Shown here: piece after piece, positions 1-32,817 of the stretch | Layout of the letters: every line of letters starts with the position of its first letter | Position numbering within the stretch: the first letter of the stretch is position 1 | Source: a virus | DNA: 32,817 nt | IMG/VR virus record: IMGVR_UViG_3300009528_000028 | Location: 1 to 32,817 of that record | Direction: 5' to 3' (one strand) | Notes under the pieces: model-generated | The model's input: only the letters and a program-made list of their open reading frames with translations | Database searches by the model: none | What the model was told of the DNA's origin: nothing | Position numbers and translations under genes: made by a program

Positions 1-2202
1 ACGTTTGAGTCAATCAGAAGCAAAGTATCACAAGCAGATTTTGACAATCTGTTTAATATGGTAAGGGATAGTAAATTCCTTACTGAGTTTGAGAAGATGC
101 CAGCCAGAGAGGGTTTGGTTAAAATGTTCGGTGAGCATGGTGGCAGGGTGCCAACAAAAGGGGAATTGACTTTATTGGAGCAAATTTTTCCTGCGGAATT
201 CATAAAAACCGTCATGGAGAAAAGACCCTTCTGGGAAAAAATTAAAGAGGCAGGTTGGCAATTAGCTAATATTCCTCGTGCTGTAATGGCTTCTTTTGAT
301 CTATCTTTTGGTCTAAGACAGGGAGCGTTTATGGCTCCACGTTACAGAAAGCAATTTTGGGATTCTTGGAAGGGACAATTCAAAATATTTGGATCAGAAA
401 AAGCGTATCAGGCATCCCGGCAAGCCTTGACCAAGCATCCAGATTTCATGTTTGCAAAACAAAGCAAGGTTTCTTTTACTGAATTGGGGAAAATAATGGC
501 TCAACGAGAAGAGGCGTTTGCGTCTCAATGGGCTGAAAAGATACCCGGTGTCGGTATAGGAATAAGGGCTTCAAGCAGAGCTTATACATCATACGCCAAT
601 AAATATAGATTGGACATATTCAGTAGAATGGTTAAGGATGCAGAGGGCATGGGTTTCAAGCCCAGAAAGAATCCGCTTTTAGCGAGAAAGATCGCTGACT
701 TTATTAATAATGGAACGGGTAGGGGTCATTTGGGTAGCTTTGAAAGTTCGGCTGTAGCTCTTAATGCCCTTTTCTTTTCTCCACGATTAAACATGGCACG
801 CATGAAACTGCTGAATCCTATCTATTATATTAAACAGCCGAAATTTGTCCGCACACAAGCCATAAAAACTGCCCTGACTGCCAGTGGAACAGCCGTAACG
901 ATTTTAACTTTAGCTGAGTTGACACCGGGTGTAGAGGCAGGCTGGAATCCCCTAAGTGCTGATTTTGGAAAGATTAAAATTAGGAATACCAGAATTGATA
1001 TATTGGCTGGTTTTGGACAATTTATGAGGGCGGGAGCACAACTATTAATAGGAAGAACCATCAGCACAACTACTGGAAAAGAAACTATCTTGGGGGAGGG
1101 ATATAAGCCACGCACCCGATTAGATATTCTCTTGCAGCAGGTAGAATACAAGGAATCTCCCCTTGCTTCTTTTGCAACTACCCTATTGAAAGGTAAGGAT
1201 TTTGCTGGTGAGGATGTGAGTATTCCCAAGGAAGTGGGGAGAAGGTTTATCCCTATGGTTGTGGCAGATATAGTCGAGTTAGCTAAGGAGGATCCTCGAT
1301 TGCTCCCTCTCGGTATACCTGCGGTTTTCGGAGTAGGGCTACAAACCTACGCTCATCCCTACGACAAATTTGTTAAGATCGAAAAAGAGTATGGGCGTGG
1401 GGGAGCAGAGTGGCAAAAGGCGAAGAAAGAATTTGAGGACTCAGGCTATAAGTTTAACCTTATGAAATACTTGGAATATAAGAAGACCGAGAAAGGGGAG
1501 CCTATTTCCACTATCCCCAAAACCGAAGAAGTCACCTACGCTGGTATGTTCCCTGGAGCATCCATTATTGATAAGCCTCTGATGCGGATGGCGGGGAAGG
1601 TAAGTGCTAAGGTCAAAAAATGGTTGGAGGGAGAGCCGAAAGATTGGCAGGCAAAGTATTATAAAGCTATTTTGACGCAAGACGTGGCTGTTAAAACACA
1701 TGAACGAGGAATGGGATACCGATCAGATTGGCAAAAACAAATAATTAAAAAACACAAACGGGTTTTAGATACTTTGAAAACGGGTAATAACTTAGACGAA
1801 GCAACGGATATTGTGAAAACTGCCATAAAAAGTCACGAACTCAAAGAAATGCCAGAACTTAGTAAAGTAACTATTAAAAATTACGAAAACGTATTAAGTG
1901 TTTTGGTGGCTATGAAAGAACAGGAAATAGCACCAATGGATACGGTATCAATGGGTTCAAAACAAAGGACTCTATGGAGGGGGCAACGTAAGACTGAGAC
2001 TATAATAAGCATGATAAAAGACATAGCACTTAATAAAGAGGGCTTTCAAATTATTAAAAGATATACCCCTAATGCACCACCTGAAGGTGGGGTGCACATG
2101 GCAAGACAGGTATTGAAAAGGTATCAGAGCGATCCCGACTTTGATTACGAGAGAGCCAAAAAGGAATTGGAGGAATTCATTAAAACGCTTGAAGGGAGAT
2201 AG
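1..2202 (+). CDS. Large polyvalent virion protein, 3' part (LPD38-like)
   Basis: The frame is open from base 1, so this is the C-terminal 733 residues of a longer protein whose start lies outside the window; the first in-frame ATG (58) need not be a start. Around nt 772-820 it has an SPRLNMARMKLLNP-type motif, and around nt 958-1017 an SADFGKIKIRNTRID-type motif followed by a Gly/Phe-rich segment. From memory this pair marks the large polyvalent-protein associated domain (LPD38 type) of giant multidomain phage proteins, which are usually injected internal virion proteins. Residues near nt 860-940 form a hydrophobic segment. The last 250 residues are Lys/Glu-rich and helical. It directly precedes a membrane-protein and holin-like cluster, as expected at the end of a structural module. 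The enzymatic domains such proteins often carry would be upstream and unseen. Confidence 0.6.
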   Translation, partial: TFESIRSKVSQADFDNLFNMVRDSKFLTEFEKMPAREGLVKMFGEHGGRVPTKGELTLLEQIFPAEFIKTVMEKRPFWEKIKEAGWQLANIPRAVMASFDLSFGLRQGAFMAPRYRKQFWDSWKGQFKIFGSEKAYQASRQALTKHPDFMFAKQSKVSFTELGKIMAQREEAFASQWAEKIPGVGIGIRASSRAYTSYANKYRLDIFSRMVKDAEGMGFKPRKNPLLARKIADFINNGTGRGHLGSFESSAVALNALFFSPRLNMARMKLLNPIYYIKQPKFVRTQAIKTALTASGTAVTILTLAELTPGVEAGWNPLSADFGKIKIRNTRIDILAGFGQFMRAGAQLLIGRTISTTTGKETILGEGYKPRTRLDILLQQVEYKESPLASFATTLLKGKDFAGEDVSIPKEVGRRFIPMVVADIVELAKEDPRLLPLGIPAVFGVGLQTYAHPYDKFVKIEKEYGRGGAEWQKAKKEFEDSGYKFNLMKYLEYKKTEKGEPISTIPKTEEVTYAGMFPGASIIDKPLMRMAGKVSAKVKKWLEGEPKDWQAKYYKAILTQDVAVKTHERGMGYRSDWQKQIIKKHKRVLDTLKTGNNLDEATDIVKTAIKSHELKEMPELSKVTIKNYENVLSVLVAMKEQEIAPMDTVSMGSKQRTLWRGQRKTETIISMIKDIALNKEGFQIIKRYTPNAPPEGGVHMARQVLKRYQSDPDFDYERAKKELEEFIKTLEGR

Positions 2203-2205
2203 CCC

Positions 2206-2472
2206 ATGACCGAACCGATCACTTTCACATTAAGAGAGCTTTTGGCTTTTGGGACATTCTTGCTTTTCCTGATAGGTGCTGTAGCTAAGATAGGCTGGTC
2301 GGTCTGGCGGATAAAGAGGAATGACTTTGGGGGATTTATTAAAAGGAATGAATTTGAGGGACTTGAGAAAACGGTCAACAGAATAGATAAGACTGTGGCG
2401 GTTTTAGACGAGCGTAGTGAAAAACAAGAAAAAGAGATTCAAACTCTTTTTAAATGGAAGGACTCCAAATGA
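2206..2472 (+). CDS. Small membrane protein with coiled coil
   Basis: An 88-residue protein with one hydrophobic helix (about residues 10-32), a basic stretch (WRIKR), then a heptad-like coiled coil (about 45-80, ending EKEIQTLFKWK). This layout resembles the XhlA-type or accessory-holin proteins of phage lysis cassettes, but no diagnostic motif is seen, so the role is inference. It starts 3 nt after the upstream gene, and its stop overlaps the next start as ATGA, so translation is probably coupled. Confidence 0.65.
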   Translation: MTEPITFTLRELLAFGTFLLFLIGAVAKIGWSVWRIKRNDFGGFIKRNEFEGLEKTVNRIDKTVAVLDERSEKQEKEIQTLFKWKDSK

Positions 2473-2621
2473 CTTTAACTTGGCTGGATCATCTCATAAA
2501 TAAGGGTCTTGATTTATTGATGTTTTTACTAATCCCCCTTGCGGTCTGGCTTTTCAGGTATCGAATAAAGACATGGTTCAAGGGGAATAATTCAGTAAAG
2601 GAGGTGAAAAAGGATGGCTAA
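2469..2621 (+). CDS. 50-residue single-helix membrane protein
   Basis: This short gene begins in an ATGA overlap with the preceding stop and ends 8 nt inside the next gene. Residues 14-30 are strongly hydrophobic (LDLLMFLLIPLAVWLF) and are followed by a basic RYRIK cluster, giving a predicted N-out or N-in single-span protein. The ribosome-binding site of the next gene (AAAGGAGGTG) lies within its 3' end. Family unknown; it could be part of a holin or antiholin pair with its neighbours. Confidence 0.6.
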   Translation: MTLTWLDHLINKGLDLLMFLLIPLAVWLFRYRIKTWFKGNNSVKEVKKDG

Positions 2622-2856
2622 AGGTGGATTTGTAGTGAATTGGGATGGGAAACAGGAGGGGTGTTCTGAATTCTCTATGGACTTTGACAAACACTGGATA
2701 ACGATTCATGGAAAAGAGGGGGGGCAGTCCGGGAAAGTTAAAGATTGGTCAACGCTTTCTGTCCATGCTGTAACAAAGAAAGAAGCAGAAGAGATTGTTT
2801 ATGATAAATCCTTAGGGGAAATTAAAGAGGAGGTGATAAAGGATGTCAGTAACTAA
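2614..2856 (+). CDS. Hypothetical 80-residue protein
   Basis: It is preceded by AAAGGAGGTG 7 nt upstream of the ATG, an excellent ribosome-binding site. The N-terminal 45 residues look beta-rich (GGFVVNWDGKQEG, HWITIHGKEGG) and the C-terminus is acidic and helical. No signal peptide or known motif is recognised. It overlaps the following gene by 14 nt, so the two are probably co-translated. Confidence 0.6.
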   Translation: MAKGGFVVNWDGKQEGCSEFSMDFDKHWITIHGKEGGQSGKVKDWSTLSVHAVTKKEAEEIVYDKSLGEIKEEVIKDVSN

Positions 2857-3070
2857 CCCCTTGAGAGATTTAGTTAGATTTGGGGAGGAATCAATGCCAG
2901 TTATAGAAGAGGTATTGAGAGACAAATATCAAAAAGGATATGACACAAGAATGCGAGGTGAACCAAGAGTAGTTGCTCATTCAAGGAGACAAGGAGCGTG
3001 GAAGAGAGGGTGGGATGATGCTGATGAAGTTTTGAAAAAAAAGAATAAGGAGGTGAAAAACGATGCTTAA
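2843..3070 (+). CDS. Rmf-like small protein
   Basis: A 75-residue protein whose middle (about residues 32-62) follows the spacing of ribosome modulation factor: KGY, x4, RGEP, an R-rich stretch, then W-x-x-GW-x-x-A/D. E. coli Rmf has the same order of GY, G, R, W, GW and A. Rmf binds 70S ribosomes and promotes 100S dimers in stationary phase; related short proteins occur on plasmids and phages. The N-terminal 30 residues are extra. It is preceded by AGGAGGTG and overlaps the next start by 8 nt. The assignment rests on pattern memory only. Confidence 0.5.
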   Translation: MSVTNPLRDLVRFGEESMPVIEEVLRDKYQKGYDTRMRGEPRVVAHSRRQGAWKRGWDDADEVLKKKNKEVKNDA

Positions 3071-3566
3071 AAAGTTAGCTATTTTAGGAGTGCTTTTGCT
3101 TGTAGTGAGCTTTGCGAATCTGCTTTTTGCCGTTTCGGTGGCACAGGCAGAGACGATTGTTTATGGTGGCGGTCAGTTTCTGCTCAAGGGTGCGAATACC
3201 GATGAGTTCGGCGGTGGAAGCGTGATCGGCTTTGGTCAGCAGGTCAGCGAGAAGTTGATCATCTGGGGGCAGTATACGGGATTCAAGACAGGTGAGGGTG
3301 TGGGTGTTGATAATGGGCTGATCGGTTTTTCCGTGCTCACCGACCGCCTTATCCCCTCACTACAGTCTGGTCTTTTTCTCACGGTCGAAGGTGGACTTGG
3401 CAAGGTCGAAGATGCGAAGGTGCAGTTTGCCAGCTTGACTAATGCTGGTTTTTTCTTTGACCTTTCCGAGACTACGAGACTATGGTTGGGTGGCGGATAC
3501 TCGAACACCGGTGAGGTGAGCGTTTACTCGCTCGAACTTGGACTGTCTATGAAATTAGATTTTTGA
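3063..3566 (+). CDS. Secreted outer-membrane beta-barrel-like protein
   Basis: A 167-residue protein with a classical signal peptide: KK, then about 18 hydrophobic residues, then AQA before ET, giving a likely cleavage near residue 30. The mature part alternates polar and hydrophobic residues in Gly-rich strands (VYGGGQFLL, IIWGQYTGF, LFLTVEGGLG, TRLWLGGGYS, YSLELGLSMKLDF). It ends in Phe, the usual C-terminal residue of BAM-assembled barrels. Its size fits an 8-stranded barrel such as the OmpX/Lom group. Phage barrels of this kind can alter the host surface or block superinfection. That role is inference; the barrel reading is fairly firm. Confidence 0.65.
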   Translation: MLKKLAILGVLLLVVSFANLLFAVSVAQAETIVYGGGQFLLKGANTDEFGGGSVIGFGQQVSEKLIIWGQYTGFKTGEGVGVDNGLIGFSVLTDRLIPSLQSGLFLTVEGGLGKVEDAKVQFASLTNAGFFFDLSETTRLWLGGGYSNTGEVSVYSLELGLSMKLDF

Positions 3567-3579
3567 GGAGGTTAATACT

Positions 3580-3927
3580 ATGATTCAAGCTGGATTTTTT
3601 GGTGGGATTTTTGACTTTGTTGCACATCCGGTTGATTCTTCGATTGCAATGTTGGCCCTGCTCCTTGTCGGATGGGCTTGCAGGAGATGGTTAATGCCTT
3701 TTCTGGATACGGCATTAAAGAATAAGGTGGCAGAGTATGCTTTGCTCATAGCAGACGATGTAACCGATGACATGGTAGCACGATATCCCGACAACAAGTT
3801 TTGGGATATTATAGACAAGTCCGTAGACAAGATCATGGAAATCTGCGGAGTGTCGGAAGAAACGGCAAAGCGGGTTGCGGGAGCCAGCCTTAAAAGAAAA
3901 GGGATTGAGGATAAGAGGAAAAAATAA
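3580..3927 (+). CDS. Holin-like membrane protein
   Basis: A 115-residue protein with an amphipathic N-terminus, one strong transmembrane helix (about residues 20-42), and a soluble helical tail with an ADDVTDDMVARYPDNKFWD region and a Lys/Arg-rich end. This resembles the LL-H type holin family: one span, then a helical tail with A/D-rich repeats and a charged terminus. Position after a small membrane-protein cluster fits a lysis module, but no endolysin is visible in the window. Preceded by GAGGAGGTTAATACT, a good ribosome-binding site. Confidence 0.5.
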   Translation: MIQAGFFGGIFDFVAHPVDSSIAMLALLLVGWACRRWLMPFLDTALKNKVAEYALLIADDVTDDMVARYPDNKFWDIIDKSVDKIMEICGVSEETAKRVAGASLKRKGIEDKRKK

Positions 3928-3991
3928 CAGGTAGGTAGAGGGCATAGTCGTCAGGTGTGGCTGGGGGCTATGCCCTGAGAGAAAGGAAAAG

Positions 3992-4204
3992 ATGAATTTT
4001 TTTAAATCACAAGAGCCAATAAAACCACTTTGGACGTTCTGTACTTATTATGGCACTAATGGTGAAATTATTGATTTTGGTTACGAAGAAGACTCTCAAT
4101 CAACGGGAGACGTTAAATCAATTAGGAGGATGTCCGTTTCAACAGATCAGACACCAATGATGTTTGTGAAGGTTATCCCCGATTGGATTGAGGAGGAATC
4201 TTAA
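3992..4204 (+). CDS. Hypothetical 70-residue protein
   Basis: Preceded by GAGAAAGGAAAAG just upstream of the ATG. The sequence is acidic and beta-like (LWTFCTYYGTNGEIIDFGYEEDSQ, then QTPMMFVKVIPDWIEEES). No family recognised and no signal peptide. The stop shares one base with the next start. The 60-nt gap before it carries a short inverted repeat (GGGCATAG and CTATGCCC, at about 3940-3975), perhaps a weak hairpin. Confidence 0.55.
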   Translation: MNFFKSQEPIKPLWTFCTYYGTNGEIIDFGYEEDSQSTGDVKSIRRMSVSTDQTPMMFVKVIPDWIEEES

Positions 4205-4299
4205 TGAGAAAACACGCCTTGCACCTTATGCTATGGGTTTTACTTGCAGCCGGTATCTTCTTTGTGGCGTGGGCGGTAATAACGATCTTTAATAAGTGA
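4204..4299 (+). CDS. 31-residue single-span membrane peptide
   Basis: The short reading frame overlaps the preceding stop by one base (TAATG). It is almost entirely a transmembrane helix (HLMLWVLLAAGIFFVAWAVITIF) between a basic RKH start and an NK end. Translational coupling and composition support a real micro-gene. Function unknown; it belongs to a recurring class of tiny single-span proteins in this genome. Confidence 0.5.
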   Translation: MRKHALHLMLWVLLAAGIFFVAWAVITIFNK

Positions 4300-4330
4300 A
4301 ACCCAATGGCTTGAGAGGAAGATTTGGAAT

Positions 4331-5746
4331 ATGAATAAGATAGCGTTTGTTAATCCCTTTCTTTCGACTAAAGATCGTTATGGGATTAAGTCTCAAGGTG
4401 GTGGACAGACACCACCTCTTGGTTTGGCTAATCTTGCGGCAATGACAAGGAAACATGGTTTTGAGACGGCTATTATAGATGCTTCGGCTTTAAAGATGGA
4501 TGCCGAAGAAGTGGCGAATAAAGTGAAGTTTGGCAGATTTGACTATGTGGGAATTACTGCGGTGACGATTTCTATTGAACAAGCAGCCGAAGTCGCAAGA
4601 CAGGTGAAAACTATGTGTCCAGAAGTTACTACAATTCTTGGTGGACCGCATATGAGTGCTACACCAGAAGAGACGATGTCAAAGTATCGGGAATTTGACA
4701 TAGGCGTAGTCGGAGAAGGAGATTACACTATAATTGATTTATTGCAGAGACTTGAAACAGGGAAGACCGTTGAGGACATTCCCGGTTTGATTGTCAGAAA
4801 CAACGGTTCTTTAATTGATACTGGTAAACGTCCACGAATAGAAAATCTGGACGATTTACCGCCCCCAGCGTTCGATCTGCTTCCAAGCTTGGCAAAGCAC
4901 TACTGTCCTCCTGTGCATACCGTCAAGAGGCTCCCAGGGGCTTTGCTGGTCGCTTCACGGGGCTGTCCCGGACAGTGCATATTCTGTGACCGCAGTGTAT
5001 TTGGCAACAAATTCCGGGCATACAGTGCGGACTATACTTTTGAACTCATAAAGGATTTGCATGATAATTATGGTATCAGAGAAATCCAATTGAGAGACGA
5101 CAACTTTACTGCTTCGCACTCTCGAATCTTGGGCTTGTGTGATAAGTTAGATGAAGCGGATTTCAAGATTAGCTGGACGTGTGCTGGGAGAGTCGATATG
5201 GTCAATCCCTCTATTTTGAAGGCTATGAAAGAAGCGGGCTGTTGGCAGATATGGTATGGCATTGAAAGTGGATCCCAAGCCGTCCTGGATGCAATCAAGA
5301 AACGCACCACGATCGCTCAAATAAAGAAGGCAATCCGAATGACTAAGGATGCTGGAATTAGTCCGTGTGGTTTCTTCATTATCGGTAATCCCGGTGAGAC
5401 GAAGGAAAGTTTGGAAGCTACTAAGAATTTTGCTTTAAGGTTGCCTTTGGACGAAGTTCACTTTTGCTTTATGACTCCGTTCCCAGGTTCTGAGTTATAT
5501 GAGCGGGTCGAAGAGTTCGGATCCTTCGAGAACGACTGGAGCAACCTTACATGCTGGTCGCCTGTCTTTGTTCCCAAAGGCTTAACCGTAGAGGATTTAG
5601 AATCCTGTTCTAAGAAAGCCTTCCGGCAGTTCTATTTTCGACCACGCATCGTGTTTTCTTATTTGAAGAAGATTCGTAGCTGGCGACATTTGAAGATTTA
5701 TTTTCATGGTTTTGTTGCACTTTTGGAATGGTTAAGGAAAAGATAA
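4331..5746 (+). CDS. B12-binding-type radical SAM enzyme
   Basis: A 471-residue protein with two domains. Residues 1-165 form a Rossmann-like cobalamin-binding type domain (IAFVNPF, PPLGLANLAAM, DYVGITAVT, ILGGPHMSATPEE, VGEGDYTIIDLL), the usual N-terminus of BchE/methyltransferase-type radical SAM proteins. Residues 203-400 carry the SAM domain with SRGCPGQCIFC (Cys212, Cys216, Cys219, the C-x3-C-x2-C cluster ligands), IQLRDDNFT, and WYGIESGSQ, then GFFIIGNPGET. The C-terminal 60 residues are basic and aromatic. Such enzymes methylate or rearrange unactivated carbons; the substrate cannot be read. In the cobalamin domain the classic DxHxxG is absent, as is common in this class. It directly precedes two secreted-protein genes (1-nt gap), so a surface or metabolic modification cargo is possible. 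Confidence 0.9.
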   Translation: MNKIAFVNPFLSTKDRYGIKSQGGGQTPPLGLANLAAMTRKHGFETAIIDASALKMDAEEVANKVKFGRFDYVGITAVTISIEQAAEVARQVKTMCPEVTTILGGPHMSATPEETMSKYREFDIGVVGEGDYTIIDLLQRLETGKTVEDIPGLIVRNNGSLIDTGKRPRIENLDDLPPPAFDLLPSLAKHYCPPVHTVKRLPGALLVASRGCPGQCIFCDRSVFGNKFRAYSADYTFELIKDLHDNYGIREIQLRDDNFTASHSRILGLCDKLDEADFKISWTCAGRVDMVNPSILKAMKEAGCWQIWYGIESGSQAVLDAIKKRTTIAQIKKAIRMTKDAGISPCGFFIIGNPGETKESLEATKNFALRLPLDEVHFCFMTPFPGSELYERVEEFGSFENDWSNLTCWSPVFVPKGLTVEDLESCSKKAFRQFYFRPRIVFSYLKKIRSWRHLKIYFHGFVALLEWLRKR

Positions 5747-5747
5747 A

Positions 5748-6443
5748 ATGAAAAAGTCGAAGATCAATAGATTAGTAGTTATCAGTTTGCAGTTGGCGGT
5801 GCTCCTGCTTGTGGTTTGTGCTTCGCCTTCGCTCAGTATCTTTGATGGACAGGCTTGGGGGGATCAGATGCCGGAAGAGGTAGTGGGTGCGGAGTTAGAT
5901 GATGGACAGGAGGATAACATTGCACTTTGTTACATGATTCCAGGTTATGTAAGCATGAGATATGCCAGTAATGATAGCTTTGCATTTTTCCGCTTTACCA
6001 CCATCCCCATTGCACAAGGGACAACGATTGATGCTTGCACTCTGTTTACCTATGTTATCACCACCAGCTATGATGATCCAGATATTGATATTTTCTGTGA
6101 AGATACGGCGAGTGCAACGATTTTGGTGGATGAAAATAATTGTATAAGCTCAAGAATTCAAACAACGGAATTTGTGGAATGGATTGCAAGTGATCTTGGG
6201 ACTGGGTATAAGCCCAGCCCAGAGCTAAAAACGATTGTTCAGGAAGTCATCAATCGGGATGATTGGAGCGAAGATAATGACTTGGCATTCATCGTTGTGG
6301 TAAATCCAGCCTCTGCATTTGCCGTTGATGCATACGAATCTTCTGGTGACATGGCAAAATTGCACATTTGGTATTCGACCGGGGAACCACCGGAAATAGA
6401 CAAGCCAAGAAAAGACATAATGAAAGGGGGAATTGTTAGATGA
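5748..6443 (+). CDS. Secreted beta-sandwich-like protein
   Basis: A 231-residue protein with a signal peptide (KKSKINR, hydrophobic 11-29, cleavage probably near GQAWG). The mature part is acidic and rich in beta-prone stretches (SFAFFRFTTIPIAQGTTIDACTLF, DLAFIVVVNPA) and ends AKLHIWYS. This pattern resembles DNRLRE/CBM-type jelly-roll domains, in which a C-terminal strand of the A-x-L-x-I-x-Y type closes the sandwich. It starts 1 nt after the radical SAM gene and overlaps the next gene by 4 nt. Whether it is a virion adhesin or a lysogenic-conversion surface protein is not clear. Confidence 0.6.
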   Translation: MKKSKINRLVVISLQLAVLLLVVCASPSLSIFDGQAWGDQMPEEVVGAELDDGQEDNIALCYMIPGYVSMRYASNDSFAFFRFTTIPIAQGTTIDACTLFTYVITTSYDDPDIDIFCEDTASATILVDENNCISSRIQTTEFVEWIASDLGTGYKPSPELKTIVQEVINRDDWSEDNDLAFIVVVNPASAFAVDAYESSGDMAKLHIWYSTGEPPEIDKPRKDIMKGGIVR

Positions 6444-8263
6444 TAAAAAAGAGTCTCAAACTACTTCTATTTGTTTTCATCTGTGCCGTAGCTGTAATTA
6501 TTTTGAGGTTCGACTGTGAGAACCCGAATGCCATAGATGTTATGCCTAAAGTGGTAGGTTCGGCATCGACCGACAGTGTTCGTATCAACTTTGGCACAAT
6601 AGACACCACCTACTATCCCGCGGTATTGGATGCTGATTCTTTGATAATCTTAATCTATCCCCCTGATAATGCTGCACCCGAAAGCACAGCGGATGGCGGA
6701 ACGGGTGTCTTTAATTTGACTACTGGATACTATCAATATCACCGAAGAGGTTCTAATGCTACTCCTGATTTGGGGGTATATACTGTTTGCGTTAAGGCTT
6801 GGAGGGGTTCGGCTGTAAGGGGCATAGGAACCTGCTCTTATCTTGTCACGGGTGCGGGCACTTATCATTATGGGGTGCAGGACTCGATAAGGGATTTGGC
6901 TATTGCAATTAGGGATACGACCGATGCCATTTTAGATACCCTCCAACTTTGGGATGATGATATTGCTTTGCTCGTAGCTATGCGGGATTCAATCGATGCT
7001 ATCTTAGACACCCTCCAGAACCAAGATAATTGGGTGGGGACTTCTGCTAAACAGACGTTAGTAATAGATACTGTAAATGCCATTTTAGATACAATCCAAG
7101 ACCACGCACCACATGGTGACGACTGGGGACAGGGTGGCGGTAACTTGGCGGCTATTACCGATACCGTAAATGCTCTTTTAGATACCCTTCAAGCGGGCTT
7201 TGGCTCAAGGACAGTGCTACTGAACAATGAAGTAGATTCCCTTTTGGCGGTATTATACGACAGAACAAACGATAGCAACTTCGTTCGATTGATAGCCCAC
7301 CTACTTTTACATGATTCAGTCACTATTGATAAAAGCAATGCTTGGGGCTTGAGATCGGGTCTTTCGACCTTAACAACTTCTGATAACATCGGAATCAACT
7401 GGGGGGATGTTGACAATAAAAGCACTTACGTTTATTTAGATGGCACTATTATTGCTACCGCAGAGAAAGCTTATTTAGACCCAGGTGAGTTGCCCAAAAT
7501 AGAGGCTGAATGTGAAGATGCTTTAGCTGATTACGGGGCTTCCACCTTTGATCCTTCCTCCGATAACGTTGCCGTTGTTGACAGCGTAACCGGCGTTGCT
7601 CGTGTTGATTCCGTCCGCTACGTAGACACCGTAGGCACTGTGATTTCCTCCGCCCCTACTGGCTGGGGAGCATATACAGTTACTCTTTACCTTCTAAACG
7701 ATGCGGACTCTACGGCAGTCAAGGGCGTGATAATCAATATTTATGATTCTACCAGTGGAGAATGGCAAGGGGGACACGTTACCCCAGCCAACGGCATACG
7801 CCAGTTCTCTCTGAATGCCAGCACCTATACCATTCATCTACAAGACCCACCCAACGCCATCACCTCGCCTGAATATATGACCATCAGTGCAGACACCACC
7901 GATACATTCTGGGTTGAGACCTTTGATCCAGGTACGCCGCCATCAGGGGATAAATGCAGGGTGTGGTGCATAGTTCCTGATCTTGAAGGAGATTGGGAAG
8001 AGAATTGTGAACTTACTATCTATGGTGCATCGAAATACGAACCAGTGCTATTAGACGCATCACCAGTAAATCTTGCTGGTGTTACCGCTACATCTAACGA
8101 TACGGGTTACGTCTATCTTGACGTTTTTCGTTCCGCATCATTGACCTCTGATGCCGGAGATGTAGAGATGTGGATTGAGATACGAAATCCCCTTGGGGAC
8201 CTAATCACCGATCCAATATTAGAAGAAATCCCCGATGCAGCCAGTTGGGAAATAGAGTGGTAG
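6440..8263 (+). CDS. Large secreted or anchored repeat protein, fibre-like
   Basis: A 607-residue protein with a basic start and a hydrophobic helix at residues 6-22, so it looks exported or membrane-anchored. Residues 40-140 look beta-rich (SVRINFGTIDTTYYP, FNLTTGYYQYH). Residues 148-255 hold four spaced copies of a D-(A/T)-(I/V)-(D/N)-A-(I/L)-L-D-T-(L/I)-Q motif (near 161, 185, 212 and 243), which would form a helical or trimeric coiled-coil stalk. Residues 375-480 look like an Ig/CNA-B-type or carboxypeptidase-like beta domain (VTLYLLNDADSTAVKGVIINIYD, then TYTIHLQDPP), followed by another beta domain to the end. It could be a fibre or a host-surface adhesin. The start overlaps the previous stop as ATGA. 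It is the last gene before a terminator. Confidence 0.6.
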   Translation: MIKKSLKLLLFVFICAVAVIILRFDCENPNAIDVMPKVVGSASTDSVRINFGTIDTTYYPAVLDADSLIILIYPPDNAAPESTADGGTGVFNLTTGYYQYHRRGSNATPDLGVYTVCVKAWRGSAVRGIGTCSYLVTGAGTYHYGVQDSIRDLAIAIRDTTDAILDTLQLWDDDIALLVAMRDSIDAILDTLQNQDNWVGTSAKQTLVIDTVNAILDTIQDHAPHGDDWGQGGGNLAAITDTVNALLDTLQAGFGSRTVLLNNEVDSLLAVLYDRTNDSNFVRLIAHLLLHDSVTIDKSNAWGLRSGLSTLTTSDNIGINWGDVDNKSTYVYLDGTIIATAEKAYLDPGELPKIEAECEDALADYGASTFDPSSDNVAVVDSVTGVARVDSVRYVDTVGTVISSAPTGWGAYTVTLYLLNDADSTAVKGVIINIYDSTSGEWQGGHVTPANGIRQFSLNASTYTIHLQDPPNAITSPEYMTISADTTDTFWVETFDPGTPPSGDKCRVWCIVPDLEGDWEENCELTIYGASKYEPVLLDASPVNLAGVTATSNDTGYVYLDVFRSASLTSDAGDVEMWIEIRNPLGDLITDPILEEIPDAASWEIEW

Positions 8264-8269
8264 GTCCTT

Positions 8270-8374
8270 TTAAGGAAAAAGCCAATCAAGAACATGAAAG
8301 AAAAGCAATAAACCAATAACCATTAGTATAAATACAAAACCACCTGTAAGTAAATCATTACTATAATCCTTCAT
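8270..8374 (-). CDS. 34-residue single-span membrane peptide
   Basis: A short minus-strand frame beginning M-K-D-Y-S and carrying one hydrophobic helix (GGFVFILMVIGLLLFFHVL) and a short LDWLFP tail. GGAGG lies 10 nt upstream of the chosen ATG; a second ATG 5 nt further up runs straight into a stop. It lies just downstream (leftward) of the 8393-8429 hairpin, so its transcription would need read-through of that hairpin. Confidence 0.5.
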   Translation of the reverse strand: MKDYSNDLLTGGFVFILMVIGLLLFFHVLDWLFP

Positions 8375-8392
8375 TTCATTTTTTCCTCCAAC

Positions 8393-8429
8393 AAAACCCC
8401 CGCTTCTTAGGTCGGGGGCTTTGGTTTTT
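8393..8429. terminator. Bidirectional intrinsic terminator
   Basis: The stem CCCCCG/CGGGGG (8397-8402 with 8413-8418) has a 10-nt loop. It is flanked by AAAAC on the left and a T-rich run (CTTTGGTTTTT) on the right, and reads as a terminator on both strands. It separates the rightward 1-8263 block from the leftward 8558-22442 block, which converge here. From 8430 to 8557 I see no gene or clear element. Confidence 0.75.
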
Positions 8430-8557
8430 CAGGAGTGTGAATAAATTAAAAGTCGTTTATCTGTTAATAAGACAAAGCACCTACATCCATACAGCCATAG
8501 AGATCGACCTGACCTTTCTATTTATTGGGTTTTAGTTTTCAAGCTATCCCCAGACCA

Positions 8558-9073
8558 TCAATTTACACAATGTCCAGAGATATTATAATCATCATCTTCT
8601 TTTCTTCCCCAATTCCACCCATACGTTGCTATTAAGTAGGCTTCAGCCAAAGCCACCGAGTCTTTACGACACCTATCTGTTGGTCTTAGGTTAATAGGTT
8701 TAGGATAGAGTTCCTTTGTTCGCAATATGGCCGAGTTTTTATCTTTAGGTAAACCATGCAACATCTTCTTTTTCCAAGTTTGTGGGGGAACATATTGAAG
8801 AGCAATGTGTCGACCTATGATAAGACCCTCCCAAATTCCAAAACCTCGACCGAAACTAAACATAGAAACAACGCCTTGACCTGGCATGGCATGAACTTTC
8901 TCTAACCACACTACATCCACTTGGGAAAGCAATTCACGCATCGCACGTATATCATATTCGTTTTTCTTCTTAATCTTTAGGGTGGGACAAATCTCCAAGC
9001 GAACTATCCAACCACCCTCATCCAACAAACAGATTGCCCCACCCTTTCCTGGATCAATTCCCGCAATTATCAT
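8558..9073 (-). CDS. RuvC-like Holliday-junction resolvase
   Basis: A 171-residue protein of RNase-H fold. It begins MIIAGIDPGKGGAICLL, with the first catalytic Asp in IDPG. Residues 55-85 carry WLEKVHAMPGQG and FSFGRGFG, holding the second acidic residue. PPQTWKKKMLHG follows, and the C-terminal KDSVALAEAYLIATYG helix carries the last acid (Asp), where related proteins have H/D-D-G/A-A-x-A. Phage members of this family resolve four-way DNA junctions or debranch DNA before packaging. The start at 9073 is chosen because GGAGGGGAAAG lies directly upstream and the IDPG strand should be close to the N-terminus; a longer in-frame extension exists to 9142. It overlaps the upstream gene by 20 nt. 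Confidence 0.85.
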   Translation of the reverse strand: MIIAGIDPGKGGAICLLDEGGWIVRLEICPTLKIKKKNEYDIRAMRELLSQVDVVWLEKVHAMPGQGVVSMFSFGRGFGIWEGLIIGRHIALQYVPPQTWKKKMLHGLPKDKNSAILRTKELYPKPINLRPTDRCRKDSVALAEAYLIATYGWNWGRKEDDDYNISGHCVN

Positions 9074-9374
9074 CTTTCCCCTCCGGTTTCTTGAGCTTGA
9101 GGACAAAGACTTGGAGCCTGTCGCCACGTTTAATGTCCTCAATCTCTGTATCGATTTTCAACTCAATGTGCTGACGTAGCGTTTTAGCAGTTCGAATAGA
9201 GTAACGTATACCACTAACCTCCGCCTCAAACCTGATCACATCAAGTTCACTACTTTTAAGGGCTTTGAATATATCATCTTCTTCCACAAAATTCCCGTCT
9301 GGTTCTGCAAGATTAAAGCAACCAAGCTGTTCCTTGAATTTCGTTTCGTCAATCACCAATATCTTCTTGCTCAT
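9054..9374 (-). CDS. Hypothetical 106-residue protein
   Basis: Lys/Glu-rich protein starting MSKKILVIDETKF and ending KLKKPEGKDDNCGN. The middle (about 45-90) contains a strand-rich RFEAEVSGIRYSIRTAKTLRQHIELKI segment. No family recognised. GGGAGGG lies just upstream of tandem ATGs (9377 and 9374); the second gives better spacing. The start overlaps the previous stop in ATGATGA, so translation is coupled to the upstream gene, and the 3' end overlaps the resolvase start. Confidence 0.65.
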   Translation of the reverse strand: MSKKILVIDETKFKEQLGCFNLAEPDGNFVEEDDIFKALKSSELDVIRFEAEVSGIRYSIRTAKTLRQHIELKIDTEIEDIKRGDRLQVFVLKLKKPEGKDDNCGN

Positions 9375-9550
9375 CATCCCTCCCGCTTTTTCTTTGTGCA
9401 TTGCTTGCGGATTTTCTTCATTGTCTCCCTAAGTTCCCTTAACTCAATTGCACCATATCCACCAGCATAACATTCATGGAATTCAATTAACTTAGTTAAT
9501 TCCACCATTGCTTTTTTCCATGCCTTTTTGTAATCAACTTCTCTTTTCAT
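9374..9550 (-). CDS. Hypothetical 58-residue helical protein
   Basis: A basic helical protein (MKREVDYKKAWKKAMVELTKL, then ELRELRETMKKIRKQCTKKKREG). The start at 9550 has GGAGGCAAAG immediately upstream, making it better than an in-frame ATG 12 nt earlier. It overlaps the preceding gene by 17 nt and the following one by 1-4 nt. No family recognised; the basic charge would suit nucleic-acid binding. Confidence 0.6.
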   Translation of the reverse strand: MKREVDYKKAWKKAMVELTKLIEFHECYAGGYGAIELRELRETMKKIRKQCTKKKREG

Positions 9551-9755
9551 CTTTGCCTCCAAGTTGTTTAATGAAGTCGCAAATATCCTCCAAGCAATCC
9601 TTACTGAAAGCCGTATTTAGTTCTGGGAAGAAACAAAACAATTTCCATGGTAGATACCATTCCACTGTCCCCAATAGGTTTTTGTGTTTACTATTAACAC
9701 ATCGCCAAAGCTCTAAAGCCTCTTCAAAGTGTATGAATCTATATTCTGTTTTCAT
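9534..9755 (-). CDS. Hypothetical 73-residue protein
   Basis: Starts MKTEYRFIHFEEALELWRCVN with CGGAGGTGAAGG directly upstream. The remainder is aromatic-rich (VEWYLPWKLFCFFPELN) with a helical charged tail. No known motif. The arrangement of small overlapping genes with strong ribosome-binding sites is typical of a phage early operon. Confidence 0.65.
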   Translation of the reverse strand: MKTEYRFIHFEEALELWRCVNSKHKNLLGTVEWYLPWKLFCFFPELNTAFSKDCLEDICDFIKQLGGKDEKRS

Positions 9756-9782
9756 CCTTCACCTCCGATCAGCTTGCCCCGA

Positions 9783-9947
9783 TTATAGCTTCTCTAAATC
9801 AACAAGTTTCCCATCGACCTTGATTTTCTTCCAGCCCCACACCCTATACAGGGTTCTCATGGCAGCTACGTTCCCCTTCTCTGCCAACGCCTTGATTCGA
9901 TCCAGCTCTTTTTCTTTTCTGGTCTTAACCTTGCTGAGTTTAATCAT
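9783..9947 (-). CDS. 54-residue basic protein
   Basis: A short gene preceded by CAGGAGGTC 8 nt before the ATG. The product is basic and helical (MIKLSKVKTRKEKELDRIKALAEKG and so on, then MRTLYRVWGWKKIKVDGKLVDLEKL). The C-terminal 20 residues may form a small beta hairpin. No family recognised; possibly nucleic-acid binding by charge alone. Confidence 0.65.
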   Translation of the reverse strand: MIKLSKVKTRKEKELDRIKALAEKGNVAAMRTLYRVWGWKKIKVDGKLVDLEKL

Positions 9948-9966
9948 AGAGCAAAGACCTCCTGAT

Positions 9967-10167
9967 TCAGCCTTTCGATATAACTCGATTCCACTGTCGT
10001 AATTTTATAAATTCTTTTGTTTTTAGGCGTTCAAACTCAACCTGTTTTGTCTCATAAGAACCGCATGACAGATCACCGTCTATTTCGGGTTCTTCACCAC
10101 CAGTATCTGAAAGTTTACAAAACCCATAGTCATTATGATCGCAATCACGCATAGCACAATTAATCAT
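9967..10167 (-). CDS. Cys-rich 66-residue protein, likely zinc binding
   Basis: Residues 4-35 contain C-x4-C-D-H, then C, then a further C in GDLSCGSY, a spacing suited to a small metal-binding knuckle. The remainder is a basic helix. CAGGAGGTAATG lies upstream; the start overlaps the methyltransferase stop by 4 nt, so both are translated together. Function unknown. Confidence 0.65.
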   Translation of the reverse strand: MINCAMRDCDHNDYGFCKLSDTGGEEPEIDGDLSCGSYETKQVEFERLKTKEFIKLRQWNRVISKG

Positions 10168-10958
10168 AAATTCATTACCTCCTGTTTCAATCTCTCATTG
10201 GCAATGTCCACATACTTCTGATTGATCTCAAACCCGATGAACCGGCGGTTAAGCTGTTTGGCGGCTACGGCCGTGGTGCCTCCGCCAGCACAACAATCTA
10301 AAACAATTTCACCTACAAAACTAAAAAGAGAAACACATACACGGGCAAACTCTTCAGGAAACGGCGCTGGATGAATTCTATTTCTCTCTGCGGGGATCGT
10401 CCACGGCGAAGAGCAATATTCCCTAAAAAAGTCCCAGTTTATTTTTGATTGATCTTTTATTTCTTGTATGGGATAATCCGGTTTTCCTCGCTTGGCAGCC
10501 ACAATCACAAATTCACAATTATTCTTTATTGGAATTCCGTTCGGATAAGGATAGCTACCATAAAGAACGCTCTTACCATCCCCCCGTTGGTGTGCCTGTC
10601 TTATCTTATTCCAAATTACAGTATCCTTGAAACGGATACGCTCATCTCGCCATAAGTGTGATGTCAATAGTGCATGGCTTGGAAAACATTCATTTCCATC
10701 AGAACTAATCGTGTGGTGTGCATCATCTATGTTAATTATAATATGGCGGCCAGGTCTAATTAGTCGAATACATTCATCTGTCATAGCATAAAGAAACTCA
10801 AGATATTCCCTGTAATTTTTATATTGCTCATATTCTTTAAACATATAATACGGCGGACTTGTCACCACCAGATCCACGCACCCATCGGGCAACTGAGCCA
10901 TACCTTCAAGACAGTCGATACACTGGATTGTGTTTTCCCACTCTTTCAGCTTGGTCAT
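10164..10958 (-). CDS. DNA methyltransferase (N4-cytosine/N6-adenine, beta class)
   Basis: A 264-residue enzyme with the catalytic TSPPYY motif at residues 33-38 near the N-terminus and the SAM-binding motif DCCAGGGTTAVAA at 221-233 near the C-terminus; this permuted order defines the beta class. The HPAPFPEEFA block (196-205) is motif X-like. SPPY favours N4-cytosine methylation, though N6-adenine cannot be excluded. The target-recognition region is short (about 85-190), and the recognition sequence cannot be predicted. No restriction endonuclease adjoins it, so it is an orphan enzyme, probably protecting phage DNA from host restriction or marking it. Confidence 0.9.
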   Translation of the reverse strand: MTKLKEWENTIQCIDCLEGMAQLPDGCVDLVVTSPPYYMFKEYEQYKNYREYLEFLYAMTDECIRLIRPGRHIIINIDDAHHTISSDGNECFPSHALLTSHLWRDERIRFKDTVIWNKIRQAHQRGDGKSVLYGSYPYPNGIPIKNNCEFVIVAAKRGKPDYPIQEIKDQSKINWDFFREYCSSPWTIPAERNRIHPAPFPEEFARVCVSLFSFVGEIVLDCCAGGGTTAVAAKQLNRRFIGFEINQKYVDIANERLKQEVMNL

Positions 10959-11013
10959 TTAGTCTTTCTCCCCAGAGACCCGCCCTCTCGTTTTACCTAC
11001 CAAAGAATTATCT

Positions 11014-11667
11014 TTAACTTTTTAGTCTAAACTCCATGATAAAACCACTTCGCACTGCCAAAGAATTCGTCCCCGGACAGTATTCCCACTGCTCGACTGC
11101 TTTCACCACCGCCTTTGCAAAATCGTATCCAGCCACAGATTCTTTTGCATAAATCTTTATAATCTTTCCTTCTGGATTTATCTTGATTTCCACCCACACC
11201 TCAGCTTCAACACTATCTTTCTTTGCTGACTTGGGGTATTCGGGTATAACCACATGCCGACATCTCGGCAATCCCAATACCTCAACATTACCCTTTGGGC
11301 TGATAATCTTAACCCAGCCATTCTCATTGGACCCTGCCGCTCCATCCACGCCCTGATCAAAGATCAGAGTCGGATAGACTTCCCCACGATAAGGCTTCCC
11401 GATCCGAACATCGACAGATTGAGCTTTTAGAACGGGGGCAGGTTTCCCACCCGCCCCCAGATGTTCTACCGGACTATCTTCAATGATTATCAGTGGCGGT
11501 CTAATCAATGAGGCTATGGTGATTGTCCTGAGACTTGGCTCATCCGTAGTGCCCTGGAATTTGATAAAAAGCAAGATGCCGACCATCAAAGTGATATAAA
11601 ATAACCCAGCCAAGATTACACTAAGCCCAAGATTTCTCTGATAGCTTCTCTTTAGTTCTAAAGACAT
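11014..11667 (-). CDS. TonB-like energy-transducer protein
   Basis: A 217-residue protein with a short basic N-terminus, one transmembrane helix (about residues 13-35, LGLSVILAGLFYITLMVGILLFI), a periplasmic linker rich in Pro/Gly, and a TonB C-terminal domain. In that domain PEYPKSAKKDSVEAEVWVEI, NPEGKIIKIY, then FAKAVVKAVEQWEYCPG and the terminal FIMEFRL match the (P-x-Y-P, V-x-V, G-x-V, A-x-x-W-x-F/Y-x-P) signature. TonB couples the ExbBD proton channel to outer-membrane transporters; no exbB or exbD is present here. The start at 11667 has AGGGGAAGTG upstream; a longer frame to 11718 is less likely. A TonB domain on a phage is unusual. Confidence 0.75.
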   Translation of the reverse strand: MSLELKRSYQRNLGLSVILAGLFYITLMVGILLFIKFQGTTDEPSLRTITIASLIRPPLIIIEDSPVEHLGAGGKPAPVLKAQSVDVRIGKPYRGEVYPTLIFDQGVDGAAGSNENGWVKIISPKGNVEVLGLPRCRHVVIPEYPKSAKKDSVEAEVWVEIKINPEGKIIKIYAKESVAGYDFAKAVVKAVEQWEYCPGTNSLAVRSGFIMEFRLKS

Positions 11668-11675
11668 CACTTCCC

Positions 11676-11987
11676 CTACTTCAAATTGCCACGAATGCAG
11701 CCACACTCCCAAACCCACCCATGCTCATTATAATGAATCCAGCGACAGATCTTCTCCCCAGGGCATCTGCCGTTTGGCACCAAAAACGGAGCAATAATAT
11801 CCATAACTACGGATGGGATAGTAAAACTGAATACGTCGCGATCACACTCAGTGGTCTTCTCCACCACCACACGATCCCCATCCCAGGGATGCCCCCTATT
11901 GTCTTCTGTCGCCTGTGTCTCCCATGGATGTGCAAACACAAGGATAAAAAACAACACCAACAAAAGCATCTTCTTCATCTTTTTCAC
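11676..11987 (-). CDS. Secreted Cys-rich 103-residue protein
   Basis: A signal peptide (MKKMKKMLLLVLFFILVFAHP, cleavage probably near QATE) is followed by a periplasmic or secreted domain with five cysteines (CDRD, GRCPGEKICRWIHY, ECGCIRG), suiting disulfides. It sits 8 nt upstream of the TonB-like gene and is probably co-transcribed, so the pair may act together in the envelope. No family recognised. AGGGGAGGTGAAAAAG is the ribosome-binding site. Confidence 0.65.
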   Translation of the reverse strand: MKKMKKMLLLVLFFILVFAHPWETQATEDNRGHPWDGDRVVVEKTTECDRDVFSFTIPSVVMDIIAPFLVPNGRCPGEKICRWIHYNEHGWVWECGCIRGNLK

Positions 11988-12006
11988 CTCCCCTCGGTTT
12001 CGGGTT

Positions 12007-12207
12007 TCACTTTTTCTTTATCTCAATAAACTTCGTTCTCGCAAACTCATTGAAAATGGCTTGAACTCTTTCCCTGACTTGTTCGGTGAGGGTGGGCATA
12101 ATTTCATGGTAGCTCATATCATACATTTCACACGCCTCTTTGAGTTTATGGAAAAGTTCGTCATAGCTCATTTCAGACAGGGATTTTTCGCTCTCAACCT
12201 TTTTCAT
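12007..12207 (-). CDS. Hypothetical 66-residue helical protein
   Basis: Starts MKKVESEKSLSEMSYDELFHKLKEA. The start at 12207 has AAAGGAGGGGAA upstream, better than an earlier in-frame ATG at 12222. The product is acidic then basic, all helical (QVRERVQAIFNEFARTKFIEIKKK). No family recognised. Confidence 0.6.
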   Translation of the reverse strand: MKKVESEKSLSEMSYDELFHKLKEACEMYDMSYHEIMPTLTEQVRERVQAIFNEFARTKFIEIKKK

Positions 12208-12218
12208 TTCCCCTCCTT

Positions 12219-12467
12219 TCAAAAACTAATCTCAGCTTCAATCCATTTACGCCCCAACTGCCAGCAAGCCAGGTAGGTCTCTAAGCCTTTAGTCAGGGTA
12301 TAAGTATCGTGATCGATGTCATGCTTTACTTCTACCGGCTCATAACCCTTGCCAGCCTCTATGTCTTTTATAATCGCTTTGACTTTAGCTTTATCAACGG
12401 ATTCTATGCTGTCTGTATCTATTGCAATGGCTTTGAGTCTTACTTCATCTGTTTCTGTGAAGTGCAT
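12219..12467 (-). CDS. ParB-like nuclease-domain protein
   Basis: An 82-residue protein matching the core of ParB/Srx-like domains: VKAIIKDIEAGKGYEPVEVKHD corresponds to the I-x-x-G-x-x-x-P-I/V-x-V stretch, and YTLTKGLETYLACWQLGRKWIEAEI to the D-G-x-R-x-x-A-x-x-x-L-G-x-x-x-I-x-A-x-I stretch. The usual D-G-x-R is K-G-L-E here, so the catalytic or CTP-binding Arg is not conserved. Phage ParB-like single-domain proteins often act as nucleases or accessory DNA-binding proteins. Confidence 0.55.
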   Translation of the reverse strand: MHFTETDEVRLKAIAIDTDSIESVDKAKVKAIIKDIEAGKGYEPVEVKHDIDHDTYTLTKGLETYLACWQLGRKWIEAEISF

Positions 12468-12763
12468 GGTTCCTCTTTTTGGGCATGGGATTGGCCTCTG
12501 AATGGTTTAATACAATCCATCTCTTTGAAGAACTCCTTAACGGGAATCCAAAATCGGTAAAACATTCGATTATAAGGAATCGTGTCAAATTCCTTATACC
12601 GCCAGTCATAGTCCTTCTGGTTCCTTATGTCCATCTTTGCATATTGGGAAATAATATCGAGGACTCTCATTCTCTCTTTAAATACTTTTTGATTTCTGAA
12701 GAGCATGAAAGCGAAAAAAAGCATAACCCACAAACATAGCCCCAAAATTATTGAACTAATCAT
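12440..12763 (-). CDS. Hypothetical membrane-anchored 107-residue protein
   Basis: An N-terminal transmembrane helix (MISSIILGLCLWVMLFFAFMLF) is followed by a basic, aromatic cytoplasmic domain (RYKEFDTIPYNRMFYRFWIPVKEFF). The ribosome-binding site GAGGAGAGAAAGG is directly upstream. The last 28 nt overlap the ParB-like gene. Function unknown. Confidence 0.6.
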   Translation of the reverse strand: MISSIILGLCLWVMLFFAFMLFRNQKVFKERMRVLDIISQYAKMDIRNQKDYDWRYKEFDTIPYNRMFYRFWIPVKEFFKEMDCIKPFRGQSHAQKEEPCTSQKQMK

Positions 12764-12807
12764 CCTTTCTCTCCTCTCTTTTTCAGGTTCACTTCGTTCA
12801 CTACAAG

Positions 12808-13002
12808 TCAGGACACCGCCTCGTCCATACGCCGGATATACCTGTTTGCCGACTTACTTTTAGAATACCATGTGTGTCCATGCGGACAAGTTACTTTGAG
12901 TTTCTTGTTAACGATTTCAAGCTTTAATTCTGATTGGGGATAAATCCCTCTTCTTCCAGCCTTTCTACATCTACCGCATTTATTAAAACCTTGAAACGGC
13001 AT
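12808..13002 (-). CDS. Small zinc-ribbon protein
   Basis: A 64-residue protein with C-x2-C in NKCGRCRKAG and CPHGHTW later, giving a C-x2-C...C-x-H-x-H-like metal site, and a basic C-terminus (SKSKSANRYIRRMDEAVS). AAGGAGAAAAG precedes the ATG. Small phage zinc ribbons commonly bind nucleic acid or modulate host RNA polymerase; no specific role is assigned. Confidence 0.65.
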   Translation of the reverse strand: MPFQGFNKCGRCRKAGRRGIYPQSELKLEIVNKKLKVTCPHGHTWYSKSKSANRYIRRMDEAVS

Positions 13003-13022
13003 CTTTTCTCCTTATTTTCAGG

Positions 13023-13146
13023 GCACCGCCCGCCGATGGGCTTCCCAACCCACTCCGGGCTGTCTGCTTATTGTCTGCCCTGAGAGCAGTGCCACTTCTG
13101 GCTCGGCAATTTCAACCTGGCGCCAGAACGCCACAGCAGGCGGTGC
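13023..13146 (-). other. Structured intergenic element, 124 nt
   Basis: The gap is closed by a perfect 8-bp stem (GCACCGCC at 13023-13030 with GGCGGTGC at 13139-13146). Inside are further complementary blocks: TCTGGC at about 13095 with GCCAGA at 13121, and GGGC-rich arms. It is GC-richer than the surrounding genes and has no reading frame. It may be a folded part of the early mRNA or a remnant insertion. Confidence 0.45.
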
Positions 13147-13161
13147 ACCTGAAAGGGTTAA

Positions 13162-13326
13162 TCACATTCCATCCAATAGTTTATGGAACTCTGTAGAAGC
13201 TTTGCTTTCATGTTTAGAACATCCAACGACCACTATTTTCGGTTTACCTTTTCTCTTTATGGAAAACCGAATCCACCTATCCCTTAGACTAAGTGTCTCA
13301 GCCTTACAGAAATCACATTTAATCAT
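13162..13326 (-). CDS. 54-residue C-x2-C protein
   Basis: A short gene coding MIKCDFCKAETL at the N-terminus (one C-x2-C pair), a basic RDRWIRFSIKRKGKPKIVVVGCSKHES stretch with a second Cys-x2-His pair, then a helix. A GAAAAAGG sequence abuts the ATG. The C-x2-C...C-x2-H layout suits a single zinc ribbon. It sits between two GC-rich hairpin elements. Confidence 0.6.
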   Translation of the reverse strand: MIKCDFCKAETLSLRDRWIRFSIKRKGKPKIVVVGCSKHESKASTEFHKLLDGM

Positions 13327-13348
13327 CCTTTTTCTCTCTTTCTTTTAA

Positions 13349-13426
13349 GGGGCTCGCCGGCAGGATTGAACCTATATTCCCATTGGCGCCTTCGGGAAGT
13401 ATAAGCATGACCGCACGGCGAACCCC
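13349..13426 (-). other. tRNA-like structured element, 78 nt
   Basis: The arms GGGGCTCGCCG (13349-13359) and CGGCGAACCCC (13416-13426) pair over 11 positions. One position is C/A on the plus strand but G-U on the minus strand, so the helix is intact only in a leftward transcript. Inside are a TTCCC/GGGAA helix and a T-arm-like GGTTCAATCC. The T-loop is one base short, there is no 7-nt anticodon loop and no encoded CCA, so it is not an intact tRNA. A second short inverted repeat (GTAGTC and GACTAC) follows at 13433-13467. Confidence 0.45.
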
Positions 13427-13473
13427 AGTCAAGTAGTCCTACCCCCAACCGTCTGGGATCAGACTACAAGATT

Positions 13474-13659
13474 TTAGTGTTCCGGTGCGGGCTGTTCCTC
13501 TAAGAGTGCCCTTCTTCTCTTCTGCATCCCATCATACCAGTGCTTCCCACACCCCTCACAAAAATAGGCAGTGCCAAGACCGACTCTCCTGAATGGATTG
13601 TCATGCTCATCGGTTACAGGATCACAGAGATCACCACAGATAGGACAGGGCTTTTTCAT
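13474..13659 (-). CDS. Zinc-ribbon protein, 61 residues
   Basis: Two knuckles, CPICGDLC and CEGCGKHW, separated by about 25 residues, form a classical four-Cys zinc ribbon. A basic helix (QKRRRALLEEQ) follows. It starts in an overlap with the stop of the upstream gene (ATGA), so translation is coupled to the probable ssDNA-binding protein. Confidence 0.7.
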   Translation of the reverse strand: MKKPCPICGDLCDPVTDEHDNPFRRVGLGTAYFCEGCGKHWYDGMQKRRRALLEEQPAPEH

Positions 13660-14525
13660 TTGTCAAGCTCCTCTGTGTTGAAGCTGGGGGATCCGTTTTC
13701 ATCGGTGGATTCGGGCTTTACGATTTCCTGTCCTCTAATCTGTGAACGATAATGTTTGATGAATTCCTTAATCTCCCAATAGCGTGCCATCTCTATGGGT
13801 TCGGCAAGGGCAAATTTGATTCGGGAATAGGGGATTCCATCAGCGTTTTGTGTTTTTTCAAGGGTGATTTTCACCTTGTTGGTTCTCATAGAAACACCCT
13901 TTCTCGCTAAACTCGCTATTTTTGTGAAGAATTCATCCGCCACCTTAATAGAAGTAGCTGACAAGGTGAGCCGATAGGGAACCGTCTCATCATCCAAGAA
14001 AAGATGGATTCGTTTCATGTTCTTGCAGGCTTTGCCCTTCCCATCCTTGCCACTGCCAAATTGATTGCGTTGACAAGTCAAGCAGTGAGTCAAAGCCCCG
14101 GAGCCATCAGTTCCCCTCCTACCATTCAAAGAAGAGCAGTTGGGAGAAACACCACCCCCTGTTTCAGAAAACGGTTTTTCCCAAAAAGCATTACAATTAT
14201 GGTGATCTCCGATTATACCCACAATCTCAGAAACGGTTTTGGCTTCTCCGGTTTCATCCGAGGGCATCTCAAATAGATTTACCCCGCCGGGCAGGATTTT
14301 GATTTGGGGAAGATAAGGAATGACACCATCCATAGTATCATGCAAATCCTCCTCAAAGCTTTTCCTTAAATCCTCTTCGGTTACACCCACCGGAAGATTG
14401 CCGGTTAATACTGTAAGCTCTTTGCCAATGGGTTCTTCCGTTTTCTTTGCCTCAATGTTCTCCAAGAAGGTCATGTCCTTTTCATCTTTTACAGACTCCC
14501 ACTTTACATCTTTTTTCTTAGCCAT
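13656..14525 (-). CDS. Phage ssDNA-binding/recombination-associated protein
   Basis: A 289-residue protein. The N-terminal 70 residues are charged, residues 85-130 include LPQIKILPGGVNLFEMP, and a Cys-rich insertion follows (PNCSSLNG, THCLTCQRNQFGS, KACKN), fitting a zinc site. Residues 180-270 contain LFLDDETVPYRLTLSATSIK, IASLARKGV and an SRIKFAL strand. I recognise this order (R/W region, C-x2-C, ACKN, P-x-x-L-x-x-T-S-x-K, then F-x-x-A) from a common phage family found next to recombination and replication genes. It is thought to be an OB-fold ssDNA-binding protein; this is family memory. Two adjacent ATGs (14528, 14525) follow GGAGAAA; the second has better spacing. Confidence 0.6.
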   Translation of the reverse strand: MAKKKDVKWESVKDEKDMTFLENIEAKKTEEPIGKELTVLTGNLPVGVTEEDLRKSFEEDLHDTMDGVIPYLPQIKILPGGVNLFEMPSDETGEAKTVSEIVGIIGDHHNCNAFWEKPFSETGGGVSPNCSSLNGRRGTDGSGALTHCLTCQRNQFGSGKDGKGKACKNMKRIHLFLDDETVPYRLTLSATSIKVADEFFTKIASLARKGVSMRTNKVKITLEKTQNADGIPYSRIKFALAEPIEMARYWEIKEFIKHYRSQIRGQEIVKPESTDENGSPSFNTEELDK

Positions 14526-14550
14526 CATTTTCTCCTTTCCTAAAAATTTG

Positions 14551-14781
14551 TTACTCTGGAATATGATAAGTTGCCACAAAACAAGAGGTTTTCCATGGTG
14601 TTTGTAAAATGTCTCTGTTTATAATTTTTCCGCTTCCATTGCAAATTGGACATAGTTGTGCACCATGAAGTTGCGAATCTACCCAGCCCTTACCATTGCA
14701 ACCATGACAACATTCTAATTTGGCGGGTATAGATTTTGATGAAGATTTAGATATTTTCTTTTTCTTTTTAACTAACGACAT
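14551..14781 (-). CDS. DnaJ-type zinc-finger protein
   Basis: A 76-residue protein with a Lys/Ser-rich N-terminus and two C-x2-C-x-G-x-G repeats (CHGCNGKG and CPICNGSG) separated by 15 residues, one half of a DnaJ-like cysteine-rich domain. Many phages encode such single zinc modules. The start at 14781 is chosen for AGGAGGTGAG upstream; a longer frame begins at 14802. Confidence 0.65.
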   Translation of the reverse strand: MSLVKKKKKISKSSSKSIPAKLECCHGCNGKGWVDSQLHGAQLCPICNGSGKIINRDILQTPWKTSCFVATYHIPE

Positions 14782-14798
14782 CTTCTTCTCACCTCCTA

Positions 14799-15284
14799 TC
14801 ATTTGGTATAAAGGTTTAGCTCCGCCACGATCAAATCTTTAATTGCCAGCCTTGACCTAAAATCGTTGCGGAGCTTATCGACCTCAGCCTCAGATTCCCA
14901 GACCTTGAATTCGATTGCAGAACGTTGTTCCTTTAAGTTTATATACTCCTCACTACCAGTTAATCTAATAATGAGTTCTGCCTTTCGGGCTGGTTCATTG
15001 GAAAACTTAGGTTTTCCGTTAGCACCTAATTCATTGTTGATCTCATAAATTACCGTTGCTTCCCATTGTTTCATACCTTGCTCAGCTTCCGTTAGCTCAG
15101 CCTTCTTCTGAAGAGCAACGATCTGGGTTTTCTTGATTTGTCCGGGCAAGGTCAAAAGCTGATCCTTCAGTTGGGGGAGATCAAATTCTTCTTTGATTTG
15201 ATCTCTTAAATAAGTAAGTCTGTTCGCTGAGGTTTCGAGTGCTTCCATCCATTCTTTAAGCCCTGCTAAAGTTTCACTTGCCAT
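14799..15284 (-). CDS. Phage coiled-coil protein paired with the ssDNA-binding protein
   Basis: A 161-residue, almost entirely helical protein with heptad-like segments. Its middle block, NGKPKFSNEPARKAEL followed by IRLTGSEEYINLKEQ, is one I associate with a small phage family encoded beside recombination genes. The first 90 residues and the last 50 form long helices. GAAAGGAGAGATG lies upstream; the second ATG (15284) is preferred over 15290. Function unknown. Confidence 0.6.
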   Translation of the reverse strand: MASETLAGLKEWMEALETSANRLTYLRDQIKEEFDLPQLKDQLLTLPGQIKKTQIVALQKKAELTEAEQGMKQWEATVIYEINNELGANGKPKFSNEPARKAELIIRLTGSEEYINLKEQRSAIEFKVWESEAEVDKLRNDFRSRLAIKDLIVAELNLYTK

Positions 15285-15327
15285 TTCCATCTCTCCTTTC
15301 GTAGATTAAATGTGAACGGTTGACAGG

Positions 15328-15355
15328 GCGGGTTTCCTTGAGCGAGGAGACCCGC
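15328..15355 (-). other. GC-rich intergenic hairpin
   Basis: GCGGGT (15328-15333) pairs with ACCCGC (15350-15355), with an inner TCCT/AGGA helix and a TGAGCG loop. It fills most of the 76-nt gap between two leftward genes. Neither strand has a U-run after it, so it is more likely an RNA-stability or processing structure than a terminator. Confidence 0.5.
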
Positions 15356-15360
15356 TCTTG

Positions 15361-15630
15361 TTATGTCTTTTTTGCATTCAACCAATCCCTTACTTTTTCT
15401 GGTGATCCCCAACAATCCATTGGTAACTCATTGTAGATATAGCTAACAATATGAAATAGACATTGACGGTTATCTTCGTCTGCTCTTCCCATAGCTTCCA
15501 TCAGGTTGTTTTCAAGGATAGCACGTAAAAAACCACCAGTTGGTCTTCTTTCATTCACATAAGCCCCCAGAGATTCTAAAATTCTTTGAGGAATTTTTTC
15601 TGGTATTGTTTTTGTAATATCTAACTCCAT
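15361..15630 (-). CDS. Hypothetical 89-residue protein
   Basis: Starts MELDITKTIPEKIPQRILESL. The start at 15630 follows AGGAGGTGAG; an earlier in-frame ATG lies at 15642. The product is helical and ends in YNELPMDCWGSPEKVRDWLNAKKT. The block GAYVNERRPTGGFLRAILENNLMEAMGRADEDN suits a folded four-helix unit and recalls small phage proteins of unknown function. Confidence 0.65.
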   Translation of the reverse strand: MELDITKTIPEKIPQRILESLGAYVNERRPTGGFLRAILENNLMEAMGRADEDNRQCLFHIVSYIYNELPMDCWGSPEKVRDWLNAKKT

Positions 15631-15655
15631 ATCTTCTCTCACCTCCTTTCAAGGT

Positions 15656-15808
15656 CTATTCTATCGTTACCGATCCACCCTTAAAATCCTCTTCTTCTAA
15701 GTTCTCCATCCGACCCGTCACATCCTCCACGTTTTCCCCTGAAATATCAAAGACAACATTATCCTCAAAGATAATTGTGCCTATGACCTTAACTATTTTT
15801 TTGTCCAT
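15656..15808 (-). CDS. 50-residue hypothetical protein
   Basis: Begins MDKKIVKVIGTIIFEDNVVFDISGEN and continues as an acidic helix and strand (RMENLEEEDFKGGSVTIE). GGGAGGATAAGT precedes the ATG. The predicted beta-hairpin with an acidic tail would fit a small inhibitor or mimic, which is speculation. Confidence 0.6.
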   Translation of the reverse strand: MDKKIVKVIGTIIFEDNVVFDISGENVEDVTGRMENLEEEDFKGGSVTIE

Positions 15809-15811
15809 TAC

Positions 15812-15898
15812 TTATCCTCCCAGACATAGCATTCCCCAGCCTAAAAAGCCGAAGGCTATGACTAAAAATAGTGGGTAGTAATCTTCGTCATGCCACAT
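15812..15898 (-). CDS. 28-residue membrane peptide
   Basis: A tiny frame overlapping the 3' end of the upstream gene. It encodes MWHDEDYYPLFLVIAFGFLGWGMLCLGG, a short acidic head and a single hydrophobic helix. Its 3' end carries the GGGAGG ribosome-binding site of the next gene. Coding status is inferred from composition and tight packing. Confidence 0.4.
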   Translation of the reverse strand: MWHDEDYYPLFLVIAFGFLGWGMLCLGG

Positions 15899-16118
15899 AG
15901 GTTTTGTCTACTTTTTTAACGGTGATCTTGCCAGTGCGGGGACGAAACCAGAACTCGGTAAAACAGGACCCACATTCAAATTCAAGTCTTTTGTAATTAT
16001 GTAATTTAGCCAATGTGGTATCTTCAAGACAAAGATCGATAAGCCTTGTTCCTTTTCGACCACACACCGGACATTTATTCTTAACTTCCTGTCCGACTTT
16101 AACTTTTTGCTTTGCCAC
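15888..16118 (-). CDS. Zinc-ribbon protein, GTG start
   Basis: A 76-residue protein with CPVCGRKG and CGSCFTEF knuckles about 30 residues apart. The GTG at 16118 has AAGGAGAACAAA directly upstream; an ATG in the same frame at 16166 lacks such a site, so the GTG start is preferred. The C-terminus is basic (RPRTGKITVKKVDKTYVA). Probably nucleic-acid binding. Confidence 0.65.
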   Translation of the reverse strand: MAKQKVKVGQEVKNKCPVCGRKGTRLIDLCLEDTTLAKLHNYKRLEFECGSCFTEFWFRPRTGKITVKKVDKTYVA

Positions 16119-16143
16119 TTTGTTCTCCTTTCTATTTTCTTGG

Positions 16144-16224
16144 TCAAGCCACCCGCCGGATCTCAACGGCTACGGTAGGGTAATGCCATTGTGGCTTCAA
16201 TTTGATGTCCGTGTTACTTTTCAT
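16144..16224 (-). CDS. Possible 26-residue peptide
   Basis: AAAAAGGATACG precedes an ATG opening a 26-codon frame (MKSNTDIKLKPQWHYPTVAVEIRRVA). The gap from 16119 to 16307 is otherwise empty apart from a weak inverted repeat. Short length makes the call uncertain. Confidence 0.3.
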   Translation of the reverse strand: MKSNTDIKLKPQWHYPTVAVEIRRVA

Positions 16225-16307
16225 CGTATCCTTTTTATATTGCGAAGTTGCCAGGCTCCGCAGGTCTGTTTCCTTTCTCCGTCAGACCCGGATGTCTCGA
16301 CCAAAAC

Positions 16308-16481
16308 TCATTTATCCTTTTTAGCTTCACTCACCGGATACTTGTTTTTAGAAACCCTCATATCTGGATGAACATATTCTTTCAACAAGTCCCGGATGTC
16401 GATAAGGACTTCAAGCAGAAACGAATCCTTGCTGTCATAATACCTCTTCATTTCTTCCAATATCTCTTCTTTTGTTCTCAT
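16308..16481 (-). CDS. 57-residue helical protein
   Basis: Encodes MRTKEEILEEMKRYYDSKDSF then LLEVLIDIRDLLKEYVHPD, an amphipathic two-helix protein with a basic tail. The start overlaps the previous stop by 4 nt (ATGA-type), which supports coupling. No strong separate ribosome-binding site is seen. Confidence 0.6.
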   Translation of the reverse strand: MRTKEEILEEMKRYYDSKDSFLLEVLIDIRDLLKEYVHPDMRVSKNKYPVSEAKKDK

Positions 16482-16708
16482 AATTCAATCCTCCGTCTTT
16501 TCTGCTTCTTCTCTTCTTCGCCTTTCAACAAGTTCTGCCAGAACCCCTTTATCGTAGGCAACCGCCCTCTTTGTTTTATCACTTTAGCGAAACCGAATAG
16601 AGAACACTGTCTCTTTCGACCTGCAGAAACATGCTCCCCTTTTTCAGGACATCGGGATAAGTCCCTATCAAAGGATGCACAATTTTTACATTGAACCAAG
16701 CTTATCAT
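16478..16708 (-). CDS. Cys-rich 76-residue protein
   Basis: Contains CKNCASFDRDLSRC and a later QCSLFGFAK, a four-Cys layout fitting zinc binding, followed by a very basic tail (GEEEKKQKRRRIEL). Begins in an ATGA overlap. Possibly a small nucleic-acid-binding protein. Confidence 0.6.
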   Translation of the reverse strand: MISLVQCKNCASFDRDLSRCPEKGEHVSAGRKRQCSLFGFAKVIKQRGRLPTIKGFWQNLLKGEEEKKQKRRRIEL

Positions 16709-16818
16709 AATTCAATCCTCTTCAAAAGGGCAGGAAAGAGAGGCTCCGATAAGAAAGTAGATATATAGGGCTGTAAGGGAAGGGATTGGACCACATCGAA
16801 GCCTCTCGTGAAGTTCAT
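16705..16818 (-). CDS. Possible 37-residue gene over a structured element
   Basis: A 37-codon frame has ATGA overlaps at both ends (with the YopX stop and the next start), which argues for coupled translation. The product (MNFTRGFDVVQSLPLQPYIS...) is of neutral composition and unrecognised. However, an 8-bp inverted repeat (GAGAGGCT at 16738-16745 with AGCCTCTC at 16800-16807) encloses a 70-nt block here, and the segment may instead be an RNA element. Both readings remain open. Confidence 0.35.
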   Translation of the reverse strand: MNFTRGFDVVQSLPLQPYISTFLSEPLFPALLKRIEL

Positions 16819-17225
16819 GGTTTTTCCTTTAATAAATCCTTATTTTGAAACACATCGCCGATGATTTCTCTGTGTTTATTAGAATTTAAGGGTGAATAAT
16901 CATACGGAGTCGATGGCTTTAATCCAAAACAACAATCCTCAGGAATCCACAAAACTTGCATGGTCCGAGATTTATGTTCTTGGTTGTTAATGATATATGT
17001 GTCTTGAAGAATATCCCCCTCATAAATCTCTTTTCCCTTCTTGTCGCAGAGACCGGTGAACTGATCTTTGTCGGTGTGGGAAATAGAACCTGCCGACCAC
17101 ATTTCGTTGTCTCTTGAATACACCCACCAACAACCATAGGAAGGCTCAACCACAGTATCATCTCGCCACTTTTCATACCCGACAATCTCATCCCCAATGC
17201 GAAGCCTGAATTTTATCTCTCTCAT
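16815..17225 (-). CDS. YopX-domain protein, copy 1
   Basis: A 136-residue protein with the YopX signature: MREIKFRLRIG start, QFTGLCDKKGKEIYEGDILQD in the middle (residues 54-75), a W-containing strand, and an H-REIIGDVFQN-type end. YopX proteins are common phage and plasmid early proteins of unknown function. AAAGGAGAAACC precedes the ATG. A second YopX gene lies immediately upstream in the operon, and the two share a 44-nt identical stretch. Confidence 0.85.
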   Translation of the reverse strand: MREIKFRLRIGDEIVGYEKWRDDTVVEPSYGCWWVYSRDNEMWSAGSISHTDKDQFTGLCDKKGKEIYEGDILQDTYIINNQEHKSRTMQVLWIPEDCCFGLKPSTPYDYSPLNSNKHREIIGDVFQNKDLLKEKP

Positions 17226-17499
17226 GGTTTCTCCTTTAATCCTTTTATCCCTTTCACAATCTCCTCGACCTTTCCGGCAATCCAGTTCCGGAGTTCATGG
17301 TTTCTCCTTTAAAAGCTCTAAGTCTTCATTGTTTTTGTAGAGTGGAATAATTGTTCCTTCCTCGGCTTGTATTACCCAGCCTGCTTTATACCACCTTACT
17401 AACCATTCACCAGAAAGCATGCAAGGCTTACCTGGATACATTAATTTGTCTTTGTCATAAATCTCTTTTCCCTTCTTGTCGCAGAGACCGGTGAACTGA
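17021..17499. repeat. 44-nt direct repeat in the YopX pair
   Basis: The 44-nt stretch at 17021-17064 recurs identically at 17456-17499, coding the FTGLCDKKGKEIY core of both YopX proteins. The flanking residues are much less alike. This suggests tandem duplication followed by gene conversion, or strong constraint on the core. Confidence 0.8.
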
Positions 17500-17651
17500 A
17501 GAAGTTCAATTTCATCAGGGTTTACATCACGACTTGAAATCTCATCCGTCAGAAAACAGGCAAAAACTCCCTTGGATGTCATCGTAATTACCTTAACAAA
17601 AAACATAGTTTTTGTGGATTTATGCCAAGCCCTGAATTTTATCTCTCTCAT
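17295..17651 (-). CDS. YopX-domain protein, copy 2
   Basis: A 118-residue protein with MREIKFRAWHKSTKTM at the start and LLQFTGLCDKKGKEIYDKDKL in the middle, the typical YopX order. The C-terminus ends ELLKEKP, like copy 1 (DLLKEKP). It overlaps the preceding stop by 4 nt. The 69 nt between the two copies contain AAAGGAGAAACCATGA, the start region of copy 1. Confidence 0.85.
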   Translation of the reverse strand: MREIKFRAWHKSTKTMFFVKVITMTSKGVFACFLTDEISSRDVNPDEIELLQFTGLCDKKGKEIYDKDKLMYPGKPCMLSGEWLVRWYKAGWVIQAEEGTIIPLYKNNEDLELLKEKP

Positions 17652-17788
17652 GGTTTCTTTCCCAATAAAAGTTTAAGTTCTTCTGCCGCCTTTTCAACAA
17701 GGTCAGCTATCTTTTGGGTGGTCGTTCCGACCTTGTTGATCTCTTCGTAACGCCTCAATTCTTTTTTTGTCTTTAAGGTTTCAGCCAT
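17648..17788 (-). CDS. 46-residue helical protein
   Basis: Codes a charged helical protein (MAETLKTKKELRRYEEINKV, then QKIADLVEKAAEELKLLLGKKP). It begins just after the preceding stop and ends in an ATGA overlap with the second YopX gene. No family recognised; coupling with both neighbours supports expression. Confidence 0.6.
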   Translation of the reverse strand: MAETLKTKKELRRYEEINKVGTTTQKIADLVEKAAEELKLLLGKKP

Positions 17789-17790
17789 GC

Positions 17791-18468
17791 TCAGCTCTCA
17801 TGTTTGGGGCGGTAGACAAGCGTATAGTTGTCTGAGTGACCAGGTGTCCTTCGTATATCTCCGCCTGGCACATTCATTAATTTCATAAGGTTATTTGGTT
17901 TTACCTCCAAAACAATCCGTATATCGCCATTAAGACGAAAGGCTATCGTATCCCCCACCTGGAATGGTTCATCCTTGTCGGTGGGGAGGGTTTTTTTAAG
18001 GTCTCCCTTAAAGATTAGGTATTTGTGGCATACGGGACACCAACTTTTGATAGTATCTTGAGGAACATTACAAGCAAGCACAAAGCCAAATGGCTCTACT
18101 GCTTTTTGGCATTCTTCACCCGCACAAGCATAATAGATATATTTGAACTTGCCGTCCTTGTCGGTGGGGACATCAACAAGGTCTTCTGGTTGTCCGGTTC
18201 TCCCAACTTCAGTTCTATCTTCTTCTTTTTCAAGGGTGTCTGGGGGATAGAACTTATCAACATCATGCCATTTTGTATAGTCGGGAATACGTTTCTTCAG
18301 TGCATTAATCTCGACTTGAATTTCTTGAAATCTGATCTTGTTGTGATCCGCCTGTGCCTTAAACTCGGATTCGATGGCTTCGCCAGCGTACCTAAGTCGA
18401 TCCTTCATTAATTCTTTGTTACTAATATGCTCCGCTACAAACTCCAACCTTTCTACAATTTTTCCCAT
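17791..18468 (-). CDS. Hypothetical 225-residue protein with Cys pairs
   Basis: The N-terminal 65 residues form a long helix (coiled coil), followed by an acidic linker (LEKEEDRTEVGRTGQPEDLVD). The middle carries two Cys pairs (CAGEECQK and WCPVCHKY) that may bind zinc, and the C-terminal 55 residues look like a small beta-barrel (FQVGDTIAFRLNGDIRIVLEV, then MNVPGGDIRRTPGHSDNYTLVY). CGGAGGTATGAG is the ribosome-binding site. Function unknown; it may be a DNA- or RNA-associated adaptor. Confidence 0.65.
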   Translation of the reverse strand: MGKIVERLEFVAEHISNKELMKDRLRYAGEAIESEFKAQADHNKIRFQEIQVEINALKKRIPDYTKWHDVDKFYPPDTLEKEEDRTEVGRTGQPEDLVDVPTDKDGKFKYIYYACAGEECQKAVEPFGFVLACNVPQDTIKSWCPVCHKYLIFKGDLKKTLPTDKDEPFQVGDTIAFRLNGDIRIVLEVKPNNLMKLMNVPGGDIRRTPGHSDNYTLVYRPKHES

Positions 18469-18514
18469 CTCATACCTCCGATTCTATCTATTGATCTTCG
18501 ATTTTCCCCCCAGG

Positions 18515-18558
18515 GCGGACCGGACAATTGGGGTGACCTGAAAAAAGCCGATCCGCCA
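18515..18558 (-). other. GC-rich intergenic stem, leftward-RNA specific
   Basis: GGCGGACCGG (18515-18524) faces CCGATCCGCC (18549-18558). Nine positions pair on both strands and the tenth is C/A on the plus strand but G-U on the minus strand, so the 10-bp helix is complete only in leftward RNA. It lies in the 137-nt gap between 18468 and 18606. Confidence 0.5.
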
Positions 18559-18605
18559 AGGGGTCTCAAGAAGGAGGTGAGTCCAACTTGAAGGGGTAAA
18601 CCAAT

Positions 18606-18905
18606 CTACTGTTCTTGCCACTTCTCCACCATTTTCTTGTGTCCCACAAGGGCATCTTCTTTAGTTGGGTATCTGTCGCAATCTAAATCCCCCATATCCT
18701 TATCATTGGGAAAAACCATCGTCTCAAAAAGTAAAGGTTTTCCTTGACCCGAAAAATTATGATCTATACTCAAAAACACCGTTGAAACAATTTTGCCATT
18801 TGGGAGCTTGTCCAATGCTATCTTGCGATCTATTTTCTCAAATTCCTTACCCCAAGCAACGGTATCCCCCTTAAATTCAGTTCCATCCATATTATAATAT
18901 TCCAT
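18606..18905 (-). CDS. Conserved phage hypothetical protein, 99 residues
   Basis: Contains LPNGKIVSTVFLSIDHNFSG followed by PLLFETMVFPN and a DRYPTKEDALVGHKKMVEKW end. I recognise the order (G-x-x-V-S-T-V-x-L-x-x-D-H-N, L-F-E-T-M-V-F, R-Y-x-T-x-x-x-A-x-x-G-H) as a widespread phage family without a known function. AAGGAGATTGAAAG precedes the start. Confidence 0.7.
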   Translation of the reverse strand: MEYYNMDGTEFKGDTVAWGKEFEKIDRKIALDKLPNGKIVSTVFLSIDHNFSGQGKPLLFETMVFPNDKDMGDLDCDRYPTKEDALVGHKKMVEKWQEQ

Positions 18906-18964
18906 CTTTCAATCTCCTTTCCCCCGCTCTGCGGGGATAGTCGAGTGGTTATCTTTTACCCAGC

Positions 18965-19072
18965 CTAACCTGCAAATTCAAAGCATCCCAGACTGCAAAA
19001 CCATTTCGCTAAATGATACAATATCGCAATAACAGCCCAGAAGATGAGTTTTGATCTTGTGTCGTCTCTCAT
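18965..19072 (-). CDS. 35-residue single-span membrane peptide
   Basis: GGAGGTATA precedes ATG, opening a 35-codon frame with one hydrophobic helix (KLIFWAVIAILYHLAKWF) and three cysteines near the end. It is the first gene downstream of a leftward candidate promoter at 19222-19250. Function unknown. Confidence 0.55.
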   Translation of the reverse strand: MRDDTRSKLIFWAVIAILYHLAKWFCSLGCFEFAG

Positions 19073-19156
19073 TATACCTCCTTCTTTGATCGTTCGCCTA
19101 CGGGCTTCTTTGCCCGCCTGGCTTTGATTTTAGGGGGTAGGTGCATCTTTCCGGTA

Positions 19157-19217
19157 GGGGGGAAGCTTTCTCCTCGATCAGCCTACGAGGACCTTTCGAG
19201 ATGTCCGGCATCCCCCC
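19157..19217. promoter_or_regulatory. Structured 61-nt leader or operator region
   Basis: GGGGGGA (19157-19163) pairs with TCCCCCC (19211-19217). Inside, TCCTCG (19171-19176) pairs with CGAGGA (19186-19191) and GGAC with GTCC, giving a branched fold on either strand. It would be in the 5' leader of the leftward 19072 gene and contains one copy of the GCCTACGAGGAC motif. The 19073-19156 stretch also holds a CGGGC/GCCCG hairpin and two GGTAGG repeats. Confidence 0.5.
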
Positions 19218-19221
19218 TCAT

Positions 19222-19250
19222 ATTAAAAAAATCAAAAAAGTTCTTGACAA
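19222..19250 (-). promoter_or_regulatory. Leftward sigma70-like promoter
   Basis: On the minus strand TTGTCA (19245-19250) and TTTAAT (19222-19227) are separated by 17 nt, each one mismatch from consensus. Its -35 box overlaps the -35 box of the rightward promoter, so the two are divergent and probably compete for RNA polymerase. It would drive the 19072 gene and genes further left. Confidence 0.45.
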
Positions 19251-19272
19251 ACTTAGTTTCACTCCGTATATT
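19244..19272 (+). promoter_or_regulatory. Rightward near-consensus sigma70 promoter
   Basis: TTGACA (19244-19249), a 17-nt spacer and TATATT (19267-19272) give a perfect -35 and a -10 with one mismatch. It points into a stretch with no rightward gene, and an intrinsic terminator follows about 80-110 nt later. Confidence 0.75.
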
Positions 19273-19278
19273 AAAAAT

Positions 19279-19384
19279 AGAAAAAGCCTACGAGGACAAA
19301 AAGGTTCGGTGGTTTAGGTCGCTGAGCTTTTAAAAAAGATTTTTTAGCGGAAATCTCAAAGCCTCTCGTGGCTTTTTCTTTTTA
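19279..19384 (+). ncRNA. Candidate small RNA, about 106 nt
   Basis: The segment runs from the expected start of the 19244-19272 promoter to a clear intrinsic terminator, contains no plausible reading frame, and is opposite in direction to all nearby genes. Near its 5' end it carries GCCTACGAGGACA (19286-19298), which recurs in the replication-gene leader at 22548. The 5' AAAAAGCCTACGAGG can also pair with the terminator's CCTCTCGTGGCTTTTT, offering two alternative folds. Possible roles are a phage regulatory RNA or a protein-binding decoy. It resembles no RNA family I can name. Confidence 0.55.
19358..19383 (+). terminator. Intrinsic terminator of the 19279 RNA
   Basis: AAAGCC and GGCTTT form a 6-bp stem with a TCTCGT loop, followed by TTCTTTTT. 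In reverse it also has a run of A/T and could end the leftward 19429 gene transcript. The related 12-nt AAGCCTCTCGTG occurs at 16799-16810. Confidence 0.8.
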
Positions 19385-19428
19385 TATGTTCTCAGCGTTT
19401 AGTTTACATAATGTATGATGTAAACCCT

Positions 19429-19827
19429 TCATTCACCCCATAACTCCTTTTTCCGCTCTTCCTCTCTTTGCTCCACCAGCTTTTTCGCCATTTTATCTGG
19501 AAGCTCGTCAAGCGTCTTTTCCAACTTTTCCAAAATTGTGTTGAGCTTATCCAGTTTTTCGTTGGTCCGCAGGAGCATTCTTTTTCGTGCCTCCTCGTCT
19601 TGGTGAAGAACCTTAACCTCATAGGCATCCCAACTATCAGTTCCCACACACATAGTATTTTCAGGATCAAGCCTGTTCGTTGAGGGATAAGGTAAAAGTT
19701 CACCATTTTTTAACAGTTCCTGTCTTTTGTTTTCGGCTTCTTCTGGACTTAGCCCTGGGAAAAGCTGAATCAGCATTTTGCAAATCATATAACGGTTCAA
19801 ACTACAAGCCTTAGGCTTATAAACCAT
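19429..19827 (-). CDS. Hypothetical coiled-coil protein
   Basis: A 132-residue protein starting MVYKPKACSLNRYMICKMLI. The first 40 residues suggest a small helical domain (LFPGLSPEEAENKRQELL), then GELLPYPSTNRLDPENTMCVGTDSWDAYEV, and the last 60 residues are a long charged coiled coil (EARKRMLLRTNEKLDKLNTI onward). The start at 19827 follows AAGGAGACAGAA; a longer frame to 19854 is less supported. Confidence 0.6.
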   Translation of the reverse strand: MVYKPKACSLNRYMICKMLIQLFPGLSPEEAENKRQELLKNGELLPYPSTNRLDPENTMCVGTDSWDAYEVKVLHQDEEARKRMLLRTNEKLDKLNTILEKLEKTLDELPDKMAKKLVEQREEERKKELWGE

Positions 19828-19913
19828 TTCTGTCTCCTTGACTTGCTCCCCCATTCCTAATTTCCAGGACTATCACTATACATAATCGGCACATCCCCAT
19901 AAATCCTTACCGT

Positions 19914-20075
19914 TTAAAAACTTAACCAATAAGGTCTTGTTTCCCCTATAATTAAAAAACCAACAAGACCGATGGCGAACTCAAGGCGGAAAGCGACCTT
20001 CTGCCCTTTGGAACCACAAGCCTTGTTGGTAATGTAATCTTGAATTGAGGTCGCCTTCTCTTTTGAATCCGTCAT
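19914..20075 (-). CDS. 53-residue membrane-associated protein
   Basis: Starts MTDSKEKATSIQDYITNKACG and ends with a hydrophobic span (EFAIGLVGFLIIGE) and PYWLSF. The start at 20075 is placed 8 nt after AGGAGG and 18 nt from the predicted transcription start of a perfect -35/-10 promoter, so the gene is expressed with a very short leader. Function unknown. Confidence 0.55.
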   Translation of the reverse strand: MTDSKEKATSIQDYITNKACGSKGQKVAFRLEFAIGLVGFLIIGETRPYWLSF

Positions 20076-20099
20076 TCCATTTACCTCCTCCAGAGATTC

Positions 20100-20128
20100 A
20101 ATATAAAGACTGCTCAAAAACCTGTCAA
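20100..20128 (-). promoter_or_regulatory. Leftward near-consensus sigma70 promoter
   Basis: On the minus strand TTGACA (20123-20128), a 17-nt spacer and TATATT (20100-20105). It is just upstream of the 20075 gene and its GGAGGAGG ribosome-binding site, and would start an internal transcript of the leftward operon. Confidence 0.8.
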
Positions 20129-20167
20129 GCGAAATCCTTAACCTTAGAAAAGAAATAGCAATTCACC

Positions 20168-20260
20168 TTATCTGAACAAATCCTTAAACACCCCCACCAG
20201 CCAAGACATTAACAGCAAGGCAACGGCAAAGACTACGATGAAGCCGAGGATTTCAAGCAT
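20168..20260 (-). CDS. 30-residue single-span membrane peptide
   Basis: Encodes MLEILGFIVVFAVALLLMSWLVGVFKDLFR, a single hydrophobic helix with a basic C-terminus. GAAAGGAATAA lies just before the ATG. It overlaps the 3' end of the upstream gene by 8 nt. Function unknown. Confidence 0.5.
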   Translation of the reverse strand: MLEILGFIVVFAVALLLMSWLVGVFKDLFR

Positions 20261-20486
20261 TTATTCCTTTCACATAAAAAGCCGTCTCGCCTTTATTCAC
20301 AACATAAGGCAGACGTGGATCAAATAGATAGACTAAGGAAAAGGTTTTCCTGAATCCGCCTCGTGGTTTGACGGTGATAAAATTACAGCCAAGCCTTTTC
20401 CTTAATTTACGTAGCTTGTCTCTGAATCTGCTTTCAGTCCAGTTGTCCTTGCGTTCGGTTTTAGTTAGACGGCGGTTAATGTTCAT
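20253..20486 (-). CDS. Basic 77-residue protein
   Basis: A strongly basic protein (MNINRRLTKTERKDNWTESR, then KLRKLRKRLGCNFITVKPRGGFRKTFSLVYLF). Its start overlaps the SWIM gene's stop, and an in-frame start at 20525 would extend further into it. Arg/Lys-rich, possibly nucleic-acid binding. The ribosome-binding site is weak (AAAGGGTTGGT). Confidence 0.55.
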   Translation of the reverse strand: MNINRRLTKTERKDNWTESRFRDKLRKLRKRLGCNFITVKPRGGFRKTFSLVYLFDPRLPYVVNKGETAFYVKGINA

Positions 20487-20922
20487 ACCAACCCTTTGGA
20501 TATTCAGCTTCACCGTGATCTTCAATGTGTTGCATAATAGCTTTCGCTGACCACTGTTGGGGAATTTTTCTTATCCTGCGAATTTCACTCATAGAAAAAC
20601 CATACTTTAACATATAAAAGCAAATTGTAGCCTGCATTACCATAGCATCAGGTAGTCCAATAAGGGGAATCAAAAGCCTGTTAATCCCTTTGTCATAAAT
20701 CGGCTTGTTGACTTTTGCTAAAACATATTCAGGTTTTTTTTGTTGTGTAACCTCAGAACCTAAACCCATTTTCACCGCTTTTATGTGATGACATTCTTCA
20801 CGGTGGAATTTCCAACGTGGACAACTACACCCATAATTCCCATCTTTATCTATTGCCACAGTCCAAGTTTTATCATTTGAGCCTTGAATTTGCCACCGTT
20901 TAATCCACTTGTCTTTTTTCAT
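20476..20922 (-). CDS. SWIM zinc-finger protein
   Basis: A 148-residue protein with the SWIM signature: Cys32-x-Cys34, nine residues, then Cys44-x-His46 (CSCPRWKFHREECHHIKAV), preceded by a WTVAID strand. SWIM domains bind zinc and are found in DNA-repair and recombination partners and in phage or transposon proteins. The C-terminal 80 residues are helical (MVMQATICFYMLKYGFSMSEIRRIRKI) and could be an HTH-like DNA-binding unit. Immediately upstream is a strong hairpin/terminator, so expression probably needs read-through. Confidence 0.8.
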   Translation of the reverse strand: MKKDKWIKRWQIQGSNDKTWTVAIDKDGNYGCSCPRWKFHREECHHIKAVKMGLGSEVTQQKKPEYVLAKVNKPIYDKGINRLLIPLIGLPDAMVMQATICFYMLKYGFSMSEIRRIRKIPQQWSAKAIMQHIEDHGEAEYPKGWYEH

Positions 20923-20939
20923 TATTTTAACCTTTAAAT

Positions 20940-21261
20940 TTAAAAAGCCCCGATCCTTTCGAGCTTTTTAATTTCTCTGAATCGGGGCTTCTTTGTTTTC
21001 AAATTGAACCTTGCAGAAAAATCACCTTTTAAGTAATCTCCAGCCGGCTGGCGTAATCGGATCTGCACCGCTACAATTGACCTTATTTTGAAATACTTTG
21101 AGCGTCTGCTAAGGGTCTAACCTACTCAAAGAACAGAAAGCTTTCAAGACAACTGTCACGTCATCTATCAATCAAACCTCGTTTCAGATCGTTGTTGATA
21201 TGCGAGGCTAACCGGTTAGGCAAAGAGTCTGTCAATCCTTAAAGGCTTTCTCTTTTGCCTT
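20940..21261 (-). ncRNA. Candidate structured RNA or long leader, about 320 nt
   Basis: Between the sigma-like gene and the SWIM gene lies about 420 nt without a reading frame. A leftward promoter (21268-21298) is followed by roughly 320 nt rich in complementary segments: GGCAAA..GAG with CTCTTTGCC (about 21223-21258), CCTCG with CGAGG (about 21178-21207), CTTTGAG with CTCAAAG (about 21098-21135), and two perfect 12-bp palindromes (CCAGCCGGCTGG at 21040-21051 and CTAACCGGTTAG at 21208-21219). It ends at a 10-bp-stem terminator. It may be a free-standing RNA or an attenuated leader of the SWIM gene. No known RNA family is recognised. Confidence 0.5.
20945..20990. terminator. Intrinsic terminator before the SWIM gene
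   Basis: AAGCCCCGAT (20945-20954) and ATCGGGGCTT (20981-20990) form a 10-bp stem with a 26-nt loop. On the minus strand it is followed by TTTTTAAATTT, and on the plus strand by CTTTGTTTTC. It would stop leftward transcripts 18 nt before the SWIM start, or gate them. Confidence 0.75.
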
Positions 21262-21267
21262 CACTAT

Positions 21268-21298
21268 ACTATACGATCTCAAACGGAAACGGTGTCAA
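21268..21298 (-). promoter_or_regulatory. Leftward promoter of the 320-nt RNA
   Basis: TTGACA (21293-21298) is followed after 19 nt by TATAGT (21268-21273, immediately repeated at 21263-21268). The spacer is longer than the optimal 17, and the repeated -10 gives some freedom. The -35 overlaps the T-run of the sigma-gene terminator. Confidence 0.55.
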
Positions 21299-21337
21299 AA
21301 AAAATAAAGCCCCACCCAATTTTTTGAATGGGGCTTT
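21297..21337 (-). terminator. Terminator of the sigma-like gene
   Basis: AAAGCCCC and GGGGCTTT (21306-21313 with 21330-21337) form an 8-bp stem around a 16-nt loop, with a run of Ts on the leftward side. It ends the transcript starting at the 21991-22019 promoter. Confidence 0.85.
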
Positions 21338-21343
21338 AAATTC

Positions 21344-21856
21344 TTACTGTGCCCGCAACATTGCCAATCTTTGACCATCCCGTTTCAGTTTCTTTAAAGA
21401 CCGCCTGAACGGTTCGATCTTATTCACTAAGATCATCCAGGTAGACATCGGCTTCAAATACTTCTCAAAGCTACGGTCAAGTTCTTGTCGGTGATGACCA
21501 AGATAGAGCTTGTTGGCATTCGATAGCTTAACCTTGTCTACGTGGTCATCCACAATAGCCTGCAAGCGTCCACAGTGGATGTTCTCCACGTATTTGTCTA
21601 CGTCCACCACCCGGTCATCATAGCAGACTTCTACAAAGTCAGGATCGGATGTTGACATAGCAGATGCCCGGATTTCTTCTCTGCGAAGAAGGTTAAGAAT
21701 AGTCTGCCGGGCAATTCTTAAAGCAAATTCGGATTCTTCTTCTGGTCTCTGCCACAAGACCAAGAAGCACTCTTGAGCAAAGTCCTCGCCTTGCCCGTTG
21801 CCATAGCGATGGGCAAGTCTATGGACCTGCTCCTGTAAGGTTTTTGATAGTTGCAT
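21344..21856 (-). CDS. Sigma-70-like (ECF region 2) protein
   Basis: A 170-residue protein. Residues 8-62 match sigma region 2 in composition and order: VHRLAHRYG, GEDFAQECFLVLWQRPEEE and ARQTILNLLRREE. The rest (about 70-170) is helical and basic (FEKYLKPMSTWMILVNKIEPFRRSLKKLKRDGQRLAM) without a convincing region 4 helix-turn-helix. Such proteins could redirect host RNA polymerase to late phage promoters or act as anti-sigma decoys. It is preceded by a perfect consensus promoter and a 128-nt leader whose repeats can pair with its start region. Its ribosome-binding site is GGAGTGAACG. Confidence 0.6.
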   Translation of the reverse strand: MQLSKTLQEQVHRLAHRYGNGQGEDFAQECFLVLWQRPEEESEFALRIARQTILNLLRREEIRASAMSTSDPDFVEVCYDDRVVDVDKYVENIHCGRLQAIVDDHVDKVKLSNANKLYLGHHRQELDRSFEKYLKPMSTWMILVNKIEPFRRSLKKLKRDGQRLAMLRAQ

Positions 21857-21984
21857 CGTTCACTCCATAAAAAAGGTGGATCAAGATTAGGCTGGAGTGA
21901 ACAATGCAAACGTTCACCTAATCTATCACCACCAAGATTTTTAACCCACAAATAAAAAAGCATCATTCACTCCATTTTGTCTTA
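21853..21984 (-). promoter_or_regulatory. Sigma-gene leader with repeats able to mask its start
   Basis: The leader carries three copies of one 14-nt element in two orientations. Copy A (21960-21973) reads GGAGTGAATGATGC in the RNA, and copy B (21853-21866) reads GGAGTGAACGATGC and is the ribosome-binding site and start codon of the sigma-like gene. A central inverted copy (21894-21907, GCATTGTTCACTCC) is complementary to both: 14 positions with one G-U for copy B. The central copy can also pair with GATTAGGTGAAC upstream of it. These exclusive pairings look like a translational switch. Copy A also carries a start for an 82-codon overlapping frame. Confidence 0.6.
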
Positions 21985-21990
21985 CACTAT

Positions 21991-22019
21991 ATTATACGGC
22001 AGAAACCTAAATTTGTCAA
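21991..22019 (-). promoter_or_regulatory. Perfect-consensus sigma70 promoter
   Basis: On the minus strand TTGACA (22014-22019), a 17-nt spacer and TATAAT (21991-21996): exact consensus boxes and optimal spacing. The predicted start is near 21984, giving a leader of about 128 nt for the sigma-like gene. Confidence 0.9.
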
Positions 22020-22046
22020 GCACTTTTTTCAAAATACACAGAAACC

Positions 22047-22442
22047 CTAATCATGTTCAAACACCTGTAATAAATAAAGATCGTCTTTGAGCATTCCAAT
22101 AAGGAACACTTCACCGTGAGTCCAAGAGACACAAAACATCTTTGCATAATCAACGTTATCTAACCAACCATCTGCCATGGGGGTCCAACTATCGGGAGTT
22201 GTTGAAAAAGTCCAATAGGCCATCACAAAAGTTGTGTTTCGCTTACCAGTAATTTCGGGAACCTTTAAAACGTGATGACCATCAAACGGAATTGTTCCGG
22301 TATATTCTTTGATCAGCGAAACTCCAGCAGGTCCTTGTGGTCCGGTGGGACCCTGTTTCCCCTCACACCCCAGAATCAGGTGAACTATAAAAGCCAAAGC
22401 AAAGAACCCAAAGATTATTTTCCAAGCTATCTTGAATCTCAT
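22047..22442 (-). CDS. Lipoprotein with short collagen-like segment
   Basis: A 131-residue protein starting MRFKIAWKIIFGFFALAFIV and ending its signal with LILGC, a lipobox (L-x-G-C), so Cys after Gly is probably lipidated. The first mature stretch is G-x-y repeats (GKQGPTGPQGPAG), a short collagen-like segment, followed by a beta-rich domain (TIPFDGHHVLKVPEI, TFVMAYWTFSTT, GEVFLIGMLKDDLYLLQVF). Collagen-like G-x-y stretches occur in phage fibres and in phage-encoded surface proteins. The start at 22442 lacks a good ribosome-binding site; a TTG frame extends to 22496. Probably the first gene of the leftward block. Confidence 0.65.
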   Translation of the reverse strand: MRFKIAWKIIFGFFALAFIVHLILGCEGKQGPTGPQGPAGVSLIKEYTGTIPFDGHHVLKVPEITGKRNTTFVMAYWTFSTTPDSWTPMADGWLDNVDYAKMFCVSWTHGEVFLIGMLKDDLYLLQVFEHD

Positions 22443-22489
22443 AGCATTTATACATACGAAAGAAAAATTAAGATATTTGAAAAAAAGAC

Positions 22490-22517
22490 TAGACAAGATT
22501 CAAATAAAGATTATTCT
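22490..22517 (+). promoter_or_regulatory. Possible promoter of the replication gene
   Basis: TAGACA (22490-22495), 16 nt, then TATTCT (22512-22517) resembles a sigma70 promoter with mismatches in both boxes. It would give a leader of about 65 nt ahead of the TTG start at 22588. No stronger rightward promoter is seen between 22442 and 22588. Confidence 0.35.
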
Positions 22518-22545
22518 GTTTGCGTAGTTCAAAGTGAGGGACAAA

Positions 22546-22578
22546 ATGCCTACGAGGACACAAATAATGTTTTCGTAG
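22546..22578 (+). CDS. Possible 10-residue leader peptide
   Basis: GAGGGACAAA precedes an ATG opening a 10-codon frame (MPTRTQIMFS), ending 9 nt before the TTG start of the initiator gene. The frame lies on the GCCTACGAGGACA motif and on the CCTACGA/TCGTAGG hairpin (22549-22579), so its translation could melt the hairpin and control the next gene. Coding is unproven. Confidence 0.35.
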   Translation: MPTRTQIMFS

Positions 22579-22587
22579 GTATTTTAA

Positions 22588-23472
22588 TTGACTAATTCCG
22601 GCTTTGTAAAAATCTGGCGAAAGATCAAAGACGATCCAGAGATCTGGGACGGAGACGAACCCTTTGATAAGAGGTCCGCTTTTCTCTACCTTCTTTTGTC
22701 CGCAGATTGGAAAACTGGGATCATACCGCATCGATTAACGATAAGATGTTTGGCTGAAACATGGCATTGGGGACGACATAAAACCCACAACTACATCAAG
22801 TTCCTTCAATCAGTTAATAAATTACTTGAAGTGGGGACAGAAAAGGGGACAAGATTGGGGACAAAGTCTTCTCGCCTAAAGATATGTAAATGGGAGAGTT
22901 ACCAGAAGCAACAGGAAAACCAGGGGACAAGATTGGGGACAACAAAGGGGACAAGATTACAACGAAGTTCCTTAAAACCAATAACTTACAAGCCCGAAGA
23001 AGGTTTTAAAGAAGTAAAAGAAGAAAAGAGATTAAAAGAAACACCGGCGAGTTGTCCACAAAAAAATGTGGACAACTCGGTTCTCTCTACTCGTTCTCTT
23101 AAAGATAGTCAAAACCTAAACCCAACCCTCCCACCCAAACTACAAAACCTGTTAGCGAAAGAAAGACAAAAAGAAATCCAGTTCCGGGAGCAAATCAAAA
23201 CCAAGTGGCTTGAAAAGTTTAAAGAACCAATTATTGATAGCCAAATATCCTTGCTCTTAGGCAACACCAAAAGAGGGATCTATGGGTTCAAATTCTATGA
23301 AGCACTTCTAACCTGGATCAATTCAGTTAATGGTGAAGGTAAAATAAACCCTTTCGGGTATGCTAAACGTATCGCTGAACATGAAGCAGGTGTTACTCCG
23401 TATATCAAAGAAGCCCGGATGAAGTGTAAAGATGAAAAGAATCTGATAGGAGCTATACTACGTGAAGCTTGA
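22588..23472 (+). CDS. Phage replication initiator (O/DnaD-like)
   Basis: A 294-residue protein. Residues 5-80 match the winged-helix N-terminus of phage initiators: GFVKIWRKIKDDPEIWDGDEP, AFLYLLLSADWKTGIIPHRL, then a WHWGRHKTHNYIKFL recognition helix. Residues 82-125 are GT-rich four-residue repeats (GTEKGTRLGT and QGTRLGTTKGTRL), a lysine-rich linker follows, and residues 185-290 form a helical domain (RGIYGFKFYEALLTWINSV, NPFGYAKRIAEHEAGV). It uses a TTG start. Phage initiators of this design bind an origin lying inside their own gene and recruit the helicase. The linker DNA here carries iterons and a DnaA-box-like inverted repeat. Confidence 0.7.
   Translation: MTNSGFVKIWRKIKDDPEIWDGDEPFDKRSAFLYLLLSADWKTGIIPHRLTIRCLAETWHWGRHKTHNYIKFLQSVNKLLEVGTEKGTRLGTKSSRLKICKWESYQKQQENQGTRLGTTKGTRLQRSSLKPITYKPEEGFKEVKEEKRLKETPASCPQKNVDNSVLSTRSLKDSQNLNPTLPPKLQNLLAKERQKEIQFREQIKTKWLEKFKEPIIDSQISLLLGNTKRGIYGFKFYEALLTWINSVNGEGKINPFGYAKRIAEHEAGVTPYIKEARMKCKDEKNLIGAILREA
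22833..22959 (+). repeat. Six GGGGACA iterons at 12-nt spacing
   Basis: GGGGACA occurs at 22833, 22845, 22857 and again at 22923, 22935, 22947, each group spaced exactly 12 nt; the unit within is GGGGACAAGATT. A 20-nt block is identical at 22845-22864 and 22923-22942. The repeats lie in frame in the initiator gene, coding G-T-x-x units. By analogy with lambda they are a candidate initiator-binding origin. Confidence 0.8.
23048..23079 (+). repeat. Inverted repeat of DnaA-box-like sites
   Basis: Arms CGAGTTGTCCACA (23048-23060) and TGTGGACAACTCG (23067-23079) form a perfect 13-bp inverted repeat around six A residues. Each arm contains TTGTCCACA, one mismatch from the DnaA box TTATCCACA. An A/G-rich, T-poor stretch (22985-23040) lies just before it, as for an unwinding element. 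It sits about 90 nt after the iterons. Confidence 0.65.
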
Positions 23473-23599
23473 CTCACTAAAGAAATCTAAAGTCTTTGAA
23501 CGATACAACGAGCAAATACCCGTAAAAGACAGAGAATTGGAGCAATTAACCCTATTCATGGAGAAAAAGAGGGAAATTGGACGAAAAAGAGACAAATAA
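23462..23599 (+). CDS. 45-residue protein, GTG start
   Basis: A GTG at 23462 follows AGGAGCTATACTAC and opens a 45-codon frame overlapping the end of the initiator gene by 11 nt and the small terminase start by 23 nt. The product (MKLDSLKKSKVFERYNEQIP and so on) is basic and helical. Tight overlaps on both sides support it. Confidence 0.5.
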   Translation: MKLDSLKKSKVFERYNEQIPVKDRELEQLTLFMEKKREIGRKRDK

Positions 23600-24113
23600 C
23601 AAAAAAGTGAGTAAATTCGGTCCCAAGTTAGAACATGAACACAAGGAGCTTATAATTACAAGACTTGCAGAGTTTGTGTCTTGGGATAAGATACTTGAAG
23701 AATTACATGAAGGTTACAATATTGAGATCACTGAGCATACGATCAACTATTATTCTCGGAAGAAAGAAGAAATCCGGGCAAAGCGTGAATATCTCAACAC
23801 CCATCTCGAAGATCATATCCCCTTAGCTAACAAGACCTTAAGGGTTCAGATGTTGGAGAGGGATTTAAAGAGGCTCGAAGGTGCTACGGACTTGGACACA
23901 TTGAAGGTGAAGCGTGAATACCTTGAGCAGATACGCAAGGAGAAGGAGGGTCTCCGTGTGGATGTGACCAAGCGAGAGACTTGGACACCGGATCAGTTTA
24001 AGCACCTAAAGGACACCAAGGACTTGGATCGAGCTATCAAAGAAGCAGAGAAGAAGGACGGGGCCGCAAAGGATGAAGCTGTAACTCAGGTATTATTAGA
24101 GGACAAGACATGA
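23577..24113 (+). CDS. terS: Terminase small subunit-like protein
   Basis: A 178-residue protein directly upstream of the large subunit. An N-terminal helix-turn-helix-like region (KLEHEHKELIITRLAEFVSWDKILEELHEGYNIEITEHTINYYSRKK, about residues 17-63) is followed by an oligomerising helical region (LERDLKRLEGATDLDTLKVKREYLEQIRKEKEGLRVDV). Small terminase subunits recognise the packaging site and form rings. It begins with TTG after GAGGGAAA; a GTG at 23607 is an alternative. The gene symbol reflects position and fold, not close homology. Confidence 0.6.
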   Translation: MDEKETNNKKVSKFGPKLEHEHKELIITRLAEFVSWDKILEELHEGYNIEITEHTINYYSRKKEEIRAKREYLNTHLEDHIPLANKTLRVQMLERDLKRLEGATDLDTLKVKREYLEQIRKEKEGLRVDVTKRETWTPDQFKHLKDTKDLDRAIKEAEKKDGAAKDEAVTQVLLEDKT

Positions 24114-24283
24114 CAACCAGGATAAGCAATATAGCAACGGGTGAATCTTATCTTGTGGAGTCCATTGATGAATGTAGGGATTATACAGATCGTTTAGTAT
24201 ATAAGAGATTTCTTGAACTTGGGTCTGTTTGTGTTGGTAGGGTTCTTGTTGAGTCCGTAGTCTTAGAGAAGGATAAGGAATGA
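24110..24283 (+). CDS. 57-residue hypothetical between terminase genes
   Basis: Starts in an ATGA overlap with the small subunit and ends in an ATGA overlap with the large subunit. The product (MTTRISNIATGESYLVESID, then RVLVESVVLEKDKE) is neutral, beta-alpha-like, and unrecognised. Coupling with both terminase genes suggests a packaging-related role, which is inference. Confidence 0.6.
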   Translation: MTTRISNIATGESYLVESIDECRDYTDRLVYKRFLELGSVCVGRVLVESVVLEKDKE

Positions 24284-24909
24284 CTAAGCACTGGGAATCA
24301 TGGAACAAAGATCGGTTAGAGTTGAATTGGTTGAAGGCGATGCTTGACCCGTGGCACTTCTTGACCACCTTCGTCTATACCACCGACCCCCATGACGCCC
24401 TTCATCCTATTAAACTATTCCCATCGAAAAGTTACTTGCATTTTTTGGTTTCGGTTTGGTTACGTGAGCCCAAGCTTCTTGTTCCCAAGAGTCGTCAAAT
24501 TTTAGTTTCCTGGTGTATGGTTGCCTGTCATTTATGGTTAGCTATAACTAATCGGGGTCGATTTATTTACTTTCAATCTCAGAAGGAGGAGAAGGCGGAC
24601 AAGTTAATTCAGCGTGTTCATTTTATTTGCAAGCAGTTACCTCTAATGGTTCCTGAGTTTCGGTATACTTATTGTCGGTTGAGATTCGACGGGTTGGATT
24701 CGGTGATTGAGGGTGTTCCTCAGGGAGCGGACAGTATAAGACAAGAAACTTGCACGGCGATTTATTCGGATGAGATGGCATTTCAAGAAGAGGCGGAGAA
24801 GGCTTATATAGCGTCTAAGCCGACTATTGATGGTGGTGGGCGGTATACTGGGGTGAGTAGTGCCAACGGACCGAACTTTTTCAAGAGGTTGGTATTTGAT
24901 GAAGAGTGA
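24280..24909 (+). CDS. terL-N: Large terminase, N-terminal ATPase half
   Basis: A 209-residue protein that ends within the usual terminase large subunit. Walker A-like VPKSRQILVSW is at residues 68-78, Walker B TAIYSDEMAF at 159-168 with the catalytic Asp-Glu, and coupling motif SSAN at 193-196. The frame then stops at FKRLVFDEE, exactly where the linker to the nuclease domain begins. A full large subunit would be about 450-600 residues; the missing nuclease half is encoded at 25620-26495. All ATPase motifs are intact, so this looks like a functional separate chain rather than a decayed gene. Confidence 0.85.
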   Translation: MTKHWESWNKDRLELNWLKAMLDPWHFLTTFVYTTDPHDALHPIKLFPSKSYLHFLVSVWLREPKLLVPKSRQILVSWCMVACHLWLAITNRGRFIYFQSQKEEKADKLIQRVHFICKQLPLMVPEFRYTYCRLRFDGLDSVIEGVPQGADSIRQETCTAIYSDEMAFQEEAEKAYIASKPTIDGGGRYTGVSSANGPNFFKRLVFDEE

Positions 24910-25006
24910 CGGTGATTTCACATTACGGGTAGGCGACATTATGGTAGCGCCTATATTTTTCGGGGGACTAGGGAACAGGTTGAGGCTAAGAAGCGGGAGA
25001 TTTTGA
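24899..25006 (+). pseudogene. Degenerate copy of the 25007 gene
   Basis: A 35-codon frame overlapping the ATPase stop begins MKSDGDFTLRVGDIM, resembling SLRVGQII in the next gene. A shift of frame then yields YIFRGTREQVEAKKREIL, which matches LGVFSGTAEEVKAKKREL of the next gene. A 17-nt block (AGGCTAAGAAGCGGGAG) is identical at 24983-24999 and 25176-25192. It is best read as a frameshifted, shortened tandem copy. Confidence 0.5.
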
Positions 25007-25204
25007 ATGGCTGACAATGACATTGACATAAACGCTTTAATGGGGACTGCTTTTGTAAGGTCTCTCCGGGTGGGTCAGATTATTCTTGATCCGCATTCGG
25101 GGAATGACTGTTGGCTTGTGACTTCTTTGGAGGGGGAGCGTCTTGGTGTTTTTAGTGGAACGGCGGAGGAGGTAAAGGCTAAGAAGCGGGAGTTGGGGAT
25201 ATGA
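25007..25204 (+). CDS. 65-residue protein inside the split terminase
   Basis: MADNDIDINALMGTAFVRSLRVGQII, then DPHSGNDCWLVTSLEGERLGVFSGTAEEVKAKKRELGI. The second half looks like a small beta-sheet module with a helical end (V-x-S/T-L-x-G-x-R-x-G-V-F). It is the intact version of the degenerate copy before it, and its stop overlaps the next start. Function unknown. Confidence 0.55.
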   Translation: MADNDIDINALMGTAFVRSLRVGQIILDPHSGNDCWLVTSLEGERLGVFSGTAEEVKAKKRELGI

Positions 25205-25320
25205 TAATATTTGAAACAATCTTCCTTTCTGTGGCGTTATTGGTGGTAATTATTTGTGGGGTTAAGATATGGCAAAGTTGTAGGGAGATTGATAAGATTT
25301 TGGGTGATTATGATAAATAG
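25201..25320 (+). CDS. 39-residue membrane protein, tandem copy 1
   Basis: One hydrophobic helix (IIFETIFLSVALLVVIICGVKI), then CREIDKILGDYDK. It is a paralogue of the 25471 gene: both share a (V/L)ALxVVII(C/F)G(V/I)K core and REIDKILGD. The start overlaps the previous stop. Predicted single-span protein of unknown function. Confidence 0.55.
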   Translation: MIIFETIFLSVALLVVIICGVKIWQSCREIDKILGDYDK

Positions 25321-25465
25321 ACTTAGGCGAATTTGGCGTTTTATTTTTCGGCGTAGGCGAAGACCGATTCGATTTGGTCGGACTATTTCGATGGACGAAA
25401 AGATTGTGAGGCTTGAACCTGATCCAAAGGGTTTGTTTGCGGATGCTTTTACGAAGAAGGAGTAA
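25310..25465 (+). CDS. 51-residue basic protein
   Basis: Starts MINRLRRIWRFIFRRRRRPI, a strongly basic and aromatic N-terminus, then FGRTISMDEKIVRLEPDPKGLFADAFTKKE. The ATG at 25310 overlaps the previous stop (11 nt). The Arg-rich segment could bind nucleic acid or membrane. No family recognised. Confidence 0.5.
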   Translation: MINRLRRIWRFIFRRRRRPIRFGRTISMDEKIVRLEPDPKGLFADAFTKKE

Positions 25466-25470
25466 ATCCC

Positions 25471-25623
25471 ATGACTATTTTTGCAATAATATTTTGTTCT
25501 TTGGCATTAGTGGTGGTAATTATTTTTGGGATTAAGACATTGAAAATAAGCAGGGAGATTGATAAGATTTTGGGTGATGTGGAGGAGAAGTTGGATTACA
25601 TGAAGAAGGGGTTGGAGCTATGA
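25471..25623 (+). CDS. 50-residue membrane protein, tandem copy 2
   Basis: Encodes MTIFAIIFCSLALVVVIIFGIKT followed by SREIDKILGDVEEKLDYMKKGLEL. It is a paralogue of the 25201 gene with a longer coiled-coil tail, and overlaps the nuclease start as ATGA. The pair brackets the basic 25310 gene. Confidence 0.55.
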   Translation: MTIFAIIFCSLALVVVIIFGIKTLKISREIDKILGDVEEKLDYMKKGLEL

Positions 25624-26495
25624 GGGGTGTCACTTTCAAGAAGAATCCCAGGAATGATTTTGCGGTAGTTCGGTTGCATTACACGGCTGACCCGGACAAG
25701 GATCCGGCGACTGAGCGGGGTCGGGTTTGGCATGAGAACGTTCGGAGGGGTATGCCGCAGGAGGGATGGGAGCGGGAGTATGAGATTAATTTTACCACGA
25801 TGGAGGGCAAGCCTGTTTATGCTGATTTTAATATGGCTCAAGCTGTGCGGCTGAAATGGAACAAGACTTGGGTATTGTATCGGGGCTGGGATATGGGTTA
25901 TCATCGACCGGCGTGTCATTTCAGTTGTATCGACAACAAGGATCGGTGGTTGTGGTTATATAAAGAAAGTTTAGGATACGACATCAACCTTTTTGATTAC
26001 ATTGATTACATTGTTGATTTGACTCAGGCGAATTTTCCGAATGCTATGATTCGGGATTTTGTTCCGCATGATGCTCGGCACGTTGATGAGAAGGCAAGAG
26101 ATGAGAATCTCAATACGGATTTGAAGATTATGATTAGTAAGGGTTTGGCTCCTGAGATTTCTCCGATCACCAACGTATTTGACGGCGTGAAATTGATTCG
26201 TCACAAGATGTTGCTTCGCAAGGATGGGGAGTATGGAATGTTGGTGGATGACAGGAATAGTATTTCCATTGAGGCTTTGTGTGGTGGGTATCATCGGAAT
26301 CCGAAGGAGGGCAAGGGAGAGGAGATTGTGAAGGACGGTTATTTCGATCATTTGATGGATGCGGTGAGAGCTACGGCGGTGAACATTCTTAGTCCGGGTT
26401 CGGCAAGCGGTGTTTATGCGATTGAGGATGTTTCCCGGAATATGGGTTTTCCTGAATATAAATATCACCCGGTGACGGGAGAGATAATTGGATAG
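25620..26495 (+). CDS. terL-C: Large terminase, C-terminal nuclease half
   Basis: A 291-residue protein beginning MRGVTFKKNPRNDFAVVRLHYTADPDKD and continuing through EREYEINFTTMEGKPVYADF, the region that joins ATPase and nuclease in a normal large subunit. The RNase-H-type nuclease acids appear in GWDMG (Asp91), PHDARH (Asp151) and YFDHLMDAVRA (Asp243/Asp247). It starts about 710 nt after the ATPase half ends and in an overlap with the last small insert gene. The two halves together lack only roughly 10-20 linker residues. All motifs are intact. Confidence 0.85.
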   Translation: MRGVTFKKNPRNDFAVVRLHYTADPDKDPATERGRVWHENVRRGMPQEGWEREYEINFTTMEGKPVYADFNMAQAVRLKWNKTWVLYRGWDMGYHRPACHFSCIDNKDRWLWLYKESLGYDINLFDYIDYIVDLTQANFPNAMIRDFVPHDARHVDEKARDENLNTDLKIMISKGLAPEISPITNVFDGVKLIRHKMLLRKDGEYGMLVDDRNSISIEALCGGYHRNPKEGKGEEIVKDGYFDHLMDAVRATAVNILSPGSASGVYAIEDVSRNMGFPEYKYHPVTGEIIG

Positions 26496-26760
26496 GTTAA
26501 AAAGGTTTTTTTTGAATTTGCGGGGCAGGTTGGGTTCATACGCTGGTTGTTTACATTGTGGGGATAGGTGGAATTGGAAAAAAGAACATCACACTTTTTA
26601 TGATGTAGGTCGTGGGATGATTGCTGTGTGTGAGGAATGTTTTCGGAAGTTACCCTTTGATCCTCTTTTAAAATATCACTTGAAAGTATTTGATATATGG
26701 GAAAAAGTTCCCACCGATGAACAAATTGCAAAAATTGCCAATCATATTCAGGAGAGATAA
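26488..26760 (+). CDS. Phage zinc-ribbon protein, 90 residues
   Basis: Two knuckles (CLHCGDRW and CEECFRKL) with an HHTFYDVGRGMIAVCEECF stretch between. I recognise the order H-x-T-x-Y...G-x-x-x-V/L-C-x-x-C-W/F as a small family seen beside phage terminases. TTG start, overlapping the nuclease gene's stop region. Probably part of packaging or regulation, otherwise unknown. Confidence 0.65.
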   Translation: MDRLKRFFLNLRGRLGSYAGCLHCGDRWNWKKEHHTFYDVGRGMIAVCEECFRKLPFDPLLKYHLKVFDIWEKVPTDEQIAKIANHIQER

Positions 26761-26970
26761 TTGGCTGATGAGATTAAGCTTTATCCGTTACTTGTGGACA
26801 TACTTAGGGCGATGATGAAACATCTGCCACAAAAGACCGAAACGCACCGAGGTTATTTTGGAAATTTTACTTTTACTGTTGCTTTTCGGGATGGGGTTCC
26901 GTATAAAGTTAAAGATGTGTGGGGAGAGAGAAGCATAGATATGGAGAAGTTGAAGGAGATGTTGAAGTGA
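26761..26970 (+). CDS. 69-residue hypothetical, TTG start
   Basis: Encodes MADEIKLYPLLVDILRAMMKHLP, then a beta-rich GYFGNFTFTVAFRDGVPYKVKDVWGERSIDMEKLKEMLK. TTG start directly follows the previous stop, with CAGGAGAGA upstream. It carries a longer variant of the repeated junction at its 3' end. Confidence 0.55.
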   Translation: MADEIKLYPLLVDILRAMMKHLPQKTETHRGYFGNFTFTVAFRDGVPYKVKDVWGERSIDMEKLKEMLK

Positions 26971-27110
26971 GATTGATAAACTATACAGAAAGAGAAGCAA
27001 AGGAAGTTATGGGGTATCTTAGGGGTTTGAATAGGGAAGAATTTAAGGAATTTTTAAAAAGCATTGGTGTTAAATTTGGAAAAAAGATAGAAAATTGGTG
27101 GAGAAGTTGA
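26967..27110 (+). CDS. 47-residue hypothetical, GTG start
   Basis: GTG starts in a GTGA overlap. The product (VRLINYTEREAKEVMGYLRG, then EEFKEFLKSIGVKFGKKIENWWRS) is basic and helical. Its stop falls inside the first exact copy of the GGAGAAGTTGAAGTGA junction. Confidence 0.55.
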   Translation: MRLINYTEREAKEVMGYLRGLNREEFKEFLKSIGVKFGKKIENWWRS

Positions 27111-27111
27111 A

Positions 27112-27372
27112 GTGACGAAACTTAGGATTCTATTATCTTGTCTGTATCGTGTAGTCTTTAAGGTGTGGACTCATCCAATCGAAAATTACAAGTGCCACCT
27201 TGTTGCCAGGTTGCCAATTTTAGACATTGACATTACCGATCCCAGGACGCAGAATTCGCAAATTCTTAGTCGCCTCAATTTAATTGATTTTATTGGTTAT
27301 ATGCTTTCAATTTTTTGGTATCAATTTGTGCGGTTAAAAAATTTAGAGGGGATGGGAATATGGAGAAGTTGA
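27112..27372 (+). CDS. 86-residue hypothetical protein
   Basis: MTKLRILLSCLYRVVFKVWTHP is a partly hydrophobic, basic N-terminus; later stretches include ILDIDITDPRTQNSQILSRLNLIDFIGY, and it ends FVRLKNLEGMGIWRS. Perhaps membrane-associated. GTG start supplied by the junction repeat. No family recognised. Confidence 0.5.
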   Translation: MTKLRILLSCLYRVVFKVWTHPIENYKCHLVARLPILDIDITDPRTQNSQILSRLNLIDFIGYMLSIFWYQFVRLKNLEGMGIWRS

Positions 27373-27373
27373 A

Positions 27374-27604
27374 GTGAATAATAAGATTCCAGAATTTTCA
27401 ACTTTGGATTCGCCACTTGGGAGACTTTTGAAATCAAAGAAGTCGAGGGTGGTGAAGGTTAATTTTAAGCATCTTGAAGAAAAAGAATGCGTTGACATAA
27501 CGAATCACCCTGATCGAGTTTCGATTCAAAATTCGCTTTTGATTGAGAGTATTAAGAAAACGTTTCCTGAAGATTGGAAAGAAAGAGTGGAGAAGTTGAA
27601 GTGA
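27374..27604 (+). CDS. 76-residue hypothetical protein
   Basis: MNNKIPEFSTLDSPLGRLLKSKKSR, then VVKVNFKHLEEKECVDITNHPDRVSIQNSLLIESIKKTFPEDWKERVEKLK. GTG start from the second junction copy; its own 3' end forms the third. A short basic beta-helix protein of unknown role. Confidence 0.5.
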   Translation: MNNKIPEFSTLDSPLGRLLKSKKSRVVKVNFKHLEEKECVDITNHPDRVSIQNSLLIESIKKTFPEDWKERVEKLK

Positions 27605-27771
27605 GTGACGAGAAAAAGGAATTACAGGAAGATAAGGAAATATTTGAGGAGTTGGCATCCATAGAAGTAATTCCCGATGATCCCAAAAACGAAAAAACAG
27701 CTAAAGTGGTTCAACTTTTAATCACCTATGAGCTATTCTGGAAACCGTTTTTTATGAGACATAGAAACTAA
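27601..27771 (+). CDS. 56-residue hypothetical protein
   Basis: GTG start in a GTGA overlap. The product begins MSDEKKELQEDKEIFEELASIEVIPDDPKN and ends QLLITYELFWKPFFMRHRN. Last gene before the strong hairpin-terminator and portal. Confidence 0.5.
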   Translation: MSDEKKELQEDKEIFEELASIEVIPDDPKNEKTAKVVQLLITYELFWKPFFMRHRN

Positions 27772-27826
27772 ATGAACTAACATAATTTTTCATATATAGT
27801 CAAGAACAGCGATACCGAAAGAATCG

Positions 27827-27899
27827 GGCTGTTTGTCTTATCCCGTGGAGTGCAGTTCCAAAGCACTTTAGGATAAGACAGGCAGCCTTTTTTTATTTT
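27827..27899 (+). terminator. Strong hairpin-terminator before the portal
   Basis: A 17-position stem (27827-27843 with 27871-27887, two G-U pairs) carries an inner AGTGC/GCACT helix (27849-27853 with 27863-27867), then TTTTTTTATTTT to 27899. An upstream hairpin (AACAG...CTGTT, about 27804-27833) shares its 3' arm with the terminator's 5' arm, so the folds compete. The portal ATG (27907) comes only 7 nt after the T-run, so portal expression must pass through it. Confidence 0.85.
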
Positions 27900-27906
27900 C
27901 AAAATT

Positions 27907-29985
27907 ATGGTAAAGAAAAAAGATCGGGACGACATCCTCAAGATGAAGGATGAGGACATAATTTCTTTGGTTATGGCGGATTATTCTGTCGCCAAGCAAG
28001 CAAGGACAACGCCCAACGAAAAGAACAGGCGGTATCGGAAGGCTTACTTTCAGAAAGAATACGTTCCCGGAGTTTCGGAAAAGGAAGATCCCAAAGCCAA
28101 AACGGATGGACGTTCTCATGTGTGGATCGGAGTTACCCGTGCCATCGTTGACACTTTCGTTGCGGCAGTTGCGGGTTCCGTCTTTTCGGTGGATCCGTGT
28201 GCTAAGATCGAACCCACCGAAGAAGGGGACGAGGATGCCTCTCAGCAGTTTGAAAATCTCTTTGCCTATCGTGCCTCAAGACATCAGATGAACCTGAAAC
28301 ATCACTTCAAAAACAACTGGCTCTTTCAGGCAAGCCTTTATGATTATGCCATTGCACGAGTGGGATGGAAAATCGAAAAAGGGTATATGCCCCAGGTAAT
28401 TGATGTAGAGGGGGAAATAAAGCTCTCTAGGTTTCGTTATCCCCGAACCAGACAAGAGATAAAATTGATTCCCATATATGATGCCGTTGATCGCCCCGAT
28501 GTAGAGGTTTTAGATACCCTGCTTACCTATCCTGATCCCCATGCTACTGACTTCGATGATTCCCGCTATTTTATGTATCTCTCAAAAACCAATATATCAG
28601 CTATGAGGAAGCGGGAAAAGACTAAAGAGAACCCTTTTGGTTTTTATGAGAACATAGATAAGATAGAACCTAATTCCTATCCTGGCTTGGAAGCTTCCCA
28701 GAAAACCGAGGGTAAGGATGAGCTTGAAAAGCAATCCGAAGCTAACTTGGTTCAGTTGCTTCCCTACTATACCCCCAATGCGATGGTTGTGATTGCAAAT
28801 AATAAATGGGTAGTTCACAAAGAAGAGATGATGGGGTTTCCTTTCTCCAAGATGACTGTTGTGCAACCCAATCACCAGTGGAGCGGAGTCGGCATAGTCG
28901 AAGGCATAGAGCATCTGCAATTAGACATCAATCAGTTGGTCAGGTTAAGAAGGGATAACATAAATCTCATAGTCAATCCCATAGGCATAATAAATGAAAT
29001 TTTGTTTGCTCACAAAAAACAGGACTTTAAGACTCGCCCCAGTAAGATGCTGGGTATTCGTTTCGGTGATCCCACAAAGGCAATTCATTACGAGCGCCCC
29101 AGCGATGTAACACAGACCGTTACCCAAGAGGTTAATTTTCAGGTGGCTATGATGGAAAGAATCTCGATGGTGGGGGATACCATGCAGGGTATATGGCGAC
29201 AGGGGGGACGAAGAACCGCCACCGAAGCTTCCCAGGTAGCGGAAGGGGGGGCGAGTAGGATAGGGGAGGTTGCCAGGGAAATCGAGGAAAAGAATATCGT
29301 TGATATTGTCTACATGGTTTACAATCAGGAGCAACTTCATTTAACGGAAGAGGTAAAATACAGAATCTTGGGAAAACACGGGTATGAATATTTTAAGAGT
29401 CGCAAGGAGGACATTTTTCATAAGGGTGCCTTTGACGTTAGACCTATCGGGTCAAGATACGAGGCTAATCGAGTCGTTAAGGACAATCAATTCTTGCAAA
29501 CGGTAAGCATCGTTTCTCAAAACCCTGCCTTTATGCAAATAACGGATGCCCGGGAGGTATTGAAAAAGCTCTGGTCAATTAGAGAAAAGGACCCGGAGCG
29601 TTTCATACTGGATGGCGACAAAACCGATTACTCTATTCCGCCTGAGATGGAGAATATAATCCTGACGGGTGGATCGGATTTGGAGCCCGGGAACAGAGAT
29701 AAGCATGAAGAGCATATACCCATTCACCGGGGTTACACCGAAAGACCGGAGTTTATCAAATTACCCGTTGGTATTCAGGACAATTTTGAGAGACACATAC
29801 AGGCACACGAGCAGGCAATAGAGGCTATGGAACAGGTGGGCAAGCAAGGACAGACGGCTTTGCCTAATGAACCAGGTAACGTGTTGGGGCAACCATTCGA
29901 TAAGGCTCAGGCGGGTGGTTTGCAGAGTCCGGCGGGTGGGCGACCCGGAGGGGGGATGCCCGCACCCGTTGAAGGAGGAGGTTAG
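27907..29985 (+). CDS. Portal protein
   Basis: A 692-residue protein. Positively charged N-terminus, then YRKAYFQKEYVPGV and SHVWIGVTRAIVDTFVAAVAGSVFSVDP, a typical portal entry region, and YDAVDRPDVEVLDTLLTYPDPHAT, the portal wing motif (x-V-x-D-P-x-D-F/A-x-x-D-P analogue). Later MVGDTMQGIWRQGGRRTATEASQVAEGGASR resembles the stem helix. The Gly/Pro-rich C-terminus (GGLQSPAGGRPGGGMPAPVEGGG) is low complexity. Portals form the 12-mer DNA channel at the capsid vertex. No Shine-Dalgarno is seen before the ATG; the 5' leader is U/A-rich. Confidence 0.85.
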   Translation: MVKKKDRDDILKMKDEDIISLVMADYSVAKQARTTPNEKNRRYRKAYFQKEYVPGVSEKEDPKAKTDGRSHVWIGVTRAIVDTFVAAVAGSVFSVDPCAKIEPTEEGDEDASQQFENLFAYRASRHQMNLKHHFKNNWLFQASLYDYAIARVGWKIEKGYMPQVIDVEGEIKLSRFRYPRTRQEIKLIPIYDAVDRPDVEVLDTLLTYPDPHATDFDDSRYFMYLSKTNISAMRKREKTKENPFGFYENIDKIEPNSYPGLEASQKTEGKDELEKQSEANLVQLLPYYTPNAMVVIANNKWVVHKEEMMGFPFSKMTVVQPNHQWSGVGIVEGIEHLQLDINQLVRLRRDNINLIVNPIGIINEILFAHKKQDFKTRPSKMLGIRFGDPTKAIHYERPSDVTQTVTQEVNFQVAMMERISMVGDTMQGIWRQGGRRTATEASQVAEGGASRIGEVAREIEEKNIVDIVYMVYNQEQLHLTEEVKYRILGKHGYEYFKSRKEDIFHKGAFDVRPIGSRYEANRVVKDNQFLQTVSIVSQNPAFMQITDAREVLKKLWSIREKDPERFILDGDKTDYSIPPEMENIILTGGSDLEPGNRDKHEEHIPIHRGYTERPEFIKLPVGIQDNFERHIQAHEQAIEAMEQVGKQGQTALPNEPGNVLGQPFDKAQAGGLQSPAGGRPGGGMPAPVEGGG

Positions 29986-29987
29986 TT

Positions 29988-30242
29988 ATGCCAGACACAC
30001 AAGATGAGTTGAGATTACTCGCAAAGAATACTCCGGCGATCTTACCGTTTCTGCGGAAATTTCAGGAGTATCTGAAGTCCGGAATAGAGGTAATTGATGC
30101 ACAATGGGATAGCTGTGAGGATTTTCCATCTGTGCAAAAGTTGGCTGGTGAGAAAAAAGGTATTCAACAAGAAATTGACTTTTTAGAACGACTAATTCGC
30201 CCCCCAAAAGAAGAGGGGGATAACGAAAAAGGAGAAGAGTAA
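29988..30242 (+). CDS. 84-residue protein between portal and scaffold
   Basis: Helical protein (MPDTQDELRLLAKNTPAILPFLRKFQEYLKSG, then KLAGEKKGIQQEIDFLERLIRPPKEEGDNEKGEE). GAAGGAGGAGGTTAGTT precedes the start. Its position in the portal-scaffold junction and its acidic tail suggest a morphogenesis accessory; no family recognised. Confidence 0.6.
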   Translation: MPDTQDELRLLAKNTPAILPFLRKFQEYLKSGIEVIDAQWDSCEDFPSVQKLAGEKKGIQQEIDFLERLIRPPKEEGDNEKGEE

Positions 30243-31088
30243 ATGGCAGAAGAAGAAGTAAAAGTTGGTGGTTCTGACCCAGGTGGTTCGGAAGGGGACT
30301 CCGAAATTTTGACTAAGGCAATGGTTGGGGAAAAGGAAACATCCCCGGAAAAGCCCGAAGGAGAACCAGAAAAACCAGAAGGGGATTTACCGAAGAAGGT
30401 TGAAGAGAAGGCTGAGAAACTGGAGGAGAAAGCCGAAGTCAAGGCTCCCGATGGAATCGAAGCCCAAACTCAGAAACTTTTCGATCAACACAAGGGAAAT
30501 CCCAAAAAATTAGCCGAGATTTTAGCGAACCAATATTCCCTGCAAGCAAAACAGACAGGCGAACTTGGTGATCTCAGGAAGAAGGGCTTGGAATATGACA
30601 CCCTGGTCAAACGAATACATGATGACCCTGATGCGGTAAAGAAGGACATTGATGCCCTCAATAAAAAAGAGGATGAAGAATCTTCGCTTCTTGAGAGAGC
30701 ATACACCGATCCTGAAGTATTGACCAGGTTTATCACAGACAAGGTGGATGAGCGGGTAGGTGAAAAGGAAAGACAGGGGAGGATAGAGAAAGAGATGGAG
30801 AGACTCTATTCTGATTATAAGCAAACCGAAACTCAACGAAAAGAGATGGCTGACCAGATTCAGGCGGGTCGCTTTACCTATCAGGAGCTTGTGCATTTAG
30901 TAGTCAGGGGATTTTATGCTCCTGAATCATTGAAAGATGCTAAAGAGCTTGCACGGGAAGAGGATAAGGTCGTTTTGGCTAAGAAGAAAGGTGCGGAGGT
31001 TGACAAGCAGGGTGTAATTGATACTGAGGAGAAACCTCAAACGGACGCAGAGATTGTGACCAAGGCACTATTGGAAGCAAAACGTTAA
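30243..31088 (+). CDS. Scaffolding-like protein
   Basis: A 281-residue, highly charged and coiled-coil protein with a low-complexity acidic N-terminus (EKPEGEPEKPEGDLPKKVEE). It lies between portal and capsid genes, where scaffolds are usual. Its size, charge and helical content match phage scaffolds, but no catalytic motif is seen. The C-terminal 40 residues (EVDKQGVIDTEEKPQTDAEIVTKALLEAKR) might contact capsid. Confidence 0.65.
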   Translation: MAEEEVKVGGSDPGGSEGDSEILTKAMVGEKETSPEKPEGEPEKPEGDLPKKVEEKAEKLEEKAEVKAPDGIEAQTQKLFDQHKGNPKKLAEILANQYSLQAKQTGELGDLRKKGLEYDTLVKRIHDDPDAVKKDIDALNKKEDEESSLLERAYTDPEVLTRFITDKVDERVGEKERQGRIEKEMERLYSDYKQTETQRKEMADQIQAGRFTYQELVHLVVRGFYAPESLKDAKELAREEDKVVLAKKKGAEVDKQGVIDTEEKPQTDAEIVTKALLEAKR

Positions 31089-31124
31089 TGGAAATTTAAT
31101 TTGTAAAAGGGAGGTATTTTAAAA

Positions 31125-32315
31125 ATGGCACTACAAGTGAGACGCTCGGTAGATGAAGTCTTAGCCCAGAGCAAGATTTTACACATGGATGAGGCTATAC
31201 GGTTACTTTTGCCGGAGGCGGCACCCGTGACTACCATGACGATGAAAGCAAGTAAGAAACCGGTAAATAACCCAACTTTTTACCACAGGGAACGGGAAGC
31301 TTTTCCACGTTGGGTGACTATCCTGAATGGCGAGACCGCTGCGGCTACCACGCCGGATGTTTCGGATGCCCATGGTGAATATTTCAATCTTAGCACCTCT
31401 ATTGGCACATGGGGTGTTCAGCTTTTCATCCCCAGAACCGGGGAGATAATGCTGGTTATGATTGAGAGTGCCGGAGCTTTGACTTCCGTGAGAAGGGGTG
31501 TTGGCGGAACAACGGCGGCTGCTCTTCTGGCTGGTGATGATGCCTTTATCATGGGTCCTGCCAGCAGAGAAGATGGAGTAGCTCCCGAAGCCAATATGGT
31601 CTTAGAAGTGCTCAAGACTTTCTACACGATGATTATGAAGAAGTCAACTCTGGTTACCAAGTCGGCTGTGGCTACTGCCATGTATCATGGTAACGATAGG
31701 TTGTTTGAACAGAGAGTCGCCGGTATTGAGCACAAGTTGGAGATGGAGCTTCAACTGCTCTTAGGTGGAACCGGTGCTTCGACAGACCATGATACCGCCA
31801 GTGTTTACTATCGTCATTCGGCGGGTTTGAATGGAACCATTACCTCGCATGTGGTAGACGTGGATGGTATTTTAACCGAACCGGTATTCTGGAGTTTGTT
31901 AGAGGATTGCTCCGAATACCATTATGCTGATTGGTTGTTGGCTGCTTCTCCACGAGTGCTTGGCGCTATCAACGGCTGGGGTATCAATAAAGTGCAACTT
32001 TCCCCCAAATCAAAAGAGTATGGGGTGGATTTGCAAATGATAATTACCCCACATGGTAATGTCCATCTGGCTAAGGAGAACATCCTTCGTGGGGATCACC
32101 TATCGGGTTATGCTTTCTTGATTCCAATGCCGATTGAGAACTTTATCAAGTATCGTCCGCTGTCGGCTAACGGTGAGAACCGTGACACCAGATTGAAACT
32201 GGACATCAAAAAAGATGACGACCCGGATTACTACAAGGATGAATGGCATACCGAATTTGGCTTCGAGATTTACGAAGAGAGCAAGTTCGGACAGTTAATC
32301 GGAGTGACAGGCTAA
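31125..32315 (+). CDS. Major capsid protein, HK97-fold type
   Basis: A 396-residue protein downstream of portal and scaffold. The strand- and helix-rich sequence with EREAFPRWVTILNGETAAATTPDV, an early beta region (YFNLSTSIGTWGVQLFIPRTGEIMLVM), a central long helix (FEQRVAGIEHKLEMELQLLLGG), and a later ASPRVLGAINGW / VDLQMIITPHGNVHLAKENIL region with a C-terminal beta tail suits an HK97-like capsid of the larger, non-cleaved SU10/DUF5309 group. GGGAGG precedes the start by 10 nt. Assigned by position and fold pattern. Confidence 0.7.
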   Translation: MALQVRRSVDEVLAQSKILHMDEAIRLLLPEAAPVTTMTMKASKKPVNNPTFYHREREAFPRWVTILNGETAAATTPDVSDAHGEYFNLSTSIGTWGVQLFIPRTGEIMLVMIESAGALTSVRRGVGGTTAAALLAGDDAFIMGPASREDGVAPEANMVLEVLKTFYTMIMKKSTLVTKSAVATAMYHGNDRLFEQRVAGIEHKLEMELQLLLGGTGASTDHDTASVYYRHSAGLNGTITSHVVDVDGILTEPVFWSLLEDCSEYHYADWLLAASPRVLGAINGWGINKVQLSPKSKEYGVDLQMIITPHGNVHLAKENILRGDHLSGYAFLIPMPIENFIKYRPLSANGENRDTRLKLDIKKDDDPDYYKDEWHTEFGFEIYEESKFGQLIGVTG

Positions 32316-32334
32316 TAGCAAAGGAGAGTGAATT

Positions 32335-32817
32335 ATGAAAGATATTAAAAATGCCCTCGCTATAGCTCGTATCCGAATGATTCGGCATCTTGCCGATGCC
32401 ATTCCTGCCGTTGAAATCTGGTATACCGGCACCAATGTTTCGGCTACGGTTACGGTCGATGATACCACCAGGGAGATAACACTGCATACACCAGCTGGCA
32501 CCGTTGCGCCGGGGATTGGCACTTCTGGGTTACTTGACACCGATACGGCTTATACTACTTGGGGTGCGTTGGCAGATACCGTCAACGGACATCCAGACTG
32601 GCACTGTCGATTGATTAGCGTGCTCCGGTCGGCTGCTACCGATGGAGTGTTAATATCATCGGCGACTGCCAGAGATTGTAGCCAGAATGCGGTTCAATGT
32701 CTTATGGACACAGGATTGGCGACCTATCTCAGTTTGGGAATATGTCCCACTGGGTTCGGTGTAAGCGGTGCGGGTCATCGTAACAGTGTTTTCTGGATGC
32801 AAGCAGTTGGCACGGAC
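32335..32817 (+). CDS. Virion protein, 5' part (cut by the window end)
   Basis: AAGGAGAGTGAATT precedes an ATG opening a frame that runs off the window with 161 residues seen. MKDIKNALAIARIRMIRHLADAIPAVEIW is followed by beta-rich, Thr-rich text (TVTVDDTTREITLHTPAGTVAPGIGTSG, then LADTVNGHPDWHCRLI). Placed after the capsid gene, it is probably a structural protein (decoration or head-completion), but I cannot assign a family. Confidence 0.6.
   Translation, partial: MKDIKNALAIARIRMIRHLADAIPAVEIWYTGTNVSATVTVDDTTREITLHTPAGTVAPGIGTSGLLDTDTAYTTWGALADTVNGHPDWHCRLISVLRSAATDGVLISSATARDCSQNAVQCLMDTGLATYLSLGICPTGFGVSGAGHRNSVFWMQAVGTD

What the first reader, a model, noticed from the sequence alone, without database searches (positions are those of the whole stretch)
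24280..26495. Terminase large subunit split into two intact genes
The ATPase half (Walker A 68-78, Walker B 159-168, SSAN 193-196) stops exactly before the linker, and the nuclease half (Asp91, Asp151, Asp243) starts about 710 nt later, with four small genes and one degenerate gene between. All catalytic motifs are intact, so the two halves plausibly act as a two-chain motor. Normally this is one polypeptide. No homing endonuclease, intein or intron core is evident.
Basis: partly seen in the sequence, partly recalled or inferred. Interest (0 to 1): 0.8.

Follow-up and report, generated by a model that had tools for sequence, protein, structure and literature searches.

The report
Phage DNA-packaging motor in two genes
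This phage makes its DNA-packaging motor protein as two separate proteins instead of one, and dozens of related environmental phages do the same at the same point in the protein, some with the two genes in reversed order, so the motor very probably works as a two-chain machine.

Summary
Observation confirmed. Window 24280-24909 encodes an intact TerL ATPase core (AlphaFold pLDDT 94.6; T4 gp17 Z 23.8); 25620-26495 encodes the nuclease (D6E TerL Z 19.7). They lie 710 nt apart, with four small genes and one degenerate copy between. A second contig carries the identical arrangement. Corrections: the break is not at the ATPase-nuclease linker but about 55 residues upstream, between the ASCE core and the lid, so the second chain carries lid plus nuclease; the third catalytic Asp is D247, not D243. 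Relatives decide the matter: 32 distinct split pairs against 9 continuous genes in the same clade. Split pairs break 13-25 residues after motif III (one has a longer fused tail). Intervening genes are unrelated between lineages. One well-supported lineage has the gene order swapped, nuclease first. Both halves are under purifying selection in split relatives (dN/dS 0.03-0.12). Intron, frameshift, assembly error and decay are disfavoured. Best reading: a two-chain terminase, core plus lid-nuclease, reassembled without a covalent link; the complex itself is inferred, not shown. Prior art: Arthrobacter cluster AY phages have adjacent ATPase and nuclease genes, split after the lid. Hence a new variant of a known kind.

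The parts
23577..24113 (+). candidate small terminase subunit (TerS), upstream gene
   Evidence: PHROG 546 E 2.5e-9, unknown function; DUF2280 below its cut-off; position directly upstream; TerS role is inference
24280..24909 (+). chain A: TerL ASCE ATPase core, 209 aa, ends before the lid
   Evidence: clade HMM 285.6 bits; model pLDDT 94.6; T4 gp17 62-304, Z 23.8
24481..24513 (+). Walker A region, residues 68-78 (VPKSRQILVSW), K70 and R72 invariant
24754..24783 (+). Walker B, residues 159-168, D164 E165 invariant
24856..24867 (+). motif III (SSAN), residues 193-196; the ORF stops 13 residues later
24910..25006 (+). degenerate copy of the 25007 gene, abutting the ATPase stop codon
   Evidence: 44 nt 77% identical to 25149-25192
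25007..25204 (+). small gene, 65 aa, unknown function
25201..25320 (+). small gene, 39 aa, hydrophobic N-terminus, duplicate of the 25471 gene
   Evidence: 81% identity over 108 nt
25310..25465 (+). small gene, 51 aa, Arg-rich, unknown function
25471..25623 (+). small gene, 50 aa, hydrophobic N-terminus; its stop overlaps the nuclease start (ATGA)
25620..26495 (+). chain B: ATPase lid plus TerL nuclease, 291 aa
   Evidence: clade HMM 294.1 bits; model pLDDT 84.4; D6E TerL Z 19.7, T4 gp17 Z 14.5
25620..25799 (+). lid part of chain B (about residues 1-60), invariant E53
   Evidence: position between the T4 304 and 361 equivalents; same stretch follows the core in continuous relatives; conservation
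25800..26396 (+). RNase H-fold nuclease domain (residues 61-259); D91 at 25890-25892, D151 at 26070-26072, H244/D247 at 26349-26360
27907..29985 (+). portal protein, SU10 type (context)
   Evidence: PF23899 E 1.2e-18; PHROG 1216 portal E 1.1e-20
31125..32315 (+). major capsid protein, SU10 type (context)
   Evidence: PF17236 E 7e-16

Best explanation
This is a natural two-chain large terminase. Chain A is the ASCE ATPase core; chain B is the ATPase lid plus the RNase-H nuclease. The loop that joins core to lid in ordinary TerL has been replaced by a stop codon, an intergenic stretch that is free to collect small genes, and a new start codon. The two chains most likely re-associate without a covalent link at the core-lid face, probably as A:B pairs in a ring on the portal. 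ATP binding and hydrolysis in chain A would move the lid, and because lid and nuclease stay on one chain the movement still reaches the nuclease. Shown: both genes, their folds, the conserved break point in the clade, swapped gene order in one lineage, and purifying selection on both halves in related split phages. Inferred: physical association, stoichiometry, packaging activity, and an inter-chain contact between P-loop Arg72 and a lid glutamate (candidate Glu53).
For: Folds: T4 gp17 core Z 23.8 and D6E nuclease Z 19.7; ATPase profile hits T4 gp17 at E 4.6e-23. Same break point, 13-25 residues after motif III and before the lid, in all but one of 33 distinct split pairs. 32 split against 9 continuous rows in the tree set. 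Swapped order, nuclease then ATPase, in 7 distinct pairs from 10 metagenome numbers, one clade at 100/100. dN/dS 0.03-0.12 for both halves in split groups. Catalytic residues and lid E53 invariant. Gap genes unrelated between lineages. Only one ATPase and one nuclease hit in the window. Neighbours are TerS-like, portal and capsid genes.
Against: No complex was predicted or measured. T4 gp17 split at the linker loses translocation, and mutations at the core-lid junction abolish ATPase and packaging in T4 (PMC3012670). The window may be an incomplete genome, so a second TerL elsewhere is not excluded. dN/dS could not be computed for the window phage itself (no close, non-identical relative). Seven of the split pairs are adjacent (under 100 nt) and could be frameshifts.
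Confidence: 0.72

Rival explanations
1. The two genes make separate enzymes with no stable complex: an ATPase-only motor, as in phi29, and a free headful nuclease that cuts the genome.
For: phi29 packages with an ATPase whose nuclease domain is vestigial and inactive (PMC9410871). Swapped order and unlinked spacing show that the two genes need not be made together.
Against: The lid, part of the ATPase domain in known TerL, always stays with the nuclease, so chain A lacks it; lid and core are both conserved. The nuclease active site is intact, unlike phi29.
Confidence: 0.17
2. One polypeptide is made after all: an undescribed intron, trans-splicing or ribosome bypass joins the two ORFs.
For: Rfam covers only described RNA families. 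In continuous relatives the two parts are one ORF.
Against: No Rfam hit in the window even at E up to 1, nor in 15 relatives. The insert is packed with genes and the nuclease has its own start overlapping the previous stop. Gap length and content differ in every lineage, and one lineage has the order reversed.
Confidence: 0.06
3. Gene decay: a dead terminase in a defective phage.
For: One degenerate gene lies in the insert.
Against: All motifs intact; dN/dS 0.03-0.12 in split relatives; the split persists over deep divergence, 25-45% identity between lineages.
Confidence: 0.04
4. Assembly error in a metagenome contig.
For: Metagenome contig; no reads available.
Against: Second contig identical across the region; the same kind of split in many unrelated contigs.
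Confidence: 0.01

Closest known systems
Arthrobacter cluster AY phages (BillyTP PP978841, Auxilium MH834598): separate ATPase-domain and nuclease-domain terminase genes
   Same: TerL encoded by two consecutive genes in viable, cultured phages (PMC11920828).
   Different: The ATPase chain is 359 aa and runs on past motif III through a lid-like stretch; the nuclease chain is 198 aa and begins just before its first catalytic Asp. The genes overlap by 17 nt with nothing inserted. Here the break is before the lid, with inserted genes and, in relatives, swapped order.
T4 gp17, single-chain TerL
   Same: Core fold (Z 23.8) and nuclease fold (Z 14.5).
   Different: One chain; artificial splitting at the linker loses translocation (PMC3012670). 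The natural break here lies at the T4 residue-304 equivalent, upstream of the lid.
Continuous TerL relatives in the same clade (L032, L034, L036, L062, L028, L107)
   Same: Same core, lid and nuclease with the clade's motifs.
   Different: Single ORF, with 33-75 nt between the aligned domain edges and no extra genes.
phi29 packaging ATPase
   Same: An ATPase that need not carry an active nuclease on its chain (PMC9410871).
   Different: Its nuclease domain is vestigial and still on the same chain; here the nuclease is intact and encoded apart.

Membership tests
Terminase large subunit (homologous family) | ASCE ATPase core with P-loop, Walker B and motif III | tested here: met
   T4 gp17 Z 23.8, profile E 4.6e-23, invariant residues; P-loop glycine absent in the whole clade
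Terminase large subunit (homologous family) | lid subdomain after the core | tested here: inconclusive
   residues 1-60 of chain B by position and by continuous relatives; not matched to a solved lid directly
Terminase large subunit (homologous family) | RNase H-fold nuclease with three acidic residues | tested here: met
   D6E Z 19.7; D91, D151, D247
Terminase large subunit (homologous family) | DNA packaging activity | not testable with these tools
   needs biochemistry
Conventional single-chain TerL | core, lid and nuclease on one polypeptide | tested here: not met
   two ORFs, 710 nt apart, in different frames
Cluster AY type split terminase | ATPase chain extends past the lid; break just before the nuclease; genes adjacent | tested here: not met
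   window break precedes the lid and 710 nt intervene
Intron-interrupted TerL | group I or II intron core in the insert | tested here: inconclusive
   no Rfam hit at gathering or at E up to 1; undescribed RNA types are not excluded
Intein-split TerL | split intein halves at the break | tested here: not met
   the ATPase ORF ends 13 residues after motif III and the nuclease starts at its lid, leaving no room for intein halves

The most novel reading that the evidence does not exclude
A clade of phages with an obligately two-subunit packaging motor in which each ATP site is built across two polypeptides (ASCE core on one, lid plus nuclease on the other), with one lineage that has even reversed the gene order.
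Probability: 0.6. Interest if true: 0.72.

Novelty: new variant of a known kind. Interest (0 to 1): 0.58.

Why it matters
How ATP hydrolysis in the terminase core is passed on to the part that moves DNA is still argued over. Reviews of T4 state that the chain must be unbroken at the linker. These phages break the chain at a different place, inside the ATPase domain between core and lid, and in several lineages. Their two proteins can be made separately and mixed, so core-lid coupling could be tested directly. Annotation pipelines that expect one TerL gene will also miscall such phages.

Tried and rejected
Intron or ribozyme: no Rfam match in the window or in 15 relatives. Intein joining of the halves: none at the break; inteins appear only inside the nuclease half of L008, L022 and L093. 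Plasmid relatives: none. L110 nuclease in genome contigs: nothing. A4 in genome contigs: 14 loci, one more split (L168, Chloroflexi MAG) and one continuous (L167) among near relatives. Idea that nature avoids the lid|nuclease linker: dropped, because cluster AY phages appear to break there. A single origin of the split was not established: the tree needs at least 5 changes, 3 forced by well-supported branches, so repeated splits or re-fusions remain open. Nearest cultured or named hits (MW202803, MW202637, MW202477, OQ414635) have continuous genes. Literature phrase searches found no report of this variant; only open-licence papers are held.

Full report
Observation. The ATPase half (24280-24909) and the nuclease half (25620-26495) are full-length ORFs 710 nt apart. 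The insert holds four short genes that overlap or nearly abut, and a degenerate copy. Two of the genes are duplicates (81% over 108 nt), and the degenerate stretch copies its neighbour. The nuclease start codon overlaps the previous stop (ATGA). A second IMG/VR contig, L001, aligns over 9206 bases with a single 1-nt gap and is identical across the split.

Identity. Single-sequence searches are weak, but profiles and structures are decisive. An alignment of 36 ATPase halves finds T4 gp17 at E 4.6e-23. The ATPase model (pLDDT 94.6) matches T4 gp17 residues 62-304 at Z 23.8. The nuclease-half model (pLDDT 84.4) matches D6E TerL 232-417 at Z 19.7 and T4 gp17 361-561 at Z 14.5, from its own residue 61-64 onward. 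D6E TerL is described as core, lid, 12-residue linker (230-241), nuclease (PMC5727402). So residues 1 to about 60 of chain B are the lid, and the break lies between core and lid, not at the ATPase-nuclease linker. Residues 1-60 themselves were barely covered by the structure rows, so the lid assignment rests on position, on the continuous relatives, where the same stretch follows the core directly, and on its conservation.

Motifs. K70, R72, R154, D164 and E165 are invariant in 36 relatives. The clade lacks the usual P-loop glycine, as the window does. In chain B, E53, G89, D91 and G93 are invariant. D151 sits in a PHDA motif where most relatives have DPAG. Column 247 is Asp in 31 of 36 while column 243 varies, so the third catalytic Asp is D247.

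Relatives. Scans with nuclease alignments gave 80 loci each. Profiles of both halves sorted them. In the deduplicated tree set there are 9 continuous genes and 32 split pairs: 18 with inserts, 7 adjacent (under 100 nt, where a frameshift is not excluded) and 7 in swapped order, nuclease gene upstream and ATPase gene downstream. The swapped loci come from ten different metagenome numbers, and none carries a second ATPase hit on the strand searched. In the split pairs the ATPase ORF ends 13-25 residues after motif III, except L039, whose ORF runs on through its small downstream gene, and the lid stays with the nuclease. Genes in the gaps share no similarity between lineages, only within close groups, so they look like later, local additions. 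A split pair also lies on a 111-kb contig of a Chloroflexi MAG (L168). Sampling was seeded with split sequences, so these numbers do not estimate how common the split is.

Selection and descent. dN/dS of both halves is 0.03-0.12 in three groups of split phages where dS is not saturated (in the swapped group this could be computed for the nuclease half only). Distances of the two halves correlate at 0.94 in split and in continuous genes, which fits joint function but also simple co-inheritance. On the concatenated tree the swapped group is one clade (100/100). Split and continuous states need at least five changes, three forced by well-supported branches. Direction is not resolved.

Mechanism. 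T4 reviews report that splitting gp17 at the linker keeps both enzyme activities but loses translocation, and that mutations at the NsubI-NsubII junction abolish ATPase and packaging (PMC3012670, PMC9958956). In models of TerL the P-loop arginine switches to a lid glutamate after hydrolysis and the lid passes the motion on (PMC7617512). The split seen here keeps lid and nuclease on one chain, so ATP-driven lid motion could still reach the nuclease if core and lid dock without a covalent link. That docking is inference; no prediction of a complex was available.

Known cases. Arthrobacter cluster AY phages carry separate, consecutive ATPase and nuclease genes (PMC11920828). In BillyTP the ATPase chain is 359 aa and runs beyond motif III through a lid-like stretch, and the nuclease chain begins just before its first catalytic Asp (the domain reading of these two proteins is mine, from sequence). 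That is a different break, with nothing inserted. Split TerL as such is therefore known; the core|lid split, the accumulated genes and the swapped order are the new part, as far as the open-licence literature held here shows.

Verdict. A real, conserved two-gene terminase and a new variant of a known kind. The two-chain motor is the most likely reading, and its assembly is untested.

Noticed in passing
L022:4399-7293, L008:886-2724, L093:2548-4431: Intein-like insertions inside the nuclease half at active-site motifs: two in L022 (after RGWDFG..HPA and at the YYDH motif), one each in L008 and L093 at the Y-Y/W-D-N/H motif.
   Followed up: partly
L010:3370-4698, L105:3608-4879, L109:3689-4888: The nuclease chain carries an extra N-terminal stretch with two CxxC pairs (zinc-finger-like, as seen with HNH proteins) where the link to the core would be.
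   Followed up: no
window 4331-5746: B12-binding plus radical SAM protein (both Pfam E about 1e-23) in a phage record; its role is unknown.
   Followed up: no
window 27099-27613: A 26-nt repeat (TGGAGAAGTTGAAGTGA...) recurs three times at the junctions of consecutive small genes between nuclease and portal, which suggests growth by gene duplication.
   Followed up: no
window 21344-21856, 10164-10958 and 8558-9142, minus strand: A sigma-70 region 2 protein, an N6/N4 DNA methyltransferase and a Holliday-junction resolvase in the same record.
   Followed up: no
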